In this document: positions 1-64,000 of the stretch, in pieces
Layout of the letters: each line of letters begins with the position of its first letter
How positions within the stretch are numbered: position 1 is the stretch's first letter
NCBI RefSeq assembly: GCF_003449015.1
Contig: NZ_QRGD01000002.1
Location: forward strand, 186,001-250,000
Length of the DNA stretch: 64,000 nucleotides
Origin: Aureibaculum luteum
GTDB lineage: Bacteria; Bacteroidota; Bacteroidia; Flavobacteriales; Flavobacteriaceae
Direction: 5' to 3'
Made by a program: the position numbers and the translations under genes
Notes under the pieces: generated by a model
Told to the model about the DNA's origin: nothing
Databases searched by the model: none
The model's input: only the letters and a program-made list of their open reading frames with translations

Positions 1-554
1 CAATTAGAAATCCTAACATAATTGGATGTCTTACCAATTTATATAAATAGTTTGTTTGAAATTTTGGATTTGGAGTTTTTTTGTTTTTAAGGTTGTTAAA
101 AATTTGAGCTAAACCAAAAAGTTCAAAATGATTAATCATAAATGTTGATAGAAGAACTATAAGCCATCCTGCAAAAAAATATTCCCATTAAAATAATAGA
201 TAAAATATCATTTTCGATTTTCCAAACTAGTATTGTGATAGGTTGCCATTGCCAATAAATTAATAGCAATGCCAAACTTGAGAGTAAAATATAAGTACTC
301 CGTTCCATGGCGTGACTAAAGATGGATGTAAACCATTTTTTAAATTTTGGTCTTGCCATAACACTATGCTGTATTGCAAATACACTTAATAGAATTGTAT
401 TGGTTAGAATCGCTTTAAGCAAAGTTGGCTCGACACCGGAATCTATTGTTTTCGGAACAAAAAAATTACCAACAAAGCCTATGGCATATAAAAAAGCAAC
501 TAGAAATATACAATAGGCTACTATTCCATATATAAAGATGATTGATTTTTTCAT
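1..554 (-). pseudogene. mddA: MddA-like methanethiol S-methyltransferase, frameshifted and cut by window edge
   Basis: The first 120 or so residues read as a multi-helix membrane protein of the NnrU/isoprenylcysteine-methyltransferase-like group, with the phrases AIQHSVMARP and MERSTYILLSSLAL that are typical of methanethiol S-methyltransferase (methanethiol to dimethylsulfide). The frame then meets a run of seven T (minus strand, 173-179) and ends after 140 residues in an unrelated tail. Removing one T restores an open frame running to the window edge, with GIFFAGWLIVLLSTF, NHFELFGL and LYKLVRHPIM, which are expected family features. So this is one gene with a +1 homopolymer shift, either a real pseudogene, phase-variable, or an assembly error. 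Family call is by recalled motif; the break itself is directly visible. Confidence 0.8.
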
Positions 555-649
555 AATTTGTATTTTTGGTTATAATACAAAATTCAGCTAAAAGAGTTGA
601 TTTTGATATCCTTAAAAATCCAACAAATGTGCTCTAAGGTCCAAATTTT

Positions 650-1855
650 TTATGAATGAATCTTCGATATAGATTTCGATTTGTATTGATTAGGAGTGAA
701 CTTGAATTTTTCTTTAAATGATTGAATAAAATGAGAGTTGTTTTTAAACCCACTCTCATAACATATTTGGTTTACGTTTAAATCGCTTTCAAGTAAAAGT
801 GTTTTAGCGTATTCTAGACGCTTCGTCTTAAGCCATCTAAAAGGTGTCGTGTTAAATGTATTTTTGAAATCTCTTTTAAACGCTGTTAAGCTTCGGCCAC
901 ATAATTTGGCGAATTCTTCAACTTTTAAATTATATAAAAAATTTTCTGACATTACAATTCCTAGATCTATCCCTATTTTGCTACTTTTTTGCTTTGTACT
1001 TTGAAACTCTGATTTATTTGGACGTATACCTGTAACAAATTCTTCTATTTCTGCTAAAATTAAATATGTGTCACCTGTCCAGAAAAGATGGTCTTTACCA
1101 TTAAGTTCAACTAATTGGGAATTTGGAATGTGTTCTGCCAGATATCTGCCTTCTTCAACAAGTATATCTAAATCCTCTTTTCTAAATAGAAGAAGTGTTG
1201 GAACTTTAATTGAACCCAAAATTCCAGTCACATCAATCTTTACAGACTGCTTATGTAAAATTAATGCAGCTTTTGGGCTTCCACCGGAACGTAAATAACT
1301 AGCCAGCCAATCCAAAAAAGCACTATCATGTGCTAATGATGGAACTAATAACTTTAGTCCATCAAGATTTCCATGTGCCCAATTGTCTTCAATTGCTTTA
1401 TTTGAAATTTCACGTTCTTCATCTGTTGGAGCCCAAGGATAATCTTTTGAATATCTGCGTTTGGCAAATATTCCAAAGCCAATAACTCCTATGGTTTTTT
1501 GAGGATAATTTAAAGAAAATAAAAGACTAACTGAGCCTCCTTCGGAATGGCTAAATAAAAATGCCTTTTTTGAATTCGTAGCATCTAAAACGGCATTGAT
1601 ATCATCCATTCGTTCTTCCATAGTGGAATATTCATCGGAACGATCTGAAAGTCCTGTTCCTCTTTTATCGAAGATAATCAATCTAGAGAATAAAGAAAGC
1701 CTTGTTAAAAAAGCAGCAAGCCTTGGTTCAGCCCACATCATATCAATATTTGAAACCCAACCAGGAATGTATAAAATGTCGATTGATCCTTCACCTATCA
1801 CTTGATAAGCAATATTAAAATCACCACTTTTAGTATAGTTAGTTTTGGGTTTCAT
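650..1855 (-). CDS. Alpha/beta hydrolase fused to AraC-type DNA-binding domain
   Basis: The 401-residue protein has two parts. Residues about 1-275 are an alpha/beta hydrolase: oxyanion-side PGW, FDKRGTGLSDR, nucleophile elbow with Ser104 in SHSEGG, an acidic residue in RKEDLD and a histidine in GKDHLFW. Residues about 305-395 are an AraC/XylS two-helix DNA-binding domain (FAKLCGRSLTAFKRDFK, then ICYESGFKNNSHFIQSFK). There is no signal peptide, so it acts in the cytoplasm. The catalytic triad seems intact, so the hydrolase part may sense or consume an ester or lactone ligand; this is inference. The gene stands alone, behind the recurrent leader element at 1911-1975. Confidence 0.88.
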   Translation of the reverse strand: MKPKTNYTKSGDFNIAYQVIGEGSIDILYIPGWVSNIDMMWAEPRLAAFLTRLSLFSRLIIFDKRGTGLSDRSDEYSTMEERMDDINAVLDATNSKKAFLFSHSEGGSVSLLFSLNYPQKTIGVIGFGIFAKRRYSKDYPWAPTDEEREISNKAIEDNWAHGNLDGLKLLVPSLAHDSAFLDWLASYLRSGGSPKAALILHKQSVKIDVTGILGSIKVPTLLLFRKEDLDILVEEGRYLAEHIPNSQLVELNGKDHLFWTGDTYLILAEIEEFVTGIRPNKSEFQSTKQKSSKIGIDLGIVMSENFLYNLKVEEFAKLCGRSLTAFKRDFKNTFNTTPFRWLKTKRLEYAKTLLLESDLNVNQICYESGFKNNSHFIQSFKEKFKFTPNQYKSKSISKIHS

Positions 1856-1910
1856 ATAGTTTTAATCAGTACAAGCTCCATACGTCCAAGAATTTCCGGA
1901 ATGTTTGAAA

Positions 1911-1975
1911 GCATATATCTATTCTAGATATTACCAAATATAAGAAATATAGTTACGTTTAACTTGCAGTTTATT
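1911..1975 (-). promoter_or_regulatory. Recurrent promoter/leader element, copy A
   Basis: Copy of a motif found in front of seven minus-strand genes. On the minus strand it carries a TAnnTTTG -7 box (plus-strand CAAATATA at 1935-1942). The block just upstream resembles the other copies (AAGAAATATAGTTAC on the plus strand) but its distal half is diverged. It lies 80 bp before the hydrolase/AraC gene. No TTTG is seen at the usual -33 position, suggesting activator dependence (inference). Confidence 0.55.
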
Positions 1976-2098
1976 AATACTTTAGGTAGCCAAGTGAAAA
2001 TATATTGATGTACCTATTAGGAAATCTATACCAAAGTACTTTTTTACCAAACGTATTATTTATATTAATTTAATTTTATCTAGGTTCAAACAAATGAT

Positions 2099-3202
2099 TT
2101 AAATCTTAATAAATATTCTTTTTTTGTACATCCAGTAACAAATATACCAAAGCATAAAAAGAACCATACAACTTAAAATAATTTGTGCGTTTAATTCGCC
2201 TGTCCAACCAAACAGGGCATTTGAAAACGGCAGCAAAATTTTGTTGATGAGTTTGGCTCCCCCAATATGAGCAAACAGATAAATAAAGAGTGGATTCATA
2301 CCTACTACGGCAAAAAATAACACACCTTTTTGATATTTCTTGACATCTATTAGCCAATAACATAAAGCGAGAGCAATCAATGACCATCCTCCACTAGCAA
2401 AAACAAATGTACTGGTTGATATTTTTTTTATAATTGGGGTAATTGGACTAAGACCATAACCTATAATTAATCCAATGAGTCCTGCACCAAATAAAAGAAG
2501 CAGTTTTTTCTTGGCAGAAAAATTACCTATAAGTAATTGGCCTGCCAGAACACCCCAAATTGTATGTGCTGCAGTTGGTATAGCATTAAACATGGCCCAA
2601 CCGCCTCCATATTCTTCACCTGAAATAAGAATATTAAACCAAGCTGCAAAATTTTCTCCGTCAACAAAAGCATTATTAAATCCTTCAACAGGAAAAAATC
2701 TAAATAAGCCTTCACTTATTAAAATTAACAGAATAGAGAAGCCAATTTGAATAACTACAGGTTGGCGAATTACCAAAAAAGCTAAAATATAGGTAACTCC
2801 TAGTTGTGCCAATACATTTTGGAACCTAAAAACAATTTCTCCTGCATCAATACAATATAGCCCCCAACCTAAGAGTAACATTAAAAATGCCCTTTTAAAG
2901 GCATGTTTGCTTAATTGCTTATATGTATCTCCTTTTGCCATCCTTTTTGAAAAAGATAATGGCATTGCCACTCCAACAATAAACATAAAAAAGGGTTGGA
3001 TTAAATCCCAAAAATGTAGCCCTTCCCAACGAGCATGGTGAAGTTGAGTTCCGACAGCATGAATAAAAGTTCCTTCAAATTGTGGCAATACGAAAAAAGA
3101 GAATAGGTGAGAAAACTCGGCAATAAGCAGGAACATAGTTAATCCCCTATAAAAATCGAGGGATAAAAGCCGATCGTTTGATTTAACTTGTATTTTAGAC
3201 AT
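2099..3202 (-). CDS. DUF5009 / HGSNAT-like membrane acyltransferase
   Basis: A 367-residue polytopic membrane protein with about ten hydrophobic segments. The N-terminus carries RLLSLDFYRGLTMFLL, the signature of the DUF5009 / heparan-alpha-glucosaminide N-acetyltransferase-like family, followed by WDLIQPFFMFIVGVAMPLS. Members transfer or are thought to transfer acetyl groups to sugars across the membrane; NagX-type relatives sit in amino-sugar loci, which would fit the hexosaminidases elsewhere in this window. The substrate cannot be read from the sequence. It stands alone, with the broken gene at 3329-3754 upstream on the same strand. Confidence 0.82.
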   Translation of the reverse strand: MSKIQVKSNDRLLSLDFYRGLTMFLLIAEFSHLFSFFVLPQFEGTFIHAVGTQLHHARWEGLHFWDLIQPFFMFIVGVAMPLSFSKRMAKGDTYKQLSKHAFKRAFLMLLLGWGLYCIDAGEIVFRFQNVLAQLGVTYILAFLVIRQPVVIQIGFSILLILISEGLFRFFPVEGFNNAFVDGENFAAWFNILISGEEYGGGWAMFNAIPTAAHTIWGVLAGQLLIGNFSAKKKLLLLFGAGLIGLIIGYGLSPITPIIKKISTSTFVFASGGWSLIALALCYWLIDVKKYQKGVLFFAVVGMNPLFIYLFAHIGGAKLINKILLPFSNALFGWTGELNAQIILSCMVLFMLWYICYWMYKKRIFIKI

Positions 3203-3328
3203 GTGTTATTATTCTAATAGATTTTTAATTCGGGAATAGAAGCTTATTTGATTTCTTTTTATTATAACAGTATTTAATAGGTAATCTTAGCAATTGTTTT
3301 TTTTTATTCGCTTTAAAGATTATAATGA

Positions 3329-3754
3329 TTAAGAGTCTTTAGGGTTATTGAATCCAATTGTATATATCAATTTATATAATGGATTCAACTTTCTCAATTT
3401 TCCATCCAGCATAGTACTATTCAGTTTTAAAGTATCTGCAATCAGCTCGGCTTGTTGCTTAAAGTTATTTTTAATGCTATATAGAGTTGTCAGTTCGTCA
3501 ACACCGATTTTATTTTGGAGGAATAATATACGCTTATGATTGCTTTCAGAAAAAAAAATATTCTGCTCGTATTTATTTAGCTTTTAAAAATTAATTCTGA
3601 GCGTACCGTCATATATGAATTTAATTAATAGATTCCTTTTCCAATAATCATTGTAAACTTCTTTAACAAAAGAATATTCAGGCATTTTTTCAAAACCGAA
3701 TGATTCTACTAAAAAATGAAAAACCTTTTCTAAATCTTCTTCAATGACTTCCAT
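3329..3754 (-). pseudogene. Hypothetical protein gene with internal in-frame TAA
   Basis: Reading from ATG at 3754 gives 56 residues (MEVIEEDLEKVFHFLVESFG at the start) to a TAA at 3584-3586. The same frame then stays open for another 84 codons to a TAA at 3329-3331, with protein-like composition throughout (KRILFLQNKIGVDELTT, KLRKLNPLYKLIYTIG). The simplest reading is one gene of about 140 codons carrying a single nonsense codon. I do not recognise the family. It is preceded by the recurrent leader element (3772-3830), which supports a once functional gene starting at 3754. A separate short 56-residue protein is the alternative. Confidence 0.6.
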
Positions 3755-3771
3755 AGGTTAGAAATATTTGA

Positions 3772-3830
3772 TAATATAGATTACCAAATATAAGAAATTT
3801 AGTTACTTGTAGTTTATGGTTTATACAGAC
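3772..3830 (-). promoter_or_regulatory. Recurrent promoter/leader element, copy B
   Basis: Minus-strand -7 box TATATTTG (plus CAAATATA, 3785-3792) with the conserved upstream block, plus-strand AGTTACTTGTAGTTTATGG. It sits 18 bp before the start of the broken gene at 3329-3754. Confidence 0.55.
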
Positions 3831-3904
3831 TTTTGGGAGCCCATTGAATACAAATCAATATTATTAGGTAAATTTTTATCACAGTATTTCACTGTAACCC
3901 GTTT

Positions 3905-6208
3905 TTATCTCTTTTTTCGCGTCAATTCATCTTCCGTAATAAAATTGTCTTTGTTTTTATCTCGTTTACTAAAGTTTTCTTTCAATTTACCTTTAGCTTC
4001 TGATTTAGAGATTTTACCATCATTGTTGGTATCCATATTTCCTATCATTTTTTCGAAAGATGGGGATGTGGTTTTTGAATTAGAATTATTATTATTTTGT
4101 TGGTTTTGCTCTACCTGTTCGGTTTTCGGAACTGGTTGTATCATCTCTGTATTTTCTAAGTTGTTTATTTCTTTAACGCATCTCACATAATTATAGACGT
4201 ATCTAACATCACCTTGTGGTCCAAAATATTGAGGATAATCATTCTTATTTCCACTTTTCGGATCGCTTCTTTGAGCTCCAGCACCGTGAACATCCATCAA
4301 TCTACCATTCATTTGTCCTTGTGCTTCACCAAAAGCAATATAAACAGCACTTGCATATGGGTTTTGTCCATCTAAATGTGTTGTACTGGTCCAGTAAAAG
4401 GGATATTGTCCAAGGTTTCCCTGTGGATCTTTGATTTCGTTGGATTCAAAAATAGGATCTATTGCAGGCGAACTGGTGGTTTGTGGAGAGCGAGAATAGT
4501 CCACAATGCTTTGTAATTCTTTGGCATTGGGCAAATGCCAATCTGAGTGCCCAGCAAGTTCAAAATTTTCAGCATATGCTAGGGCCTCTTCCCAATTTTT
4601 ACCAGTACTATCATCAACTTTTTGCCACATGAGACCTGTTGCGTAATCACTTACTGTACCATCTCCATTATCAATAAAGTTATTCTTTCCATAATCTGTA
4701 TTTCCACGCACCAAGCGAAAATACATTTTATTATCAGTACCTGTTTTAGGATGGAATTTAGGATAGCCTTTAATCCGGCCATCTACAAAATTAACACCGA
4801 AGATGGTTTTGTCACTTTTCATTGTTCGTCCAACATATGTTGTTAAAGACCAGGTTTGTGCATCAATTTCTCGTTCTCCATTTTTGCTATTTCCTAAAGG
4901 TTGATTAAAATAGTTGGTATCAATAAATAGATTTATAGCAGTGGTTCCTTTTACTTTTCCTGTAAACTGAATAAGCGAATAAAGTTCTTTAATAGTGGGT
5001 ACCCTCCAATCACTATAACCTCCTGATGTTGCATTTTTTGCTTTTAGTATTGCTTCTTCCAGAGTCATTTTTATTCCCATGTCCTGTTCCCACATTAAAC
5101 CTGTGACATTATCAGTTACAGTACCATTACCATTGTCAGTATATGACGGCTGATTACCGTTGTAGTTGGCATCTTGTCCGTAAAATGATTCTCCATCAGT
5201 TGGCTTAGAAATTTTTTCCATGTCAGAATAAGAATCTTTAACTCCTGTATCAACAATGGAGTAGCTATAGTTTAAATTTGAATTCTTGTTTGAAGTGCTT
5301 TTTTGTTTTAAAGGTAGTACCATTAAATCTTCTCCATAAATAACTGTGCCTAGATAATTCTTCCGTATTTCAGCAGTTGTAGCTTCTTCATCAATAGTTG
5401 TAAAGACGAAATGTGTTAATACTAAATTGTTAACATTTGCTTCTTTAGCCATTTGTGAGCTTTCTGTTAAATTAACGTGTGCTTTTTGTTTCGTTTTTTT
5501 GTTGTTATCATCGTGCTTACTTTTTTTATCATTCTTTTTAGCCCCTAATTCGATAGCACCACCAGAGTCCATTATTAAATAATCTGCATTTTTAGCCAAA
5601 TTGGGCAAGGATTTAGAGTAGGTTAAATCGCCAGAAATCACGATAGATTCATTACCTACATCAAAACGATAGGCAAGCGTGGCAATAGTATGATTTACTG
5701 GTGCGTAAGTAACCGTAATAGCACCTATAGAGAATGTGTTGTTTCCTGTTAAGTTTTTTGCAGTGAAATTAGATTTGACATCACTTATAGTTCTTCCAGA
5801 TTTTGATAATCTATACGCAATGTCTTCTTCATAAATTTCAAGAATATTATCAATTATTGAAGTGGTCTGTTTCGGACCTGCAATTATTGTTTTGTTACCT
5901 CCAAGAATTGAGTGAATAAAAATAGGAGCAAACTCCTCATTGTGGTCTAAATGATGATGTGTAAAAAGGATACCATCTATGTCTTTAATTTTTGTATTTA
6001 TTTTGTTTAAATTGGCTTGGGTTCCATTGCCCATATCTACTAAAATCTGAGTGTTTTTATATGATATTAACACGGAAGGACCAGAGCGTTCTGTATTAAA
6101 TTTTGGTGAGCCAGACCCAATTATTGTTGCAGTTAACTGTTCATAATTTTCTTGAGCAAATAGTTGTGTTCCTAAAAAAAGCAGCACCAAAACAAGGTGT
6201 TTCTTCAT
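3905..6208 (-). CDS. Secreted MBL-fold hydrolase fused to two DUF1566 domains and EF-hands
   Basis: I use the ATG at 6208, which starts directly on a signal peptide (MKKHLVLVLLFLGTQLFAQ); an in-frame ATG eight codons earlier (6232) is possible. Residues about 20-300 are a metallo-beta-lactamase domain with the metal motif HHHLDH (H84, H86, D88, H89), a later NH, SGD and TH. This is the RNase Z/AtsA arylsulfatase-like arrangement, so a phosphoesterase or sulfatase role is plausible. Then come two Lcl_C/DUF1566 units (DNGNGTVTDNVTGLMWEQD; DNGDGTVSDYATGLMWQK), a Gln/Asn-rich linker and two EF-hand loops (DTNNDGKISKSE, DKNKDNFITEDE). The DUF1566 pair is a paralogue of the protein at 7564-8781. 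Last gene of a three-gene operon, 33 bp behind the sulfatase homologue. Confidence 0.83.
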   Translation of the reverse strand: MKKHLVLVLLFLGTQLFAQENYEQLTATIIGSGSPKFNTERSGPSVLISYKNTQILVDMGNGTQANLNKINTKIKDIDGILFTHHHLDHNEEFAPIFIHSILGGNKTIIAGPKQTTSIIDNILEIYEEDIAYRLSKSGRTISDVKSNFTAKNLTGNNTFSIGAITVTYAPVNHTIATLAYRFDVGNESIVISGDLTYSKSLPNLAKNADYLIMDSGGAIELGAKKNDKKSKHDDNNKKTKQKAHVNLTESSQMAKEANVNNLVLTHFVFTTIDEEATTAEIRKNYLGTVIYGEDLMVLPLKQKSTSNKNSNLNYSYSIVDTGVKDSYSDMEKISKPTDGESFYGQDANYNGNQPSYTDNGNGTVTDNVTGLMWEQDMGIKMTLEEAILKAKNATSGGYSDWRVPTIKELYSLIQFTGKVKGTTAINLFIDTNYFNQPLGNSKNGEREIDAQTWSLTTYVGRTMKSDKTIFGVNFVDGRIKGYPKFHPKTGTDNKMYFRLVRGNTDYGKNNFIDNGDGTVSDYATGLMWQKVDDSTGKNWEEALAYAENFELAGHSDWHLPNAKELQSIVDYSRSPQTTSSPAIDPIFESNEIKDPQGNLGQYPFYWTSTTHLDGQNPYASAVYIAFGEAQGQMNGRLMDVHGAGAQRSDPKSGNKNDYPQYFGPQGDVRYVYNYVRCVKEINNLENTEMIQPVPKTEQVEQNQQNNNNSNSKTTSPSFEKMIGNMDTNNDGKISKSEAKGKLKENFSKRDKNKDNFITEDELTRKKR

Positions 6209-6241
6209 TTTATATATTTTTTTCGTTGACATTTGGTTTTG

Positions 6242-7558
6242 TTAATTTCTAATAGAATTTTCTTCCGTTTTTAAGTTGTTGTATGCAACTTGTTCTTCAT
6301 TTGTAAGGTTGTTTATGATATTATTAGTTTCATAAGGGTCTTGATTTAAATTATAAAACCTTTCTGTTCCATCATTTAATACAAATAATTTATAGGTATT
6401 GTCCCTTATTGTATAACCAGATTTAGTAGGGGAATTATTCAATACCTCTGAATAATTATAAGTTCTATTGTTTGATGTTGCTTGAGTAAACAAAGAATAA
6501 AAACTTTTACTATTTTCATACGTATTTATATTAATACCAGCTATTTGTGCAATAGTGGTAAATAAATCTGCAGAATTAATAAGGTTTGTATCTCTGACGC
6601 CTATTCGAGAAACTCCTTTTCCTGATACAATTAAAGGAACTGCAATTCCACCTTGATAGATACTTCCTTTACTACGATTACTCGCATACGGACCTTGAAT
6701 AACTTCTCCAGAAGTACCATTATCTCCCATAAAAATTATAATTGTATTATCCATTTCATCTTGAGGAATATTATCTAATAAACGACCAATTTCATAGTCC
6801 ATACTTTCTGCCATTGCCATAAAATAGGGTAGTGGATTGTTGTCTATACTTGCTTGGTCTTCGGGTAAGTTTCCTTGTGAATGCATTTCAGTAGGTGGAA
6901 GATGAAATGGTGTATGTGGTGTTGAGTAAGCCAACCAACAAAACCAATTGTTGTCTTGGTTATTAATCCAATCTATGGCCAAATTGGTAGTTTTGGTCGT
7001 GATGTACTCCGTGGAGGGATTACTCACTCCATTTTCAACTAAATTCCATAGATAATAACTACTTGCACTGCCACCTAAAAGACCAGCATAGTAATCTATA
7101 CCCATTTCTGTTGGGCGGTTAGGTTCGTTATTTGATAGATGCCATTTCCCAATAATTGAATGGCTATATTTTTCATTTAGTTCTTCATCTAAATAAGCTT
7201 GTAATGTTTTTTCATTTGCATCTATTGTAGAAGCATTTGAGGCATTTAATACACCTGTTTTTATTCCGTATTTTCCGGTAAGAATTGATGCTCTTGTTGG
7301 AGAATACATCGGAAAGGCCCAAAAATTATCGAACGTTATACCATTGTTAACTAGTTGTTGTAAATTTGGCATATTTGGTTTTATAGCACCAATATCATAA
7401 TTAGGACAAGCATCTAAACCAAAATCATCAGCAATAATTAATAAAATATTTGGTTTTGATGAGCTAGATATTTCTTCAATAATATTGTTGTCTTTTGAGC
7501 AAGAGTTTATAAAGAAATTAAAGCAAATAATAAGTGCAATATATTTTATTCTGGCCAT
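6242..7558 (-). CDS. Sulfatase-family (S1) lipoprotein with Tyr at the formylglycine position
   Basis: A 438-residue protein with a lipobox (FFINSC, Cys20), so an outer- or inner-membrane-anchored enzyme. The alkaline phosphatase/sulfatase fold is clear: PNILLIIADDFG (metal ligands D44, D45), GKWHL, STPHTPFH, GDNGTSGE and a Lys near SKGSIYQGG. The maturation motif that should read C/S-x-P-x-R is Y-S-P-T-R (Tyr85; codon TAT where Cys would be TGT). A classical formylglycine sulfatase cannot work with Tyr, so this is either inactive, a different hydrolase, or a recent mutation. All other active-site residues look intact. It lies between the DUF1566 lipoprotein (5 bp upstream) and the MBL fusion protein. 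Confidence 0.85.
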   Translation of the reverse strand: MARIKYIALIICFNFFINSCSKDNNIIEEISSSSKPNILLIIADDFGLDACPNYDIGAIKPNMPNLQQLVNNGITFDNFWAFPMYSPTRASILTGKYGIKTGVLNASNASTIDANEKTLQAYLDEELNEKYSHSIIGKWHLSNNEPNRPTEMGIDYYAGLLGGSASSYYLWNLVENGVSNPSTEYITTKTTNLAIDWINNQDNNWFCWLAYSTPHTPFHLPPTEMHSQGNLPEDQASIDNNPLPYFMAMAESMDYEIGRLLDNIPQDEMDNTIIIFMGDNGTSGEVIQGPYASNRSKGSIYQGGIAVPLIVSGKGVSRIGVRDTNLINSADLFTTIAQIAGININTYENSKSFYSLFTQATSNNRTYNYSEVLNNSPTKSGYTIRDNTYKLFVLNDGTERFYNLNQDPYETNNIINNLTNEEQVAYNNLKTEENSIRN

Positions 7559-7563
7559 AATGT

Positions 7564-8781
7564 TTATTCTGAAATAGTTCTTACAGCTCTCACATAATTA
7601 TAAACATATCTAATATCTCCCTGGGGGCCGAAGTATTGAGGGTAATCATTAATGTCACCACTCTTTGGGTCACTTCTTTGACAACCTGCACCGTGAACAT
7701 CTAAAAGAATACCATTCATTTCTCCTAAGCCTTCACCAAATGCAATATAAACGGCACCACTGTATGGATTTGCACCATCTAAATGTGTTGTACTGGTCCA
7801 AAAGAATGGATAATGTCCTCCTGAATTGCCATCAGGATAATTGATTTCTGTGGTTTCGAATATTGGGTTTATGGCAGGAGATTTAGTAGTCTGTGGTGAT
7901 CTTGTATAATCAACAATACTTTGTAATTCTTTGGTATTGGGCAACCTCCAATCATTGAATGAAGCTAATTCTAAATTTTCAGAATATTCAAGGGCATCTT
8001 CCCAATCTCTAGAAATTCCATCATCTGCTTTTTGCCACATTAGGCCAGTAGCTAAATCGCTAATAGTACCGTCTCCATTATCAATAAAATCATTTTCTCC
8101 ATATGCTGTATTGCCACGAACCATTCTAAAATACATTTCATTCTCAGCCCCAGTTGCAGGTTTAAATTTTGGGTAACCTTTTATTCTACCATCAATAAAG
8201 TTTACACCAAATACTGTTTCGTCTGTATTCATTGTTAGCCCTACATATGCTGTTGATGACCACGTCTGGGCATCAATTTCTCTTTCACCTATACTTACAT
8301 CACCAATAGGTTGATTGAAATAATTGGTATTGATAAATAGATCAATCGCGGTTTCACCTTGCACCCTTCCTGTGAAATTAATCAAAGAGTAGAGTTCTTT
8401 TAACGTCGGGACTCTCCAATCGGTATAATCACCTAAAGTAGAATTTTCAGCTTTGGTAAAGGCGTCATCAAAAGTGATTTTATCACCCATATCTTTTTCC
8501 CAAATTAATCCTGTTATATTATCGGTAATTGTACCATCAGCATTATCTGTGTAATTCGGTTGGTTGCCTGAGTAGGTTGCATCTTGTCCATAAAAGGCTT
8601 GGTTTGATGAAGGTTCAGCAATAACTGAAGTATTATCGTAAAAGTCTTCAACTCCTGTATCTACGATTTTATAGCCCGTTATGGAATTTTCTTCAGGAAA
8701 TGTATTGTCATCATCTTTGCTACAGGCTATTGAAAAAAGTAATAAACCAGATAGTAAATAAAGGTATTTGTAAGCTCTCAT
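7564..8781 (-). CDS. DUF1566 (Lcl_C) double-domain lipoprotein
   Basis: A 405-residue lipoprotein (lipobox FSIAC, Cys20) with an acidic linker SKDDDN. Two DUF1566 units follow, about residues 65-225 and 230-400, each with the D-N-xDGT-I-x-D-x-x-T-G-L-I/M-W opening and DWRVPTLKELYSLI / DWRLPNTKELQSIV. This domain occurs in surface and adhesin-like proteins and resembles FGE-sulfatase or C-type-lectin-like folds. The body is a close paralogue of residues about 310-690 of the MBL fusion protein, pointing to a tandem duplication followed by fusion. First gene of the operon. Function unknown; carbohydrate or surface binding is a guess. Confidence 0.82.
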   Translation of the reverse strand: MRAYKYLYLLSGLLLFSIACSKDDDNTFPEENSITGYKIVDTGVEDFYDNTSVIAEPSSNQAFYGQDATYSGNQPNYTDNADGTITDNITGLIWEKDMGDKITFDDAFTKAENSTLGDYTDWRVPTLKELYSLINFTGRVQGETAIDLFINTNYFNQPIGDVSIGEREIDAQTWSSTAYVGLTMNTDETVFGVNFIDGRIKGYPKFKPATGAENEMYFRMVRGNTAYGENDFIDNGDGTISDLATGLMWQKADDGISRDWEDALEYSENLELASFNDWRLPNTKELQSIVDYTRSPQTTKSPAINPIFETTEINYPDGNSGGHYPFFWTSTTHLDGANPYSGAVYIAFGEGLGEMNGILLDVHGAGCQRSDPKSGDINDYPQYFGPQGDIRYVYNYVRAVRTISE

Positions 8782-9031
8782 AATTTTATAGTTTTATTTT
8801 AGACTATAAAAAAATAATAAGGTTTAAAGGTTGTTTTTTTATCTACTAAATATTGCGTCGTATGGAATTAGAAAAGTAACTGTGTCTATGTAGCTAAATT
8901 CGTAAATAAAACACAGACAGAAAATCTGTAAGGACTATTCTAAGAGAACCTGAAGATTATATAAAGGTAGGGGAGTAGAGGTAACTTCAGTTTCAGCCAA
9001 TTATGTGTTTGTTATATGTTCATATTTCTTT

Positions 9032-10093
9032 TCAAAAGATTTTGGTAAATGATTTTCCATTAAACTTATAAACGCCACCATCAGCCATACCAAAAAGCAA
9101 ATTGTTCTCTTTGTCCTTATAAATACACCAAATCATTGAGGTTGAAAGCTTGTCATCAATAGTGTAGTTTATCATTGATGTTCCATCATATTTCCAAGCT
9201 CCGGTGTCTCGGTCTCCAAACCAAATATTACCATGACTATCTTCTGCAATAGTAAAAACATGTTCGAGTGTTCCTGCTGGAGAAAGGTCACCATTTCCTG
9301 AACTATTAGCGTGAATTAATCCTTTTTTTTCTGAAAAGTTAATTGTCGATTCCCCGTTGTGCAGTAATACACCAATTCCATTATTTCCTATCCAAATTTG
9401 CCCTTTTGAATCTGCTAGTACACTTCGTATATGCAACTTCTCATTGTATTTAAGTGCCAATTTTCTATTATCAAAATTAGTTATTGAGCTACCATCAAAA
9501 TAGAATAGAGCGGAATAAGTAGCTATCCATACGTTACCATTTTTATCTTTAGAAATGCCTGTTGTTCCATATGAATTATTAGGGTTTTCATTCTTTAGCT
9601 TTGGAATACTTAAATAATTCAAATTTATTCCGTCATAGAGATGTATGCCTTCTTTTTCTCCAGCACTAAACCATAAATTCTCAGCAGTTGCCTTCCATTC
9701 CAATTTTGGGGTGTTAGGTTCAGTTGAAAAGTTTGTAAACGTTACTCCATTATACATACTTATTCCGTTTGCCGTTCTAAACCAAATATTTCTATCAGGA
9801 CCTTCTTGTATAGAACGGATTTGATTATCAGGTAAGCCATCCGTTTGGGTAAAATATTGATAAGCTTTTCCATCATAATAACTGACGCCTTCTTTTTGAC
9901 TTCCAAACCAATAATTTCCTTTACTGTCTTGTAAGATTGCCCGAATTCCAGAAGTGAATTTTAAAGTGTTGGTTTTAAATTGTGTTACAATTTTAGAATT
10001 GCTAATTTCCTTTGGGTGAGATTTTTTTTCAACACAGGCAACGTTCAGTGTTAAAAGGAGCATTATGATAAATAAATTAAATAAGTTGTTCAT
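9032..10093 (-). CDS. Two-component-regulator-type beta-propeller lipoprotein
   Basis: A 353-residue lipoprotein (lipobox LNVAC) made almost entirely of Reg_prop repeats: ILQDSKGNYWFGSQKEGVSYYDG, IQEGPDRNIWFRTANGISMYNG, ISKDKNGNVWIATYSALFYFDG, IAEDSHGNIWFGDRDTGAWKYDG and IYKDKENNLLFGMADGGVYKFNG. These are the periplasmic sensor blades of HTCS regulators, but here there is no membrane helix, kinase or DNA-binding domain. It may be a stand-alone ligand binder or a surface lectin-like protein; this is inference. Monocistronic, with a recurrent leader element 50 bp upstream. Confidence 0.85.
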   Translation of the reverse strand: MNNLFNLFIIMLLLTLNVACVEKKSHPKEISNSKIVTQFKTNTLKFTSGIRAILQDSKGNYWFGSQKEGVSYYDGKAYQYFTQTDGLPDNQIRSIQEGPDRNIWFRTANGISMYNGVTFTNFSTEPNTPKLEWKATAENLWFSAGEKEGIHLYDGINLNYLSIPKLKNENPNNSYGTTGISKDKNGNVWIATYSALFYFDGSSITNFDNRKLALKYNEKLHIRSVLADSKGQIWIGNNGIGVLLHNGESTINFSEKKGLIHANSSGNGDLSPAGTLEHVFTIAEDSHGNIWFGDRDTGAWKYDGTSMINYTIDDKLSTSMIWCIYKDKENNLLFGMADGGVYKFNGKSFTKIF

Positions 10094-10141
10094 TTAGATT
10101 ATCTGATATGACTCGACTTGAAATATGGTTTGCAATAAAGG

Positions 10142-10215
10142 GATATATGTACCCTTACATATATCTATATTAGAGATTATCAAATATAAGAAATATAATT
10201 ACTTGTAGTTTATGA
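10142..10215 (-). promoter_or_regulatory. Recurrent promoter/leader element, copy C
   Basis: Most complete copy. It has the inverted repeat ATATGTA-CCCT-TACATAT, the minus-strand -7 box TATATTTG (plus CAAATATA, 10181-10188) and the plus-strand block AATTACTTGTAGTTTATG. Lies about 50 bp upstream of the propeller lipoprotein start. Confidence 0.6.
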
Positions 10216-10303
10216 CTTATTTTAACTTTAGGTAATCCGTTGAAGATTAATGAATTTTACTTTTGAGGGATTTATCATTTCAGATTTTTCTTGATAGTAG
10301 TTT

Positions 10304-11608
10304 TTACTTCCTTTTGTATGTTGAATTTGTAGTTGTTCCGTCTGGGTTTATAAATTCGTAATTATAATTCCCGTTGTTATCCCAACTATAATTTATGGTA
10401 TAAATTGATGATTTAACTTCATATTTTAAGCTATATTGGTTAGGTTTCGGATTCTTAAAATCGATAATTTTGGCATCACGTAGCGGTCTTAAATCAGGTC
10501 GCACTCCTCTTGTTTTAGCTTGTGGCATTATTTCATTTTCTGGTGCTTTAGTTCTTGGATTTATTTCAACTTTCCCTTTCATGGCAGCAATGAGATACGG
10601 ATATTCCTTAACTGCGTGATATTGATAGGTACTGTCAGAAGTAAAACGCCCAAGATTTTCGTCTAAAGGCTCATTCGTTTCACCGTAAACTGGAAAACCA
10701 TCTAAAGCATAGGCTATCGGTTTGTCATTACCGACTTTAGATTGTAAGTGTGCAGGTGGTAAATGATAATGATAGTCATCAGCTCTTCCACAATGTCCGC
10801 CCCATTTGTCTAATTCTCCAATGGCGTTTGCATCTTCACCACGATTGTTTAACGGATTAAAAATGGGTATTCCATTCGCAGAAATAGCAATGGCTCCTTT
10901 CATAAAATTGTCTTTTGTTGATAGCGGATTTTCAGCCAATTCGGGGTGTAAAGGAATTGCCCAAGCATTAGTACCTGAATAATCGTGATTAATAGGGACT
11001 TGTTGTTGCCAATTGGTTATACCTGTCATCATTTCGTGTTCAGGTATTCCATCTGATTCTATGTAAAAATATTTGTTATCGACACGTGTAGTCACTTTGT
11101 CAAAAACTCCAAAAATAGATTCTAAATAGGAAACATCATTTTTTGCCATTTTTATACCTTTTGAGGAACTATTGGTTTTGCAACCCATAATAACAACAGC
11201 AAATCCTATAAAACTAAAAGCTAAAATTATAGACTTGTTCTTTTTCCTAAACATACAGAATGAAAATAGTAATAGGGTAACACCAACATAAATTAAAATT
11301 TTAGAATAGTTGATTGAATATAGTTCATGCTCTGTTTGTAAAGTATTTTTATCGCTAATCCAATTTGCCTTATTCAAAATATATTGTTGTTCTTTACTTG
11401 TGAAGTCTGAAATATTGAAGGCCTCAACTTGGTGTTTATCATTCATTAGATAAACCGTTTCGTCAATTTTTTCAATAAAATCAGCATTTAAGTTCATTTC
11501 ACTATTCAAAAAATGCCAAACTTTTGTGGACGAACCGTGTCCACCCTCGTGAGCAGAAACGTGAAAGGATAAAAACAGAATTATTACTATGAATACTACC
11601 TTTTTCAT
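10304..11608 (-). CDS. YHYH-domain membrane-anchored protein
   Basis: 434 residues: a signal peptide (HVSAHEGGHG follows it), a soluble segment, two close hydrophobic helices around residues 103-144 ending in VVIMGCK, then a YHYH domain from about 155 to 400. The family motif is visible as GGHCGRADDYHYHLPP, with IPIFNPLNNRG before and YALDGFPVYGE after. YHYH proteins are secreted or periplasmic and of unknown activity. The His-rich motif suggests metal binding. The internal VIMGC looks like a buried lipobox, so the gene may be a fusion of a membrane gene with a YHYH lipoprotein gene. Its ATG overlaps the stop of the PEBP gene (TAATG), implying translational coupling. Confidence 0.82.
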   Translation of the reverse strand: MKKVVFIVIILFLSFHVSAHEGGHGSSTKVWHFLNSEMNLNADFIEKIDETVYLMNDKHQVEAFNISDFTSKEQQYILNKANWISDKNTLQTEHELYSINYSKILIYVGVTLLLFSFCMFRKKNKSIILAFSFIGFAVVIMGCKTNSSSKGIKMAKNDVSYLESIFGVFDKVTTRVDNKYFYIESDGIPEHEMMTGITNWQQQVPINHDYSGTNAWAIPLHPELAENPLSTKDNFMKGAIAISANGIPIFNPLNNRGEDANAIGELDKWGGHCGRADDYHYHLPPAHLQSKVGNDKPIAYALDGFPVYGETNEPLDENLGRFTSDSTYQYHAVKEYPYLIAAMKGKVEINPRTKAPENEIMPQAKTRGVRPDLRPLRDAKIIDFKNPKPNQYSLKYEVKSSIYTINYSWDNNGNYNYEFINPDGTTTNSTYKRK

Positions 11609-12210
11609 TAATTAGAATCTATAAAAGTTAAAGTTGTTATGTCAATGATGTTATCATCAGAAATGGCTTTCATAAAAGTATTTAAATCAACATCAAGAGA
11701 ATTAGATTTAGGAAGTGATTTTGGGGTTTCCGACAATGCAAATAAAGCAATGGTATACTTATGTTTTCCAGGTCCACGAGAACAAGGTGAGGTATAAGAA
11801 ATGGCGGTTCCATCTTTATTTGATCCCATAAACCAATTGGGATTGTTCGCCATTTTATAAGGAATTTCTGAATCAGAAGGGTTGATACCCCATAAAAGTA
11901 AGTAGGAGTTTATTTCTGATTTATCATCCTTTTTTGGGTAGTGATACATTACGATAGCTAAAGATTTTGTGCCTTCCGGTACATTAGACCAAGATAGTGG
12001 GATAGAATTTTCTACATCGGCTACTTTTTCTTCACATTTAAAAGCATCCAATAATTTTCCATTAGCTATCGCTTTACTATTCAATTTAAAATCTGCGTTG
12101 ATGGTTTTAAAATCATCAAATCTGTAAAGTGAAGCTTCTTTGTTATGGGTACAAGAATTCCCCAAAAATAAAAGCATCATTGTAATAAGGAATAGTAGAC
12201 TGTTTTTCAT
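11608..12210 (-). CDS. YbhB/YbcL-type PEBP (Raf kinase inhibitor-like) lipoprotein
   Basis: 200 residues with a lipobox (LGNSC, about residue 19). The phosphatidylethanolamine-binding-like fold is indicated by SIPLSWSNVPEGTKSLAIVMYH, the conserved Trp/Gly region PNWFMGSN, and SPCSRGPGKHKYTIALFAL, matching the GPxHRYxxxxFAL signature. YbhB/YbcL proteins bind anionic ligands in a small pocket; no enzyme activity is established. Middle gene of a three-gene operon (hypothetical lipoprotein, PEBP, YHYH). YHYH and PEBP genes as neighbours suggest a joint periplasmic role, which is inference. Confidence 0.88.
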   Translation of the reverse strand: MKNSLLFLITMMLLFLGNSCTHNKEASLYRFDDFKTINADFKLNSKAIANGKLLDAFKCEEKVADVENSIPLSWSNVPEGTKSLAIVMYHYPKKDDKSEINSYLLLWGINPSDSEIPYKMANNPNWFMGSNKDGTAISYTSPCSRGPGKHKYTIALFALSETPKSLPKSNSLDVDLNTFMKAISDDNIIDITTLTFIDSN

Positions 12211-12238
12211 TTTGTAATTATTAATTTTTGTTGCTAGA

Positions 12239-13249
12239 TTATTTAACGGTATAGCGTACTAAAACTTCATTATCTAAAACAACATTGGTAGACCAAATAA
12301 ATTCGGCATCATTTTCAGCATCGTCAAAAATAGAAGTAAAGTTAGTGTACGAAGGTTTATTATCTACCCCAATGGTTTTGTTTGTATAGGTGGTTGCATT
12401 TGGCCAAATAGAATCATCAAAATCAGTCTTCATCCAATCATTAGGGATTTCCCAATGCAAAGCATAGAAAGCAGTTCCATCTTGACCTCCATTGGTGTCA
12501 CAGTTTTTAGAATATCTATAATTACCATCTTCTGATACGCAACTTAAGTCCGTTATCGGTGCAGTGTAAAAAGTCTGTGCTTTCCAATTTTCATTAGTTG
12601 TTGCTATACTATTATTTTGTTCATCTTTAATTATGGCTACCATTCCGCCATCCCCAGCGTGAAAAGATTTACCTCTATTGGCTTCACAACCTACCCCAAG
12701 ATGTTCTTCCCAATCCACCAATTTCATAGCGATGGTAAATGGTTTTTGAACTTTAAACTTTACAATACTAGAATTAAACGCTGTAAAAGGAACGTTGTCT
12801 TTACCAACAGCGATACCATTAACATACATTTCAAAATAGTTGTCAGCAAAGATATAGGCTGTAAAAAGCTCACCTTCTTTGTCAATTTCTACGATGTTGG
12901 AATCATCAAAATGGGATAGAGCTTCTTTTACCGTTGCATAATTATTTCCTTCACAGGAATTAAACAAATCAGCAGAAAATGGAAAATCAGTATTTGTATA
13001 ATTGGTTTGTGCGGGTACCGTCCATTTTTTACCATCTGATGAAGTAATTTCTCCAACATCAGTCTTTCGTCCACGTTCACAAGAATAAATATCTTCAGTA
13101 ATAGTGGTAGCTATACCTTTTGTAATACTGGCAGTACCAGTATAGTTTGTAGTTTCCGTACTACTTGTAAGTTCTTTTGATTTCGATTTATTTTTTGCAC
13201 AACTAACGATTAATAAGGCAACAATTAGTAAATTAAGTATGATCTTCAT
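12239..13249 (-). CDS. Hypothetical lipoprotein, probable jelly-roll fold
   Basis: A 336-residue lipoprotein (LLIVSCAKNK, Cys17). It has Cys-rich stretches (CERGRKTDVG, SCEGNNYATV, LSCVSEDGNYRYSKNC) and beta-rich segments like those of galactose-binding-type jelly rolls: YFEMYVNGIAVGKD, NENWKAQTFYTAPI and DFDDSIWPNATTY. I do not recognise a named family. It is the promoter-proximal gene of the operon with the PEBP (28 bp downstream) and YHYH genes, and has a recurrent leader element upstream. A carbohydrate- or metal-binding surface role is possible but unproven. Confidence 0.8.
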   Translation of the reverse strand: MKIILNLLIVALLIVSCAKNKSKSKELTSSTETTNYTGTASITKGIATTITEDIYSCERGRKTDVGEITSSDGKKWTVPAQTNYTNTDFPFSADLFNSCEGNNYATVKEALSHFDDSNIVEIDKEGELFTAYIFADNYFEMYVNGIAVGKDNVPFTAFNSSIVKFKVQKPFTIAMKLVDWEEHLGVGCEANRGKSFHAGDGGMVAIIKDEQNNSIATTNENWKAQTFYTAPITDLSCVSEDGNYRYSKNCDTNGGQDGTAFYALHWEIPNDWMKTDFDDSIWPNATTYTNKTIGVDNKPSYTNFTSIFDDAENDAEFIWSTNVVLDNEVLVRYTVK

Positions 13250-13284
13250 TGTTTGTATGTTTTTATATTACCACGAAGATAGAA

Positions 13285-13336
13285 AGTATATACCATTACA
13301 TATATCTATTCTATTTTTTAACAAAGATAAGAAGGA
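13285..13336 (-). promoter_or_regulatory. Recurrent promoter/leader element, copy G (short form)
   Basis: Has the plus-strand ACCATTACATATATCTATTCTAT part and a variant -7 box (plus CAAAGATA, 13322-13329, i.e. TATCTTTG on the minus strand). The distal AGTTACTTGTAG block is not recognisable here. Positioned 36 bp before the lipoprotein/PEBP/YHYH operon. Confidence 0.45.
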
Positions 13337-13396
13337 AGTTTTTTATATTACTACGATACCGGTTACTAGTTTTATTTCATATTGGCTAATCACATT

Positions 13397-15292
13397 TTAT
13401 AACTCTTTACTATTCCATATTTTTAAGGAGCCATTTTCCATATTTATAGTTGAAAATGGTCCTGCAACTGGATTGTCATTTGAGCGATTGATTCCGAAAT
13501 AATCTACATTAAAAATTATTTCAGAACCGTTAGGGTGGTCAAAAACGGTCTTTACAATTTTTGTTACCCCTAATGTTTGGGTCGAAATTAGTTCAACTCT
13601 ATGTTCTAAAAAGGCTTTATTTACAGAAAATTGAAGATATACATCCCCTTCCTTTTCCAATAATTTCACGGTGGGATTGTAATTTAAATGGACCTCATTA
13701 TGTGAATCGTTTATAGTTGATTCCTTTTGATTAAAGTAAACATTTCCATAAAGCCAAGACGGTAATTCAGCAGACTCATAAGCACTACTCAAACCATTAG
13801 AGTCAGCCGTGGTAAATATATTATTATAAAATCGATCATCACCTCCATGAATTGTAGTTAAACCTGCCATATCAATGGAATGTGGTAAAAAATAGGGCGT
13901 AAAACGATTTTTATCAGATACTAATTTAACATTACCAGTTATTAAATTATGAATATAAGCTCCTCCTTGCGACCAATTTACTATTGCTGTTTCGGATAGT
14001 AAAATATTGTTATCTACAATATAAGGGCCATGACTCACTTCGATTAGAAGATCGTCCATGTCATTACGATATAATAAGTTGCTGCTTACACGTGCACCTT
14101 GTACCATCCAGTCTAACCAAATGCCGCGACCCGCATCATGAATTCTGTTATTTTTTATAGTAACGTCTACGGGAGCATGAAGTTTAATTCCGGCCATCTC
14201 ATAACCTTTAAATTGACGCTTGGTATAAATATTATAAATATGATTATTTTCAATAGTACTAAAAACGGCTCCCATACTACCGCATATAGCGGTTTGCTCA
14301 CAATTATAAATCGTATTATTTCTAACGATATGAGTACCTACATGTTCTTTATTCCAATTATTTCTAAGTACATTAAATACGACTTCAATGTAATGTATAT
14401 TGCCGTCTCTATTTATGTTTTCGGCATCTGCCGTCCAAGTATTATGTCCGGTACCACGTTCTTTACCAAGCGTAATTCCGTTGGTTTTTGAGTCACTTAT
14501 TACATTATTTTCAATAATCCACCCTTTGTTCCAATGGGTTGAAATCATGCCGACTTGTTCAGCAGTTGGTGCAGCCCATTGTGTGGCAGCTTGACTAAAA
14601 TGAAACCCTTTGATTGTTATATAATTGAGACCTGGCTTTTCAGGATAAAAACATGTTTTTCGGGTACTTATTTCGACCAATTCTTTGTTTGGATTGTACT
14701 TTTGAAAATTGACCCAAATGGTGGTATGTGTTGCGTTGCTTTCACAATACCAAGTATAGGTTGAACCTATGGGATCTGAACTGTTATTTATAGCCACTGG
14801 ATGCCGTACTTTTTCAATAGTTTCTTTCTCATAAAGAGATTTTCCATTAATAAATACCTCTCCGGTATGATGTATACGATCATTATCAATAAACCAATCT
14901 CCATGAATTAATTCCTGATAGGGATTATAATTACCAAAGAAAGTATTAGGTATAATCACTTTCCAAACCCCATTTTTTTCCTTTCGCCAACCTGTGATTA
15001 CTTCAGACCCCTTAATTTCAACTCTTTCTCCAGGGGCTGCCCGATAAACAATCCTTTTGAGATCGGACGTTCCACCTTGTAACGGTTTCACCCATTCTCG
15101 ATAAGTTCCTGCATGAACAGTAATGGTGTCACCAGGAAAAGCAAACTTTACGGCCTGGTTAATAGTTAAAAATGGACTTTGCAAAGAGCCACTATTTAAA
15201 TCATTACCTTGCTTTGATACGTGATATTCTTTCGCTGACAGGTTTGTAGTTATAAATATAAACAAAACGATAAGTACAATTTTATTCTTCAT
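13397..15292 (-). CDS. GH120-family beta-xylosidase-like beta-helix protein
   Basis: 631 residues with a signal peptide (LIVLFIFITTNLSA). It shows strong colinear resemblance to GH120 beta-xylosidase (XylC type): YREWVKP near 64-70, NTFFGNYNPYQE, GDWF, CFYPEKPGLNYITIKGF, ATQWAAPTAEQ, GGDDRFYNNIF. The expected catalytic pair is present: Glu365 in GYEMAGIKLHA and Asp394 in GIWLDW. The central part is a right-handed parallel beta-helix. It probably releases xylose or a related sugar from oligosaccharides in the periplasm. It lies downstream of the broken GH20 gene on the same strand (about 100 bp) and may be its operon partner. Confidence 0.85.
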   Translation of the reverse strand: MKNKIVLIVLFIFITTNLSAKEYHVSKQGNDLNSGSLQSPFLTINQAVKFAFPGDTITVHAGTYREWVKPLQGGTSDLKRIVYRAAPGERVEIKGSEVITGWRKEKNGVWKVIIPNTFFGNYNPYQELIHGDWFIDNDRIHHTGEVFINGKSLYEKETIEKVRHPVAINNSSDPIGSTYTWYCESNATHTTIWVNFQKYNPNKELVEISTRKTCFYPEKPGLNYITIKGFHFSQAATQWAAPTAEQVGMISTHWNKGWIIENNVISDSKTNGITLGKERGTGHNTWTADAENINRDGNIHYIEVVFNVLRNNWNKEHVGTHIVRNNTIYNCEQTAICGSMGAVFSTIENNHIYNIYTKRQFKGYEMAGIKLHAPVDVTIKNNRIHDAGRGIWLDWMVQGARVSSNLLYRNDMDDLLIEVSHGPYIVDNNILLSETAIVNWSQGGAYIHNLITGNVKLVSDKNRFTPYFLPHSIDMAGLTTIHGGDDRFYNNIFTTADSNGLSSAYESAELPSWLYGNVYFNQKESTINDSHNEVHLNYNPTVKLLEKEGDVYLQFSVNKAFLEHRVELISTQTLGVTKIVKTVFDHPNGSEIIFNVDYFGINRSNDNPVAGPFSTINMENGSLKIWNSKEL

Positions 15293-15393
15293 CTTTTTAG
15301 CTTACGTGTTAAATTATTATCCTTAGTCTTTAGAAATATTTTTATTAAAATCCTTAGTAATTTATAGTGTTATAGACGCAAAAGGAATCCTTT

Positions 15394-17772
15394 TTAATGA
15401 ACTAATAGCTCATCTACAAATAGCCAAGCACCAGCATCATTAGGAGCTTTTTTTAAATTGGTTGCAATTACTTTTACATAACGTGTATTGGTTTCTTTGA
15501 ATTTAATTTTAAAGTTAATTATATCTTTCTTAGTTCTAATATTAAATTTACGTTCTACTTTTCCAATTTCTTCATAGGTAGTGCCATCATCAGAAATAGA
15601 AACTGTTACAGCTGTGGGAAAATAAATTCCTGATTCTAAATTTTGCAAAGTACCTATACTTACTTCTTTAATAGGTTGTGGCTTTTCTAAATCGATAACC
15701 ACCTCCATATCTTCTTCTAACCAACCTTGCCAATGTCCATCTCCAAAGTTTTTTGAACCTCTAATTCCGTTTGCCATGCTTAAAGGACCATCACCTTGAT
15801 AGTCTTTACTATAAGTAGATTTAAATGTTAAGGCTTTACCAAAAGCTTTATGGATATTTATAGTATCTATATAACTTTTACCAATAGGTTTATCATGTTT
15901 AAATAAAGAAGCCTTTAAAATTGTTGTTTCTGAAAAATCAAGAGCATCTGTATATTTTATAGCTTTGTTGTCAATATTTTTATCACCTAAAACATATCGA
16001 ATATCGGGATTAGGAAATTCATTTTCTAAAGATATGTTTATTGACTTATCTTTTAAGTTTGTAGTTAAAGTAGAGGTCACTAAGTAAGCACTTTTTGCAT
16101 AATTAATTCCCAAATAATCATAACGCTCAAATTGAGATTCTAATCTTTTAGTAAAGCTCTCCCAACTTCTAGATTCTTTTGTACTCCATAGTACTTCAGA
16201 GAGAGCAGCAAGTCTTGGAAACGTCATATAGTCTGTCTCCTCATTGGTTGTTATATATTCAGACCATAAATTGCCTTGAGCTCCTAAAACATGGTTTGCT
16301 TGGGCTTCAGTCATTCCTTTTACAATCGGGTCAAATTCATAAACTTTGCTTAATGGCGTAAATGCATTAAAGGCTAAGGGCTCTTCACTTCTTGGTCCTT
16401 GATATTGATTAAAGTAGCAATGAGAAGCCGGTGTCATAATTACATCATGACCTTGTTCCGTGGCAGCTAGTCCGCCTTTTGTACCTCTCCAACTCATTAC
16501 GGTAGCCTCAGGTGCTAATCCACCTTCTAAAATTTCATCCCATCCTATTATTTTTCTTCCTTTAGAATTAATATACTTTTCAATACGTTTTACAAAATAA
16601 CTTTGTAATTCATGTACATCTTTTAAGCCTTCATTTTTCATTCGTTTTTTACAGTTTGGGCAAACCTCCCAATGCCGTTTTATGGCTTCATCACCCCCAA
16701 TATGAATATATTTAGATGGAAATAACGGTATAATTTCATCGAGCACGTCTTCTAAGAATAAAAACACCTCCTCTTAACCAGCACAATAAATATCCTCATA
16801 AATACCCCATGATTCTTGAACAATTTTTAGTTGTCCATTCGCTTGTTGTTTTTTTGACGTTATAGACATCATGTTATGATGAACATTTGTGGGTTCTTCA
16901 GGAAAACAACTTAAATAGGGATAAGCTGCAATTGCCGCACTACTGTGACCCGGTAGTTCTATTTCAGGGATAACAGTGATGTTACGTTTTGAGGCATAGG
17001 CCACAATATCTTTTATTTCTTCTTGTGTAAAAAAACCTCCATACACTTTATTGTCATTTTCATTTCCTGGGTAATAACCTTTTATGGTTCCGTTTCTATA
17101 GGCACCAACTTCGGTCAACTTTGGGTATTTCTTTATTTCTATTCGCCAGCCTTGATCATCTACTAAATGTAGGTGCAACACATTCATTTTATGCATGTCT
17201 AAGCGATCTATAGTTTGTTTCACAAAGTCGATGTCATAAAAATGACGAGACACATCTAACATAAAACCTCTATGTTTAAAACGAGGTTGGTCTTTAATAA
17301 TTAAGGCAGGTATCATCCAGTTAGTCGTTTGAGACAAACGAGTACTTTCAATAGCGGTTGGTAATAGTTGGCGTAAGGTTTCTAAGCCATATAAAAAACC
17401 AGCATTATCTTTTGCTGTTATGATGATATTTTTAGGACTAGCAATGAATTCGTAGGCTTCGTTTTCAAATTTTTCATCTCTTATCAATTGGATAAAATTC
17501 TTATTTGGAGCCGTTGTAACTATTTCTATTTTAAGACCTGCAGCATTTTCTAATGTGTAAATTAGTCCCTTAGCTATTTCTTTTAATCCTTCGTCTGAAA
17601 CTATAAATTTCGTGTCGCTAGAAAATTGAAAAACACCTTTAGTAAGAGCTAATTCTAATGGTTGCGGAATAATATTGATATCATTTCGTGTAAATATTTT
17701 TTGTGCATTTTTAGTACAAGAACTTATAATTACAAGTAAAATGACTGCAATAAGTGGAGATGCTTTTTTCAT
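15394..17772 (-). pseudogene. GH20 beta-N-acetylhexosaminidase split by one in-frame TAA
   Basis: From ATG at 17772 the frame encodes a lipoprotein signal (VIISSC), the GH20 N-terminal domain and the start of the TIM barrel (GFMLDVSRHFY, HLVDDQGWRIEIKKYP, PEIELPGHSSAAIAAYPYL). It stops at TAA 16774-16776 after IYCAG. The same frame continues without any shift as EEVFLFLEDVLDEI, the catalytic Asp-Glu pair in HIGGDE (361-362 counting through), and on to a C-terminal F5/8-type carbohydrate-binding region ending at 15394. The family usually reads CAG-N/K-E-x-VF here, so one substitution created the stop. Without readthrough the product lacks its catalytic residues. Total about 791 residues if read through. 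Confidence 0.88.
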
Positions 17773-18170
17773 GGTTAAGTTTTTACACAGGAGCTTTTAT
17801 AAGGTACAATATATAACTTTATTACGTATTAAATGTTTTAAACACACTTAAAAATAAACTTCTTTGTTAAATTGAGAAAATTGAAACGTTAAAGCTTCCA
17901 AAGAGAGTAGGGGAGATTAACTTTAACTGCCATGTTATTCCTTTTTTATAATACTAAGATGACAGTGTTTATAATTCACTGATATTCTTAAGTGTAGTGG
18001 TATTACGATTTAGATTTAGGCTTTGTTCTTGTTAAATGGATAAATGATCCGTGTTGCTAATTCTAAAAATAGGAAGTGAAAAACGTACAATATTACCCCT
18101 AAAAAAGGACTCAATTACTCGATTATACAATTACTTTTGTTAAGAACAATATTAGTTAACCCATTTGGAT
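17773..18170. other. Intergenic region between divergent GH20 and beta-helix genes
   Basis: About 400 bp, AT-rich. Divergent promoters for the GH20/GH120 unit (minus) and the beta-helix gene (plus) must lie here. I see no coding sequence and no convincing TTTG/TAnnTTTG pair with correct spacing. Confidence 0.5.
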
Positions 18171-19835
18171 ATGCTGAAAAAAAGATTCATAATACATTTA
18201 GTCCTTATTTTCCAATCATGGATTTGTATTTCACAAGAACTTCCTAAAATTATTGGCGATTTAACAACAATCGAAAACAATTATCTACCTGATTTTAGCT
18301 ACGCAGGCTATCATAATGGGGAAGTGCCACTTCCAATGTTATTTGGTGAAATTATTTTAGCAACTAATTATGGAGTTATTCCAAATGATGGATTAGATGA
18401 TTCTAAAGCACTCTTGAATGCCTTAGAAGCGACTAAAACAATGTCTGGAAATATCATCTTGCAATTACCCGCAGGTAAACTTATCTTAAGTAATATTCTT
18501 TATATTGAACGAAGTAATTTTGTTTTAAGAGGCACAGGAATTGGTAAAGGCGGTACAGAAATATATTGTCCAAGACCCATGATGTACCTCAAAGATCCTG
18601 AATCTTTAGTTGAATTGAGAGAATATTTACTAAAATTTGACAAAAGGCAACGTGAAAAAGAAAATAATATAGACCTACCTTTTTCTCAATATGCGTGGTC
18701 TGGTGGTATGATTTGGACACAAGTTCCAGGAGAAAGAGTAAAATCGTATTTAGGAAAATATGATCAACCACAAAAAATGCTTGCTAAAGTAATTAAAGGT
18801 AGACGTGGAGAAAAAACACTTATAGTATCAGAGTTGAATAACTTAAAAATTGGGGATATAGTCCAATTAGATCTTTTTAATAAGGATGGTGAAAACGGAT
18901 CTATCATTAATGATTTGTATAAAAATATCGGAGTCAAAGTAGGTTCTCACCATTGGGAATTTCCTAGTTTACCAATCGTAAGACAACAGGTAGAAATTGT
19001 AAAAATATCAGGGAATAAAGTGACTATTAAAACCCCTTTAACAATTGACATTAGAAGTGAATATCAAGCTCAATTGGTCGCGTGGAAACATTTAAAAGAA
19101 GTTGGTATTGAGCACTTGCGAATTACTTTTCCCAATTCACCAAGAGTAGCCCATCACGTAGAGCCAGGTTATAATGGTATTTTTCTAACACGGGTTTTCA
19201 ACAGTTGGGTAAAAGATGTGGTTATCCATAATGCTGATAGTGGTATTCTTGCTGAAGAAACCGCAAATATCAGTATTAAAGATATAGTTACCACCGGAGA
19301 TAATATGGCACATTATACGGTTGCTATGGCTGGTGTTCACAATGTTCTCGTCAATAATTTAAAGGTTTATAACAATGCAGTACATCCCTTAAGTTTTAAT
19401 ACTTTTTCAACAAAAAATGTGTACCAAAATTGTGAGGTATTTTCAAATCCTGTACTTGACCAACACTCAGGTGCTAACCATCAAAACTTATTTGATAATG
19501 TAAAGGTGCATTTAAATGTACATAAAGATGGCAGTTATCCTCTTTTTGCTGGAGGTGGTGCTCCATATTGGAAACCTTCTCATGGTGCTTATTCCACATT
19601 TTGGAATATTAATATTCAAGTAGAAAACAAATTAGGCGACACAAAACCATTCGTGCTAAATGGCATGGAAGATGGCCCCTTCGCTAGAGTAATAGGTGTT
19701 CATGGCAACCATAATTTCAAAATAGAATATGGATATAAGACTTATATTGAATCCACTAACAAGTCATTAACAAAAACGCCTTCTTTATATAATTATCAAT
19801 TAAAAAAACGATTACGCAATTACGGAAAAAAATGA
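18171..19835 (+). CDS. Secreted pectate-lyase-superfamily (Pectate_lyase_3-type) beta-helix protein
   Basis: I start at ATG 18171, directly on a signal peptide (MLKKRFIIHLVLIFQSWICIS); an in-frame TTG two codons earlier is the alternative. The 554-residue protein has the N-terminal signature of this superfamily (NYGVIPNDGLDDSKALLNAL), then LPAGKLILS, and beta-helix rungs such as GIFLTRVFNSWVKDVVIHNA and NISIKDIVTTGDN. Members include polysaccharide lyases and glycoside hydrolases acting on uronate-containing glycans; the exact activity cannot be read. It sits between the GH20/GH120 pair and the HTCS regulator, so it likely belongs to this polysaccharide locus. Confidence 0.75.
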   Translation: MLKKRFIIHLVLIFQSWICISQELPKIIGDLTTIENNYLPDFSYAGYHNGEVPLPMLFGEIILATNYGVIPNDGLDDSKALLNALEATKTMSGNIILQLPAGKLILSNILYIERSNFVLRGTGIGKGGTEIYCPRPMMYLKDPESLVELREYLLKFDKRQREKENNIDLPFSQYAWSGGMIWTQVPGERVKSYLGKYDQPQKMLAKVIKGRRGEKTLIVSELNNLKIGDIVQLDLFNKDGENGSIINDLYKNIGVKVGSHHWEFPSLPIVRQQVEIVKISGNKVTIKTPLTIDIRSEYQAQLVAWKHLKEVGIEHLRITFPNSPRVAHHVEPGYNGIFLTRVFNSWVKDVVIHNADSGILAEETANISIKDIVTTGDNMAHYTVAMAGVHNVLVNNLKVYNNAVHPLSFNTFSTKNVYQNCEVFSNPVLDQHSGANHQNLFDNVKVHLNVHKDGSYPLFAGGGAPYWKPSHGAYSTFWNINIQVENKLGDTKPFVLNGMEDGPFARVIGVHGNHNFKIEYGYKTYIESTNKSLTKTPSLYNYQLKKRLRNYGKK

Positions 19836-19922
19836 AGTTAAAAATTCCTTATTCTAAAAACCTATGCACATTAGTTTCATTTTATTAACTTGTGCTTATT
19901 ATTTTTGTCATAGACACATTGT

Positions 19923-22900
19923 ATGAAACGAATTGCCTTTTTTTTACTTCTTAGTCTTGTATCTGCAATCATCATTCACGCACAAACTGACAGCTACGAA
20001 TTTAGAAATTTAACCGCGACTGATGGGTTATCTCAAAGTACGGTAATTGCCATACACCAAGACAAATTGGGACAAATGTGGTTTGGTACAAGAGATGGGT
20101 TAAATAAGTATGATGGCAATAGCTTTAAAATTTATCGTAACAAAATAAATGATACTCTATCAATAAGCAATAGTGATATTTTAACCATTACAGAAGATTC
20201 AGAGGGTATGCTTTGGATTGGTACTTATAATGGTTTAAATAGGTATAATCCTATCAACAATACTTTTAAAAGATACTTTCATACAAACAATACTAATTCT
20301 CTTGCTCATAACACCGTTTGGAAGGTCAAAGAGATAGGTGATAAAATTTGGATTGGCACATCAAACGGACTTTCCATTTACAATAAAGGAACAAAGACTT
20401 TTTCTACACTCTTTAATGACCCAGATAATCCATATAGTCTGCCAGGAAATTATGTGTTGAGTATCTTAGAAGATAAAGAAGGTGAAATTTGGGTTGGCAC
20501 CTCAAAAGGTTTATGTAAACTAATTAATAATGAAGGTAATAATTATAAATTCATACAATTTAAAAGTAAAGATATTCTGTATGTCCAAGACATAATAGCA
20601 GACAATCAAAATAATATATTTATCGCTACAAAATCAAATGGTTTGTATAAAATCAATACAAATTCCAAGATCTTAGTACCTTTTAAGAATGTTGCTGGAT
20701 TTAAAGGTTTAGACCTTGATTTAAGGTCTATGGATTTTGACGAACAGGGCAATTTATGGTTGGGCACAAATAGTGGGGTGGTTGTTTTTAAACCCAATGG
20801 TGAATTAAACCCAGTTATCAATAAACCCAATGCATATTCGGGGTTAAGTAAAGTAAAGTCAATTTATACGGATAAAAATGGTTCAGTTTGGATTGGAACA
20901 TATTATGGAGGTGTAAGCCTGTGGGATAAATCGAATACCAACTTCACCAATTTACATCAAAACATTGGTGAAAATAGTTTGGGGTATAATGTAGTGAGTT
21001 CAATTGTCTCCGATAAAAATGAAAACATTTATTTTGGAACCGAAGGTGGAGGAATAACAGTCATTGACAATAATACAGGAAAATCAAATTATATTAATAG
21101 TTCAAATACGAAAGGGCTATCTGATGATAATATCAAATCAATATTATTAAAGAAAAATGAGTTATGGATTGGCACTTTTTCTGATGGTTTATCAATTTTC
21201 AGCCTTAAAACTAAACGTATAACCAATAGTGTTTTATCAAAAGAACTTCAAACCTTTTTAGTTCAATTAGGCGTTTATGTGATTAAACAAGAAAATGAAA
21301 ATATTATTTGGTTGGGTACTTTTGGAAAAGGTTTAATAAGGTATAATATAGCTGAAAAATCTTTTAAGAACTTTCAAAACGAACCAGATAAAAGTAATTC
21401 ATTATCCAATAATAGAATAAGGTCAATGCTCATAGATTCTAAAAATAGGTTATGGACAGGTACTCAAAGTGGATTAAATTTATTTTCTCTTGGTGATTTA
21501 GATAAAAAAGAATTTGAAATTGATCATTTTTTCTATAATAAAGAAATCATTTCTGGTATTGATATTCTAACAATTTATGAAGACAGCAGTACTAATATTT
21601 GGGTTGGAACTAAGGCAAATGGCTTCTACTTATTTGATGGCACTGATTTTATTAAAGTACCTTTAAAGAAAGACAATTTAGAAATTACTTCCATTCATGC
21701 TATTTTAGAAGATGATGATAGTAACCTTTGGCTAAGCTCTAACCATGGTGTAATAAAATATAACGCTGTTACTAAAAATATTACAATCTACGATCAAACG
21801 GATGGCTTAGTTAGTAATGAATATAACGATAATGCGGCCTTAAAACTGAATAGTAACAGGTTTTATTTTGGTGGACCTGCGGGTGTTTCAACATTTAACC
21901 CAAAAAGCATTGCCCAAAACACCTATTCTCCACAAGTTATTTTGACAGGTTTTCGAATCATGAATACGTCGGTACATATAGATGGTAAGGATGCTATTTT
22001 AAAAAACAACATTAGTTATACCAATAAATTAGAACTAAACTATGATATGGCGAATTTTTCGCTAAACTTTGCTATTCCCAACTTTATTAATCCTTCAAAC
22101 AATCAATATACTTATAGATTGGTTGGTTTAGAGAATGCATGGAATACAACCTCTAATAACGAAGTAAATTATACGATTCAAAACCCTGGCACTTATATTT
22201 TTGAGGTAAAAGGTGCCAATAATGATGGTGTTTGGAATGAAAAATCTACCACACTTGAAATTTTAGTGCACCCTGCACCCTGGAGAAGCTGGTGGGCATT
22301 TACAATCTACGCACTATTAATTGGCATTGCTTTATTTATTCTATTATGGTTTTTAAAATCTAAAGCGAAACTCAAGCATGAATTGGAACTAGAACATATA
22401 GAAAATATAAGAAATGAAGAAATAAATGAAGCAAAACTAAAGTTCTTTACAAATATTTCTCATGAATTTAGAACTCCACTAACGTTAATATCAGGCCCAT
22501 TACAACAATTGCTGTCTGATTATACAGGTAGTAATAAAATGTATAAAAAGCTGTTAGTCATAGAAAGTAGTGCAAATCATTTACTTCAACTTATTAATAG
22601 GTTGATGGATTTTAGAAAGCTTGAAAACAAGGAATTGAAACTACAATCTGCTGAGGGAAATATTGTAAAATTTCTAAAAGAAATACATCTTTCTTTTACA
22701 GAGTTCGCCAGAAATGGAAATTACACTTACACCTTTGATGTTTCAGATGAAGTAATACCTCTTTTTTATGATAGGGTAAAGTTAGAACGCGTTTTTTATA
22801 ATCTAATATCAAATGCATTCAGATATACATCCAAAGGAGGTAGTATTTGTGTACGTGTAATAAAAAAAGAAAGTAATCTTGTTATCGAAGTTGAAGATTC

Positions 22901-24011
22901 TGGAGTGGGTATAGCAGAAGAAAATTTAGATAAAATATTTGATCGATTTTTTGAAATACCCATCCATAATAAACCACAAGAAAATTATAATAAAGGTACA
23001 GGAATTGGACTTTCTATTGTGAAAAATATAGTTGATTTACACAAAGGCTATATCGAAGTAAAAAGCAAAAGTACTGACGGTACCATATTTAGGGTAATCT
23101 TGCCTTTGGGTAGATTACATCTATCAGATAACGAAATTATTAATGATTTTAAAATAAGTGATGACATTAGCCAATACGAATCTCAATTAGAGCATACTGA
23201 GTTAAGTAATAATACAATTTATAATTTAGTTGTAGAAGAAAATAAACCAACCCTTTTAGTAGTAGAAGATCACAAACCCTTAAGGCTTTTTATTAAGAAT
23301 TTATTAAAAAAAGACTATAATGTCATTGAGGCCGAGGATGGGAAAGTTGCATTAAAAAAGGTTTTGAAATTTATGCCTGATCTAGTGATAAGCGATGTAA
23401 TTGTGCCAAATATGGTTGGAACTGAGCTATGTACTAAAATTAAAGAAAATATAAATACGAGCCATATACCTGTTATTTTATTGACTTCAAGAACCTCATT
23501 AATTTATAAGTTTGAAGGTTTAGAAAGTGGTGCAGATGATTATATCAGTAAACCATTTAATATTAAAGAATTTAAACTACGCATCAAGAATATATTAGAT
23601 GCTACCTTACGTTTAAAAAATAAGTTTTCTAGTGAAGCCTATTTAAAACCTAGTGACATAACCGTTAACTCAATTGACGAAAAGCTACTAAAAAAAGCAT
23701 TTAACATAGTGGAAAAGAACATTTCAAATGACCAATTTGATATTCCTTTCTTTGGCTCAGAACTAGGGGTTAGTAGAACCATGCTTTTTACAAAAATTAA
23801 GGCATGGACCAACTTTACTCCTAATGAATTTATACATGAAATTAGAATGAAAAGAGCGGTGCAACTACTTGAGCAAAACAAAATCAACATTTCACAAGTA
23901 TGCTATAAAACAGGATTTAAAAATCCCAAGTATTTTAGTAAGTGTTTTCAAAAAAAATATGGAATTACGCCAACCCAATATAGAAACAAATTTTTTGAAA
24001 GTATTGAATAA
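19923..24011 (+). CDS. Hybrid two-component system regulator (HTCS)
   Basis: 1362 residues with the full HTCS order: signal peptide (IIIHAQ), about 700 residues of Reg_prop propeller blades (LWIGTYNGLNRYN, IWVGTSKGLCKL), a Y_Y_Y domain (YTYRLVGLENAWNTTSNN), a membrane helix near residues 795-815, HisKA with the phospho-acceptor His in NISHEFRTPLTL, an ATPase domain (NLISNAFRYTSKGG; GTGIGLSIVKNIV), a receiver domain (LLVVEDHKP; Asp in LVISDVIVP) and a C-terminal AraC domain (ICYKTGFKNPKYFSKCFQKK). It senses glycan fragments in the periplasm and should activate the SusC/SusD operon that follows directly. All key residues appear intact. Confidence 0.96.
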   Translation: MKRIAFFLLLSLVSAIIIHAQTDSYEFRNLTATDGLSQSTVIAIHQDKLGQMWFGTRDGLNKYDGNSFKIYRNKINDTLSISNSDILTITEDSEGMLWIGTYNGLNRYNPINNTFKRYFHTNNTNSLAHNTVWKVKEIGDKIWIGTSNGLSIYNKGTKTFSTLFNDPDNPYSLPGNYVLSILEDKEGEIWVGTSKGLCKLINNEGNNYKFIQFKSKDILYVQDIIADNQNNIFIATKSNGLYKINTNSKILVPFKNVAGFKGLDLDLRSMDFDEQGNLWLGTNSGVVVFKPNGELNPVINKPNAYSGLSKVKSIYTDKNGSVWIGTYYGGVSLWDKSNTNFTNLHQNIGENSLGYNVVSSIVSDKNENIYFGTEGGGITVIDNNTGKSNYINSSNTKGLSDDNIKSILLKKNELWIGTFSDGLSIFSLKTKRITNSVLSKELQTFLVQLGVYVIKQENENIIWLGTFGKGLIRYNIAEKSFKNFQNEPDKSNSLSNNRIRSMLIDSKNRLWTGTQSGLNLFSLGDLDKKEFEIDHFFYNKEIISGIDILTIYEDSSTNIWVGTKANGFYLFDGTDFIKVPLKKDNLEITSIHAILEDDDSNLWLSSNHGVIKYNAVTKNITIYDQTDGLVSNEYNDNAALKLNSNRFYFGGPAGVSTFNPKSIAQNTYSPQVILTGFRIMNTSVHIDGKDAILKNNISYTNKLELNYDMANFSLNFAIPNFINPSNNQYTYRLVGLENAWNTTSNNEVNYTIQNPGTYIFEVKGANNDGVWNEKSTTLEILVHPAPWRSWWAFTIYALLIGIALFILLWFLKSKAKLKHELELEHIENIRNEEINEAKLKFFTNISHEFRTPLTLISGPLQQLLSDYTGSNKMYKKLLVIESSANHLLQLINRLMDFRKLENKELKLQSAEGNIVKFLKEIHLSFTEFARNGNYTYTFDVSDEVIPLFYDRVKLERVFYNLISNAFRYTSKGGSICVRVIKKESNLVIEVEDSGVGIAEENLDKIFDRFFEIPIHNKPQENYNKGTGIGLSIVKNIVDLHKGYIEVKSKSTDGTIFRVILPLGRLHLSDNEIINDFKISDDISQYESQLEHTELSNNTIYNLVVEENKPTLLVVEDHKPLRLFIKNLLKKDYNVIEAEDGKVALKKVLKFMPDLVISDVIVPNMVGTELCTKIKENINTSHIPVILLTSRTSLIYKFEGLESGADDYISKPFNIKEFKLRIKNILDATLRLKNKFSSEAYLKPSDITVNSIDEKLLKKAFNIVEKNISNDQFDIPFFGSELGVSRTMLFTKIKAWTNFTPNEFIHEIRMKRAVQLLEQNKINISQVCYKTGFKNPKYFSKCFQKKYGITPTQYRNKFFESIE

Positions 24012-24174
24012 TAGTGTGCATAGTATTTTTGACTCCCTATCTTTGAACTCTCCGTATATTTTTCCTTTTTAAATTTGTCTTGTAAAATCTTCTTTATTTA
24101 TACCTCGTATGAGATCCAGTATACAATAATATAATCAGATCATTCTATTCAATTAAAACAATTAACAGCAACAG

Positions 24175-24267
24175 ATGAAATGGAATAAACTAAATATAAC
24201 CATTATTGAACTACTATTCTTCATCCTTATTATTGGTATTAGTCTATTGATAATTTATTTAAGCTAA
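24175..24267 (+). CDS. Possible 30-residue membrane peptide
   Basis: An ATG-started frame of 31 codons with MKWNKLNITIIELLFF followed by a continuous hydrophobic stretch to ...IYLS. It reads as a single transmembrane helix with a short basic N-terminus. It lies in the 445-bp gap between the HTCS and SusC genes; the rest of the gap holds no other gene. Similar tiny single-helix frames are common upstream of PULs, but translation here is unproven. Confidence 0.3.
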   Translation: MKWNKLNITIIELLFFILIIGISLLIIYLS

Positions 24268-24456
24268 TCTAGCGACTCTCCATTTATTTATTAGTGTTTT
24301 TACTTTGAAAAAAGATCAATCTTGGATATTTGGTACCCTTATTTCGAATTTTTATGACCTCTTAGGTTATTAAATTTGGCCTTAAATAATGAATAAAATT
24401 ATTTTTTACACAAATAATTTGATTACCAAATTCAATACTAACTTAAGTAAATAATT

Positions 24457-27400
24457 ATGATGAAAAACAAAGTAAAATTAGTCAGGGCTTTCCTTTTGAC
24501 ATTTCTGCTTTTAGCAGTATCAATGGTAAATGCCCAGGAAAGGAGTGTTTCAGGGAAAGTAACTGCAGCAGATGATGGAATGCCATTACCTGGAGTTAAC
24601 ATTTCCGTAAAAGGAGGTACTACAGGAGCCTCAACAGATTTTGATGGTTTATATTCAATCGATGTCCCTGGAAACGAAGCTGTATTGATATATAGCTTTA
24701 TTGGTTTTGTAAGCCAAGAAGTACCCGTGGGAACACAAAATGAAATAAATGTAATTCTTCAAGCTGATAACAATGAATTAGAAGAAGTCGTTGTTGTAGG
24801 TTATGGTGCTCGAAAAAAGAGCGACATTACAGGTTCTGTATCTTCGGTTAAATCTGATGAATTAAATGCATTTCCTTTAGCAAGTGCAGAACAGGCCCTA
24901 CAGGGTCGTGCGGCTGGTGTAGTTGTTCAATCTAACAATGGAGGTGAGCCTGGAGCCCCTATAAATATAAAAATTAGAGGAAATACTTCAATTAATGCCA
25001 GTAGTGCTCCACTTATTGTTGTAGATGGTTTTGTAGGTGCAAATATGCCACAGCCAAATGATATTCAGTCTATGGAGGTATTAAAAGATGCATCAGCTAC
25101 TGCTATATACGGTTCTAGAGGCTCAAATGGTGTTGTTTTAGTGACTACAAAAAAAGGGAAAAGTGGAAAGTTATCTATAGAAGTTAACTCTAACTATTCT
25201 ATCCAAAACACTTCGAATGAATTAGATTTGTTAAACGCAGATGAATTTGCAGCCTATCAACAGTCGTTTAATTCTGGTTATGTTCAAGGACCGGCAAATA
25301 CAGATTGGCAAGACTTATTATATAAATCGGGCAATACTCAAAATCATCAATTTTCTTTTTCTGGAGGAAGCGATAATATAAACTTTTATGCTTCTGCTAA
25401 TTATTTTAAACAAGAAGGTGTTATAATAAATTCTGAATTTGAAAAAATCTCTTTCTTGTCAAATGTTGATGCACAAGTAACTGATAAATTGAAACTAGGT
25501 TTTAATCTTTTTGGTAGTCGAGGAGCTAAAGATGGCGTTCCCACACAATCAACAGGTGAAACTGCAAATGGAGGTGGAGATGATATCGTTTCATTGATGT
25601 TCAGATTTACACCAGATAGGGGAATATTAGATTCAAATGGTATAAATACCATAAATTCTGTAGGTGATAATGTTGATAACCCCTATGCAATTGCTACTGA
25701 GGGCATTAATGAAACAAAAACAGATAATTATAGAGCAAACTTATATGCAAATTATGATATCTTAGAAAATCTGGCTTTTAAAACAACTTTTGGCTATAGT
25801 ACAGCTAATGGAAATGCAGGTGTTTTTAGACCGTCAACATTAGTTGTTACAGCTGGAGGTGCTACAGGAGGAAGAGCAACCATTGAAAATTATAAGAGAA
25901 CAACATTGTTAAGTGAGAATTATTTAACTTTTAATAAAGAAATAGGGAAAGGAAATTTAACTTTATTGGCAGGTTATTCTTATCAAAAGACATCCACGGA
26001 TAGATTTTCTGCAGGAGCCCAAGGGTTCACTTCTGATTCTTTTTCTTATTTTAATTTGCAATCTGGTTCGACACAATTAATACCAACATCATCTTTTTCA
26101 GAAACTGAAATTCAATCACAATTCGGAAGGTTGAATTATGATTTTGATGATAAGTATTTAATAACTGCTACAGTAAGACGAGATGGAGCATCTAATTTTG
26201 CGGAAAATGAAAAATACGCCATTTTTCCATCTGGTGCTGTAGGTTGGAAAATTTCAAATGAAGAATTTTTAAAAGATAGTGAAACTGTTTCTAATCTAAA
26301 ACTAAGAGCAAGTTATGGTGTTACAGGTAATCAAGCAATTGCAGCCTATCAATCTTTAGCAAGTTTTGGTTCGGTTTTTACACCCATTAATGGCACAACT
26401 GTGATCAATGTTACGCCAAATCAAGTTGCTAATCCAGATTTAAAATGGGAGTCTTCTTACCAAACCAATATCGGGTTAGATTTAGGTTTATTAAAAAATA
26501 AAATTACACTTTCATTAGATTATTATAACATAGATACTAAAGATCTTATCATAGAGGATTCTAGTCAACCACAATATTTAGGTTTTCTAACTGCGGCTAG
26601 TTTAAGAAATGTAGGCGAAGTAAATAATAAAGGTTTTGAAATCTCTTTGAATACCAGAAATGTTTCTAATGAAAACTTTAGCTGGACTACAGATTTTAAC
26701 TGGGCTACCAATAAAAATGAATTTGTAACCTTGTTAAATGGTCAAGATATTTTCCAAGATGCTTCTCCTGGTTATTTTAACATTCCCCGTACACATGTCT
26801 TAAGAGAAGGTGAAGCAGTAGGTGTATTTTGGGGATATGAGTATCAAGGTGTTTACCAAGGAGGAGATTTGCCAGCAGGTACCGCTACTTTAGGTGGAGC
26901 AGGGGCAGGAGACCAATTATTTACAGATGTAAATGGTAGTGGTGATATTACTACTGCTGATCAAAAAATAATAGGAGATCCTAATGCAGATTGGACATTT
27001 GGTTTTACAAATAACTTTACGTATAAAAACTTTGACTTAAATATCTTTTTTCAAGGTTCTCAAGGAGGTGATGTTATGAACCTTACAAATGTACAGTTGT
27101 TTAATGGAGATTCAAATGCTAATAGAGATATCTTAAATTCTTGGACACCGTCAAATACAGAAACAAACATTCCTCGTGCAAAACTAAGAGGAAAAGAGAT
27201 TTCTTCACGCTTTGTAGAAGACGGAAGTTATATTAGATTAAAAAATATAGCTTTAGGTTATAATTTACCATCAAGTGTTACTGAAAAATTAGGTATGAAC
27301 AATGTCAGATTCTCAATTAGTGGTCAAAATTTGTTAACTTTTACAGACTACTCTGGTTTAGATCCTGAAGTGAGTTATGGAGTTGTTGGTCAAGGAAGCG

Positions 27401-27486
27401 AAGCAAGTAACACAACGAATGGGTTTGATTTTGGAAATTACCCAACAGTTAAGTCTTTCAACTTTAGCATTAATTTAAAATTTTAA
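24457..27486 (+). CDS. SusC-family TonB-linked outer-membrane transporter
   Basis: 1009 residues: signal peptide (LLAVSMVNAQ), a carboxypeptidase-regulatory-like domain (SVSGKVTAADDGMPLPGVNISVKG), the EEVVVVGYG segment that leads into the plug (ALQGRAAGVVVQSNNGGEPG; IKIRGNTSINASSAPLIVVDG), then a 22-strand barrel ending in an aromatic residue (FNFSINLKF), as expected for outer-membrane insertion. It imports oligosaccharides produced at the surface, together with the SusD partner 23 bp downstream. Likely under HTCS control. Confidence 0.96.
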   Translation: MMKNKVKLVRAFLLTFLLLAVSMVNAQERSVSGKVTAADDGMPLPGVNISVKGGTTGASTDFDGLYSIDVPGNEAVLIYSFIGFVSQEVPVGTQNEINVILQADNNELEEVVVVGYGARKKSDITGSVSSVKSDELNAFPLASAEQALQGRAAGVVVQSNNGGEPGAPINIKIRGNTSINASSAPLIVVDGFVGANMPQPNDIQSMEVLKDASATAIYGSRGSNGVVLVTTKKGKSGKLSIEVNSNYSIQNTSNELDLLNADEFAAYQQSFNSGYVQGPANTDWQDLLYKSGNTQNHQFSFSGGSDNINFYASANYFKQEGVIINSEFEKISFLSNVDAQVTDKLKLGFNLFGSRGAKDGVPTQSTGETANGGGDDIVSLMFRFTPDRGILDSNGINTINSVGDNVDNPYAIATEGINETKTDNYRANLYANYDILENLAFKTTFGYSTANGNAGVFRPSTLVVTAGGATGGRATIENYKRTTLLSENYLTFNKEIGKGNLTLLAGYSYQKTSTDRFSAGAQGFTSDSFSYFNLQSGSTQLIPTSSFSETEIQSQFGRLNYDFDDKYLITATVRRDGASNFAENEKYAIFPSGAVGWKISNEEFLKDSETVSNLKLRASYGVTGNQAIAAYQSLASFGSVFTPINGTTVINVTPNQVANPDLKWESSYQTNIGLDLGLLKNKITLSLDYYNIDTKDLIIEDSSQPQYLGFLTAASLRNVGEVNNKGFEISLNTRNVSNENFSWTTDFNWATNKNEFVTLLNGQDIFQDASPGYFNIPRTHVLREGEAVGVFWGYEYQGVYQGGDLPAGTATLGGAGAGDQLFTDVNGSGDITTADQKIIGDPNADWTFGFTNNFTYKNFDLNIFFQGSQGGDVMNLTNVQLFNGDSNANRDILNSWTPSNTETNIPRAKLRGKEISSRFVEDGSYIRLKNIALGYNLPSSVTEKLGMNNVRFSISGQNLLTFTDYSGLDPEVSYGVVGQGSEASNTTNGFDFGNYPTVKSFNFSINLKF

Positions 27487-27509
27487 TCAATAATTTAAAA
27501 ACATATATA

Positions 27510-29030
27510 ATGAAAAAATATAAATATTTATTTTTATTGGTAGGTTTATCAATAATAGGTTGTTCAGACTTAGAAGAACAACCTGTAGGGTTATTAGCTC
27601 CTGATGGTTTCTTTAAATCAACAAAAGATATACAAACAGCAGCAAACGCAGCATACGGACATATGACTCATGAAGATTTTTGGGGAAGAAAAATGTCATT
27701 AACACTTATGATGCGTGGTGATATGGTAGCTTTTGGTGATCCAACTACATCTTCCAGAAGAATTGATCATGATGTCTTTACAGTTCAAGCGGATAATGGT
27801 ATGATTGATGGCTATTGGCTTAGAGTTTATCAAATGATAGCTGCTGCTAATCAGGCTATTGCAGGGGCAGAAGATGTAGATGTGGCGGATGAAATTAAAA
27901 ATCCTGTTACCGCACAAGCTTATTTTGCAAGAGCATTTGCATATTTTCATTTAGTAAGACAATTTGGAGATATACCTTATATAACAGAACCTGTAACAGA
28001 TTTAGTTGCATCAAGTTCTATTAGTAAAACAGCGGCTACTGATGTGTATACAAACATTATTGCCGATTTAGAGTTTGCTAAAAAATGGTTGCCAGATACT
28101 CAAGCTTCAAGATCTATACCAGCTAAATCAGCTGCTCATTCTTATTTAGCGTTGGTGTATTTAACGAAGGGTGACTATCAAAATGCTTATACAGAAGCTA
28201 AAGGAGTTATTGATAATGAAGGAACCTATAACCTAGGTTTAGAACCAGATTTTCAAGATCTATTTGATTCTTCAAAAATTGAGGGTTCTAAGGAACCTAT
28301 ATTTACGTTAGATTTTATTGGTATTAGCGATGGAGACGACGGTAGAGATTATCAAGCAGCTTTAACCGGGCTTAGAGATGACGAACAATATGGTCTTGGA
28401 GGAGGTTGGTCAGTTGCTGTTCCATCTCTTGCTGTATATACCACTTGGAATGATTTAGATTACAGAAAATCAGTTAGCTTAGATGATACAGGAGTTTTTG
28501 GAGGCAACGTAGTACCCTATACAGCTTTTAAGGAGAGCGGTGGTAGTGGTAGAGGTGTAAACCGACCACATATTGCAAAATACACACGCTCTATTGGAAC
28601 AACTGCTACCGGTAATGGTAGAGGGTCAGAGACGAATTATATGATGATGCGTTATGCAGAGGTATTGTTAATCGCTGCTGAAGCTTTGAATGAAACTTCA
28701 CCAGGCTCAACTGAAGCAGAAGGTTATGTAAACAGAGTTCGTGCAAGAGCAAGAAATGGAAATGGGGCTGCTTTTCCTGCAGATGTTTCTGGCTTGTCTC
28801 AAGACGCTTTTAGGACTATGGTATTAGAAGATCGAAAATGGGAACTTGCCTTTGAGTTTAAAAGATGGTATGACATTGTAAGACGAAAAATGGGATCAGA
28901 GGTGTTTAGTGCTTCAGGATTAGAAGGATTAAAGGAAAATTTTGATCCGAATAGAGATTACTTATTGCCTTTACTTTCTGATGAGTTATCAAGAAATCCT
29001 AATTTAGAACCTCAGAATCCTGGGTACTAA
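27510..29030 (+). CDS. SusD/RagB-family glycan-binding lipoprotein
   Basis: 506 residues with a lipobox (LSIIGCSDLEEQP, Cys18) and the SusD helical scaffold: AANAAYGHMT, QMIAAANQAIAGAED, AQAYFARAFAYFHLVRQFGDIPYITEP, SYLALVYLTKGDYQNAYTEA, and near the C-terminus LEDRKWELAFEFKRWYDIVRR. It is the surface lid of the SusC transporter, with which it forms an operon ended by the terminator at 29072-29113. Confidence 0.96.
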   Translation: MKKYKYLFLLVGLSIIGCSDLEEQPVGLLAPDGFFKSTKDIQTAANAAYGHMTHEDFWGRKMSLTLMMRGDMVAFGDPTTSSRRIDHDVFTVQADNGMIDGYWLRVYQMIAAANQAIAGAEDVDVADEIKNPVTAQAYFARAFAYFHLVRQFGDIPYITEPVTDLVASSSISKTAATDVYTNIIADLEFAKKWLPDTQASRSIPAKSAAHSYLALVYLTKGDYQNAYTEAKGVIDNEGTYNLGLEPDFQDLFDSSKIEGSKEPIFTLDFIGISDGDDGRDYQAALTGLRDDEQYGLGGGWSVAVPSLAVYTTWNDLDYRKSVSLDDTGVFGGNVVPYTAFKESGGSGRGVNRPHIAKYTRSIGTTATGNGRGSETNYMMMRYAEVLLIAAEALNETSPGSTEAEGYVNRVRARARNGNGAAFPADVSGLSQDAFRTMVLEDRKWELAFEFKRWYDIVRRKMGSEVFSASGLEGLKENFDPNRDYLLPLLSDELSRNPNLEPQNPGY

Positions 29031-29071
29031 TAGTTAACTTTTTATGATAATAATTTGAGTTAGTTAAGTTA

Positions 29072-29113
29072 AGAGGCGTGTACACTTGATAAGGGTTATA
29101 CGCCTCTTTTTAT
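29072..29113 (+). terminator. Rho-independent terminator after susCD
   Basis: Stem AGAGGCGT...ACGCCTCT with a T tract (TTTTT) right after it. It lies about 40 bp after the SusD stop, separating susCD from the GH88/GH2 genes. Confidence 0.85.
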
Positions 29114-29191
29114 TCACTATTTAAAATTTGAAATTAAAACTTACTATAAAAAGGAAGGTGGAAAACCGTATAATCTTAATTCCAAAATAAC

Positions 29192-30397
29192 ATGAAGATG
29201 AAACTAAAAAAAATAGAACTTATAATATTTATACAAGTCTTACTATGTATCACTTTATTGTTTTCATCTTGTAAAAATTCTACAAATAAAAACAGCGAAA
29301 TTGGGCCGATTTCTAGAGACTCACTTTTAATAATAAGGTATGAAAAACTATTAAATTATCCAGTTACAAAAGATGGGTTTCCTAGGAGTATGGACGGAAA
29401 ATCTGGAGAAGTGAGAAAAGTTCCTTCAAAAGATTGGTGTAGCGGATTTTTTCCAGGTAGTTTGTGGAACTTGTATAAATTGACCGAAGACAACGCCTAT
29501 AAGGAAAAAGCCACCGTATGGACCGCAAACATGGAAGACCAAAAACTCAATGGCGGTACCCACGATATGGGCTTTAAAATGTACTGCAGTTATGGAGAAG
29601 GATATGAAGTAACAAAGGATAAGACTTATAAAGAAATTATAATAACAAGTGCAAATACATTAATTACCCGTTTCAATAAAAATGTAGGCTCTTTAAGGTC
29701 ATGGGATTTTAATAAAGACATTTGGGAATTCCCAGTAATTATAGACAATATGATGAATCTGGAATTGTTATTTGAAGCCACAAAAATGTCGGGAGATAGT
29801 ATTTATCACAAGATAGCCGTAAAACATGCCAATACAACATTAAAAAATCAATTTAGAGCAGACAATAGTGTTAATCACGTAGTTGTTTATGATACCATTA
29901 ATGGCAAAGTAAAAATGAAAGTTACGCACCAAGGTTTCAATGATGATTCTTCTTGGGCTCGAGGACAAAGTTGGGCAATTTATGGGTTTACGATGGCCTA
30001 CAGATACACTAAAGACCCAGCTTATTTGGCTCAAGCAGAAGCGACAGCCAAATTTTTTATGGAACACCTGAATTTGCCAAATGATGGTATTCCTTATTGG
30101 GATTTTAATCATCCTGATATTCCGAATGTACCAAGAGATGTTTCTGCAGCCACCATTATGGGCTCAGCATTATTTGAATTGTATAGTTTTACAAAAAACA
30201 AAACCTATCTTAATTTTGCCAATAAGGTTTTAGATAACCTGCAGACCGCTAATTATATTTTAGATAAAGATGTTGAAGCTCCATTTATTCTAAAACACAG
30301 CACTGGCAACGGACCAAAAGATGATGAAATGGATGGCCCAATAAATTATGCCGACTACTATTTTTTAGAGGCACTTTTAAGAAAAAAAGAGCTTTAA
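29192..30397 (+). CDS. GH88 unsaturated glucuronyl hydrolase lipoprotein
   Basis: 401 residues with lipobox LLFSSCKN. The (alpha/alpha)6 family is recognised by KDWCSGFFPGSLW, GGTHDMGF with Asp125, IIDNMMNLELLF with Asp185 and HQGFNDDSSWARGQSWAIYGF; the two Asp are about 60 residues apart as in characterised UGL enzymes. It removes the 4,5-unsaturated uronate left at the non-reducing end by a polysaccharide lyase. Its presence implies that a lyase acts upstream; the nearby alginate-lyase-family gene is destroyed, so the beta-helix protein at 18171 may be the surviving candidate. Confidence 0.92.
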   Translation: MKMKLKKIELIIFIQVLLCITLLFSSCKNSTNKNSEIGPISRDSLLIIRYEKLLNYPVTKDGFPRSMDGKSGEVRKVPSKDWCSGFFPGSLWNLYKLTEDNAYKEKATVWTANMEDQKLNGGTHDMGFKMYCSYGEGYEVTKDKTYKEIIITSANTLITRFNKNVGSLRSWDFNKDIWEFPVIIDNMMNLELLFEATKMSGDSIYHKIAVKHANTTLKNQFRADNSVNHVVVYDTINGKVKMKVTHQGFNDDSSWARGQSWAIYGFTMAYRYTKDPAYLAQAEATAKFFMEHLNLPNDGIPYWDFNHPDIPNVPRDVSAATIMGSALFELYSFTKNKTYLNFANKVLDNLQTANYILDKDVEAPFILKHSTGNGPKDDEMDGPINYADYYFLEALLRKKEL

Positions 30398-30452
30398 AAT
30401 TCAACCTGACTAAATTGTAGAAAAAACAGGTCTTAATCCATAAATTTTTGAA

Positions 30453-32885
30453 ATGAAAATTCAGTTTAACAACACCATTAAATCATTTTACATCATATTC
30501 TTTTTTGTATTGTCGCATAATTTAGTTTACACGCAAAATAGTGTAAAAGATAATCAAGTTAGAAGCAAGGTAAATATTAATAAAAATTGGCTTTATGCTG
30601 AGCATAATACGAATAACCTAATCAATATTGAAAATTTTGAGAATTGGGAGAAAGTGAATCTTCCTCATACATGGAATGCAGAAGATGCTACCGATTTAAT
30701 TCCAGGTTACCGTAGAAGTGCAAGTTGGTATAAAAGGACCATGCCAATTGAAACTATTGATGTGAACAGAAACTATACACTTTATTTTGAGGGAGCAAAT
30801 ATTACCACAAGGGTTTTTGTTAATGGAAAAGAAGCAGGTGAACATATTGGTGGATATATAGGTTTTAATATTGATATTACCAATCATATCCAAGAAGGAG
30901 AGAACACAGTATTAGTTCGTGTTGATAATGGATATAATCGAGAGATAATACCATCCCAGAAAAGTGATTTTTTTATTTATGGAGGTATCACGCGAGATGT
31001 TTGGTTAATTACCAAATCGAAAAAGCATATAAGCAATTTGAAAATTAATACCCCAGAAGTTTCAAAGCGAAGTGCCAATTTAATTGTCTCAGCATCAGTT
31101 TCTAACCCTGGTAATGCTAAAGAATTACGGATAAAGGCTGTGCTTTCAGATCCACAAGGTAAGAGGATAGCAACTAAAACCATTTCAGTTCATAAAGGTG
31201 AAGTAGAAATAAACTTTTCAAGATTAAAGAATCCGCAGTTATGGGATACAGAAAGCCCGAATTTATACACGATTAATATAACCTTATTAGAAAACAATAA
31301 GGCCATTGATAGCGTTTCAGAACGGGTTGGATTCCGGTGGTTTGAGTTTAAAGATCATGGTGCGTTTTATTTGAATGGGAAAAGAGTATTATTACGAGGA
31401 ACACATCGTCATGAAGAGCATGCGGGCGTTGGTGCCGCTATGAGCAACCAGCAGCATTATAACGACATGAAATCTATTAAAGAAATGGGTGCAAATTTTG
31501 TGCGACTGGCTCATTATCCTCAAGACCCTGAAGTCTATAAAGCCTGTGATGAACTCGGATTATTGGTTTGGGATGAGATTCCTTGGTGTCGCGGTGGACT
31601 TGGTAATGAAGTCTGGAAAACCAACACTAAAAATCAGCTTAAAGAAATGATTTCGCAAAACTACAACCATCCCAGCATCATCATCTGGTCTTTAGGTAAT
31701 GAAATGTATTGGTTACCAGATTTTGAAGGAGGAGACAATCCCGAAAAAATGAATGTCTTTTTAACCGAATTAAATACGATTGCCCATGAACTAGATCTAT
31801 ATAGAAAAACAGCAATAAGAAAATACTATGAAGGTGCAACTATTGTCGATGTATTCTCGCCTTCTATTTGGTCAGGTTGGTATTCCGGTAGCTATAAAAG
31901 CTATCAAAAAGCTATTGATACCTACAAAAAAGAATATAATCATTTTTTACATGCAGAATATGGTGGTTCGAGTCATTTAGGTCGTCATAGCGAAAACCCG
32001 ATTACAGGAGAAGGTGAAATAAATTCCGATGGATGGGAAGAAGCAATTGTACAAACCAAAGTAGCTAACATTGCCCAAATAGGCGATTGGAGTGAGAACT
32101 ATATTGTTGATCTATTTGATTGGCATTTGCGTATCTCTGAAACCGACCCTGATTTCGTCGGTAATGTTCAATGGGCTTTTAAAGATTTTGGGACGCCTTT
32201 AAGACCTGAAAATGATATACCTTATATGAACCAAAAAGGACTGGTTGATAGAAACGGAAACCCAAAAGATGCCTATTTCGTATTTAAGAGTTATTGGGGT
32301 AAAAATCCCTTTACGTATATAGAATCACATACCTGGACAGAGCGTCAAGGTCCTGAGAACAAAGCCAGAACAATTAGTGTGTATAGTAATTGTAACAAAG
32401 TTGCTTTTTATCATAATGACGAATTTTTAGGTGAAAAGCAAAGAGACATTTCTAAATTTCCGGCAAGTGGATTAACTTGGGATGTAAACTTTAAAGAAGG
32501 TGACAATAAACTGGTTGCCATAGGTCTACCTTTAGATGGAAATAAGGTGACTGATACCTTAATGGTTAGTTATAGGTATACAAAAAATGATGCAGCTAAG
32601 GGCTTAGAATTATCGTACAAAACGCTTGAAAATGGCAATTATTTAGTCACCGCACAGGCTGTTGACAAAAATGGGTTGGTGTGTCTAGATTATGAAGATA
32701 AAGTTTACTTTCAGTGCTTAGAAGGAGGTAAGTTACTTAAAAATCAAGGCACACCCACGGGAAGCGAGGCGGTAGCTATGGCGAATGGAAGGGCAAGTAT
32801 AGAAGTCATTCCATACAATGATGGTAATCTTAAAGTAATGGTTTTAAATCAGAACTTTAAAGGCACCTATCTAACTATAGAATAA
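30453..32885 (+). CDS. GH2-family glycoside hydrolase (beta-galactosidase/glucuronidase type)
   Basis: 810 residues with a signal peptide. GH2 sugar-binding domain (NLPHTWNAEDATD; GANITTRVFVNGKEAGEHIGGY), immunoglobulin-like domain, then the TIM barrel: NGKRVLLRGTHRHEEHAGVG, acid/base Glu417 in WSLGNEMYW and nucleophile Glu502 in HAEYGGSSH. C-terminal beta domains follow. It hydrolyses a beta-linked sugar from the imported oligosaccharide; the sugar cannot be fixed from motifs. 55 bp after GH88, in the same likely transcription unit. A partial second copy of its codons about 385-408 lies at 34225-34298. Confidence 0.92.
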   Translation: MKIQFNNTIKSFYIIFFFVLSHNLVYTQNSVKDNQVRSKVNINKNWLYAEHNTNNLINIENFENWEKVNLPHTWNAEDATDLIPGYRRSASWYKRTMPIETIDVNRNYTLYFEGANITTRVFVNGKEAGEHIGGYIGFNIDITNHIQEGENTVLVRVDNGYNREIIPSQKSDFFIYGGITRDVWLITKSKKHISNLKINTPEVSKRSANLIVSASVSNPGNAKELRIKAVLSDPQGKRIATKTISVHKGEVEINFSRLKNPQLWDTESPNLYTINITLLENNKAIDSVSERVGFRWFEFKDHGAFYLNGKRVLLRGTHRHEEHAGVGAAMSNQQHYNDMKSIKEMGANFVRLAHYPQDPEVYKACDELGLLVWDEIPWCRGGLGNEVWKTNTKNQLKEMISQNYNHPSIIIWSLGNEMYWLPDFEGGDNPEKMNVFLTELNTIAHELDLYRKTAIRKYYEGATIVDVFSPSIWSGWYSGSYKSYQKAIDTYKKEYNHFLHAEYGGSSHLGRHSENPITGEGEINSDGWEEAIVQTKVANIAQIGDWSENYIVDLFDWHLRISETDPDFVGNVQWAFKDFGTPLRPENDIPYMNQKGLVDRNGNPKDAYFVFKSYWGKNPFTYIESHTWTERQGPENKARTISVYSNCNKVAFYHNDEFLGEKQRDISKFPASGLTWDVNFKEGDNKLVAIGLPLDGNKVTDTLMVSYRYTKNDAAKGLELSYKTLENGNYLVTAQAVDKNGLVCLDYEDKVYFQCLEGGKLLKNQGTPTGSEAVAMANGRASIEVIPYNDGNLKVMVLNQNFKGTYLTIE

Positions 32886-32931
32886 TAGTGAATTAAGTAA
32901 TGTACTTATAATCTAAGCGTACTTTAATAAA

Positions 32932-33294
32932 ATGAAAATCGTTTTTACAATAGTCTTTAGCTTTCTATTTATTAACAATTATGGCCATGGTGATCAAGGT
33001 TTAGACCCCGTTGCTATTGAGAAAGAACGGGTATTAAAATTGGTTGATGCTTATTTTGATGCGAAACAAATACCACTTACTGATTTTAGCAGTAAAAGAA
33101 GTACTGGAGGTATGCACAATTTTTATTCAGAAGGAGAGTGTTGGTTGCCAGACCCTTAAAATACAGAGGGTCTATATATTCGTAAAGACAAAGTTAGTGG
33201 AAGAGTCAGTGGTATTATTGATACTATTCATTTAATTGAAGTAACCTTAGCCATAAAGACCGTTGAAAATTCAACTTGTTATCCAGTTTCTTAA
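32932..33294 (+). pseudogene. 5' remnant of an alginate-lyase-family (PL) gene
   Basis: The frame begins with a signal peptide and gives GGMHNFYSEGECWLPDP, then TAA at 33157-33159, then NTEGLYIRKD in the same frame. Intact family members read close to GGxHDFYSEGDYWWPDPxNPxGPYIRRDG, so the stop falls on a residue inside a conserved motif. After RKD the similarity is lost and the frame ends at 33292-33294. The expected middle of the enzyme is absent, and its C-terminal end is recognisable at 34103-34228, beyond the FadR gene. Family assignment rests on recalled motifs. Confidence 0.7.
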
Positions 33295-33313
33295 TAATTT
33301 AAAGTTAGTACAC

Positions 33314-34024
33314 ATGAAGTTAAAAGTAATCGCAAAAAAAGATAATCAAGAAGTGTTAAATGATGTTATTGTAAAAATAAGAGATTTAATTAATTATAAA
33401 AATTTAGAACCGGGAGAAAAATTACCCTCTGAACGAATGTTATCCGAAAAGTTTGGCGTAAGCAGAAGAAATGTGAGGGAAGCTATTCAAAAATTAGAAT
33501 TTTATGGCTTGTTAAAATCTATTCCACAAAGTGGAACATTTGTTGCTCAAATTGGGTCCGTTGGTATGAACGGAATGATTGATGGTATTTTAAGTTTGAA
33601 AGACCCCGATTTTAAATCATTGGTTCAAACTAGGATTTTGCTGGAATTAAAAGCAGCTAGATTAGCTGCGACGGTAAGAAACACGAAAGATTTACAACAA
33701 ATTAAGAAAGCTCTTGATGCATATAGTGAAAAAATTTTAAAAGGTGAAGACGGCGTTCAAGAGGATTTATTATTTCATTTAGCAATAGCTCAGGCAAGTG
33801 GTAATAACACATTAAATAGCTTTATGTTAATGATCAGTCCTGAAATCATTACTAATTTCGAAAAATATCACGTTTGTGATGAAAATTATTCATTTTTAGC
33901 TATACAAGAGCATATAAATATTTACGAGGCTATAAAAAACAAAAAGCCTCAAGAAGCAAAACAAAAAATGAAAGATCATTTTAAAATGCTATATCAATAT
34001 TGTTATAGTGATAAAGACAAATAA
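33314..34024 (+). CDS. FadR-subfamily GntR transcriptional regulator
   Basis: I start at ATG 33314 (MKLKVIAKKDNQEV); a TTG 51 bp upstream lies inside the broken lyase frame. The 236-residue protein has a winged helix (LEPGEKLPSERMLSEKFGVSRRNVREAIQKLEFYGLL; QSGTFVAQ) and an all-helical FCD ligand domain (QTRILLELKAARLAA, DLLFHLAIAQASGNNTL, EHINIYEAI). FCD regulators often respond to uronates or their breakdown products, which fits the GH88/lyase context. The gene sits exactly between the two remnants of the alginate-lyase-family gene. Confidence 0.9.
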   Translation: MKLKVIAKKDNQEVLNDVIVKIRDLINYKNLEPGEKLPSERMLSEKFGVSRRNVREAIQKLEFYGLLKSIPQSGTFVAQIGSVGMNGMIDGILSLKDPDFKSLVQTRILLELKAARLAATVRNTKDLQQIKKALDAYSEKILKGEDGVQEDLLFHLAIAQASGNNTLNSFMLMISPEIITNFEKYHVCDENYSFLAIQEHINIYEAIKNKKPQEAKQKMKDHFKMLYQYCYSDKDK

Positions 34025-34102
34025 AAAATAAAATTTATATGTTCCATCGTTTTGTTACATTACAATGAAAAAACTTGTATCAAATTGAAATAAGAGCTAT
34101 AA

Positions 34103-34228
34103 ATTGGAGGATTAGAACTTCAAAATGAAGCCTATTTGAAAACTTGGCAATCATTAGATGCCAATTTTACCAAAAAAGAAATTATACGAAATATGCCTGT
34201 GAGATATCCGTTGCTCTGGATGAAGTAA
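34103..34228 (+). pseudogene. 3' remnant of the alginate-lyase-family gene
   Basis: A stop-bounded frame giving GGLELQNEAYLKTWQSL and IIRNMPVRYPLLWMK before TAA. The ending with an RNxPxRxPLLW motif is what alginate-lyase-family proteins carry at their C-terminus, as far as I recall. No start codon or N-terminal part is attached. Together with 32932-33294 it frames the FadR gene, so it is best read as the other end of the same destroyed gene. Confidence 0.55.
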
Positions 34229-34298
34229 TGAAATTTGGAAAACCAACACTAAAATAAGCTAAGAGAAATAATTTCACAAAACTACAACGATCTCAATA
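34225..34298 (+). pseudogene. Fragment of a second GH2 gene
   Basis: About 74 bp closely match GH2 codons at 31610-31686: both read TGGAAAACCAACACTAAAA, then (differing at a few bases) AGCT-AAAGAAAT-ATTTC-CAAAACTACAAC. The fragment has lost its frame (internal TAA). No further GH2 sequence is seen to the right. Confidence 0.7.
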
Positions 34299-34482
34299 TA
34301 TATACTGTTACACATATAACTATTTCATAGTTTTTTCAACTTTATTCAGCTAGGTGAAGATAAACATATGGAACACTTAGGTAATTTTACTAAATTACTT
34401 TTTAATGGAATAAAAAAATGTTCATTTGTGTATATTTTTTTAATATTTGTGAAACATTTTAAATAAATACTTGTAGTTTTTC
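34299..34482. other. AT-rich non-coding stretch
   Basis: With the fragments to its left this makes a 458-bp gene-free region after FadR. Nothing recognisable is seen here apart from poly-A/T runs. Confidence 0.4.
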
Positions 34483-34896
34483 TTAAATAGAAAAAACTTC
34501 ATTATTATTAGAAAATGCCTTAAATTCTAAAGGGTTACCACTGAAATCAAAGACAAACATTGTTAATTGCTCTCCAGTTTTTCCTTCATATCTTTTCTGT
34601 GGCTTAACCACAAATTCAAGTTTTTCCTTCTCAAGTTTTTTCTGAATTCTTTTAAAATCATCAATTTCTAATAAACAACCAAAATGAGGTATTGGAACGT
34701 TTATTCCGTCTACTTTTCCACAATAGTCCAATTTTGGGAAATTATCACTTATATGAGCGGATAATTGATTTTCAAAAAAATTGAAATCAATCCAATTTTC
34801 AGTTGATCTACCTTCTTTACACCCCAAAATTTCAATATAGAATTTACGTGTTGATTTTATATCTTTTACTTTAAAAGCGTAGTGAAATTTACTCAT
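34483..34896 (-). CDS. VOC-superfamily (glyoxalase-like) protein
   Basis: 137 residues with paired beta-alpha-beta-beta-beta units of the vicinal-oxygen-chelate fold: FHYAFKVKDIKSTRKFYIEILGC at the start, WIDFNFFENQLSAH, PHFGCLLEIDDF and FVFDFSGNPLEFKAF at the end. The metal ligand pattern (His5, Glu near LEFK) resembles a dioxygenase/glyoxalase subgroup. Substrate unknown. Monocistronic with a recurrent leader element upstream. Confidence 0.85.
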   Translation of the reverse strand: MSKFHYAFKVKDIKSTRKFYIEILGCKEGRSTENWIDFNFFENQLSAHISDNFPKLDYCGKVDGINVPIPHFGCLLEIDDFKRIQKKLEKEKLEFVVKPQKRYEGKTGEQLTMFVFDFSGNPLEFKAFSNNNEVFSI

Positions 34897-34954
34897 CTCT
34901 TTTATTAATTTTATATTTTTAATATATGTTTTTTACTTTCTAAAAAAATAGAAT

Positions 34955-35031
34955 TATATGCACCATAGCACCTTTATTTATTCTATCCATTACCAAATAT
35001 AAGAAATATAATGACTTGTGGTTGATGGTAT
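34955..35031 (-). promoter_or_regulatory. Recurrent promoter/leader element, copy D
   Basis: Minus-strand -7 box TATATTTG (plus CAAATATA, 34994-35001), ATTCTATCCATTACC before it and AGAAATATAATGACTTGTGG after it on the plus strand. Lies about 60 bp before the VOC gene. Confidence 0.5.
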
Positions 35032-35163
35032 ATTTAGAATTTTAATGTGTTTCTTTTGTTTGTATTAAATATCTTTAGAAAGAAAATCTATGAGCCCAGA
35101 TACTTCCGGGTTCATAACTAGGCTTGAATAAGCAATTAATTTTATATAACGTTGGGTACAGTT

Positions 35164-35601
35164 TTATTGATTTTTAATTTCAAATCTACCAATTTGAGTT
35201 GCACTTGCTTCATTATCAATTCCCTTTAATAATATCAAAGTCCTTTTTCTTCTGTCTTTGAAGTGTAGTTCGGTCATTAATTGGCTGGGATTCATTTTCA
35301 ATTCTTGTATTCTTTGGTTGTAATGTGCATATACAATGTTATCTCTTTGATAGACATAGTCATACTCTAAAATTGCCTTTTCTTTTTCACCTTTAATTTC
35401 GTAGAGATTTCCTATATACCATTTATAGTCCTTGTTAAGAGCTGATGCTTGTACTAATAGTTTCATAGCTTTATCAAAATCACCTTGCTTAACAAGGCAA
35501 CCAGCTCTGTTGGCCAGATTTCTTGGTGAGTCAAGAGATGATGTTTCGATTTGATGGAATCTTTCAAGGGCACGAGTAATACTATCATTATCATAATACA
35601 A
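35164..35601 (-). pseudogene. TPR-like protein, 5'-truncated by repeat array
   Basis: About 145 codons of helical repeat protein: ALERFHQIETSSLDSPRNLANRAG, CLVKQGDFDKAMKLLVQASA, WYIGNLYEIKGEKEKAILEY. No ATG is available; the frame runs back through a TTG (35599-35601) directly into the conserved core of the first hairpin module (35606 onward), where the coding-like sequence ends. The natural reading is that the array boundary removed the N-terminus and promoter. A short protein from the TTG remains possible. Confidence 0.55.
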
Positions 35602-35605
35602 TTCA

Positions 35606-36302
35606 CCTCTGGTCGTGATCCCTAACGGATATCCTGAACAAGCATAAAAACCATCACATGCTTCGCATGTTTATTTTTTGTTTTCAAACATTTATGAAGT
35701 AATGTTCAAAGGATTACTCCCTCTGGTCGTGGTCCCTAACTACGTAATCCAATACAAACATAGCAACCCAAAAACACGCTGTTTTTGTTTTTCTTTTTAC
35801 TTAATATGATAATCTAAAAGGATTACTCCCTCTGGTCGTGATCCCTGATTGGTAATCCAATACAAACAAAGCAACCCAAAAACACGTTGTGTTTTTATAG
35901 GTTTTTTGTTTTCCATGCACTTACGAAAATCTGTGTAAAGGATTACTCCCTCTGGTCGTGATCCCTAACGGATATCCTGAACAAGCATAAAAACCATCAC
36001 ATGCTTAGCATGTTTGTTTTTGTTTTCAAACATTTATGAAGTAATGTTCAAAGGATTACTCCCTCTGGTCGTGATCCCTGATTGGGAATCCAATACAAAC
36101 ATAGCAACGCAAAAACACGAGGTGTTTTTTAGGTTTTTTGTTTTCCCTTCTCATATGAAAATCTGTGTAAAGGATTACTCCCTCTGGTCGTGATCCCTGA
36201 TTGGGAATCCAATACAAACATAGCAACCCAAAAACACGTTGTGTTTTTATAGGTTTTTTGTTTTCCATGCACTTACGAAAATAAATTTTCGACGTTTTGG
36301 AA
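35606..36302 (-). repeat. Tandem hairpin-module array 1, downstream of tRNA-Ser(UGA)
   Basis: Six copies of a conserved core (minus strand: GGGATCACGACC then AGAGGGAGTAATCC) begin near 35606 (truncated), 35710, 35819, 35939, 36052 and 36171, spaced 104-120 bp. Between cores lie two hairpin types. Type A is AAAACAC-n-GTGTTTT followed by GGGTTGCTATGTTTGTATTGGATT. Type B is ACATGC..GCATGT with a different spacer and appears twice almost identically (modules at 35606 and 35939). The tRNA-proximal end has the palindrome CGAAAATTTATTTTCG. Short frames inside it are products of the repeat, not genes. No cas genes or integrase nearby. Confidence 0.9.
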
Positions 36303-36333
36303 AACAAAAAACCCACAACTTTCGTTGTGGGTT
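36303..36333 (-). terminator. tRNA-Ser(UGA) terminator
   Basis: On the minus strand, AACCCACAAC-GAAA-GTTGTGGGTT followed by a T tract, starting 8 bp after the tRNA 3' end. The same hairpin follows the tRNA-Ser-like gene at 60875. Confidence 0.9.
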
Positions 36334-36341
36334 TCCTTTTG

Positions 36342-36426
36342 CGGAGAAAGAGGGATTCGAACCCCCGGAGGTGTGACCCTCAACAGTTTTCAAGACTGCC
36401 GCATTCGACCACTCTGCCATTTCTCC
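36342..36426 (-). tRNA. tRNA-Ser(UGA)
   Basis: 85 nt with acceptor GGAGAAA/TTTCTCC, long variable arm GAGG-GTCACA-CCTC, T loop TTCGAAT and discriminator G. Anticodon arm GCAGT-CTTGAAA-ACTGT gives a normal 7-nt loop with anticodon UGA. CCA is not encoded. A TATATTTG -7 box lies 12 bp upstream (plus CAAATATA, 36438-36445). Confidence 0.97.
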
Positions 36427-36437
36427 TTTAGCGGTTG

Positions 36438-36445
36438 CAAATATA
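36438..36445 (-). promoter_or_regulatory. -7 box of tRNA-Ser(UGA)
   Basis: Minus-strand TATATTTG matches the Bacteroidota TAnnTTTG -7 consensus at the right distance from the tRNA 5' end. Confidence 0.6.
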
Positions 36446-36631
36446 AAAAGGTTTTTGAAATTGAGAAACATTTTCGTGACTTTTTAATTTTTAATTTTAC
36501 TTATAAATTTTCAAAGCAAAAAAAATGAATAACAAACCTCTTTTTTTAAGGTAGTATTTTTGTTAATTTAAATTGTATGGTATTGGTTTTCAGTAACTTT
36601 AATTTTATGTTTAACTTAAAAAGTTAACTAC

Positions 36632-37663
36632 CTATACTATAAAGGACGAATCTCTAACGATGAGACTTGATTTTATTTCAACAGTTTTACTGCTTTGGAA
36701 ATCATTATTGTTATCAGTTTCAATTTCTTCAATTAAATACTTTAAAGCAGTCTTTCCTATGAGATGACCAGGTTGATTAATGGTGCTTAAATTTGGTTCT
36801 ATAATAGTTGAGTGTGCTGAATTACTAAATCCCACAACAGCAATTTCTTCAGGTATTTTTATATTGTTTTTATTTAAAATTTTAATGGCACCAATGGCAC
36901 AGCTATCCGTAATTGCAAAAATGGCATCGGGTCTTTCTTTTAAGGTAATTGCAATTTGTGCCAATTGTTCTCCTTTTTCCAATGAGATATCTTCGGTACT
37001 AAAAATCAATTTTTCATCTATGGGTATGTTGTAATCTTTCAAGGCTTTTAAATAACCTTCAAACCGCTGCTCTGAATTGAATGAATTTTCTGTCTCTTTA
37101 AAAATAGCAATCCTACGTTTTCCTATATTTATTAAATGTTCTATAGCGTTATAAGCAGCTTGTTTACCGTCAATAATAATCTGAGTACATGGAATTTTAC
37201 TCATTACTTTATCAAATAAAACCAATGGTTTTCTATCTAAAATATTTAAAATGTCTTGAACATTCGCTGTTTTACGGGTCATTGAAAGTAAAATGCCATC
37301 AACATTAAATTGTAGCATTGTATTTAGCATTTGGTTTTGTTTTTCAACGCTATTTTTCGATTCTGATACTATTACACGATATCCTTTGGTTTCTGCATAG
37401 TCAAGAATACCTTCAATCATTGTAGAAGTAAAATAATGAGAAAGCTTAGGAACAACAACACCAATAATATGCATTCTACTACTTCTAAAACCTTGAGCAA
37501 ACATATTGGGCATATAATTTAACTCTTTTGCCTTTTGCTCTACAATTGCTTTTGTTTCTGCACTAATATCAACATGATCTCGTAACGCTCTTGAAACTGT
37601 AGAGATAGAATATCCTAAAATTTTAGCGATTTCTTTCAGCGTAACATTGCTTTTTTTCTTCAT
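36632..37663 (-). CDS. LacI-family transcriptional regulator
   Basis: 343 residues: N-terminal HTH (VTLKEIAKILGYSISTVSRALRDH), hinge (NYMPNMFAQGFRSS), then a periplasmic-binding-protein-like effector domain (IGVVVPKLSHYFTSTMIEGIL; PDAIFAITDSCAIGAIKIL; TINQPGHLIGKTALKYL). It is divergent from the TonB receptor/GH63/symporter/glycerate kinase operon. Tandem operator palindromes lie over its own promoter at 37682-37720, so it probably represses both directions and is relieved by the imported sugar or glycoside (inference). Confidence 0.95.
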   Translation of the reverse strand: MKKKSNVTLKEIAKILGYSISTVSRALRDHVDISAETKAIVEQKAKELNYMPNMFAQGFRSSRMHIIGVVVPKLSHYFTSTMIEGILDYAETKGYRVIVSESKNSVEKQNQMLNTMLQFNVDGILLSMTRKTANVQDILNILDRKPLVLFDKVMSKIPCTQIIIDGKQAAYNAIEHLINIGKRRIAIFKETENSFNSEQRFEGYLKALKDYNIPIDEKLIFSTEDISLEKGEQLAQIAITLKERPDAIFAITDSCAIGAIKILNKNNIKIPEEIAVVGFSNSAHSTIIEPNLSTINQPGHLIGKTALKYLIEEIETDNNNDFQSSKTVEIKSSLIVRDSSFIV

Positions 37664-37681
37664 AATTGTTTATTAGCTAAA

Positions 37682-37720
37682 CAAATATATAAATTGCAAA
37701 CGTTGCCGCAAACGTTTGCG
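37682..37720 (-). promoter_or_regulatory. LacI promoter with tandem LacI-type operators
   Basis: Minus-strand -7 box TATATTTG (37682-37689) and -33 TTTG (37709-37712) with a 19-bp spacer. Overlapping them are the perfect palindrome CGCAAACGTTTGCG (37707-37720) and a near copy GCAAACGTTGCC (37696-37707), 12 bp apart. Central CG and flanking half-sites are typical of LacI-family operators. Confidence 0.8.
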
Positions 37721-37839
37721 GGCTTTTTTTTATTGTTTTCTTAATTATCGCTTGTTTAAAATGATAGGTTTACAAAATATTAATCGATATTTTTTATATA
37801 TCGTAATTAAATACTAACTTAATTTAAATATCACAGTTT

Positions 37840-40518
37840 ATGAAAACACTAATTTTTACATGTATGTGTGCTTTATCCTTTCTGATAGGAAATTCACAAA
37901 CCGAAATCTCGGGAGACGTTAAAGATAGTTCTGGGAATCCCATTCCTGGAGCTAATGTTGTCATTAAAGGAAGTAGTTCTGGAACTACTACAGATTTTGA
38001 CGGAAATTATAATTTTACAACTAATTTATCTGGTGCACAAACCATTCAGGTATCTTATATTGGCTTTACTTCACATGAAGAGGCTATTAATTTAGAAGGC
38101 ACACCAATATCTTTAAATGTGGTTTTGACGGAAGCCGTTGGTGTTTTAGATGAAGTTGTACTAACGTCATCAAGTACCTTTAGATCTCAGAAACAAGCAC
38201 CGTTATCTATAAGCTCAATAAAGCAAACTGAGATAATTAAACTTTCAGCCAATAGCCAAGCGGATATTTTGCGTAGTGTACCTGGTATTACTGCCGAAGG
38301 TGGTGGGGGTGAAACGGCAAGTAATATTTTTGTAAGAGGACTTCCATCTGGTGGACAGTATGTATTTAATCCTTTACAATATGATGGTATGCCTTTGATA
38401 AGTTCATTCGGATTGAATTCATCAGCTCATGATGTTTATGCGAGACCAGATATTGGTTTTAAAGGAGTTGAATTTGTTCGAGGAGGGTCTGCGGTTCTTT
38501 ATGGTGCAGGTTCTGTTGCAGGTATAATTAACTATACAAGTAAAACAGGTGATTCAAATCCTGGTAATATGATAAATGTAGAAGTAGCAAATCAAGGAAG
38601 AATTAAAACTGATTTTTATAGTGGTGGACGATTAGGTGGTGAAGATTCAAATACATTCTATGCTTTTACTGGCTTTGTACGACATGATAATGGACCAATA
38701 GATGTTGGGCTACCAACCAAAGGGGTACAATTTAGAGGGAATATAAAAAAGAAATTCGAAAATGGTTCATTTACACTGCATGGACAATTTATTAATGATA
38801 ATGCTCAATTTTATCTTCCTTTACCACTTTCTGGTGGAAACAGAGAAAGAATTAATGGTAACGATGGTAAACCTGTTGAACAATTATTAACTGGCTCTTT
38901 AGCAAATACATCATTCAATACACCAGGTGGGGTTTATAACAGTCCCATAGCTAATGGAGTTTCTACAAAAGGTGGATATCTTTTAGCAGACTTTGATTAT
39001 AATTTTAGTGACGATCTTAAATTGAAATCAAAAGTTAAATACGCTAACTATCAGCATAATTTTGCTTTATATGTAGGTGGAAATGGTAACAATGGAAATC
39101 CTATTACTTTAAATAATTATATGGAAAGTATAGCTCCAGGAAACCTTGGATATACTGCTCGTTATCAAAGTGGTGATCCGAACCAACAAATAAGTGGTAC
39201 TGATTTGGTAATTGATAATTTGGAAGTAGATCGCTTACGTCCAATGACTGATTATTCAGGAGAAATCAATTTGACGAAAAGAATTGAAACATCTAATGGT
39301 GGAAGCCATAATATAACCGTTGGTTCTTTTATTGCACGTAGTGAGGCAGAAGATGTTAATTATCAATACAGAGTATTAACTGAATTTAATAATGACCCTA
39401 GACTAGTTAATTTGAGTTATACAAATGCAAGTGGTGAAAATGTTGTTTATTCTGAGGGTGGATTGTATAACCGTATTGGACAAACAGCAAATAATTATTT
39501 ATCACAAAATAGAGTAGCATTGTATGTAACGGATGAGATGATTTTTGATAAATGGCGTTTTGATATTGGATTTAGATGGGAAAATACAGATGGACAAAAT
39601 AATAAAGGAGGAATTACATCTGAAACCGTTTATAATGGTGCTGATTTAACACCTGAATTGAGTAATGTACAATCTGCTGATGGCTCTTTTTTAAGAACTA
39701 AAGTAGAAGCAAATGCATGGGCAGTTTCTTTAGCCGGTTTATATGAGTTATCTGAAACTACAAATTTATATGCCAACTTTTCTAAAGGATATTTCTTTCC
39801 ACAGTTAAGAGGTTTTGCACCTGTACCAGGTATAGCAGAAAGTAAGTACGATCCTGAAAATATAATTCAGTTTGAGGCTGGAGCTAAGTTTGGAAATAGT
39901 AAGTTCTCAGGTTCTTTTGCTGGGTATTATGTAGGTCTTAAAGATCGTGTCTCAATTCGTCAAGCTATTGTTGGTGGTCAATTGATTGATCAAACAAGAG
40001 CAGAACAAAATACAAGAACAATTGGTGTTGAAGCAACATGGGATTATGAAATCGTTGAGAATTTGAATCTTCGTGGAACTGCTACATATCAAGATCATGA
40101 AATCACAAAAAATATAGACTATGATCTTGTAAATGGAACAAATGCTGAAGCCAATGTTGGTAATGAACTTGCAAGACAACCAAACTTGTTGGGTGGATTA
40201 GGATTATACTATGACAATTCTGCGTTTGATGCTAATTTCGGTTTCAACTATACCGGTAAGAAATTTACAGATGATACAAATAATATTGAATTAGACGCCA
40301 TTAACATTGGTCGTTTAGCTGCTGGATATACGTTTGCAAAACAAGACAGTAATCAATCTGTTCGCTTAGGTTTCTCAGTGTTTAATTTATTTGATAGTTC
40401 TGGAATTACAGAAGGTAATCCAAGAGCAGGTGCTGCAGGTCAGACAGAGTCTGAGTTTTTTGTAGGAAGACCAATTTTACCGAGAAGAGTATTCTTAACA
40501 GCAACATTTAATTTCTAA
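37840..40518 (+). CDS. TonB-dependent outer-membrane receptor
   Basis: 892 residues: signal peptide, a carboxypeptidase-regulatory-like domain (EISGDVKDSSGNPIPGANVVIKG), plug domain (SQADILRSVPGITAEGGGGETASNIFVRGLPSGG; VEFVRGGSAVLYGAGSVAGIINYTSKTG) and a barrel ending in FLTATFNF. The plug is of the siderophore/small-ligand type and no SusD partner follows, so it probably imports a small solute. It is the first gene of the operon with GH63, symporter and glycerate kinase. Confidence 0.93.
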   Translation: MKTLIFTCMCALSFLIGNSQTEISGDVKDSSGNPIPGANVVIKGSSSGTTTDFDGNYNFTTNLSGAQTIQVSYIGFTSHEEAINLEGTPISLNVVLTEAVGVLDEVVLTSSSTFRSQKQAPLSISSIKQTEIIKLSANSQADILRSVPGITAEGGGGETASNIFVRGLPSGGQYVFNPLQYDGMPLISSFGLNSSAHDVYARPDIGFKGVEFVRGGSAVLYGAGSVAGIINYTSKTGDSNPGNMINVEVANQGRIKTDFYSGGRLGGEDSNTFYAFTGFVRHDNGPIDVGLPTKGVQFRGNIKKKFENGSFTLHGQFINDNAQFYLPLPLSGGNRERINGNDGKPVEQLLTGSLANTSFNTPGGVYNSPIANGVSTKGGYLLADFDYNFSDDLKLKSKVKYANYQHNFALYVGGNGNNGNPITLNNYMESIAPGNLGYTARYQSGDPNQQISGTDLVIDNLEVDRLRPMTDYSGEINLTKRIETSNGGSHNITVGSFIARSEAEDVNYQYRVLTEFNNDPRLVNLSYTNASGENVVYSEGGLYNRIGQTANNYLSQNRVALYVTDEMIFDKWRFDIGFRWENTDGQNNKGGITSETVYNGADLTPELSNVQSADGSFLRTKVEANAWAVSLAGLYELSETTNLYANFSKGYFFPQLRGFAPVPGIAESKYDPENIIQFEAGAKFGNSKFSGSFAGYYVGLKDRVSIRQAIVGGQLIDQTRAEQNTRTIGVEATWDYEIVENLNLRGTATYQDHEITKNIDYDLVNGTNAEANVGNELARQPNLLGGLGLYYDNSAFDANFGFNYTGKKFTDDTNNIELDAINIGRLAAGYTFAKQDSNQSVRLGFSVFNLFDSSGITEGNPRAGAAGQTESEFFVGRPILPRRVFLTATFNF

Positions 40519-40632
40519 AATTTGAGTTAGTTTCTTTAGTAAATGTTGGAGTACATTGATGGATATTGGATTTCCATCCAACAGACATCTTTGTACTCTT
40601 TTTTCACTCTATTTATCCATAAATTTTATTAT

Positions 40633-41943
40633 ATGCACGAAAATTTAATTAAAAAGGCAAAGCAAATTCTTACCGAGAATTATCAACCAGGTGGTTTCAC
40701 TTTACCTTGTAAGAATTTATATCCCTTTCAATGGTTATGGGATTCAGGTTTTATAGCAATAGGCTTTGCTCATTTCGATATGCCTAAAGCAAAACAAGAA
40801 ATTTCGACATTGCTCGATGCTCAATGGGAAAATGGTTTTATACCACATATTATTTTCCATACTGATACGGATACCTATTTTCCTGGTGCAGATTTTCACC
40901 GTTCAGATTTACATCCGTTATCATCAAAAAAATACAAATCTACAGGGATGACACAACCGCCCGTTACCGGTTTTGTATTAGAAGAAATGTATAATATTAG
41001 CCCAGATAAAGAAGATCTACTTACCTTTATTGAATCAGAAATTGATAAAGTATATGCTAACCATCGCTATTTTTATCAACACAGAGATATTAATAATGAA
41101 GGTCTGGTATATATTTACCATAACTGGGAGTCCGGTACCGATAATTCGCCAATTTGGGATGATATTTGGGCTACGGTAGATTCACCAAGATATGATTTTC
41201 AAAGAAGAGACACTTCGCATGTTGACGCATCACAACGTCCTTCGAAAAGAGAGTATGATCATTATTTACACATCATAGAAATTGCAAAACAGCACAATTA
41301 TAGCGATGAAAAAATAGCAGAATTATCACCTTTTTTGGTACAAGATCCACTATTTAATGCCATGCTTATCAAATCGAATGAAAGTTTGATAAAGCTCTAT
41401 AAGCGTATAGGAAATAATGAGGATAAGGTACGTCAATTAGAGCAATGGCAACAGCTGAGTATTTCATCTTTTAATTCGAAGTTATATGACGAAGAGTTGG
41501 GTTGCTATATTCATTATGATTTAAGAAATAACAAGCCATTAAGATATATTTCGTCATCATCATTTGCTCCGTTGTTTGCAAATATTCCCGATAAGGAAAG
41601 AGCAGCAGAGATGGTAAATACAATGATGACAAAATTTGGTAATCCAGATCAGTATTTATGTGCCTCTTTTGATCCAACTAGCGAGCGGTACAATCCGAAA
41701 CAATATTGGAGAGGTCCAGTGTGGATCAACCTAAACTGGATGCTTTACAAAGGATTGACCCAATATGGATACAAAAATATTGCAGAAAGAGTAAAACAAG
41801 ATACGATAGCATTGATAGAAATTAATGGGTTTTATGAGTATTTTGATGCTCGAAAAGAAGCACATGGAGAAGTACGAGCAGGCTATGGTGGTAATGATTT
41901 TTCATGGAGTGCGGCTCTGCTCATAGATATGTTAAGTGATTAA
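40633..41943 (+). CDS. GH63-like mannosylglycerate/glucosylglycerate hydrolase
   Basis: I start at ATG 40633 (MHENLIKKAKQILTENYQPG), where family similarity begins; an ATG 90 bp upstream adds an unlikely N-terminus. The 436-residue (alpha/alpha)6 enzyme has PFQWLWDSGFIAIGFAH, GADFHRSDLHP, HNWESGTDNSPIWDD with the expected acid Asp, and WRGPVWINLNWMLYKGL. Near the end EAHGEVRAGYGGNDFSWSAALL supplies the catalytic Glu region. This matches the MGH1-like/GH63 group that includes mannosylglycerate hydrolase and glucosylglycerate hydrolase. Adjacency to glycerate kinase strongly supports a glycosylglycerate substrate. No signal peptide, so cytoplasmic. Confidence 0.82.
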   Translation: MHENLIKKAKQILTENYQPGGFTLPCKNLYPFQWLWDSGFIAIGFAHFDMPKAKQEISTLLDAQWENGFIPHIIFHTDTDTYFPGADFHRSDLHPLSSKKYKSTGMTQPPVTGFVLEEMYNISPDKEDLLTFIESEIDKVYANHRYFYQHRDINNEGLVYIYHNWESGTDNSPIWDDIWATVDSPRYDFQRRDTSHVDASQRPSKREYDHYLHIIEIAKQHNYSDEKIAELSPFLVQDPLFNAMLIKSNESLIKLYKRIGNNEDKVRQLEQWQQLSISSFNSKLYDEELGCYIHYDLRNNKPLRYISSSSFAPLFANIPDKERAAEMVNTMMTKFGNPDQYLCASFDPTSERYNPKQYWRGPVWINLNWMLYKGLTQYGYKNIAERVKQDTIALIEINGFYEYFDARKEAHGEVRAGYGGNDFSWSAALLIDMLSD

Positions 41944-42064
41944 TTATAATTTAGAAATATTAGGCTCAGATGGAAACACTCAATTTTTCTGACCATTATT
42001 TGTTAGAAGAAAATTTTGTTAAATTATGTCCATTAATTAGTAACAACCCTTAAACGTAAATAGT

Positions 42065-43711
42065 ATGAATTGGCTAGACTATAGTATCATTATATTTTAC
42101 ATTGTTTTCTTTTTAGGAATGGGTTTTTTCTTTAAAGATAATAAAGACTCAAAAGATTATTTTTTAGGGGGCAAAAGCTTAGGATGGTTTCCTTTGAGTT
42201 TATCGACCATGGCAACCCAATTGTCTGCCATTAGCTTTATTTCCGCACCCGCCTTTGTTGGCTTAAAATTAAATGGCGGTATGAAATGGTTAACCTTTGA
42301 GTTTGCCGTGCCATTAGCAATGATATTTATTATGATTGTTATTGTACCCCCATTATTTAGATCGGGTGTGGTAAGTATCTATGAATTTGTAGAGAAAAGA
42401 TTTAGTACTTCAACGCGGTTAATTTTAAGTATTGTTTTTCAAATCAGTAGGGCTTTAGGTACGGGTGTAATGGTGTATACTATTGCCATTATATTACAAG
42501 CTGTTTTAGACATTGATTTTGTATATACCATATTAATAATATCTGTTATAACCATTATATACTCCTGGCAAGGAGGGATGAAGGCTGTGGTTTGGGGAGA
42601 CGCCATTCAGATGATTATTTTATTTACAGGCTTAATTATTTGTGTGTATTTTGGCTGGAATCTAGTACAAGAACACGGAGGTTTAGCCAATGGATTCCCC
42701 CCAGAACGTTTACAGGTTATTGACTATAATTTAGGTATTGGCAAGGGCAATGAATATGGATTTTGGCCCATGCTTATTGGTGGTTTCTTTTTATATGTAT
42801 CCTATTATGGTTGTGATCAAACACAGGCACAAAGGCTTTTATCAGCTAAAAATGAAAAAACAATACGAACGCTATTATTAGCTAACGGCTTATTGAGATT
42901 TCCAGTAGTATTGGTGTATTGTACTATGGGCTTAATTATAGGTGGTTTGGTAATGTTGGCTCCTGATTTTCTGGAGGAAATTGCAAGTACTACACAAAAA
43001 CATTTTCCTGAAGAATTTGCTACTAATGGTATTAAAGTAGATTTAATGGTACCCGTGTTTATTATGAAATATTTACCACACGGCCTTATTGGTATTTTAA
43101 TGGTGGGTATTTTATCCGCTGCCATGTCTTCGTTAAGCTCTACCGTAAATTCACTTTCTGCAGTAACCGTTGAAGATTTTTTTAATAGAGGAGAAAAGAA
43201 ATTATCGCCTAAAAAATATATGGCAATTTCAAAGGCATCTGTTGTGTTTTGGGGTGGTATTTGTATGGCAAGTGCTTTTCTTTTTGGAGGCAGTAAAAGT
43301 GCGGTAATAGAAATAATTAATGCTATTGGTTCCGTTTTTTATGGACCTGTTTTAGTAACTTTTTTATTGGCTTTTTTCTCTAAAAAAGTCAATCATATTG
43401 GTATGAATGCCGGAATTATCGTTGCCGTACTGGTAAATCTTATTTTTTCAAAAACCATGCAAGAAATTTTTAATATAGATTTAGGTTTTGAAATATTTTG
43501 GATTTGGTTAAATTTCACAGGTGTAATACTTTCGTTGGTAATTGCTTATACAGTGAGTGCCTTAACAAAAAATGTTGAAGTTAAAAGTATTTCAAACTTT
43601 AATGTGTCTATAAAAAAATCTGACTTCATGATAAAAGAAGTATATATTTTAGTAGCATTTTTTATAGTAATAGTGATCTTTAGTTATTTCGTACCCACAA
43701 TTTTTGGATAA
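42065..43711 (+). CDS. Sodium/solute symporter (SSS family)
   Basis: 548 residues with about 13-14 membrane helices. SSS features: DYFLGGKSLGWFPLSLSTMATQLSAISFISAPAFVG near the N-terminus, the helix with YSWQGGMKAVVWGDAIQ, and GILSAAMSSLSSTVNSLSAVTVEDF carrying the sodium-site Ser pair. Family members carry sugars, sialic acid or related solutes with Na+. In this operon it should move the glycosylglycerate across the inner membrane after the TonB receptor (inference). 18 bp before glycerate kinase. Confidence 0.93.
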   Translation: MNWLDYSIIIFYIVFFLGMGFFFKDNKDSKDYFLGGKSLGWFPLSLSTMATQLSAISFISAPAFVGLKLNGGMKWLTFEFAVPLAMIFIMIVIVPPLFRSGVVSIYEFVEKRFSTSTRLILSIVFQISRALGTGVMVYTIAIILQAVLDIDFVYTILIISVITIIYSWQGGMKAVVWGDAIQMIILFTGLIICVYFGWNLVQEHGGLANGFPPERLQVIDYNLGIGKGNEYGFWPMLIGGFFLYVSYYGCDQTQAQRLLSAKNEKTIRTLLLANGLLRFPVVLVYCTMGLIIGGLVMLAPDFLEEIASTTQKHFPEEFATNGIKVDLMVPVFIMKYLPHGLIGILMVGILSAAMSSLSSTVNSLSAVTVEDFFNRGEKKLSPKKYMAISKASVVFWGGICMASAFLFGGSKSAVIEIINAIGSVFYGPVLVTFLLAFFSKKVNHIGMNAGIIVAVLVNLIFSKTMQEIFNIDLGFEIFWIWLNFTGVILSLVIAYTVSALTKNVEVKSISNFNVSIKKSDFMIKEVYILVAFFIVIVIFSYFVPTIFG

Positions 43712-43728
43712 TCTCAATACAACAACTT

Positions 43729-44856
43729 ATGAAAATTGTTATTGCACCCGATAAATTTAAAGGATCCTTAACGGGATTGGAATTTTGTGATGCAGTAGCA
43801 TCAGGCATTCAACATGTTAAACCAGAATACAACATTGTAAAATTACCCTTGGCAGATGGAGGAGATGGAACTATTGATGTAGCTAATTATTATCTTGACG
43901 GTACTTTTATTACCACGCACGTTAATAATCCTTTATTTAAAGAAGTTGAAGCTCAATATTTATATGCGAGTACTACAAAAACGGCATTTATTGAAATGGC
44001 AGAAGCGTCAGGTCTTAAACTATTAAGAACTGAAGAACTCGATTGCAAAAACACCTCAACATATGGTACCGGACAACTTATTTTGGATGCCTTAAAAAAA
44101 GGGGCTACCAAAATTATTTTGGGTATTGGCGGTAGTGCTACTAACGATTGTGGAACGGGTATGGCAGCGGCACTTGGCTTTCGCTTTTTAGATGCCAATA
44201 AAAAAGAAGTGTTGGCTGTTGGTAAAAACTTATCAAAAATTAAGTCTATAGATACGAGTCAGGTGAATGCAGCATTAAAAAATGTAACCTTTAAAATAGC
44301 CTGTGACGTTACCAATCCGTTATACGGAATTGAAGGAGCAGCCTATGTATATGGTACTCAAAAAGGTGCTTCAACTGAAGATATTAAAATGCTTGACCAA
44401 GGATTAAAAGATTTTTCTAACGTATTGAATAGTCATTTTAATACCGATGTTCAGCAAATAAAAGGAGGAGGGGCTGCTGGTGGAATGGGGGTAGGCACAC
44501 AACTATTTTTAAATGGAACACTTACTTCTGGAATAGATTTAGTGAAAGAAATTGCTGATTTTGAGACCCACGTTAAGAATGCAGATTGGATTATTACAGG
44601 AGAAGGAAAATTAGATGATCAGACCTTATCGGGTAAAACCATTAAGGGCGTGCTAACTTCTGCCTTAGATCAACACATAAAAGTAGCTGCCTTTTGTGGT
44701 GCCATAGAATTACCGGAATATAGCTTAAAAAAAATGGGAATTGAATATGCGGCTTCTGTTATAGAGGTAGCTAAAGATTTAGAGGATGCCATGCAAAACA
44801 GCTCCAGTTATTTGATAACAATTGCAGAAAATTTCATAAAAGAAATAGAGAAGTAG
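43729..44856 (+). CDS. glxK: Glycerate kinase (GlxK/GarK type)
   Basis: 375 residues, full length for type-II glycerate kinase. Signatures: MKIVIAPDKFKGSLTGLEFCDAV, LPLADGGDGT, GIGGSATNDCGTGMAAALGFRF, GGGAAGGMGVG, and ADWIITGEGKLDDQTLSGKT. It phosphorylates D-glycerate to 2-phosphoglycerate, feeding lower glycolysis. Last gene of the operon; it would consume the glycerate freed by the GH63 enzyme. Confidence 0.95.
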   Translation: MKIVIAPDKFKGSLTGLEFCDAVASGIQHVKPEYNIVKLPLADGGDGTIDVANYYLDGTFITTHVNNPLFKEVEAQYLYASTTKTAFIEMAEASGLKLLRTEELDCKNTSTYGTGQLILDALKKGATKIILGIGGSATNDCGTGMAAALGFRFLDANKKEVLAVGKNLSKIKSIDTSQVNAALKNVTFKIACDVTNPLYGIEGAAYVYGTQKGASTEDIKMLDQGLKDFSNVLNSHFNTDVQQIKGGGAAGGMGVGTQLFLNGTLTSGIDLVKEIADFETHVKNADWIITGEGKLDDQTLSGKTIKGVLTSALDQHIKVAAFCGAIELPEYSLKKMGIEYAASVIEVAKDLEDAMQNSSSYLITIAENFIKEIEK

Positions 44857-45094
44857 AGTCGTTATTAAATACTCTTATCGAGGAAAACTCATTTTTTAAA
44901 TTTGCTATCTTAAAAATCAATATAAAACAAACCATTTCTGCCTGTTTTGCATGCTCTATCCATTAGAAGAAGAGCTTTTGCAGGAGCAATCGCTAACAAT
45001 TCATATAATTAATTTTTAAGTGGTAAATATTTTCTAATTTTAAACGGTCAAATTGATGACAAAATTTAAAAGAGAAATTAAAAAATTATAAAGT

Positions 45095-45601
45095 ATGAGT
45101 ACTACTAAAAAAGCATATATAGCAGGTGGATGTTTCTGGGGCATGGAAGATCTTTTTAGAACACGCCCAGGTGTCATAGATACTGAAGTTGGATATCAAG
45201 GTGGACAAAATGAAAATCCGACGTATAAAAGTCATCCAGGTCACGCCGAAGGTATTGAAATAACATATGATGCCGATAAAACTTCGTTTCGAGAGATTTT
45301 AGATTTCTTTTTCAGAATTCATAATCCAACTACGGTTGATCAACAAGGAAATGATATGGGATCTAGTTATCGTTCGGCAATTTTCTTTCAAAACGAGGAA
45401 GAAAAGGCAATAGCAGAGGAGGTAATAAGTATTGTTAATGCATCAGGAAAATGGGATGGAAATGTAGTTACAACCTTAGAACCTTTTGCACCGTTTTGGC
45501 AGGCAGAACCCGAACATCAAGATTATTTGGTAAGAAACCCCAATGGTTATACGTGTCACTTTTTAAGATTTGAAGATAGTTTTTTTAAGAAAGAAGCTTA
45601 A
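45095..45601 (+). CDS. msrA: Peptide methionine-S-sulfoxide reductase MsrA
   Basis: 168 residues with the catalytic [11 protein letters not shown] motif (Cys13), [42 protein letters not shown] and ITLEPF-like region near the end. It reduces methionine-S-sulfoxide in proteins. No fused MsrB domain. The 238 bp upstream hold no gene I can support. Confidence 0.95.
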
Positions 45602-45731
45602 CCAACAATAAAGTAATGGTTTAAAGCAAATATCACATAGAGATTAGAATAAGTCAATTTATATTTTTCGAGCTTTGCGTGTTTTTTTCTTTGCGTTCTT
45701 TGCCTGAAATTACAAACACCAAAATTTAAAT

Positions 45732-46691
45732 TTGAAATCAAAAAACAACATTGGATTAGGTACAGCAGCTATTGGTAGACCTTTATACATTAACATTAAT
45801 CAAGATGCTAGTGAAGAAGTATTCTCATTGCCAAAATTTAAAGAAAAAGGGTTAGAAGTATTAGAAAATGCTTATAAAAATGGTGTTCGTTATTTTGATA
45901 CGTCTCCTGGATATGGTATAGCCGAAGAATTAATGGTAGGCTGGTTAAAAGATAAGAACGATTCGAGTATTTTAGTTTCAACCAAATGGGGCTATACTTA
46001 TGTTGCCAATTTTGATCCCAATGCAAAAATACATGAGGTAAAAGAGCATTCTTTAGCTAATTTGAACAAACAATGGGAGCAGTCTAAAAAGTTACTACCG
46101 TATTTAAAAGTATATCAAATACATTCGGCTACTTTGGATACCGGAGTTCTAGAAAATACGGAGGTTTTAAATCGATTACACGAGCTAAAAACGGAATACA
46201 ATATTGTCATAGGATTAACAACTACAGGAGACAATCAGGCGGAAGTTTTGGAAAAAGGATTGTCCATTCAAGTGGAGAAAGAAGACTTGTTTCAATCCTT
46301 TCAGTGTACTTTTAATATGTTAGATCAAAGCATTGTAAAATATAAAAAAATATTACAAGAGCGTACTGGACCTTTTATTATTAAAGAAGCCTTGGCAAAT
46401 GGTCGATTAATTCCAAACCAAAACTATTCGAAATATAATAGTCTTTATGAATTTATGACGCATCTTGGTGAAAAATATAAGGTAGGTGCGGATGCTATTG
46501 CACTACGTTATGGCATGGAAATTTTTACAGATGCAATGGTACTGAGTGGTGCCAACAATGACATCCATTTAAGAGCCAATTTAAAAGCGAATCAATTTTC
46601 GTTGACTTCTGTAGAAATTAATCAATTAACAGATTTCGGAATTTCGAGTTACGATTATTGGAAAGAAAGAAAACAGCTAAAATGGAATTAA
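45732..46691 (+). CDS. Aldo/keto reductase family protein
   Basis: 319 residues starting at TTG (45732): the protein begins KSKNNIGLGTAAIGRPLYIN, the correct family N-terminus, and no ATG precedes it in frame. The TIM-barrel tetrad is visible: Asp in YFDTSPGYG, Tyr in PGYG, Lys in STKWGY and His in YQIHSA. Cofactor-side residues appear near the C-terminus (LSGANNDIHLRANLKA). NAD(P)H-dependent oxidoreductase of unknown substrate, possibly a sugar dehydrogenase. Confidence 0.88.
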   Translation: MKSKNNIGLGTAAIGRPLYININQDASEEVFSLPKFKEKGLEVLENAYKNGVRYFDTSPGYGIAEELMVGWLKDKNDSSILVSTKWGYTYVANFDPNAKIHEVKEHSLANLNKQWEQSKKLLPYLKVYQIHSATLDTGVLENTEVLNRLHELKTEYNIVIGLTTTGDNQAEVLEKGLSIQVEKEDLFQSFQCTFNMLDQSIVKYKKILQERTGPFIIKEALANGRLIPNQNYSKYNSLYEFMTHLGEKYKVGADAIALRYGMEIFTDAMVLSGANNDIHLRANLKANQFSLTSVEINQLTDFGISSYDYWKERKQLKWN

Positions 46692-46742
46692 ACAGAATAC
46701 ACTAACTAAATTATATTGTGCTTTAAATTGAAACGTAAATTT

Positions 46743-47321
46743 ATGCTAAAAAAAACAGTACTCATGCTCTTTTTATTTCAAAACCTAATGTATGCACAAG
46801 ATACCTTAGTTGTAAATATTGATCATGATTTGATTCCCGATAAGGTATGGATTGCCTTTGAAGACGACGATGGCTATATTTATGCAGAATTATCGGCTCC
46901 AAATAAGATTTTTAAAAGTAAACCGATGGGTGATCCTTCAGGGACGGTCCATTTTACAAAAGCTAAAAACGGATTTTATTTTAAAGTTAATTTTATGAGA
47001 GGTGGCTTTGGAGTTCAATTTAGATATAATAATAAAACAAAAGAAATTGAAGCCATTGGGTTGAGCCGATACGAATTTGGAAACGCGGCAAATGATGGCA
47101 GTGGTGAATCTAGTATTAATTTAAATACACATAAATATATAGGCAATTGGCATTATTACGACCTTGAAAAAGAAGCCTTAATTAAAATGGAACCTATAAA
47201 ACGTACGCTCAATTTTTCAACTCAAAATTTATCTGATTTTGATGGTGCAATCGTGGGTGATTTTATGGATCAATGTGCAGCATTATATACTGAAGAAAAA
47301 TCAAAGCATATTAAAAAATAG
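46743..47321 (+). CDS. Secreted hypothetical protein
   Basis: Start chosen at ATG 46743, which begins a signal peptide (MLKKTVLMLFLFQNLMYAQ). The mature part (about 174 residues) opens with TLVVNIDHDLIPDKVWIAFEDDDGY, resembling VCBS/FG-GAP-like Asp-rich turns (DxDxDxxPD), followed by beta-rich sequence. I do not recognise a family. Followed by a clear terminator at 47359-47396. Confidence 0.75.
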   Translation: MLKKTVLMLFLFQNLMYAQDTLVVNIDHDLIPDKVWIAFEDDDGYIYAELSAPNKIFKSKPMGDPSGTVHFTKAKNGFYFKVNFMRGGFGVQFRYNNKTKEIEAIGLSRYEFGNAANDGSGESSINLNTHKYIGNWHYYDLEKEALIKMEPIKRTLNFSTQNLSDFDGAIVGDFMDQCAALYTEEKSKHIKK

Positions 47322-47358
47322 AGATGATTATTTCCAAAATAGTAAAGAGAAGTTAAAA

Positions 47359-47396
47359 AAAAAGCTAAAAACACAGCATGTTTTTAGCTTTTTTAT
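47359..47396. terminator. Bidirectional Rho-independent terminator
   Basis: AAAAGCTAAAAACA-cagca-TGTTTTTAGCTTTT with T runs on both strands. It sits between the convergent hypothetical gene (+) and GH20 gene (-). Confidence 0.9.
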
Positions 47397-47453
47397 CTCA
47401 TTTACAATTTACTGAAGCGTATATATATCTGGCTCAAATTAGAACCAGCGTTG

Positions 47454-49076
47454 TTATTCCAACACTTTAGCATAATTAATGCCTAAGCTATCCCAATGCA
47501 ACTGCATTTTTTTAAGTGCTATTTTAAAGCTTTCAAAATCTTTATTTTCTAAGGTAGTCCAACCCACTTCTGCATAGGCAGCAATTCTCGGAAAAGTTTG
47601 TCTTTCAACATCCTTATTTGTAGGCGTCCACTCGCTCCACATTTGGCATCCTAAGCCATAAATGTTTTTGTAGTATTTTTCCTCTAATCCTTCAGGAATA
47701 GGATTAAAACCATAGGCTTTTTCTAAACTAATCCCTTCATAATTATAATCTAAATAGGTATTACTATGCAATGAATTAACAATACCATATCCTTTTTTAG
47801 CCGCGTCTGTAGCTAATGCTACATCGCCTTTCCAGAAATGGACTACCACATTTTTAGCTAATTCGGTCTCAGCCTCTTTATCATTCTTTTTTTCTTCAAA
47901 ACCTTTGTGGATGTTTTTACCCATTATTTCGTTCCATCCCATCATTCTTCGTCCGTTTTCTTCAATAAACTTTGAAATGGTATTTGTAAATTGTATTTGT
48001 AAATCGGCAGGTGAATTAATGTTATTCTCTTTCATATACGCTTGTACATGTTTTGAATCTTCCCAAACTTTATACCCCACTTCATCACCACCTATATGAA
48101 TGACTTCAGAAGGAAATAATTCAAAGACTTCGGTTAAAACGTCTTTTAAAAATTCTATAACTTTTGGGTTTGTAACATCGTAATTATCATAGAGTCTACC
48201 AAATTTTATAGGTACTTCAATGTCAATACCAGCAGTGCCTAACCAAGTATAGGCCGCAATAGCTGCACTTGAATGTCCTGGCATTTCAATTTCAGGCACC
48301 ACATTTATATTTTTTGTTGCAGCATAGGCTACAATACTTTTAATTTGCTCTTGCGTATAGAATCCTCCATGAGGTTCTCCTGAAGTTTTTCCACTTTTCC
48401 AAGTGTCTATTTCAGAGTCTTTACGAAAGCCACCAACTTCGGTTAACAAAGGGTATTTCTTAATTTCTACACGCCAACCTGCATCGTCTACTAAATGCCA
48501 ATGAAAAGTATTCATCTTTAATAATGCCATTTGATCTAGTATCTCTTTAACAAATTCCTCGCCATGAAAATAACGCGATTCATCTAACATATATGCACGC
48601 CATTGAAATCGAGGACTATCTTGTATAGTTAGCGATGGTACTAAGTATTTGGTTGTATTTGTTTCTGGTGATACTTCTTTGCTTAGTAATTGCTTTAGCG
48701 TTTGTACACCATAAAAATAACCAGCTTGGTCATTAGCTTTAATCGTTATTTTTTTTGGAGTTACTATAAGTTCATATCCTTCTGCAGGTAAACCTTCTGT
48801 TTTTTCAAAATAAATGGAACCTGAATTTTCGTTAACAGTTACATCAAAATCAGCTGTTGATTTTACAAAAAGGATAAGGTCATTTGCTGCAATTTGCTGT
48901 TCAACAGCATTCATTATAAGTTGTTGTCCATCTTTAAACGCAAAAGATTCGGCTGCTAATACTAGAGAATCTACTTTTGGCAATAGTGCTATTTCATCGA
49001 TAGTAAAAGTTCTGTTTTTTTCAGCACAACTAATGCATAGTAGGAGTAGAGCGAATTTAAAAATAAATTTCTTCAT
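47454..49076 (-). CDS. GH20 beta-N-acetylhexosaminidase lipoprotein (intact)
   Basis: Start at ATG 49076, giving MKKFIFKFALLLLCISCAEK with a lipobox; an earlier in-frame start would put 15 residues before the signal. About 540 residues: GH20b domain (YELIVTPKKITIKANDQAGYFYGVQTLKQLL), then the barrel with RAYMLDESRYFHG, HLVDDAGWRVEIKKYP, PEIEMPGHSSAAIAAY, the catalytic Asp-Glu in HIGGDEVGYKVWE, and the terminal LGCQMWSEWTPT and FPRIAAYAEVGW. It removes terminal GlcNAc/GalNAc. No frame damage, unlike the GH20 gene at 15394-17772. Confidence 0.95.
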   Translation of the reverse strand: MKKFIFKFALLLLCISCAEKNRTFTIDEIALLPKVDSLVLAAESFAFKDGQQLIMNAVEQQIAANDLILFVKSTADFDVTVNENSGSIYFEKTEGLPAEGYELIVTPKKITIKANDQAGYFYGVQTLKQLLSKEVSPETNTTKYLVPSLTIQDSPRFQWRAYMLDESRYFHGEEFVKEILDQMALLKMNTFHWHLVDDAGWRVEIKKYPLLTEVGGFRKDSEIDTWKSGKTSGEPHGGFYTQEQIKSIVAYAATKNINVVPEIEMPGHSSAAIAAYTWLGTAGIDIEVPIKFGRLYDNYDVTNPKVIEFLKDVLTEVFELFPSEVIHIGGDEVGYKVWEDSKHVQAYMKENNINSPADLQIQFTNTISKFIEENGRRMMGWNEIMGKNIHKGFEEKKNDKEAETELAKNVVVHFWKGDVALATDAAKKGYGIVNSLHSNTYLDYNYEGISLEKAYGFNPIPEGLEEKYYKNIYGLGCQMWSEWTPTNKDVERQTFPRIAAYAEVGWTTLENKDFESFKIALKKMQLHWDSLGINYAKVLE

Positions 49077-49561
49077 TATGAGTTTATTATGTTTAGTGGG
49101 TTTAAAAAGCAATATTAACACTATTTAATCGCTTAAACTACAAATGAATTTGCTTTTGAGGATACTATCTTTGCCTTTGCGTTTTTTTAATTGCTATCAA
49201 TTGTTTTATTTTCAACATAGTTATGTACCATAAATTATTTAATACCCTCTGCCAATTCTTGCATATAGTCATATGCTGCTTTCAGCTCTGTACCACTGCA
49301 TTAATATAAATATATTTTCTCCTTGGCTAGAGCTTCTTTGTGTTATTATTTTAATGATAATTCCGCGTCCAAAACCTATCTTTTTTTTGAAAATAAAAAA
49401 AGTGGTACGTTCTTTGTTAAAGTTATGTTAATGAACTCATCTTGGTTTTCATTTTATTTCTAAAAATCAAGATGGGTTCATTGCTTTTTTTAAAAGCGAA
49501 TATTTTAATCGCTTTTTTGAAGGAAACGAAAAAGAATATCAACCATTTTAAACTTTTTGCT
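49077..49561. other. Intergenic region with a possible gene relic
   Basis: 485 bp between divergent GH20 and OmpA-family genes. On the minus strand 49235-49342 a short frame reads ALAKEKIYLY, TAA, then CSGTELKAAYDYMQELAEGI and stop. It looks like the C-terminal tail of a lost gene; the family is not identifiable. The rest is AT-rich and holds the promoters of the two flanking genes. Confidence 0.3.
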
Positions 49562-51328
49562 ATGAACGAATTATTAAAATCAGTACTATTATTATTCGTG
49601 TTTGCATACGCATTTACACTAACAGCTCAAAACAAGTCTCAAGACAAAGACGAACCCTTAGATCGCAATTATTTTCGAATTAGTCCCAGATTTGGTTATG
49701 ATTTTCCAACCTATAACAATGATACACCTTATATAGATTATGAAGGTGGTTTAGATTTAGGTCTGTCTTTAGATTATTACTGGACTTGGTATGGTGTTGG
49801 TGTAGATTTTGACTATATCATGAATCAACCTAAAAGTACTTATAAAACGGATAATCTTTTTGAAGCCGATTTAAGTACCCCTATAAATACCTTTACTTTA
49901 AGTGAGGATAAAATTACACGAATGTTTTATGGTATTGGTCCCAACTTTCAATACAGAACAAAATCAGGAAAGTTTACGGCGGAATTAAATACCCGTTTCG
50001 GATTGGCCAATATTGATGGCGGTAGAACGTATTTAGAAGGTTCATCTGGTAGATTTACCCATCCCTTAAATTTTCATGCAGGTTATAAAGATTCTGGAGT
50101 ACTTACCTATAAAGGACAGGTTCGTTTTACCTATTATATTTCCAAAAATATTGGAATCAATGCTGGAGCCTATTATATGAATCATATGGATGTTGAAGAA
50201 TTAAGTGAAGGAGGACGCTCTGCAATGTATCAACCTATATTTGTTGCGAGAGATAAAAACGAACAACCTGTAAATACTTTAGAAGCAGAACCTATTATGA
50301 GAGCAACACCTTCTAAACATGATATTTCATCGTACGGAGCGTTTGTGGGAGTTACCTTAAAACTTGGCAAAACTAAAAAGAAAGAAGAAGCATGTGAATT
50401 GTGCTCAGAAACCTGTAAAATTAATATTACAGCAAAAGATAAATTTACAGGTCAATTATTAGCGAATACAGAAATTGTACTAGAAGATTTAACGGGTGCA
50501 GAAATACAAACAGGAACCACTAACGAATTTGGTGAAGTTGTTTTTAAAGATGTTGCACCAGATGATTATGTTGTAAAAGGTAAATTACATGATGTTGATT
50601 TACAAGCTGAAAAAATAGTTAAAACGGATTTTGAGGCCTGTTTAAAAAACAGTCGTTTAGGTGTAGAAAAAGTGATTTGGTATACAGATGAAAATTATAT
50701 TCTTAAAGGAAATGTAGTAGAGTGTAGTCAAGCAGAAGGTATACAAGGTGTAGCCATTAAAGTTAGAGATAAGATAAATGCTGGGGAGAAGAATACCATT
50801 TCTGATGAAAAAGGAGATTTTCTGGTACATCTAAAACAAGTCTCTACCTATGCATTAAACGGTAAAAAAGATGGGTATTACTCAAACGAAGTAGAAGTGA
50901 AAACGGCTGCGTATAATAGAAATAAAACCTTATTTATAGAATTTGAAATGTGTATTGACCCATGTGGTAAAGCAATAAATTTAGAAAATATTAATTTCAA
51001 TTTAGACAAAGCTGATATTCTATCAGAATCATTACCAGACTTACGACGTATTGTAAAATTAATGAAAGAGAATCCAACCATCCATGTAGAGCTGTCGTCG
51101 CATACCGATAGTCAAGGTGGTGATGCATATAATAAAAGATTATCTCAACGTCGTGCAGATGCTACTGTTGCCTATATTGTAACGCTAGGTATAGCCAAAG
51201 AACGCTTAATAGCTAGAGGAGCAGGGGAGAGTGAGCTTAAAAATACTAAATGTGCTGACAATGTACCCTGTACGGATGATGAACATAAAATTAATCGTAG
51301 AACAGAATTTAGAGTCATCTGTAATTAG
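49562..51328 (+). CDS. OmpA-family outer-membrane protein with Cna-B/SdrD-like repeats
   Basis: Start chosen at ATG 49562 (signal peptide MNELLKSVLLLFVFAYAFTL..AQ). About 588 residues: an N-terminal beta-barrel (RISPRFGYDFPTYNND to VGVTLKLGKTKK), two carboxypeptidase-regulatory/Cna-B-like modules (KDKFTGQLLANTEIVLEDL; NVVECSQAEGIQGVAIKVRDK), and a C-terminal OmpA peptidoglycan-binding domain (INFNLDKADILSESLPDLRRI; VELSSHTDSQGGDAYNKRLSQRRA). It anchors the outer membrane to peptidoglycan and may be surface exposed. Four Cys near residues 325-335 could form disulfides. A terminator follows. Confidence 0.9.
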   Translation: MNELLKSVLLLFVFAYAFTLTAQNKSQDKDEPLDRNYFRISPRFGYDFPTYNNDTPYIDYEGGLDLGLSLDYYWTWYGVGVDFDYIMNQPKSTYKTDNLFEADLSTPINTFTLSEDKITRMFYGIGPNFQYRTKSGKFTAELNTRFGLANIDGGRTYLEGSSGRFTHPLNFHAGYKDSGVLTYKGQVRFTYYISKNIGINAGAYYMNHMDVEELSEGGRSAMYQPIFVARDKNEQPVNTLEAEPIMRATPSKHDISSYGAFVGVTLKLGKTKKKEEACELCSETCKINITAKDKFTGQLLANTEIVLEDLTGAEIQTGTTNEFGEVVFKDVAPDDYVVKGKLHDVDLQAEKIVKTDFEACLKNSRLGVEKVIWYTDENYILKGNVVECSQAEGIQGVAIKVRDKINAGEKNTISDEKGDFLVHLKQVSTYALNGKKDGYYSNEVEVKTAAYNRNKTLFIEFEMCIDPCGKAINLENINFNLDKADILSESLPDLRRIVKLMKENPTIHVELSSHTDSQGGDAYNKRLSQRRADATVAYIVTLGIAKERLIARGAGESELKNTKCADNVPCTDDEHKINRRTEFRVICN

Positions 51329-51435
51329 AATTCCAGCATTACTTATATCTTTCGAAACTTCACAACGCCTGTTTTGCATAACGCAGTTTAGAAAAATATA
51401 TGGAGAAGGATATTTGAAAAACAAATTAGAACTTT

Positions 51436-51466
51436 TAAAAAAGGCAGTCAAACGGCTGTCTTTTTT
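51436..51466 (+). terminator. Rho-independent terminator after OmpA-family gene
   Basis: AAAAAAGGCAG-tcaaacgg-CTGTCTTTTTT, ending in a T run, about 105 bp after the stop codon. Confidence 0.8.
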
Positions 51467-51676
51467 ATACTGCTAATCGTACTATAAATACTATCTTCGT
51501 CACAGTCTAAGAAAACGGAAACGACCATTAAAATAAGAGAGAAATTAATTTCAGGTTAAACATCATCTCACAATTTATAAAGCTCTTTTGAATTTTAAAA
51601 AATAAAATAAAAGTCTTTTGTATTATTTACAATGGTAGGTATAAGAAAGATCAATTTCTCATCGCTAATAAGAATT

Positions 51677-53386
51677 ATGACCAAAACAATTACAATTGCC
51701 CTACTATTGATTTCAAGCTTGTCTTTTGCTCAAAAAGCAGACTCTACTAAACTTAAAGAGCTTGAATTTGTTGAGAAATTCACGTATGCTGTTACATCAG
51801 AGTTGTTTAATCCCGAAAAAAAAGCTACAACAATAGACACCGATTATAAATTGCCGTGGGAGGTTTCTAAAACATACACAAACGAGCAATTAAATACGGC
51901 CCTAGATACGCTTATAAAAAATGCTACCATAAACATCAAAAAAGGGATGTTTACAAATCATATTGTTGAATTTAATTCCTTTTTTCCAGAGTTTATGGAA
52001 GATATTTCTTTTGACTTTTTCAAATTAACTATTAAATCAAATAAGATTGAACAAGACAATGAGATGCTCGCTATTCAAGATTTGGGTAGCACAGGATTTG
52101 GATCTCATTCCTCTTCTGGTTTTGCCAATAACACTAGTTTTTCACATAATTGGAGAACCATTAGTAGTTCTTTTCCCATAAAAACAGAAATAAAGAACGA
52201 AGATTTTAGTGGTTCTATCGAATTTGAAAGTGGCTTTGTAAATGGGTATGATCATTTAAAAATTGCCAAATCAGATATTGGTAAAACCCTACAATTGGGA
52301 AGGTATAATTTTACGGTAATAGATTATATTAATAATTCTGTAGTATTAGATGTTGAAAATAGTGACGATTATTCCCAATTTTCAATGGTAAATACAAATG
52401 ACAAAGGGCAAAGAATTAGAGCGAAAGAAATGTCTTTTGCAAAACAAACGATGAGTAAAGACATGTATGATATGTTTAAAACAAATCCTAAAATTACTTT
52501 TGAAGACTATAAAAAGGCGGTACACTCAAAGTTTGTAGTTATGATGGAAGCTAAAATGAATGGAGCTTCGGAAGAAAATATTTTTGGTAAGAAATATGTT
52601 GTATTGTCATCAGGGAGCACGTTGGATAATGCATATCTCTATATGCCCAATTATATTCAAAAAACCTTCACAATTGTATATACGAAAGATCAAGAAGTAC
52701 GAACACCTATAATGCCTAAACTAGCACCCTCTGAAGAAAAAATCAGATTGTCTTTTGAAAAGGAAAATAGTGATGGCGTGTTACTTGGCAAAGAAATTCA
52801 ACTTTTAGACGAAGACCTGAAGGTTATTGAATCTATCACAGCAGGCACTTTTGTTAAAATTATTGGAAAGGCAATGTATTATTATATAGACAACACAAAA
52901 GATTGGAGCTGTAACGGATACAAATATGTAAAAATAGTTCACAATGATAAGGAATACATTGTAAAAGGAACCAATGTTTTTAAAATGGAAAAGTTGGATG
53001 TTCAACCCTTGACTGAGGCCAATGAAATAGAATTGTTTACGGCAGAATCACGTGATTTTTTACAGCCATTATCACCTGATCAATCTGCTGAAGGTATGAC
53101 TTTTTGCGACCATTTGTTTTATACACCCATTATAGTGAAAACTAATAAAAGCGGCTCTTACAGTCTTATTACATTGGAAAAAACGCAAGACGATGCAAAA
53201 ATAACTGATGCTTTTAAAGAAGCTGATTTCTTTCAGTCGGGTAGTAATTATAAAACCTATGATAATATCAGAAGAATAGAAGTTAGCGATAAAGGGATGG
53301 TATTTACCATAAAACGTCATCAATTTACGTATAAGGTTTTAGTGACTAAAAAAGGTAAAAATTACAGTGCACGCTATATTAAATAA
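51677..53386 (+). CDS. Secreted hypothetical protein
   Basis: Start chosen at ATG 51677, which opens a signal peptide (MTKTITIALLLISSLSFAQ). The roughly 569-residue mature protein is rich in Lys, Asp and beta-prone sequence with no Cys cluster. Features include NNTSFSHNWRTISSSFPIKT and a segment KDWSCNGYKYVKIVHNDKEYIVKG that looks like a small SH3-like beta unit. I do not recognise the family or a catalytic motif. Monocistronic. Confidence 0.75.
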   Translation: MTKTITIALLLISSLSFAQKADSTKLKELEFVEKFTYAVTSELFNPEKKATTIDTDYKLPWEVSKTYTNEQLNTALDTLIKNATINIKKGMFTNHIVEFNSFFPEFMEDISFDFFKLTIKSNKIEQDNEMLAIQDLGSTGFGSHSSSGFANNTSFSHNWRTISSSFPIKTEIKNEDFSGSIEFESGFVNGYDHLKIAKSDIGKTLQLGRYNFTVIDYINNSVVLDVENSDDYSQFSMVNTNDKGQRIRAKEMSFAKQTMSKDMYDMFKTNPKITFEDYKKAVHSKFVVMMEAKMNGASEENIFGKKYVVLSSGSTLDNAYLYMPNYIQKTFTIVYTKDQEVRTPIMPKLAPSEEKIRLSFEKENSDGVLLGKEIQLLDEDLKVIESITAGTFVKIIGKAMYYYIDNTKDWSCNGYKYVKIVHNDKEYIVKGTNVFKMEKLDVQPLTEANEIELFTAESRDFLQPLSPDQSAEGMTFCDHLFYTPIIVKTNKSGSYSLITLEKTQDDAKITDAFKEADFFQSGSNYKTYDNIRRIEVSDKGMVFTIKRHQFTYKVLVTKKGKNYSARYIK

Positions 53387-53761
53387 TTAAAAAAAAATAG
53401 GGTAATAGAGCAATTCTAAATGGTGACCAAAAATGTAATTCCATATTTTTATTTTGGTAGTAATTAAATTTTTAATTCAAATTTAATACCAATAGAAAAT
53501 GTCTGAATATAAGAGTAATACTTCCGTAAATTATAATGCTTTTTAAGTACAAAATTCTTAAATTTGTGTAGTTGTTAATTGGGTACGTTTCCTTGTTTTT
53601 ATACCTAAAACCTTTGGAACTGCAAGCCCTTTCATTTAATACACAAATAAACAGTTCATTTCTTTCATACTTATAGGTTTACGTTGTAGGACGCAATCAC
53701 CATTTGGTAATCACTGAATGAAGGGGATTTACAAATTAAGTTAACTATTATATTTTTAATT
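53387..53761. other. Intergenic region, no gene seen
   Basis: 375 bp of AT-rich sequence before GH43. It should contain the GH43 promoter. No coding frame or hairpin stands out. Confidence 0.4.
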
Positions 53762-55363
53762 ATGAGTTTTAAAACTATTAAAATAACGATCATTGGATTG
53801 TTATTTTGTTTGAATTTTTATGGACAATCAGCACCCGAAAACTTTGATAATCCCATTTTACCAGGCTATCATCCTGATCCCTCCATATGTAGAGTAGGAG
53901 ATGATTATTATTTAGTAAATTCTACTTTTATATGGTTTCCTGGAATTCCAGTTTATCATAGTAAAGATTTGGTTAACTGGGAGTTAATTGGTCATGCAAT
54001 TAATCGTCCAGAGCAAATGGATTTTACAGGCTTACCAGATAAACTGGGTGTTTTCGCCCCAACAATTAGATTTCACGACGGATTATTTTATATTATTAAT
54101 ACCTGCGTTGGATGTGGAATGAATTTTTATGTTACGGCCACCAATCCGGCGGGACCGTGGTCAGATCCTAATTGGTTGCCTGAAGCTCCTGGTATTGATC
54201 CATCACTCATGTGGGATGACGATGGAAAATGTTATTATACAGGGATGACGGGCGTAGAAGATAAACAATGGCCTGATCAAAGTGTCATTTTCAATCAGGA
54301 ATTAGATTTAAATCAGAAAAAACTGGTAGGTGAGCGTCACGAGCTAACGTTCGGACATGCAAATAATGCATCATATTCTGAAGGGCCACATTTGTACCAC
54401 ATTAATGGAAAATATTTACTGATGCTTTCAGAAGGAGGTACAGGCTTGTTTCATGCTCTTACCGTTCATCATAGTGATTCTATTAATGGCCCCTATATAG
54501 CAGATTATATAAATCCGGTACTTACACATCGTAACTTGGGCTTAGATTATCCATTACATGCCATAGGACATGGTGATTTGGTACAGACGCAACATGGCGA
54601 ATGGTGGTCTGTTATGTTGGGTAAACGCAATATTGATAGAATAATCACATTAAGTAGAGAGACGTTTTTAGCCAAGGTAGAATTTGAAGGTCAAACTCCC
54701 ATATTTAATCCAGGTTATGGAAAAGTCTTAATGGAGCAAAAACGTCCAGATTTACCATGGATACCCGTTAAAAAAAATCCTATAAAAGACCAATTTGAGG
54801 GCGACAGCTTAGCACTTAAATGGTATACTATCCGCACGCCTAAAGAATCTTTTTACACCTTGAAGGATGGACTACTTAAATTAAAATTAAGGAAAGAAGT
54901 TATGGATAGCCTTGTAAATTCATCCATATTAGTGCAACGAATAGAACATCATAAGTTTGAAGCCGCAACAAAAATGAGCTTTAAAACTTCTAAAGCCAAT
55001 GAACAAGCGGGAATAACCATTTATAGAACCAATGAAAATCATTATACGTTATTAAAAGATAAAACTTCATTGGTGCTCTTAAAAACGTTCATGGGTGAAA
55101 AAACAGAAATAGCACGGATTCCTTATAAGTCTAAAGAAGTTTATTTGAAAGTAAAAGCGAATGATTTGGAGGTACAATTTAGTTATGGTACAGCGATGGA
55201 ATCATTACAACCCATTGGTGAAAAACAAAGCCTTATTGTGATTGCCGATGGACAAGGAAATGCTATGTTTAATGGACCTGGAGTAGGTGTTTACGCTACA
55301 AGTAATGGAAAAAAATCAAAAAATAATGCTGTTTTTGATTGGTTTACGTATTCAGAAAAGTAA
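53762..55363 (+). CDS. GH43-family beta-xylosidase/arabinofuranosidase
   Basis: 533 residues with a signal peptide (LLFCLNFYGQ). Five-bladed propeller with the three acidic catalytic residues: Asp39 in HPDPS, Asp146 in GIDPSLMWDDDG and Glu207 in SEGPHLY. The C-terminal beta-sandwich (DQFEGDSLALKWYTIRTP; FEAATKMSFKTSKANEQAGITIYRT) is the GH43_C2 domain of beta-xylosidase-type members. It releases xylose or arabinose from oligosaccharides. Alone here, but a functional match for the GH120 enzyme at 13397. Confidence 0.93.
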   Translation: MSFKTIKITIIGLLFCLNFYGQSAPENFDNPILPGYHPDPSICRVGDDYYLVNSTFIWFPGIPVYHSKDLVNWELIGHAINRPEQMDFTGLPDKLGVFAPTIRFHDGLFYIINTCVGCGMNFYVTATNPAGPWSDPNWLPEAPGIDPSLMWDDDGKCYYTGMTGVEDKQWPDQSVIFNQELDLNQKKLVGERHELTFGHANNASYSEGPHLYHINGKYLLMLSEGGTGLFHALTVHHSDSINGPYIADYINPVLTHRNLGLDYPLHAIGHGDLVQTQHGEWWSVMLGKRNIDRIITLSRETFLAKVEFEGQTPIFNPGYGKVLMEQKRPDLPWIPVKKNPIKDQFEGDSLALKWYTIRTPKESFYTLKDGLLKLKLRKEVMDSLVNSSILVQRIEHHKFEAATKMSFKTSKANEQAGITIYRTNENHYTLLKDKTSLVLLKTFMGEKTEIARIPYKSKEVYLKVKANDLEVQFSYGTAMESLQPIGEKQSLIVIADGQGNAMFNGPGVGVYATSNGKKSKNNAVFDWFTYSEK

Positions 55364-55500
55364 GCCACTAAAGCATGATGTAGTATTAGGCTATTTTAAT
55401 AATAGGGTGTTTTATGTTGCTTCGTAATAGAATTCAAAAATGTATATTTGTGGCTAGGTTACTACTCAGATAACCTTATTCATAAAGTAGTAGATTAGGA

Positions 55501-56433
55501 ATGATTAAACATTTAAGTATAGCAGAGGGGCAATACAACATTGAGTCAGGTCTTGAATTATTGAACCCCAATATTATTTGGATTGATATTTTTAATGCAA
55601 CCAAAGAAGAAATTACCGAAGTTGAAAAGTATTTTAACGTAGAATTATTTACTTCTCAAGAAAGTGAAGAAATTGAATCGAGCTCAAAATATAACGAGAC
55701 GGAAGACGAAATAGGGATCAACTTAAACTTTTTACGTACCGAAAAAAGAAATCATGTCAATGAACCTGTTTCTTTTATCTTAAAAAAGAATTTTTTAATA
55801 ACGCAACGTGAGCAAGAATACAAAACGTTTCTTGATACTTATAAAAAAATTAAATCGGTACAGCCAAAAAACGGAACCGATGTATTACTCAGTATCCTAG
55901 ATACACGAATTGACTTTGATGCCGATTTAATTGAAGATTTAACTGATAAAATATCTGGAATTAGTAAAGGATTGGTGAAAGACAACAATCTGGAACGCGA
56001 AATTTTATTAAAAATAACGGGTTATCAAGAATCCACTATTTCCATTCGTGAAAACATTATAGAGAAGCAACGCATCTTATCAGCCATTTTAAAAAGTAAA
56101 TTTTTTCCACAAAAAAATTACGAGATTATACAAGTAATGATAAAGGATGTTGGCTCACTACTAGACCATACCAGTTTTAATTTTGAACGATTAGAATTTC
56201 TTCAAAACACATTCTTAGGTCTTGTAAATATGGAGCAGAACCGCATCATTAAAATATTTACAGTAGTTACCGTTATTTTTATGCCACCTACGCTAATTGC
56301 GAGTATGTATGGTATGAACTTTAAATTTATTCCTGAATTAGATAAGCCTTGGGGCTATCCGTTTGCTATTGGATTAATGATTATTTCATCAGTACTTACA
56401 CTCTTATTTTTTAAACGTAAACGTTGGTTGTAA
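55501..56433 (+). CDS. corA: CorA-family magnesium/cobalt transporter
   Basis: 310 residues with the N-terminal soluble alpha/beta domain, long coiled helices, and two C-terminal membrane helices around the signature YGMNF (ASMYGMNFKFIPELDKPWGYPFAIG), ending in FFKRKRW. This is the pore motif of CorA. 18 bp upstream of the DUF2188 gene and likely co-transcribed. Confidence 0.95.
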   Translation: MIKHLSIAEGQYNIESGLELLNPNIIWIDIFNATKEEITEVEKYFNVELFTSQESEEIESSSKYNETEDEIGINLNFLRTEKRNHVNEPVSFILKKNFLITQREQEYKTFLDTYKKIKSVQPKNGTDVLLSILDTRIDFDADLIEDLTDKISGISKGLVKDNNLEREILLKITGYQESTISIRENIIEKQRILSAILKSKFFPQKNYEIIQVMIKDVGSLLDHTSFNFERLEFLQNTFLGLVNMEQNRIIKIFTVVTVIFMPPTLIASMYGMNFKFIPELDKPWGYPFAIGLMIISSVLTLLFFKRKRWL

Positions 56434-56451
56434 TCCCTAAATGATAAGCCT

Positions 56452-56736
56452 ATGCCTGATAAAACAAAGCCTAATTTTTGGTTAGACCTCATTTCACAAT
56501 TTATGGAACTCTTTTTAAAAAGTTCTAACAAAAGAAAGCGGACGTATCACCAGCATGTTGTTCCTTATGAAGACCGTTGGGCCGTTCGGAGAGAAGGGAA
56601 CAAAAGAATTACTTCTAAACATAAATTACAAGAAACCGCCATTAGAAAAGCGAAACGATTGGCTAAAAAATACAAAGCAGATGTCATTATTCATCGTCAA
56701 GACGGTACCATCAGAGATCGTATTAATTTCGATTAA
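56452..56736 (+). CDS. DUF2188-domain protein
   Basis: 94 residues, basic. The C-terminal part (HVVPYEDRWAVRREGNKRIT, then ETAIRKAKRLAKKYKADVIIHRQDGTIRDR) matches the DUF2188 pattern V-P-x-x-x-W-V-x-x-x-G...A...A...L-I-I-H-x-x-D-G-x-I. Function unknown; often stress-linked small proteins. Follows corA closely. Confidence 0.85.
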   Translation: MPDKTKPNFWLDLISQFMELFLKSSNKRKRTYHQHVVPYEDRWAVRREGNKRITSKHKLQETAIRKAKRLAKKYKADVIIHRQDGTIRDRINFD

Positions 56737-56894
56737 AAAAAAAGGTATTATGTTTAAACTAACTCTAAAAACATCAATAGCTGATTGTTTTCACTCTAAT
56801 TTTTTATCTGATATTTTAAAATAAAAATTTATGGTGGCTTTGAAAATACGTATAAACATACAGTTTCGCAGTTACCAAATGAGGTGAGACTTTA

Positions 56895-57488
56895 TTATTT
56901 TTCTGTCCAGATGGTTTCAAATATTACGCAAACTACTAGCATTTCTTCGGTTGGTTTTTGTCCACTTTCTTCCATTACATTTTTAAAAAAGTCCCAATGA
57001 GCTTTTTTCCATTTTTCTAAGGGTTCAATATCCGTTCCCATATCCAATTCAGCATAAGCTTTGGAAATTTTATGGAATGGAATAGTATCTACACTGCTAT
57101 TTTCTATGATCGCTTTTGCTTTTCCGTCAAAATCTGTTATTATTTGTTTGGTCCCAACTTTTGGGATGTCAACATTATATTGTTTATACAAACTATATAA
57201 TCCCGATGAAGCTTTCTTTTTCCCATTTATTGTTAATGCTGCTAGTCTATTGGCGTCTTCTCTATTATTATGAAAAAAATCAGATTCCGGTATTTCTTGG
57301 TTTTTAAATTCAGGATTTGATTTGATGTAGCTATTCCACATTTCATAGACAGATTGGTCAATTTGGCTCTCACTTTCTGATTCCGTCACTATATCGACTT
57401 TTGTATCCGTCTCCATTTTTGTTTCTGTCTTTGGCTCGTTTTTACAACTCATTAGAATAAAAACAAATACAATAGCAAAATGTTTCAT
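56895..57488 (-). CDS. ASCH-domain lipoprotein
   Basis: Start chosen at ATG 57488, which gives the lipoprotein signal MKHFAIVFVFILMSC. After a Thr/Glu/Lys-rich linker the ASCH domain spans about residues 45-195: MWNSYIKSNPEF, TINGKKKASSGLYSLY, IITDFDGKAKAIIENSSVDTIPF and EPLEKWKKAHWDFF. ASCH domains bind RNA or nucleosides and are usually cytoplasmic, so a lipid-anchored ASCH protein is unusual. No partner gene is obvious. Confidence 0.82.
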   Translation of the reverse strand: MKHFAIVFVFILMSCKNEPKTETKMETDTKVDIVTESESESQIDQSVYEMWNSYIKSNPEFKNQEIPESDFFHNNREDANRLAALTINGKKKASSGLYSLYKQYNVDIPKVGTKQIITDFDGKAKAIIENSSVDTIPFHKISKAYAELDMGTDIEPLEKWKKAHWDFFKNVMEESGQKPTEEMLVVCVIFETIWTEK

Positions 57489-57507
57489 GGTTTTTTTAGG
57501 ATTAATG

Positions 57508-57575
57508 GCAATAAATGATATACCAAATTGCAACTCGTTTTATTGGTTTTTAATAATAATCTTATTTAAATTTTC
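57508..57575. repeat. 68-bp direct repeat, copy 1
   Basis: Identical at 67 of 68 positions to 58748-58815 (mismatch at 57551 versus 58791). It covers the last codons and 3' flank of the lipoprotein gene at 57540; the second copy does the same for the gene at 58780. Confidence 0.9.
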
Positions 57576-58229
57576 ATCTTTTTTTCCTGTTTTTAATGCT
57601 TTTGCTGAGGCTGGTTTTTCTAGAAATAGATTTCTCCATTCAATGGGTATTTCTTTCAAATTCAACTTCATGTTTAAACTATCACTTTGTGTTTTTTTTT
57701 CATAAAAAAGGTATTCACCGTGTTGTTTTGGCTCCAATCCATAATTATAATAATAAGCAAACCTTTGAAAATCATTTTCAGGTTCAAGGTCAATAAATAT
57801 TGGATCATCTTTTACTGAGGAGAGTAAGTAAGCATTATCACCCCAATTAATGAGATCATATTCCGTTTTAATTTTTAATGAATCGGCACCGTACTTAAAA
57901 GTTTGAATTAATGGGTTATTATGACGAGTAAAAGGTAGTGTAGCAAGGTTAATCGAGTCAGGTTTGAGTTTTAATTTTTTATCTTCAATGTGAAAAATAC
58001 CATAAACTTTCTTATTCTCTCCGCCGCCCATACACCCATACCAATAGTTTTCATAATAAAAATTTCCATTGCTCAATAAGTCCAATTTTGAACCAACGTT
58101 AAAGCCTTTAAATTTAAAATGAGTGGTATCAATTTTTTTGACAATTTCTTCTGAATATTTTTGATTTTTATTTCCGTCATTACAACTAATAATTGTTAAG
58201 AGTAGTAGTATTACAATTCCATTTTTCAT
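57540..58229 (-). CDS. Hypothetical lipoprotein with borrowed C-terminus
   Basis: 229 residues, lipobox LLTIISC. The body (FKFKGFNVGSKLDLLSNGNFY, then beta-rich sequence) is not recognised. Its last residues, ENLNKIIIKNQ, are almost the same as the end of the unrelated membrane protein at 58780 (ENLNKIIIENQ), because both genes end in the same 68-bp direct repeat. The natural C-terminus may therefore have been replaced by recombination. Confidence 0.75.
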   Translation of the reverse strand: MKNGIVILLLLTIISCNDGNKNQKYSEEIVKKIDTTHFKFKGFNVGSKLDLLSNGNFYYENYWYGCMGGGENKKVYGIFHIEDKKLKLKPDSINLATLPFTRHNNPLIQTFKYGADSLKIKTEYDLINWGDNAYLLSSVKDDPIFIDLEPENDFQRFAYYYNYGLEPKQHGEYLFYEKKTQSDSLNMKLNLKEIPIEWRNLFLEKPASAKALKTGKKDENLNKIIIKNQ

Positions 58230-58314
58230 AGTTATTTTTTATACGTTGCGAACGTTTCTGATATCTTAGGAGATAAATGAATGTGACATATACAAGTTGT
58301 TTGCCTTTCGTTCC

Positions 58315-58712
58315 TCACTCATTTAAATGAGATACTTTTATCCATCTAAGCCTTGTACCAGCAAATTCTTTCTCAAAAGGTTCTAGTGTCAAGGTATCAC
58401 CAGCGAAAGAAAAATTTCTTTTAACGGTTTTATTCCACATTGTTGGATTTGAATGTGATATTCTTTTATGCTCTATTATTTGTTTATCCATATCAATGCT
58501 GTACGTCGCAAAATAAGTATAAGAAACAGCAAGATACTGTAGTGACTCCATAGATATTGAATCAATGGTCGATGGAAACATTAAATGAGTATTCTCATAA
58601 TCTTTCGGGACAAAATGCACAGACATATGTTTGAGTCGTCATAAAAAATATACCCTTTTAATCCATTTGGGAAACCTCTTTCCTCATTTTTAAATTCACT
58701 CCATTCCTTGGT
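58315..58712 (-). pseudogene. Lipocalin-like protein, frameshifted and lacking its start
   Basis: The main frame (58626-58315) begins MSVHFVPKDYE and ends RLRWIKVSHLNE, the central and C-terminal parts of a lipocalin-like (Lipocalin_5-type) domain. Upstream, in another frame, EWSEFKNEERGFPNGLKGYIFYDDSN directly precedes it; one inserted base near 58626 would join the two as ...DDSN-Y-MSVHF, as family members read. No start codon or first strand is found beyond 58712, where the sequence runs towards the 68-bp repeat. Likely a dead gene. Confidence 0.65.
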
Positions 58713-58747
58713 TTAAAGGTAGGAATTTTCGGTTAGATAATTCCTCC

Positions 58748-58815
58748 GCAATAAATGATATACCAAATTGCAACTCGTTTTATTGGTTTTCAATAATAAT
58801 CTTATTTAAATTTTC
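58748..58815. repeat. 68-bp direct repeat, copy 2
   Basis: Same orientation as 57508-57575, offset exactly 1240 bp. Recombination between the copies would delete the 57540 gene body and the lipocalin-like remnant. Confidence 0.9.
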
Positions 58816-59256
58816 GGCATCCAATTTGTCTCCAATATTTTTTAAATCAATTTCTTTTCCATCTTTCATTTTTATTTTTAGAACGGAAAGTTTATTAGCA
58901 TCTAATCCTGAAGAAATTACTCTATTCAGAAGAAACATTGTGATTGAAAATGTGCTTGGCGTAAATTCAATATTTGCAATGTCTTTGTGACGAAAAAAAT
59001 CCCTTTTAGTAAACATGTTCAATAAATTAAATTGCTTTGTTTCTATTCCAGATTTAGTAGCCGTTATTAATTTTTTTTGTGTTGCTATGAGCATGATAAA
59101 TGCTAAAAACAATATCATGAATCCATTAAAATAGGGATCATCATTAAAAATCAGAATAAAATAAATGGATGCCCCTAAGGCAATTAATCGTAGTACTATT
59201 ATTGAATAAGAAAATTCATGAATCTTATATAGTATCTCCTTAACATTTTTATCCAT
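58780..59256 (-). CDS. Membrane protein, PH-like (YcxB/DUF-type)
   Basis: 158 residues: two adjacent membrane helices (about residues 20-60: LRLIALGASIYFILIF, FMILFLAFIMLIA), then a cytoplasmic beta-rich domain (TATKSGIETKQFNLLN, FFRHKDIANIEFTPSTFSI, VLKIKMKDGKEIDLKNIG) of bacterial PH-like type. Function unknown. Its 3' end lies in the second copy of the 68-bp repeat and is probably the donor copy. Confidence 0.75.
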   Translation of the reverse strand: MDKNVKEILYKIHEFSYSIIVLRLIALGASIYFILIFNDDPYFNGFMILFLAFIMLIATQKKLITATKSGIETKQFNLLNMFTKRDFFRHKDIANIEFTPSTFSITMFLLNRVISSGLDANKLSVLKIKMKDGKEIDLKNIGDKLDAENLNKIIIENQ

Positions 59257-59333
59257 TCTTTTCTAAACTTAATGAGTCGCTACCTTTTGATTTACAGTAG
59301 CATGTCTTTTTTTATTAAAATCAAAGTATAAAT

Positions 59334-59984
59334 TTAAGACAAATTTTGTAACGCCTTAATAATATCCTCAGGCTCTGAACGCGTTCTGTAATCAACGTTA
59401 ACATAATTCCATATAACTACTCCGTCACGTCCAATTATAAATGTTGCTGGAATTGGTAATATATTACTATTGCCATTATTAATTTTTTCTAAATCAAGTT
59501 TTCTGCCTACACGCATATGTTCCTCCAAAAACGCTGGTACTTCCCAGGCAACGCCATATTGCGAAGCAACTTTGGCATCTTGGTCAGAGAGCACGATAAA
59601 GTCCATTGCACTAATTTCATCTTTTGTCATTGATCCATCAGGCACTTGTGGGCTAATGGCAACTAATGTAGCACCCAATGCATGAATTTCATCTAGTCGG
59701 GCTTGCAAGGCTCTAAGTTGTAAGTTGCAATAGGGGCACCAATTGCCGCGGTAAAAAGTAATAACAACGGGACCTTTGTTTAGCAAGGCAGCTAAAGATA
59801 TTGAATTTCCTTCAGGGTTAGGTAGCTTAAAACTAGGAGCTTTTTGTCCAATTTTAATGGCATCTTTACCTTGCTGAAAGGCCTTTGCTTGCTTGATAAT
59901 AGCATCTACACCTTTCATGAATTCAGGATTAGCTTGTCGGCCTGATTCAATTTTAGCATCAGTTAGTTCTTTTAAATATTTCAT
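59334..59984 (-). CDS. Peroxiredoxin-like AhpC/TSA-family protein
   Basis: 216 residues. Thioredoxin-fold peroxiredoxin with GQKAPSFKLPNPEG, FYRGNWCPYCNLQLRALQ (Cys83 and Cys86), VAISPQVPDGSM, VLSDQDAKVASQYGVAW and IPATFIIGRDGVVIWNYV. The CPYC pair replaces the usual single peroxidatic Cys pattern and is typical of a PRX-like subgroup. It reduces peroxides in the cytoplasm. Confidence 0.92.
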   Translation of the reverse strand: MKYLKELTDAKIESGRQANPEFMKGVDAIIKQAKAFQQGKDAIKIGQKAPSFKLPNPEGNSISLAALLNKGPVVITFYRGNWCPYCNLQLRALQARLDEIHALGATLVAISPQVPDGSMTKDEISAMDFIVLSDQDAKVASQYGVAWEVPAFLEEHMRVGRKLDLEKINNGNSNILPIPATFIIGRDGVVIWNYVNVDYRTRSEPEDIIKALQNLS

Positions 59985-60065
59985 AATTATGTTTACTGTT
60001 TAAAGGTGTATTCTGTTAACTTATTGAATTAAACAATTAATGATCACTACTGTTTTCAGCAGTTT

Positions 60066-60533
60066 TTAATTATTTATCATTTCAATTTTTTCATTCACTT
60101 TGTCTATGAAATTGTGTAAATAAGTTGGAACATTATTTTTATCTTGGTCAATTCTCCAACTTTTTACATTTCCATTTTTCGAGTATTGAATAAATAATCC
60201 ACCTCCATCTGCACAATCTGGACATCCAAGAACTGTTTCACTTTCATTAAGAAGTTGATTCGGGAAAAAGTCAGCCAAGTTTTTGACTTGTTCAAACTTG
60301 TCATTTTCTAATTCCATAAATTCCAAATTTTGCCCTGAATAATCGTCAATGGCATCCTCAAATAATTTTTTATCCGTCAGTTTAAAAGTTTCCACGCAAC
60401 CTTCTCCAAAACATTCACCGTAGAAGTGTCCAAAAATCAAAAAATTCTGTTCATTTGTTTCAATGTTGTCATCATCATTGTTACAGGAAATTAAACCTCC
60501 AATTGCAAATAGTAATAAAAATAGTTTTTTCAT
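60066..60533 (-). CDS. Hypothetical lipoprotein
   Basis: 155 residues, lipobox GGLISCNNDDDN. Contains two Cys pairs (GECFGEGCVETF and GCPDCADGGG) that might bind metal or form disulfides; composition is otherwise unremarkable. The pattern NFLIFGHFYGECFGEGC is seen in small Bacteroidota lipoproteins of unknown role, as far as I recall. Preceded by a diverged leader element (60602-60670). Confidence 0.75.
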   Translation of the reverse strand: MKKLFLLLFAIGGLISCNNDDDNIETNEQNFLIFGHFYGECFGEGCVETFKLTDKKLFEDAIDDYSGQNLEFMELENDKFEQVKNLADFFPNQLLNESETVLGCPDCADGGGLFIQYSKNGNVKSWRIDQDKNNVPTYLHNFIDKVNEKIEMINN

Positions 60534-60601
60534 AATATCATTTTATAAATAAGATTCACAATCCTTTATTTAGTTGCGTTCAAATTGCTTACAACTTAGA
60601 A

Positions 60602-60670
60602 GTATACGCACCATTACCTATATACATCATAGATCTCAAAGATAAGAAATATTGTTACTAACCTTTAGTT
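60602..60670 (-). promoter_or_regulatory. Recurrent promoter/leader element, copy E (diverged)
   Basis: ACCATTACCTATATACATC, a variant -7 box (plus CAAAGATA, 60637-60644) and AAGAAATATTGTTACTAACC. About 70 bp before the lipoprotein gene at 60066-60533. Confidence 0.45.
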
Positions 60671-60874
60671 CTTGTTTTATCCTATATTGATACTTTAGTT
60701 AGTCATTTTAAATAAAATAAAATTCAGTAAAGCTAAAAATAATTACTATATAGTACTGGAAGTCAATCGTGTAATTAGCTAAAATGAAAGGTCTTTTTTA
60801 GATGTTAAAAACGTATAGTACTATTTTTTTTAAGGGCATACAATAAAGCGGGAAATGGTCAGTTATATAAGTCT

Positions 60875-60961
60875 GGAGAAATGGCAGAGTGGCTGAATGC
60901 AGCGGTAATTTATTACTGTAGAGGGTTAAACCTCCGAGGGTTCGAATCCCTTCTTTCTCCG
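60875..60961 (+). tRNA. tRNA-Ser-like gene with abnormal anticodon arm (UUA readable)
   Basis: 87 nt with acceptor GGAGAAA/TTTCTCC, D arm GCA...TGC, variable arm GAGG-GTTAAA-CCTC, T loop TTCGAAT and discriminator G, all close to the tRNA-Ser(UGA) at 36342. The anticodon arm is GCGGT-AATTTATT-ACTGT: an 8-nt loop that could zip further to GCGGTAA-TTTA-TTACTGT. With T33 assigned as usual the triplet is UUA, complementary to the UAA stop. An extra base also sits at the 3' side of the T stem. No TAnnTTTG box is seen upstream. Either a decayed copy or an unusual suppressor-like tRNA. Confidence 0.6.
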
Positions 60962-60969
60962 CAAAAGGA

Positions 60970-60999
60970 AACCCACAACGAAAGTTGTGGGTTTTTTGT
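60970..60999 (+). terminator. Terminator after the tRNA-Ser-like gene
   Basis: AACCCACAAC-GAAA-GTTGTGGGTT plus T tract; same as the terminator of tRNA-Ser(UGA), same 8-bp spacing. Confidence 0.9.
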
Positions 61000-61008
61000 T
61001 TTCCCAAA

Positions 61009-61470
61009 CGTCGAAAATTTATTTTCGTAAGTGAAGGGAAAACAAAAAACCCATAAAAACACATCGTGTTTTTGGGTTGCTATGTTTGTATTGGATTCCC
61101 AATCAGGGATCACGACCGCAGGGAGTAATCCACGTATTTATTTTCGTAAGAGCAGGGAAAACAAAAAAACCAAAAAAACACATCGTGTTTTTGGGTTGCT
61201 ATGCTTGCTTAGGATACCCTTTCTGGGATGACGACCGCAGGGAGTAATCCTTGAAATATTTTTGTAAGCGATATGGAAACAAAAAAACCAAAAAAACACA
61301 TCGTGTTTTTGGGTTTCTATGCTTGCTCAGGATGCCTTTTCTGGGATGACGACCACAGGGAGTAATCCTTGAAATATTTTCGTAAGAGAAGGGAAACAAA
61401 AAAACCAAAAAAACACAACGTGTTTTTGGGTTTCTATGCTTGCTCAGGATACCCTATCAGGGATAACGCC
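61009..61470 (+). repeat. Tandem hairpin-module array 2
   Basis: Conserved cores (GGGAT-ACGACC-CAGGGAGTAATCC) begin near 61105, 61224, 61342 and 61459 (last one cut short), spaced 119, 118 and 117 bp. Each module has the palindromic region around ATTTTCGTAAG, a purine-rich GGGAAAACAAAAAAACC stretch, the hairpin AAAAACACATCGTGTTTTT, and a GGATNCC turn. All are type A; no type B module is seen. Same strand as the tRNA-Ser-like gene. Confidence 0.9.
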
Positions 61471-61564
61471 AAATTTTATATTTTGCGGACTTTGTCAATA
61501 AATACAGAACTTTGGAGTTAACACAAAATCGCCCTATGTTTTTTGTACATTGTTACAAAACGTT

Positions 61565-62296
61565 TTATTTATACGAGCCATTCTCATATGTAAGAGTTTC
61601 TGTTTTTTCAGTTACTGTTTCTTTTTCATCACAATCATTATTTTCATTAAGAAAAGCTATTGAATTTGTGATTTTACTTTTGATTAAAATATCTAAGTGA
61701 CTATTTGTTAAGTTATCAGTTATAATTATTGTCTTTTTTTTAGAACTAAATTCTCCAATACAATTGCCGTCCCATTGACCACTATATTCTAAAACATTGT
61801 AATTTTTAAGTAACGTCCTTAAAGAATTATCTTGTGGTTCAAATAAAGTAATTGTTTCATACCCATAAGGGTTAACTCTAGAGTTTCCATTGTATTTAAC
61901 TCTAATTCCAAAAGCTCGTTTTTCATTTGATAAATAATAAGGAGCGGTATCGATTGAAATTTCAACCAATACTACTGCATCAGAAACCCAACCGTTAGAC
62001 TTGTAACTTTCTATATATTTATTTTCAATTTGATAACTTAAGCTATTTACAATTAAGATGTAGCTATTCAACTCAAAACAGCAATCGTTTTGTTCATTAT
62101 ATTCTGTTTCTAGCTTGGGTATTACAACAATTGTTTTAGTAGAATCATTTGGCATTACTTTTTCTACGATTAAATCAGTTTTACAATTAGACAAATTGAT
62201 TTTTAACTCCTTCAATACGCTATCTACTAGATTTGAATGTTGTTGAGCATATAAATTAAAACTCATTAAAAATATAAATATAGAAGATAGTTTCAT
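61565..62296 (-). CDS. Secreted hypothetical protein
   Basis: Start chosen at ATG 62296, which begins a signal peptide (MKLSSIFIFLMSFNLYAQ); longer frames begin inside the leader element. About 243 residues, beta-rich, with DCCFELNSYILIVNSL and WVSDAVVLVEISIDTAPYYL. I do not recognise a family. It lies between array 2 and the solitary module, with leader element copy F upstream. Confidence 0.7.
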   Translation of the reverse strand: MKLSSIFIFLMSFNLYAQQHSNLVDSVLKELKINLSNCKTDLIVEKVMPNDSTKTIVVIPKLETEYNEQNDCCFELNSYILIVNSLSYQIENKYIESYKSNGWVSDAVVLVEISIDTAPYYLSNEKRAFGIRVKYNGNSRVNPYGYETITLFEPQDNSLRTLLKNYNVLEYSGQWDGNCIGEFSSKKKTIIITDNLTNSHLDILIKSKITNSIAFLNENNDCDEKETVTEKTETLTYENGSYK

Positions 62297-62319
62297 TTTA
62301 ATGTTTTGTAAAACAGTTA

Positions 62320-62390
62320 GATATGTACCATTACATATATACTCCGCATATCGCAAATATAAGGAATATAGTGACGTGTAGTTTATTGTT
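62320..62390 (-). promoter_or_regulatory. Recurrent promoter/leader element, copy F
   Basis: Perfect inverted repeat ATATGTA-CCAT-TACATAT, -7 box TATATTTG on the minus strand (plus CAAATATA, 62354-62361) and AATATAGTGACGTGTAGTTT. Directly upstream of the 61565-62296 gene. Confidence 0.6.
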
Positions 62391-62417
62391 TAATCATACG
62401 CTAGTTCGCCATTTAAA

Positions 62418-62541
62418 ACGTCGAAAATTTATTTTCGTAAGAGAAGGGAAAACCAAAACCCAAAAAAACACATTGTGTTTTTGGGTTGCTATGCTTGCTC
62501 AGGATACCCTTTCTGGGATAACGACCGCAGGGAGTAATCCT
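62418..62541 (+). repeat. Solitary hairpin module
   Basis: One complete type-A module with the same left end as after the tRNAs (AACGTCGAAAATTTATTTTC), hairpin AAAAACACATTGTGTTTTT, and core ending GGGAGTAATCC. It is about 950 bp from array 2 and has no adjacent tRNA, so modules can move or survive alone. Confidence 0.88.
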
Positions 62542-62548
62542 TATACAG

Positions 62549-62592
62549 TCATTGCGAACTCGGAGATAGCCGAGTGAAGCAATCTCATGAAA
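62549..62592. repeat. TCATTGCGA...GAAGCAATCTC dispersed palindromic element
   Basis: Contains TCATTGCGAACTCGG and CCGAGTGAAGCAATCTC with the stem ACTCGG-agatag-CCGAGT. This resembles a small palindromic repeat seen in many bacterial genomes. It touches the solitary module. Confidence 0.6.
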
Positions 62593-62612
62593 TGAAGCAC
62601 CCACCTAATTAG

Positions 62613-63329
62613 CTAAGCCGTCCGCTCCACAATATACGGCAAGTCCGTTTCTACATTCTTTTTATAGAGGTCTCTACTTACAGGGTAGGCCTTAAAGGGT
62701 TTGGTGGTAAAACCTTCTGCCATGAGTTCATTAAGGCTCGGTGCATTCATGCCCTCATCTAGCCAATCTTCAAGGTTCGTTTCATCTAAGACCAGTGGCA
62801 TTCTCTTTTGCTTATTATGCACTTCGGTAAAAAAGGCATTGGCTGGCATGGTAATAATGGTTGCCGTATTGGTTTGGGCATCTATTTCGTTATACAGCCC
62901 AGCAAATAGAAATAAATCGCCTTCGGGATACGCTTCTGACGGCTGGTAACAAAAATTAGGTACGACAATCCCATTTTCGTGATGCGGCTCAAAAAAACCA
63001 TCGGCAAGAATTAAACAGCGTTTATGTTGTGCACTTTTTTTATAGGAGTTCCGCTCAAATAGCGTTTCGCTCTTGGCATTTAAGGTATTGCTTTTTTTAT
63101 AAAAGGCAGCAGGGTCGTTATTGGCCCAATCGGGAACTAGTCCCCACTGAGCGGGAGTTATTAAAGATGGTGACTCCATTGTAATGATATACAAGTTGCC
63201 ATGCGAAAAACCGTTTAAATGAAAGTACTGCTTATATTCATCGGGGATTTCAAAATTAGCGGGAATCATACTCAGTAAGCGTTGCTCAATTTCTTCTCGT
63301 TTTTTCCGTAATGCCGTTGAATAACACAT
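62613..63329 (-). CDS. yedK: SRAP-domain protein (YedK/HMCES family)
   Basis: 238 residues starting MCYSTAL: Cys2 is the nucleophile that forms a thiazolidine with abasic DNA sites. Other family features: AQWGLVPDW, NAKSETLFERNSYKKSAQHKRCLILADGFFEP and the C-terminal KRMPLVLDE. It protects abasic sites in single-stranded DNA. Full length. GC content is higher than in its neighbours. Confidence 0.95.
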   Translation of the reverse strand: MCYSTALRKKREEIEQRLLSMIPANFEIPDEYKQYFHLNGFSHGNLYIITMESPSLITPAQWGLVPDWANNDPAAFYKKSNTLNAKSETLFERNSYKKSAQHKRCLILADGFFEPHHENGIVVPNFCYQPSEAYPEGDLFLFAGLYNEIDAQTNTATIITMPANAFFTEVHNKQKRMPLVLDETNLEDWLDEGMNAPSLNELMAEGFTTKPFKAYPVSRDLYKKNVETDLPYIVERTA

Positions 63330-63541
63330 AATTTAAATTTTAGTTAAAAATATGGAAATTTTTATAAAAACGGAATGGAGATCGTATTTGAGACTAGCAC
63401 TATACGAACTTAATTTCAAATGCGTTAAACCTATGTATTGGTTGCTAAAAGAATGGAGGCCATTAATATTTAAAATTTCTTAGTTTTGGCACTAGACCGT
63501 TTTTAGTGTAAAGCTTCAGCGAAAAAATAAATTACTTATAA

Positions 63542-64000
63542 ATGATCATAAAACATACACCTATTTTTAGTCTACTATTGCTTGTAGTTTTTATTGCGGG
63601 TACTAAAGAAAAACGATACTTAAAAGCGAGTGCTTTACAACAAAACAAAATTGAAGCACAATTATATAAGATAGACACCATTGAAGTAAATATAGATAGT
63701 ATTATAGATATTTCAGGTGAATATGAACTCATTAAGGGAAGATCGTCCATGATTGACTCTGATGACTATGTAATTTATAAAGGAGCAATGGTTATTGAAA
63801 AACTTTCAGAAACTGATTTTGGTTTTTATTATGCTAATAAAATAAAAGAACTTACCCCTACTGGTCATTTTGGAATCATAAGGAATTTTAAAAATGAATT
63901 TCATACCCTTAGAATATGTAATGAAAAGGAGGTAGAAGGCTATTCTAATGAGAATTTTGTAAAAGGGGTCTACCTAAACAATCAAATATTAATTGAAAAA
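63542..64000 (+). CDS. Hypothetical secreted protein, cut by window edge
   Basis: ATG at 63542 opens a frame of 153 codons that runs off the right end. It starts with a hydrophobic signal-like segment (HTPIFSLLLLVVFIAGT), then a mixed region with IDISGEYELIKGRSSMIDS and YVIYKGAMVIEKLSETDFGF, which suggests a lipocalin-like or small beta-barrel domain. No family recognised; C-terminus not seen. Confidence 0.75.
   Translation, partial: MIIKHTPIFSLLLLVVFIAGTKEKRYLKASALQQNKIEAQLYKIDTIEVNIDSIIDISGEYELIKGRSSMIDSDDYVIYKGAMVIEKLSETDFGFYYANKIKELTPTGHFGIIRNFKNEFHTLRICNEKEVEGYSNENFVKGVYLNNQILIEK

Follow-up and report, generated by a model that had tools for sequence, protein, structure and literature searches.

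Small gene-free hairpin elements behind tRNA genes of Bacteroidota that seem to move between tRNAs with similar ends

What kind of sequence is repeated in structured units directly behind a tRNA gene and on the strand of that gene? The locus that raises this question lies in a window (the whole stretch of DNA that was analysed) of 64,000 nucleotides from Aureibaculum luteum, contig NZ_QRGD01000002.1. An initial annotation had described six copies of a conserved core, separated by two kinds of hairpin spacer in the order B-A-A-B-A-A, directly behind the terminator hairpin of tRNA-Ser(UGA) and on the same (minus) strand. Reading the sequence bears out the position, the strand and the spacer order; the array is real, and the count becomes five complete cores and a truncated sixth. 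The 26-nt core pattern, with at most 3 mismatches, matches 9 times in the window and 0 times in 100 dinucleotide-preserving shuffles. The core forms a hairpin, which we call P5, and the first array comprises the following features.

36341-36426, minus strand: the host gene tRNA-Ser(UGA), whose stretch from T-loop to 3' end is the proposed attachment site; found by ARAGORN and Rfam tRNA
36172-36340, minus strand: first, complete element, from the tRNA 3' end to P5 (sequence and fold)
36309-36334, minus strand: hairpin P2, the tRNA terminator, with a GAAA loop (fold and sequence reading)
36257-36308, minus strand: stem P3, the T-tract behind P2 pairing with an A-tract further down, with an inner hairpin (inverted repeat and fold)
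36230-36248, minus strand: hairpin P4 (fold)
36172-36197, minus strand: P5 core hairpin, copy 1 (core pattern scan)
36053-36078, minus strand: P5 core hairpin, copy 2 (core pattern scan)
35940-35965, minus strand: P5 core hairpin, copy 3 (core pattern scan)
35820-35845, minus strand: P5 core hairpin, copy 4 (core pattern scan)
35711-35736, minus strand: P5 core hairpin, copy 5, with one change (core pattern scan)
35606-35622, minus strand: truncated P5, copy 6; the array ends inside this core, adjoining a TPR-motif ORF (35164-35601)

An element is about 165 nt long, starts at the tRNA 3' end, continues as a stem (P1) around three hairpins and ends in P5. By eye, from folds and from an alignment of 45 of 51 references (L110, L148, L157, L158, L161 and L169 left out by hand), its order is the P1 5' strand, P2, P3, P4, the P1 3' strand, a short and often C-rich linker, and P5. 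P2 is the terminator of the tRNA, P3 pairs the T-tract behind P2 with a downstream A-tract, and P4 often has a C(GNA)G triloop. These folds were read for part of the elements, many middle ones being left out; one element (L110) is without a terminator-like P2 and another (L158) has a different fold. Among the 58 elements whose tRNA is 120-165 nt away, 51 have a P1 helix of at least 8 Watson-Crick pairs, compared with 4.1% for swapped 5' and 3' halves. We also observed that P4 in two loci (L113 and L172) has the same GA-GC-RNA-GC-GA cap as P5, hinting at exchange or at a shared binding partner.

The units of array 1 after the first lack the tRNA-proximal half, namely the P1 5' strand, P2 and the 5' part of P3, as read in the sequence, so growth here was probably by partial tandem duplication that always kept P5. 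The view that ordinary duplication alone is insufficient therefore holds for the family as a whole and probably fails for the growth of this array. The TPR-motif ORF at its end occurs in one of 17 genomes of the genus, the window's own, and is thus uninformative on how the array was truncated.

Across the whole genome the core (at most 3 mismatches) is found 10 times, and all 10 copies sit in three tRNA-linked arrays, each on the same strand as the tRNA or tRNA-like gene ahead of it; the copies are not scattered. The second array, which the initial annotation lacked, occupies 61020-62540 (plus strand) behind a tRNA-like gene (60875-60962). The third lies elsewhere in the genome behind tRNA-Arg(ACG), where the core occurs once and the units visibly include the end of the tRNA gene. 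Later units of both window arrays are without a tRNA 3' end. The second array is composed as follows.

60875-60962, plus strand: degenerate tRNA-Ser-like gene heading the array, anticodon not assignable
60963-61131, plus strand: first, complete element, with P5 at 61106-61131
61225-61250, plus strand: P5 copy 2 (core pattern scan)
61343-61368, plus strand: P5 copy 3 (core pattern scan)
61460-61468, plus strand: P5 cut after GGGATAACG by a gene-bearing insert
62515-62540, plus strand: last P5, beyond the gene-bearing insert

The gene-bearing insert spans about 61469-62410 (limits by eye) and contains an ORF (61565-62356) without a Pfam match; it is common to genome G002 (L040) and not in the array of G001 as displayed. 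An extra hairpin of stem-GA-stem-GA style adjoins the last P5 (62547-62590, CATTGCGA...GAAGCAATC) and resembles repeats that we take to be common in Bacteroidetes. The tRNA-Ser-like gene at the head of the array, also found in L036, L038 and L216, has a seemingly closed anticodon arm, with a 7-bp stem and a TTTA loop (or an 8-nt loop). It is identical over 88/88 positions in G000, G001 and G002 and over 87/88 in G003, where the single change improves the extended stem; the 5' flanks are 96, 77 and 59% alike across these genomes. In the Rfam search of the window it falls below the tRNA gathering score, and it may be a conserved non-decoding tRNA.

These elements reach well beyond the genus. An exact scan for GGATCACGANCNNAGNGAGTAATCC in contigs of at least 3 kb, from genomes of 84,980 bacterial and archaeal species, gave 92 stretches, and all but one are titled Bacteroidota (80 + 12 titles examined). 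The exception, L155, is a MAG contig titled Euryarchaeota with an element behind tRNA-Pro, and its bin is probably mislabelled. A family-level search matched the core in 33 of 395 genomes and in 22 of 203 genera, with zero occurrences of a reversed control pattern among the matches listed. The contig-scan and whole-genome samples overlap (e.g. Aureibaculum flavum and Altibacter) and are hence not independent. Viral contigs gave no core match, and nothing in phages or plasmids matched the window's array.

Linkage to tRNA genes is the most general feature of the family. Using all 92 loci, a same-strand tRNA lies within 600 nt upstream in 66 of the 70 loci that have at least 700 nt of upstream sequence; together with the A. 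luteum copies (10/10), this contradicts a scatter of cores without tRNA linkage, which the initial annotation had named as an outcome that would speak against its proposal. In a set of 80 of the 92 loci, 64 have such a tRNA, random positions in the same loci giving 5.3%, and the tRNA 3' end is 131-157 nt from the core in 51 of the 64. The hosts in this set are 15 anticodons (Ser, Arg, Pro, Met, Val, His, Tyr and Ala) and the tRNA-Ser-like gene. As expected of tRNA targeting, the elements abut the tRNA 3' end in a fixed orientation. Of the four linkage exceptions, L141, L156 and L179 come immediately after an isolated tRNA 3' end, the arrangement that entry of a larger island into the tRNA would leave; in L122 a tRNA-Ser lies 5.4 kb upstream. 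Of 30 loci from the family search, 23 are preceded by a tRNA on the same strand. The seven without one comprise four behind an isolated tRNA 3' end (L187, L188, L191 and L192), one at a contig edge (L082), and two (L189 and L190) whose position no neighbouring tRNA end explains. In L190, at 10019, a P5 without the P1-P4 body lies 2.2 kb behind tRNA-Pro(GGG) and is joined directly to sequence that matches an integrase in its C-terminal part. Finally, the first core has a tRNA upstream in 14 of 14 further stretches, two of which (L238 and L239) repeat places among the 30 family loci.

P5 itself is an imperfect hairpin, GGATCAC-GA-XC-RNA-GX'-GA-GTAATCC, with tandem G.A in the common form and with the first A of AATCC unpaired, as a mismatch in the genus loci and as a bulge in L163 and L231. 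Among 90 of the 92 first cores (identical contexts dropped), X and X' are Watson-Crick partners in 85 (48.5 expected), and the loop begins with a purine in all 90. In a covariation test of the hairpin, 0 of 500 shuffles reach the observed covariation score, proportion of paired cells or count of doubly changed cells. Two other counts, of pairs with changes in both partners (a value reached by 482/500 shuffles) and of pair types (39/500), do not go beyond shuffles, because seven of the nine pairs are fixed by the search pattern and are no evidence. A lack of covariation, another outcome held to count against the proposal, is contradicted by the X/X' pair and by the covariation score.

Within the genus, the core is found within 3 mismatches in 6 of 17 genomes, the window's own included, and its hosts are tRNA-Ser, the tRNA-Ser-like gene or tRNA-Arg; among 13 genus loci scanned for tRNAs, one cut at a contig end (L040) is the only one without. 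Eleven of 13 genus loci with enough sequence have a hairpin at the same tRNA with compensatory changes, as judged by eye. These loci were located via the tRNA and independently of P5, and in some of them the hairpin is rebuilt with other sequences (AAC-GCA-GTT in G005, ACTCC-AAT-GGAGT in G013 and ACC-ATA-GGT in G015). The array behind tRNA-Ser(UGA) has five complete copies in G000, ten in G001, and two with additional degenerate ones in G002, and copy number thus varies between species of the genus. The segment between arrays 1 and 2 is collinear in the same three genomes, which indicates that the arrays change while the segment stays. Within the genus the element has mostly stayed in position, as it would, too, if it served the host.

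A host function could take the form of a structured RNA. The units would then be a tRNA 3' trailer that acts on read-through, be it in processing, as a sponge or in regulation, and that is passed on vertically and kept alike among tRNA paralogues by gene conversion. The first unit of array 1 has a strong structure (fold z -6.6 as RNA and -6.9 as DNA against shuffles, with P1 weak there), and helix changes in the body favour the tRNA strand (G.T 38 vs A.C 20; A.G 26 vs C.T 15), on which the body also folds better in 45 of 58 cases as RNA and 51 of 58 as DNA. These properties, the fixed orientation and the retained genus hairpins with their compensatory changes all agree with a host RNA. P5 alone is predicted to be more stable on the strand opposite to the tRNA in two of three forms as DNA and in three of three as RNA, which counts against the insertion reading given below. 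What makes a host RNA rather unlikely in our view is, first, that P2 resembles a full terminator, so that the 3' half would be made by read-through only. Second, occupancy of one and the same tRNA is patchy, with both occupied and unoccupied sites: at tRNA-Ser(UGA) a hairpin of this form is present in 2 of 29 genera and the others mostly have a plain terminator (loci from 30 of 60 genomes, one too short; the survey registers the GGAT...AATCC form, so that diverged forms count as absent). Third, the stacking of elements in different orders and their unrelated 5' flanks, described below, need a mobile step.

Of the two possibilities raised by the initial annotation, a mobile hairpin family or a source of small structured RNAs, the first is well supported by within-genome copies, stacking and patchy occurrence. 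In MAG AS08sgBPME_22 an element is 140/148 identical behind tRNA-Ser(CGA) and tRNA-Ser(GGA), where the tRNA bodies agree at 71/92 positions and the flanks at background level (77/150 for the 5' and 64/120 for the 3' flanks). Crocinitomix has elements 136/150 identical behind Arg(UCG) and Arg(ACG), and another MAG has elements 122/139 identical behind Ser(UGA) and Ser(CGA). Such pairs, at 79-94% identity, exist in seven genomes, contigs having been assigned to genomes by hand from record prefixes; in five both copies are behind annotated tRNAs, and in the other two the partner has an isolated tRNA-Ser 3' end in front of it. When the best pair per genome is compared, the 5' flanks are common only over short stretches. 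The 3' flanks share nothing substantial in four, and similarity extends past P5 in L182/L184 (because a further unit follows), L174/L181 and L103/L157. Six pairs behind tRNAs of different amino acids reach at most 59%, and some pairs of the same amino acid are not close either (L101/L186 0.69, L101/L114 0.66, L143/L170 0.63, and L097 with L128 or L173 0.54-0.56). Some of this likeness within genomes could stem from gene conversion between tRNA paralogues. Taken together, the elements seem to move between tRNAs with similar ends and to pile up there.

The piling up is best seen in three loci. In L128, whose tRNA has an encoded CCA, the element is followed by a tRNA 3' end without CCA and then by a remnant that matches, at 69/79 positions, the element resident at tRNA-Ser(GCT) in the same MAG (L097). 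Beyond the P5 of L097, in turn, lies a stretch 39/41 identical to the L128 element and 40/41 to that of L173; these matches score 72-77, against a shuffled maximum of 24. The reciprocal remnants mean that the two types lie in one order at one tRNA and in the reverse order at the other. In L117 two elements separated by a tRNA-Ser 3' end are unrelated (best local match 17/19 nt).

Escherichia coli tyrT is followed by repeats (RtT, or rtT, repeats) in which the 3' end of the tRNA is copied, an arrangement that the elements share. If the 3' quarter of the tRNA had been duplicated in tandem together with its trailer, as in tyrT, and the copies had then diverged without any mobility, this would account for the tandem units, their strongly variable copy number, and the occurrence of tRNA 3' ends within or behind some of the units (L012, L042, L078 and L137). 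It does not account for the two unrelated bodies in tandem in L117, for the same body behind different tRNA genes, for downstream 3' ends that lack the CCA of the tRNA (L128 and L173), or for a P5 and a spacing common to many tRNA species, and we consider it decidedly unlikely for the family. The elements also differ from the tyrT repeats in occurring at many tRNA species, in having a four-helix body and a T-arm-like hairpin, in their apparent movement between tRNA genes and in the stacking of unrelated bodies. Rfam has an RtT family, and RtT gave no match in the Rfam E-value lists of the loci searched. Tandem-repeat slippage alone was likewise rejected or demoted.

The likeness of P5 to a tRNA T-arm suggests how mobility might work. 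The tRNA reads GG-TTCGA-ATCC where P5 reads GGAT-n-hairpin-A-ATCC, and the arm of P5 fits the tRNA behind which it lies. The comparison covers 63 units, 36 of them at tRNA-Ser, in which a tRNA lies no more than 160 nt away and AATCC can be read. In 57 of these the base before GGAT is complementary to the base after AATCC of the upstream tRNA (shuffled mean 30.4, with 0 of 2000 shuffles reaching the value), and the fit holds in 22 of the 27 units outside tRNA-Ser. The same base is complementary to the base now following P5 in fewer units (44/63). A second arm position fits in 28/63 (18.2 expected; 4 of 2000 shuffles), and a third shows no fit (4/63 vs 7.1 expected). Given that the 5' arm fits the target tRNA and that the unpaired junction base is kept, P5 is likely half of an attachment site. 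The cognate tRNA 3' end follows P5 directly, at 9/12 nt or better, in 6 of 71 loci, as against 0.5% of swapped pairs, and by eye it is recognisable in G006, G007, G013, G014, L117, L187 and L122; in most loci this repeat of the tRNA end is decayed or absent.

We hypothesize, with a probability of roughly 60%, that these are non-autonomous cassettes that insert at the T-loop and 3' end of tRNA genes, with P5 as half of the attachment site and with an enzyme supplied in trans. A small non-coding cassette of about 165 bp would insert at the 3' end of a tRNA gene and supply both a replacement for the end of the tRNA gene, starting at A-A-T-C-C in the T-loop, and the terminator P2, which would sit within the structured body P1 to P4. 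The cassette would end in P5, the T-arm look-alike, with GGAT-n-[hairpin]-A-ATCC in place of GG-TTCGA-ATCC, and the old tRNA 3' end, displaced behind P5, would decay. A later cassette would enter between the tRNA and the earlier one, placing the newest next to the tRNA. P5 may be recognised as a folded strand, with a tyrosine recombinase or a similar enzyme acting in trans, and in the window's arrays the resident elements would then have multiplied by partial tandem duplication that retained P5. The data show the structure of the elements, its covariation, the linkage and fit to the tRNA, copies that are nearly identical behind different tRNA genes, the stacking, and sites with and without an element; the insertion process, the part of P5 in it, the enzyme and the folding as single-stranded DNA we infer.

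No recombinase gene lies inside any element, and no such ORF fits 165 bp. Two integrase queries matched in 4 of 122 loci, one of the matches being upstream of P5, and 74 of the 122 hold at least 1500 nt of downstream sequence. In L122 an ORF for an integrase N-terminus begins 134 nt beyond P5 and the tRNA 3' end, L094 and L096 have integrase-like fragments after P5, and an ORF for a 415-aa tyrosine recombinase starts no more than about 10 nt from the last P5 of G001. Such neighbours would be expected if the elements were scars, or remnants of attachment sites, of larger tRNA-targeting islands, with P5 as part of the island site and the elements as deletion derivatives. We judge this highly unlikely: integrase matches are confined to the four loci, the 15-25 bases before the isolated tRNA 3' end are not P5-like in loci where an island seems to have entered ahead of an element (L187, L188, L191 and L156), and deletions would give random spacing where that between tRNA and core is near-constant. 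The distal end of array 1 looks like an integration hot spot. Beyond it, the window's 10220-35606 is not common to 2207164-2244577 of G001, and a search for P5 found no second copy marking the far end of the G001 island that abuts the array. Islands and integrative mobilizable elements that target tRNAs through tyrosine integrases resemble the elements in using the tRNA 3' end as their site, in bringing a replacement 3' end and, in some cases, in having the old 3' end beyond the element; the present elements differ in their size of about 165 bp, the lack of genes and integrase, and the conserved distal hairpin.

The initial annotation had set the array apart from CRISPR, integron attC sites and known insertion sequences; of the systems compared here, CRISPR, integron attC and REP/RAYT were rejected or demoted. 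A CRISPR array would have unique spacers of constant length between near-identical short repeats, and the spacers here are themselves repeated and structured. An attC site carries the core motif RYYYAAC / GTTRRRY at its recombination end; P5 ends in GTAATCC and lacks this motif, and none of the 33 carrying genomes has an integron integrase (TIGR02249) over the cut-off. Matches to TIGR02249 below the cut-off occur in all 33 carriers and all 14 control genomes, since any tyrosine recombinase gives them. At the ends of REP/RAYT and IS200/IS605 elements lies an imperfect hairpin that pairs, through its 5' foot, with the junction on the 3' side, a property that P5 shares; the present elements differ from them in being tied to tRNA 3' ends. 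Against these systems, the copies are not dispersed (10/10 in tRNA arrays) and the Y1 transposase (PF01797) is not enriched, with 13 of 33 carriers having it against 19 of 33 non-carriers.

Integron cassettes are nonetheless instructive. Like cassettes with attC, the elements stack at one insertion point in a constant orientation and end in an imperfect hairpin that keeps one base unpaired where recombination presumably takes place; unlike them, they have no ORF, no attC core motif and no integron integrase, and their insertion point is a tRNA gene. A more ambitious idea, possible and in our view rather doubtful, is a gene-free, integron-like cassette system with tRNA genes as its platform, in which a T-arm-mimic hairpin, folded as a single strand and reading the target with its 5' arm, would be recombined into the T-loop of tRNAs whose 3' end matches, by a recombinase of the host or one acting in trans, in layers across Bacteroidota. 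As a separate observation, L272, L270 and L275 (G118, G085 and G189) contain integron-like gene arrays, with tyrosine recombinases (394 aa in L272) that match the integron-integrase profile below the cut-off and lie near direct repeats of about 130-220 nt; in L272, ORFs lie between the repeats. These are possibly divergent integrons of Flavobacteriaceae.

The family of small gene-free elements is apparently undescribed. In the limited library of literature searched we found no description of such elements, although the 2017 survey of 224 candidate RNAs may contain one, and an Rfam search of the window and 18 loci returned only tRNA at gathering score. A match to LOOT (18.5 bits, gathering score 46.4) is absent from the other Rfam searches of loci and was put down to chance, as were isrK (L173), AbsR25 (L155), MIR1222 (L151) and sX4 (L158), all far below their gathering scores.

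If insertion at tRNA ends is the right reading, the tRNA genes of Bacteroidota host very small mobile elements that have no Rfam match at gathering score and would be among the smallest site-specific mobile elements. Because they come with a terminator and with a substitute for the tRNA end, their insertion into an essential gene could be harmless. The units behind tRNAs would then form a layered record of insertions and would offer a simple means of studying the recognition of a folded strand by a recombinase. Such elements would likewise account for those tRNA-linked hairpin arrays that coincide with assembly breaks and with integration hot spots.
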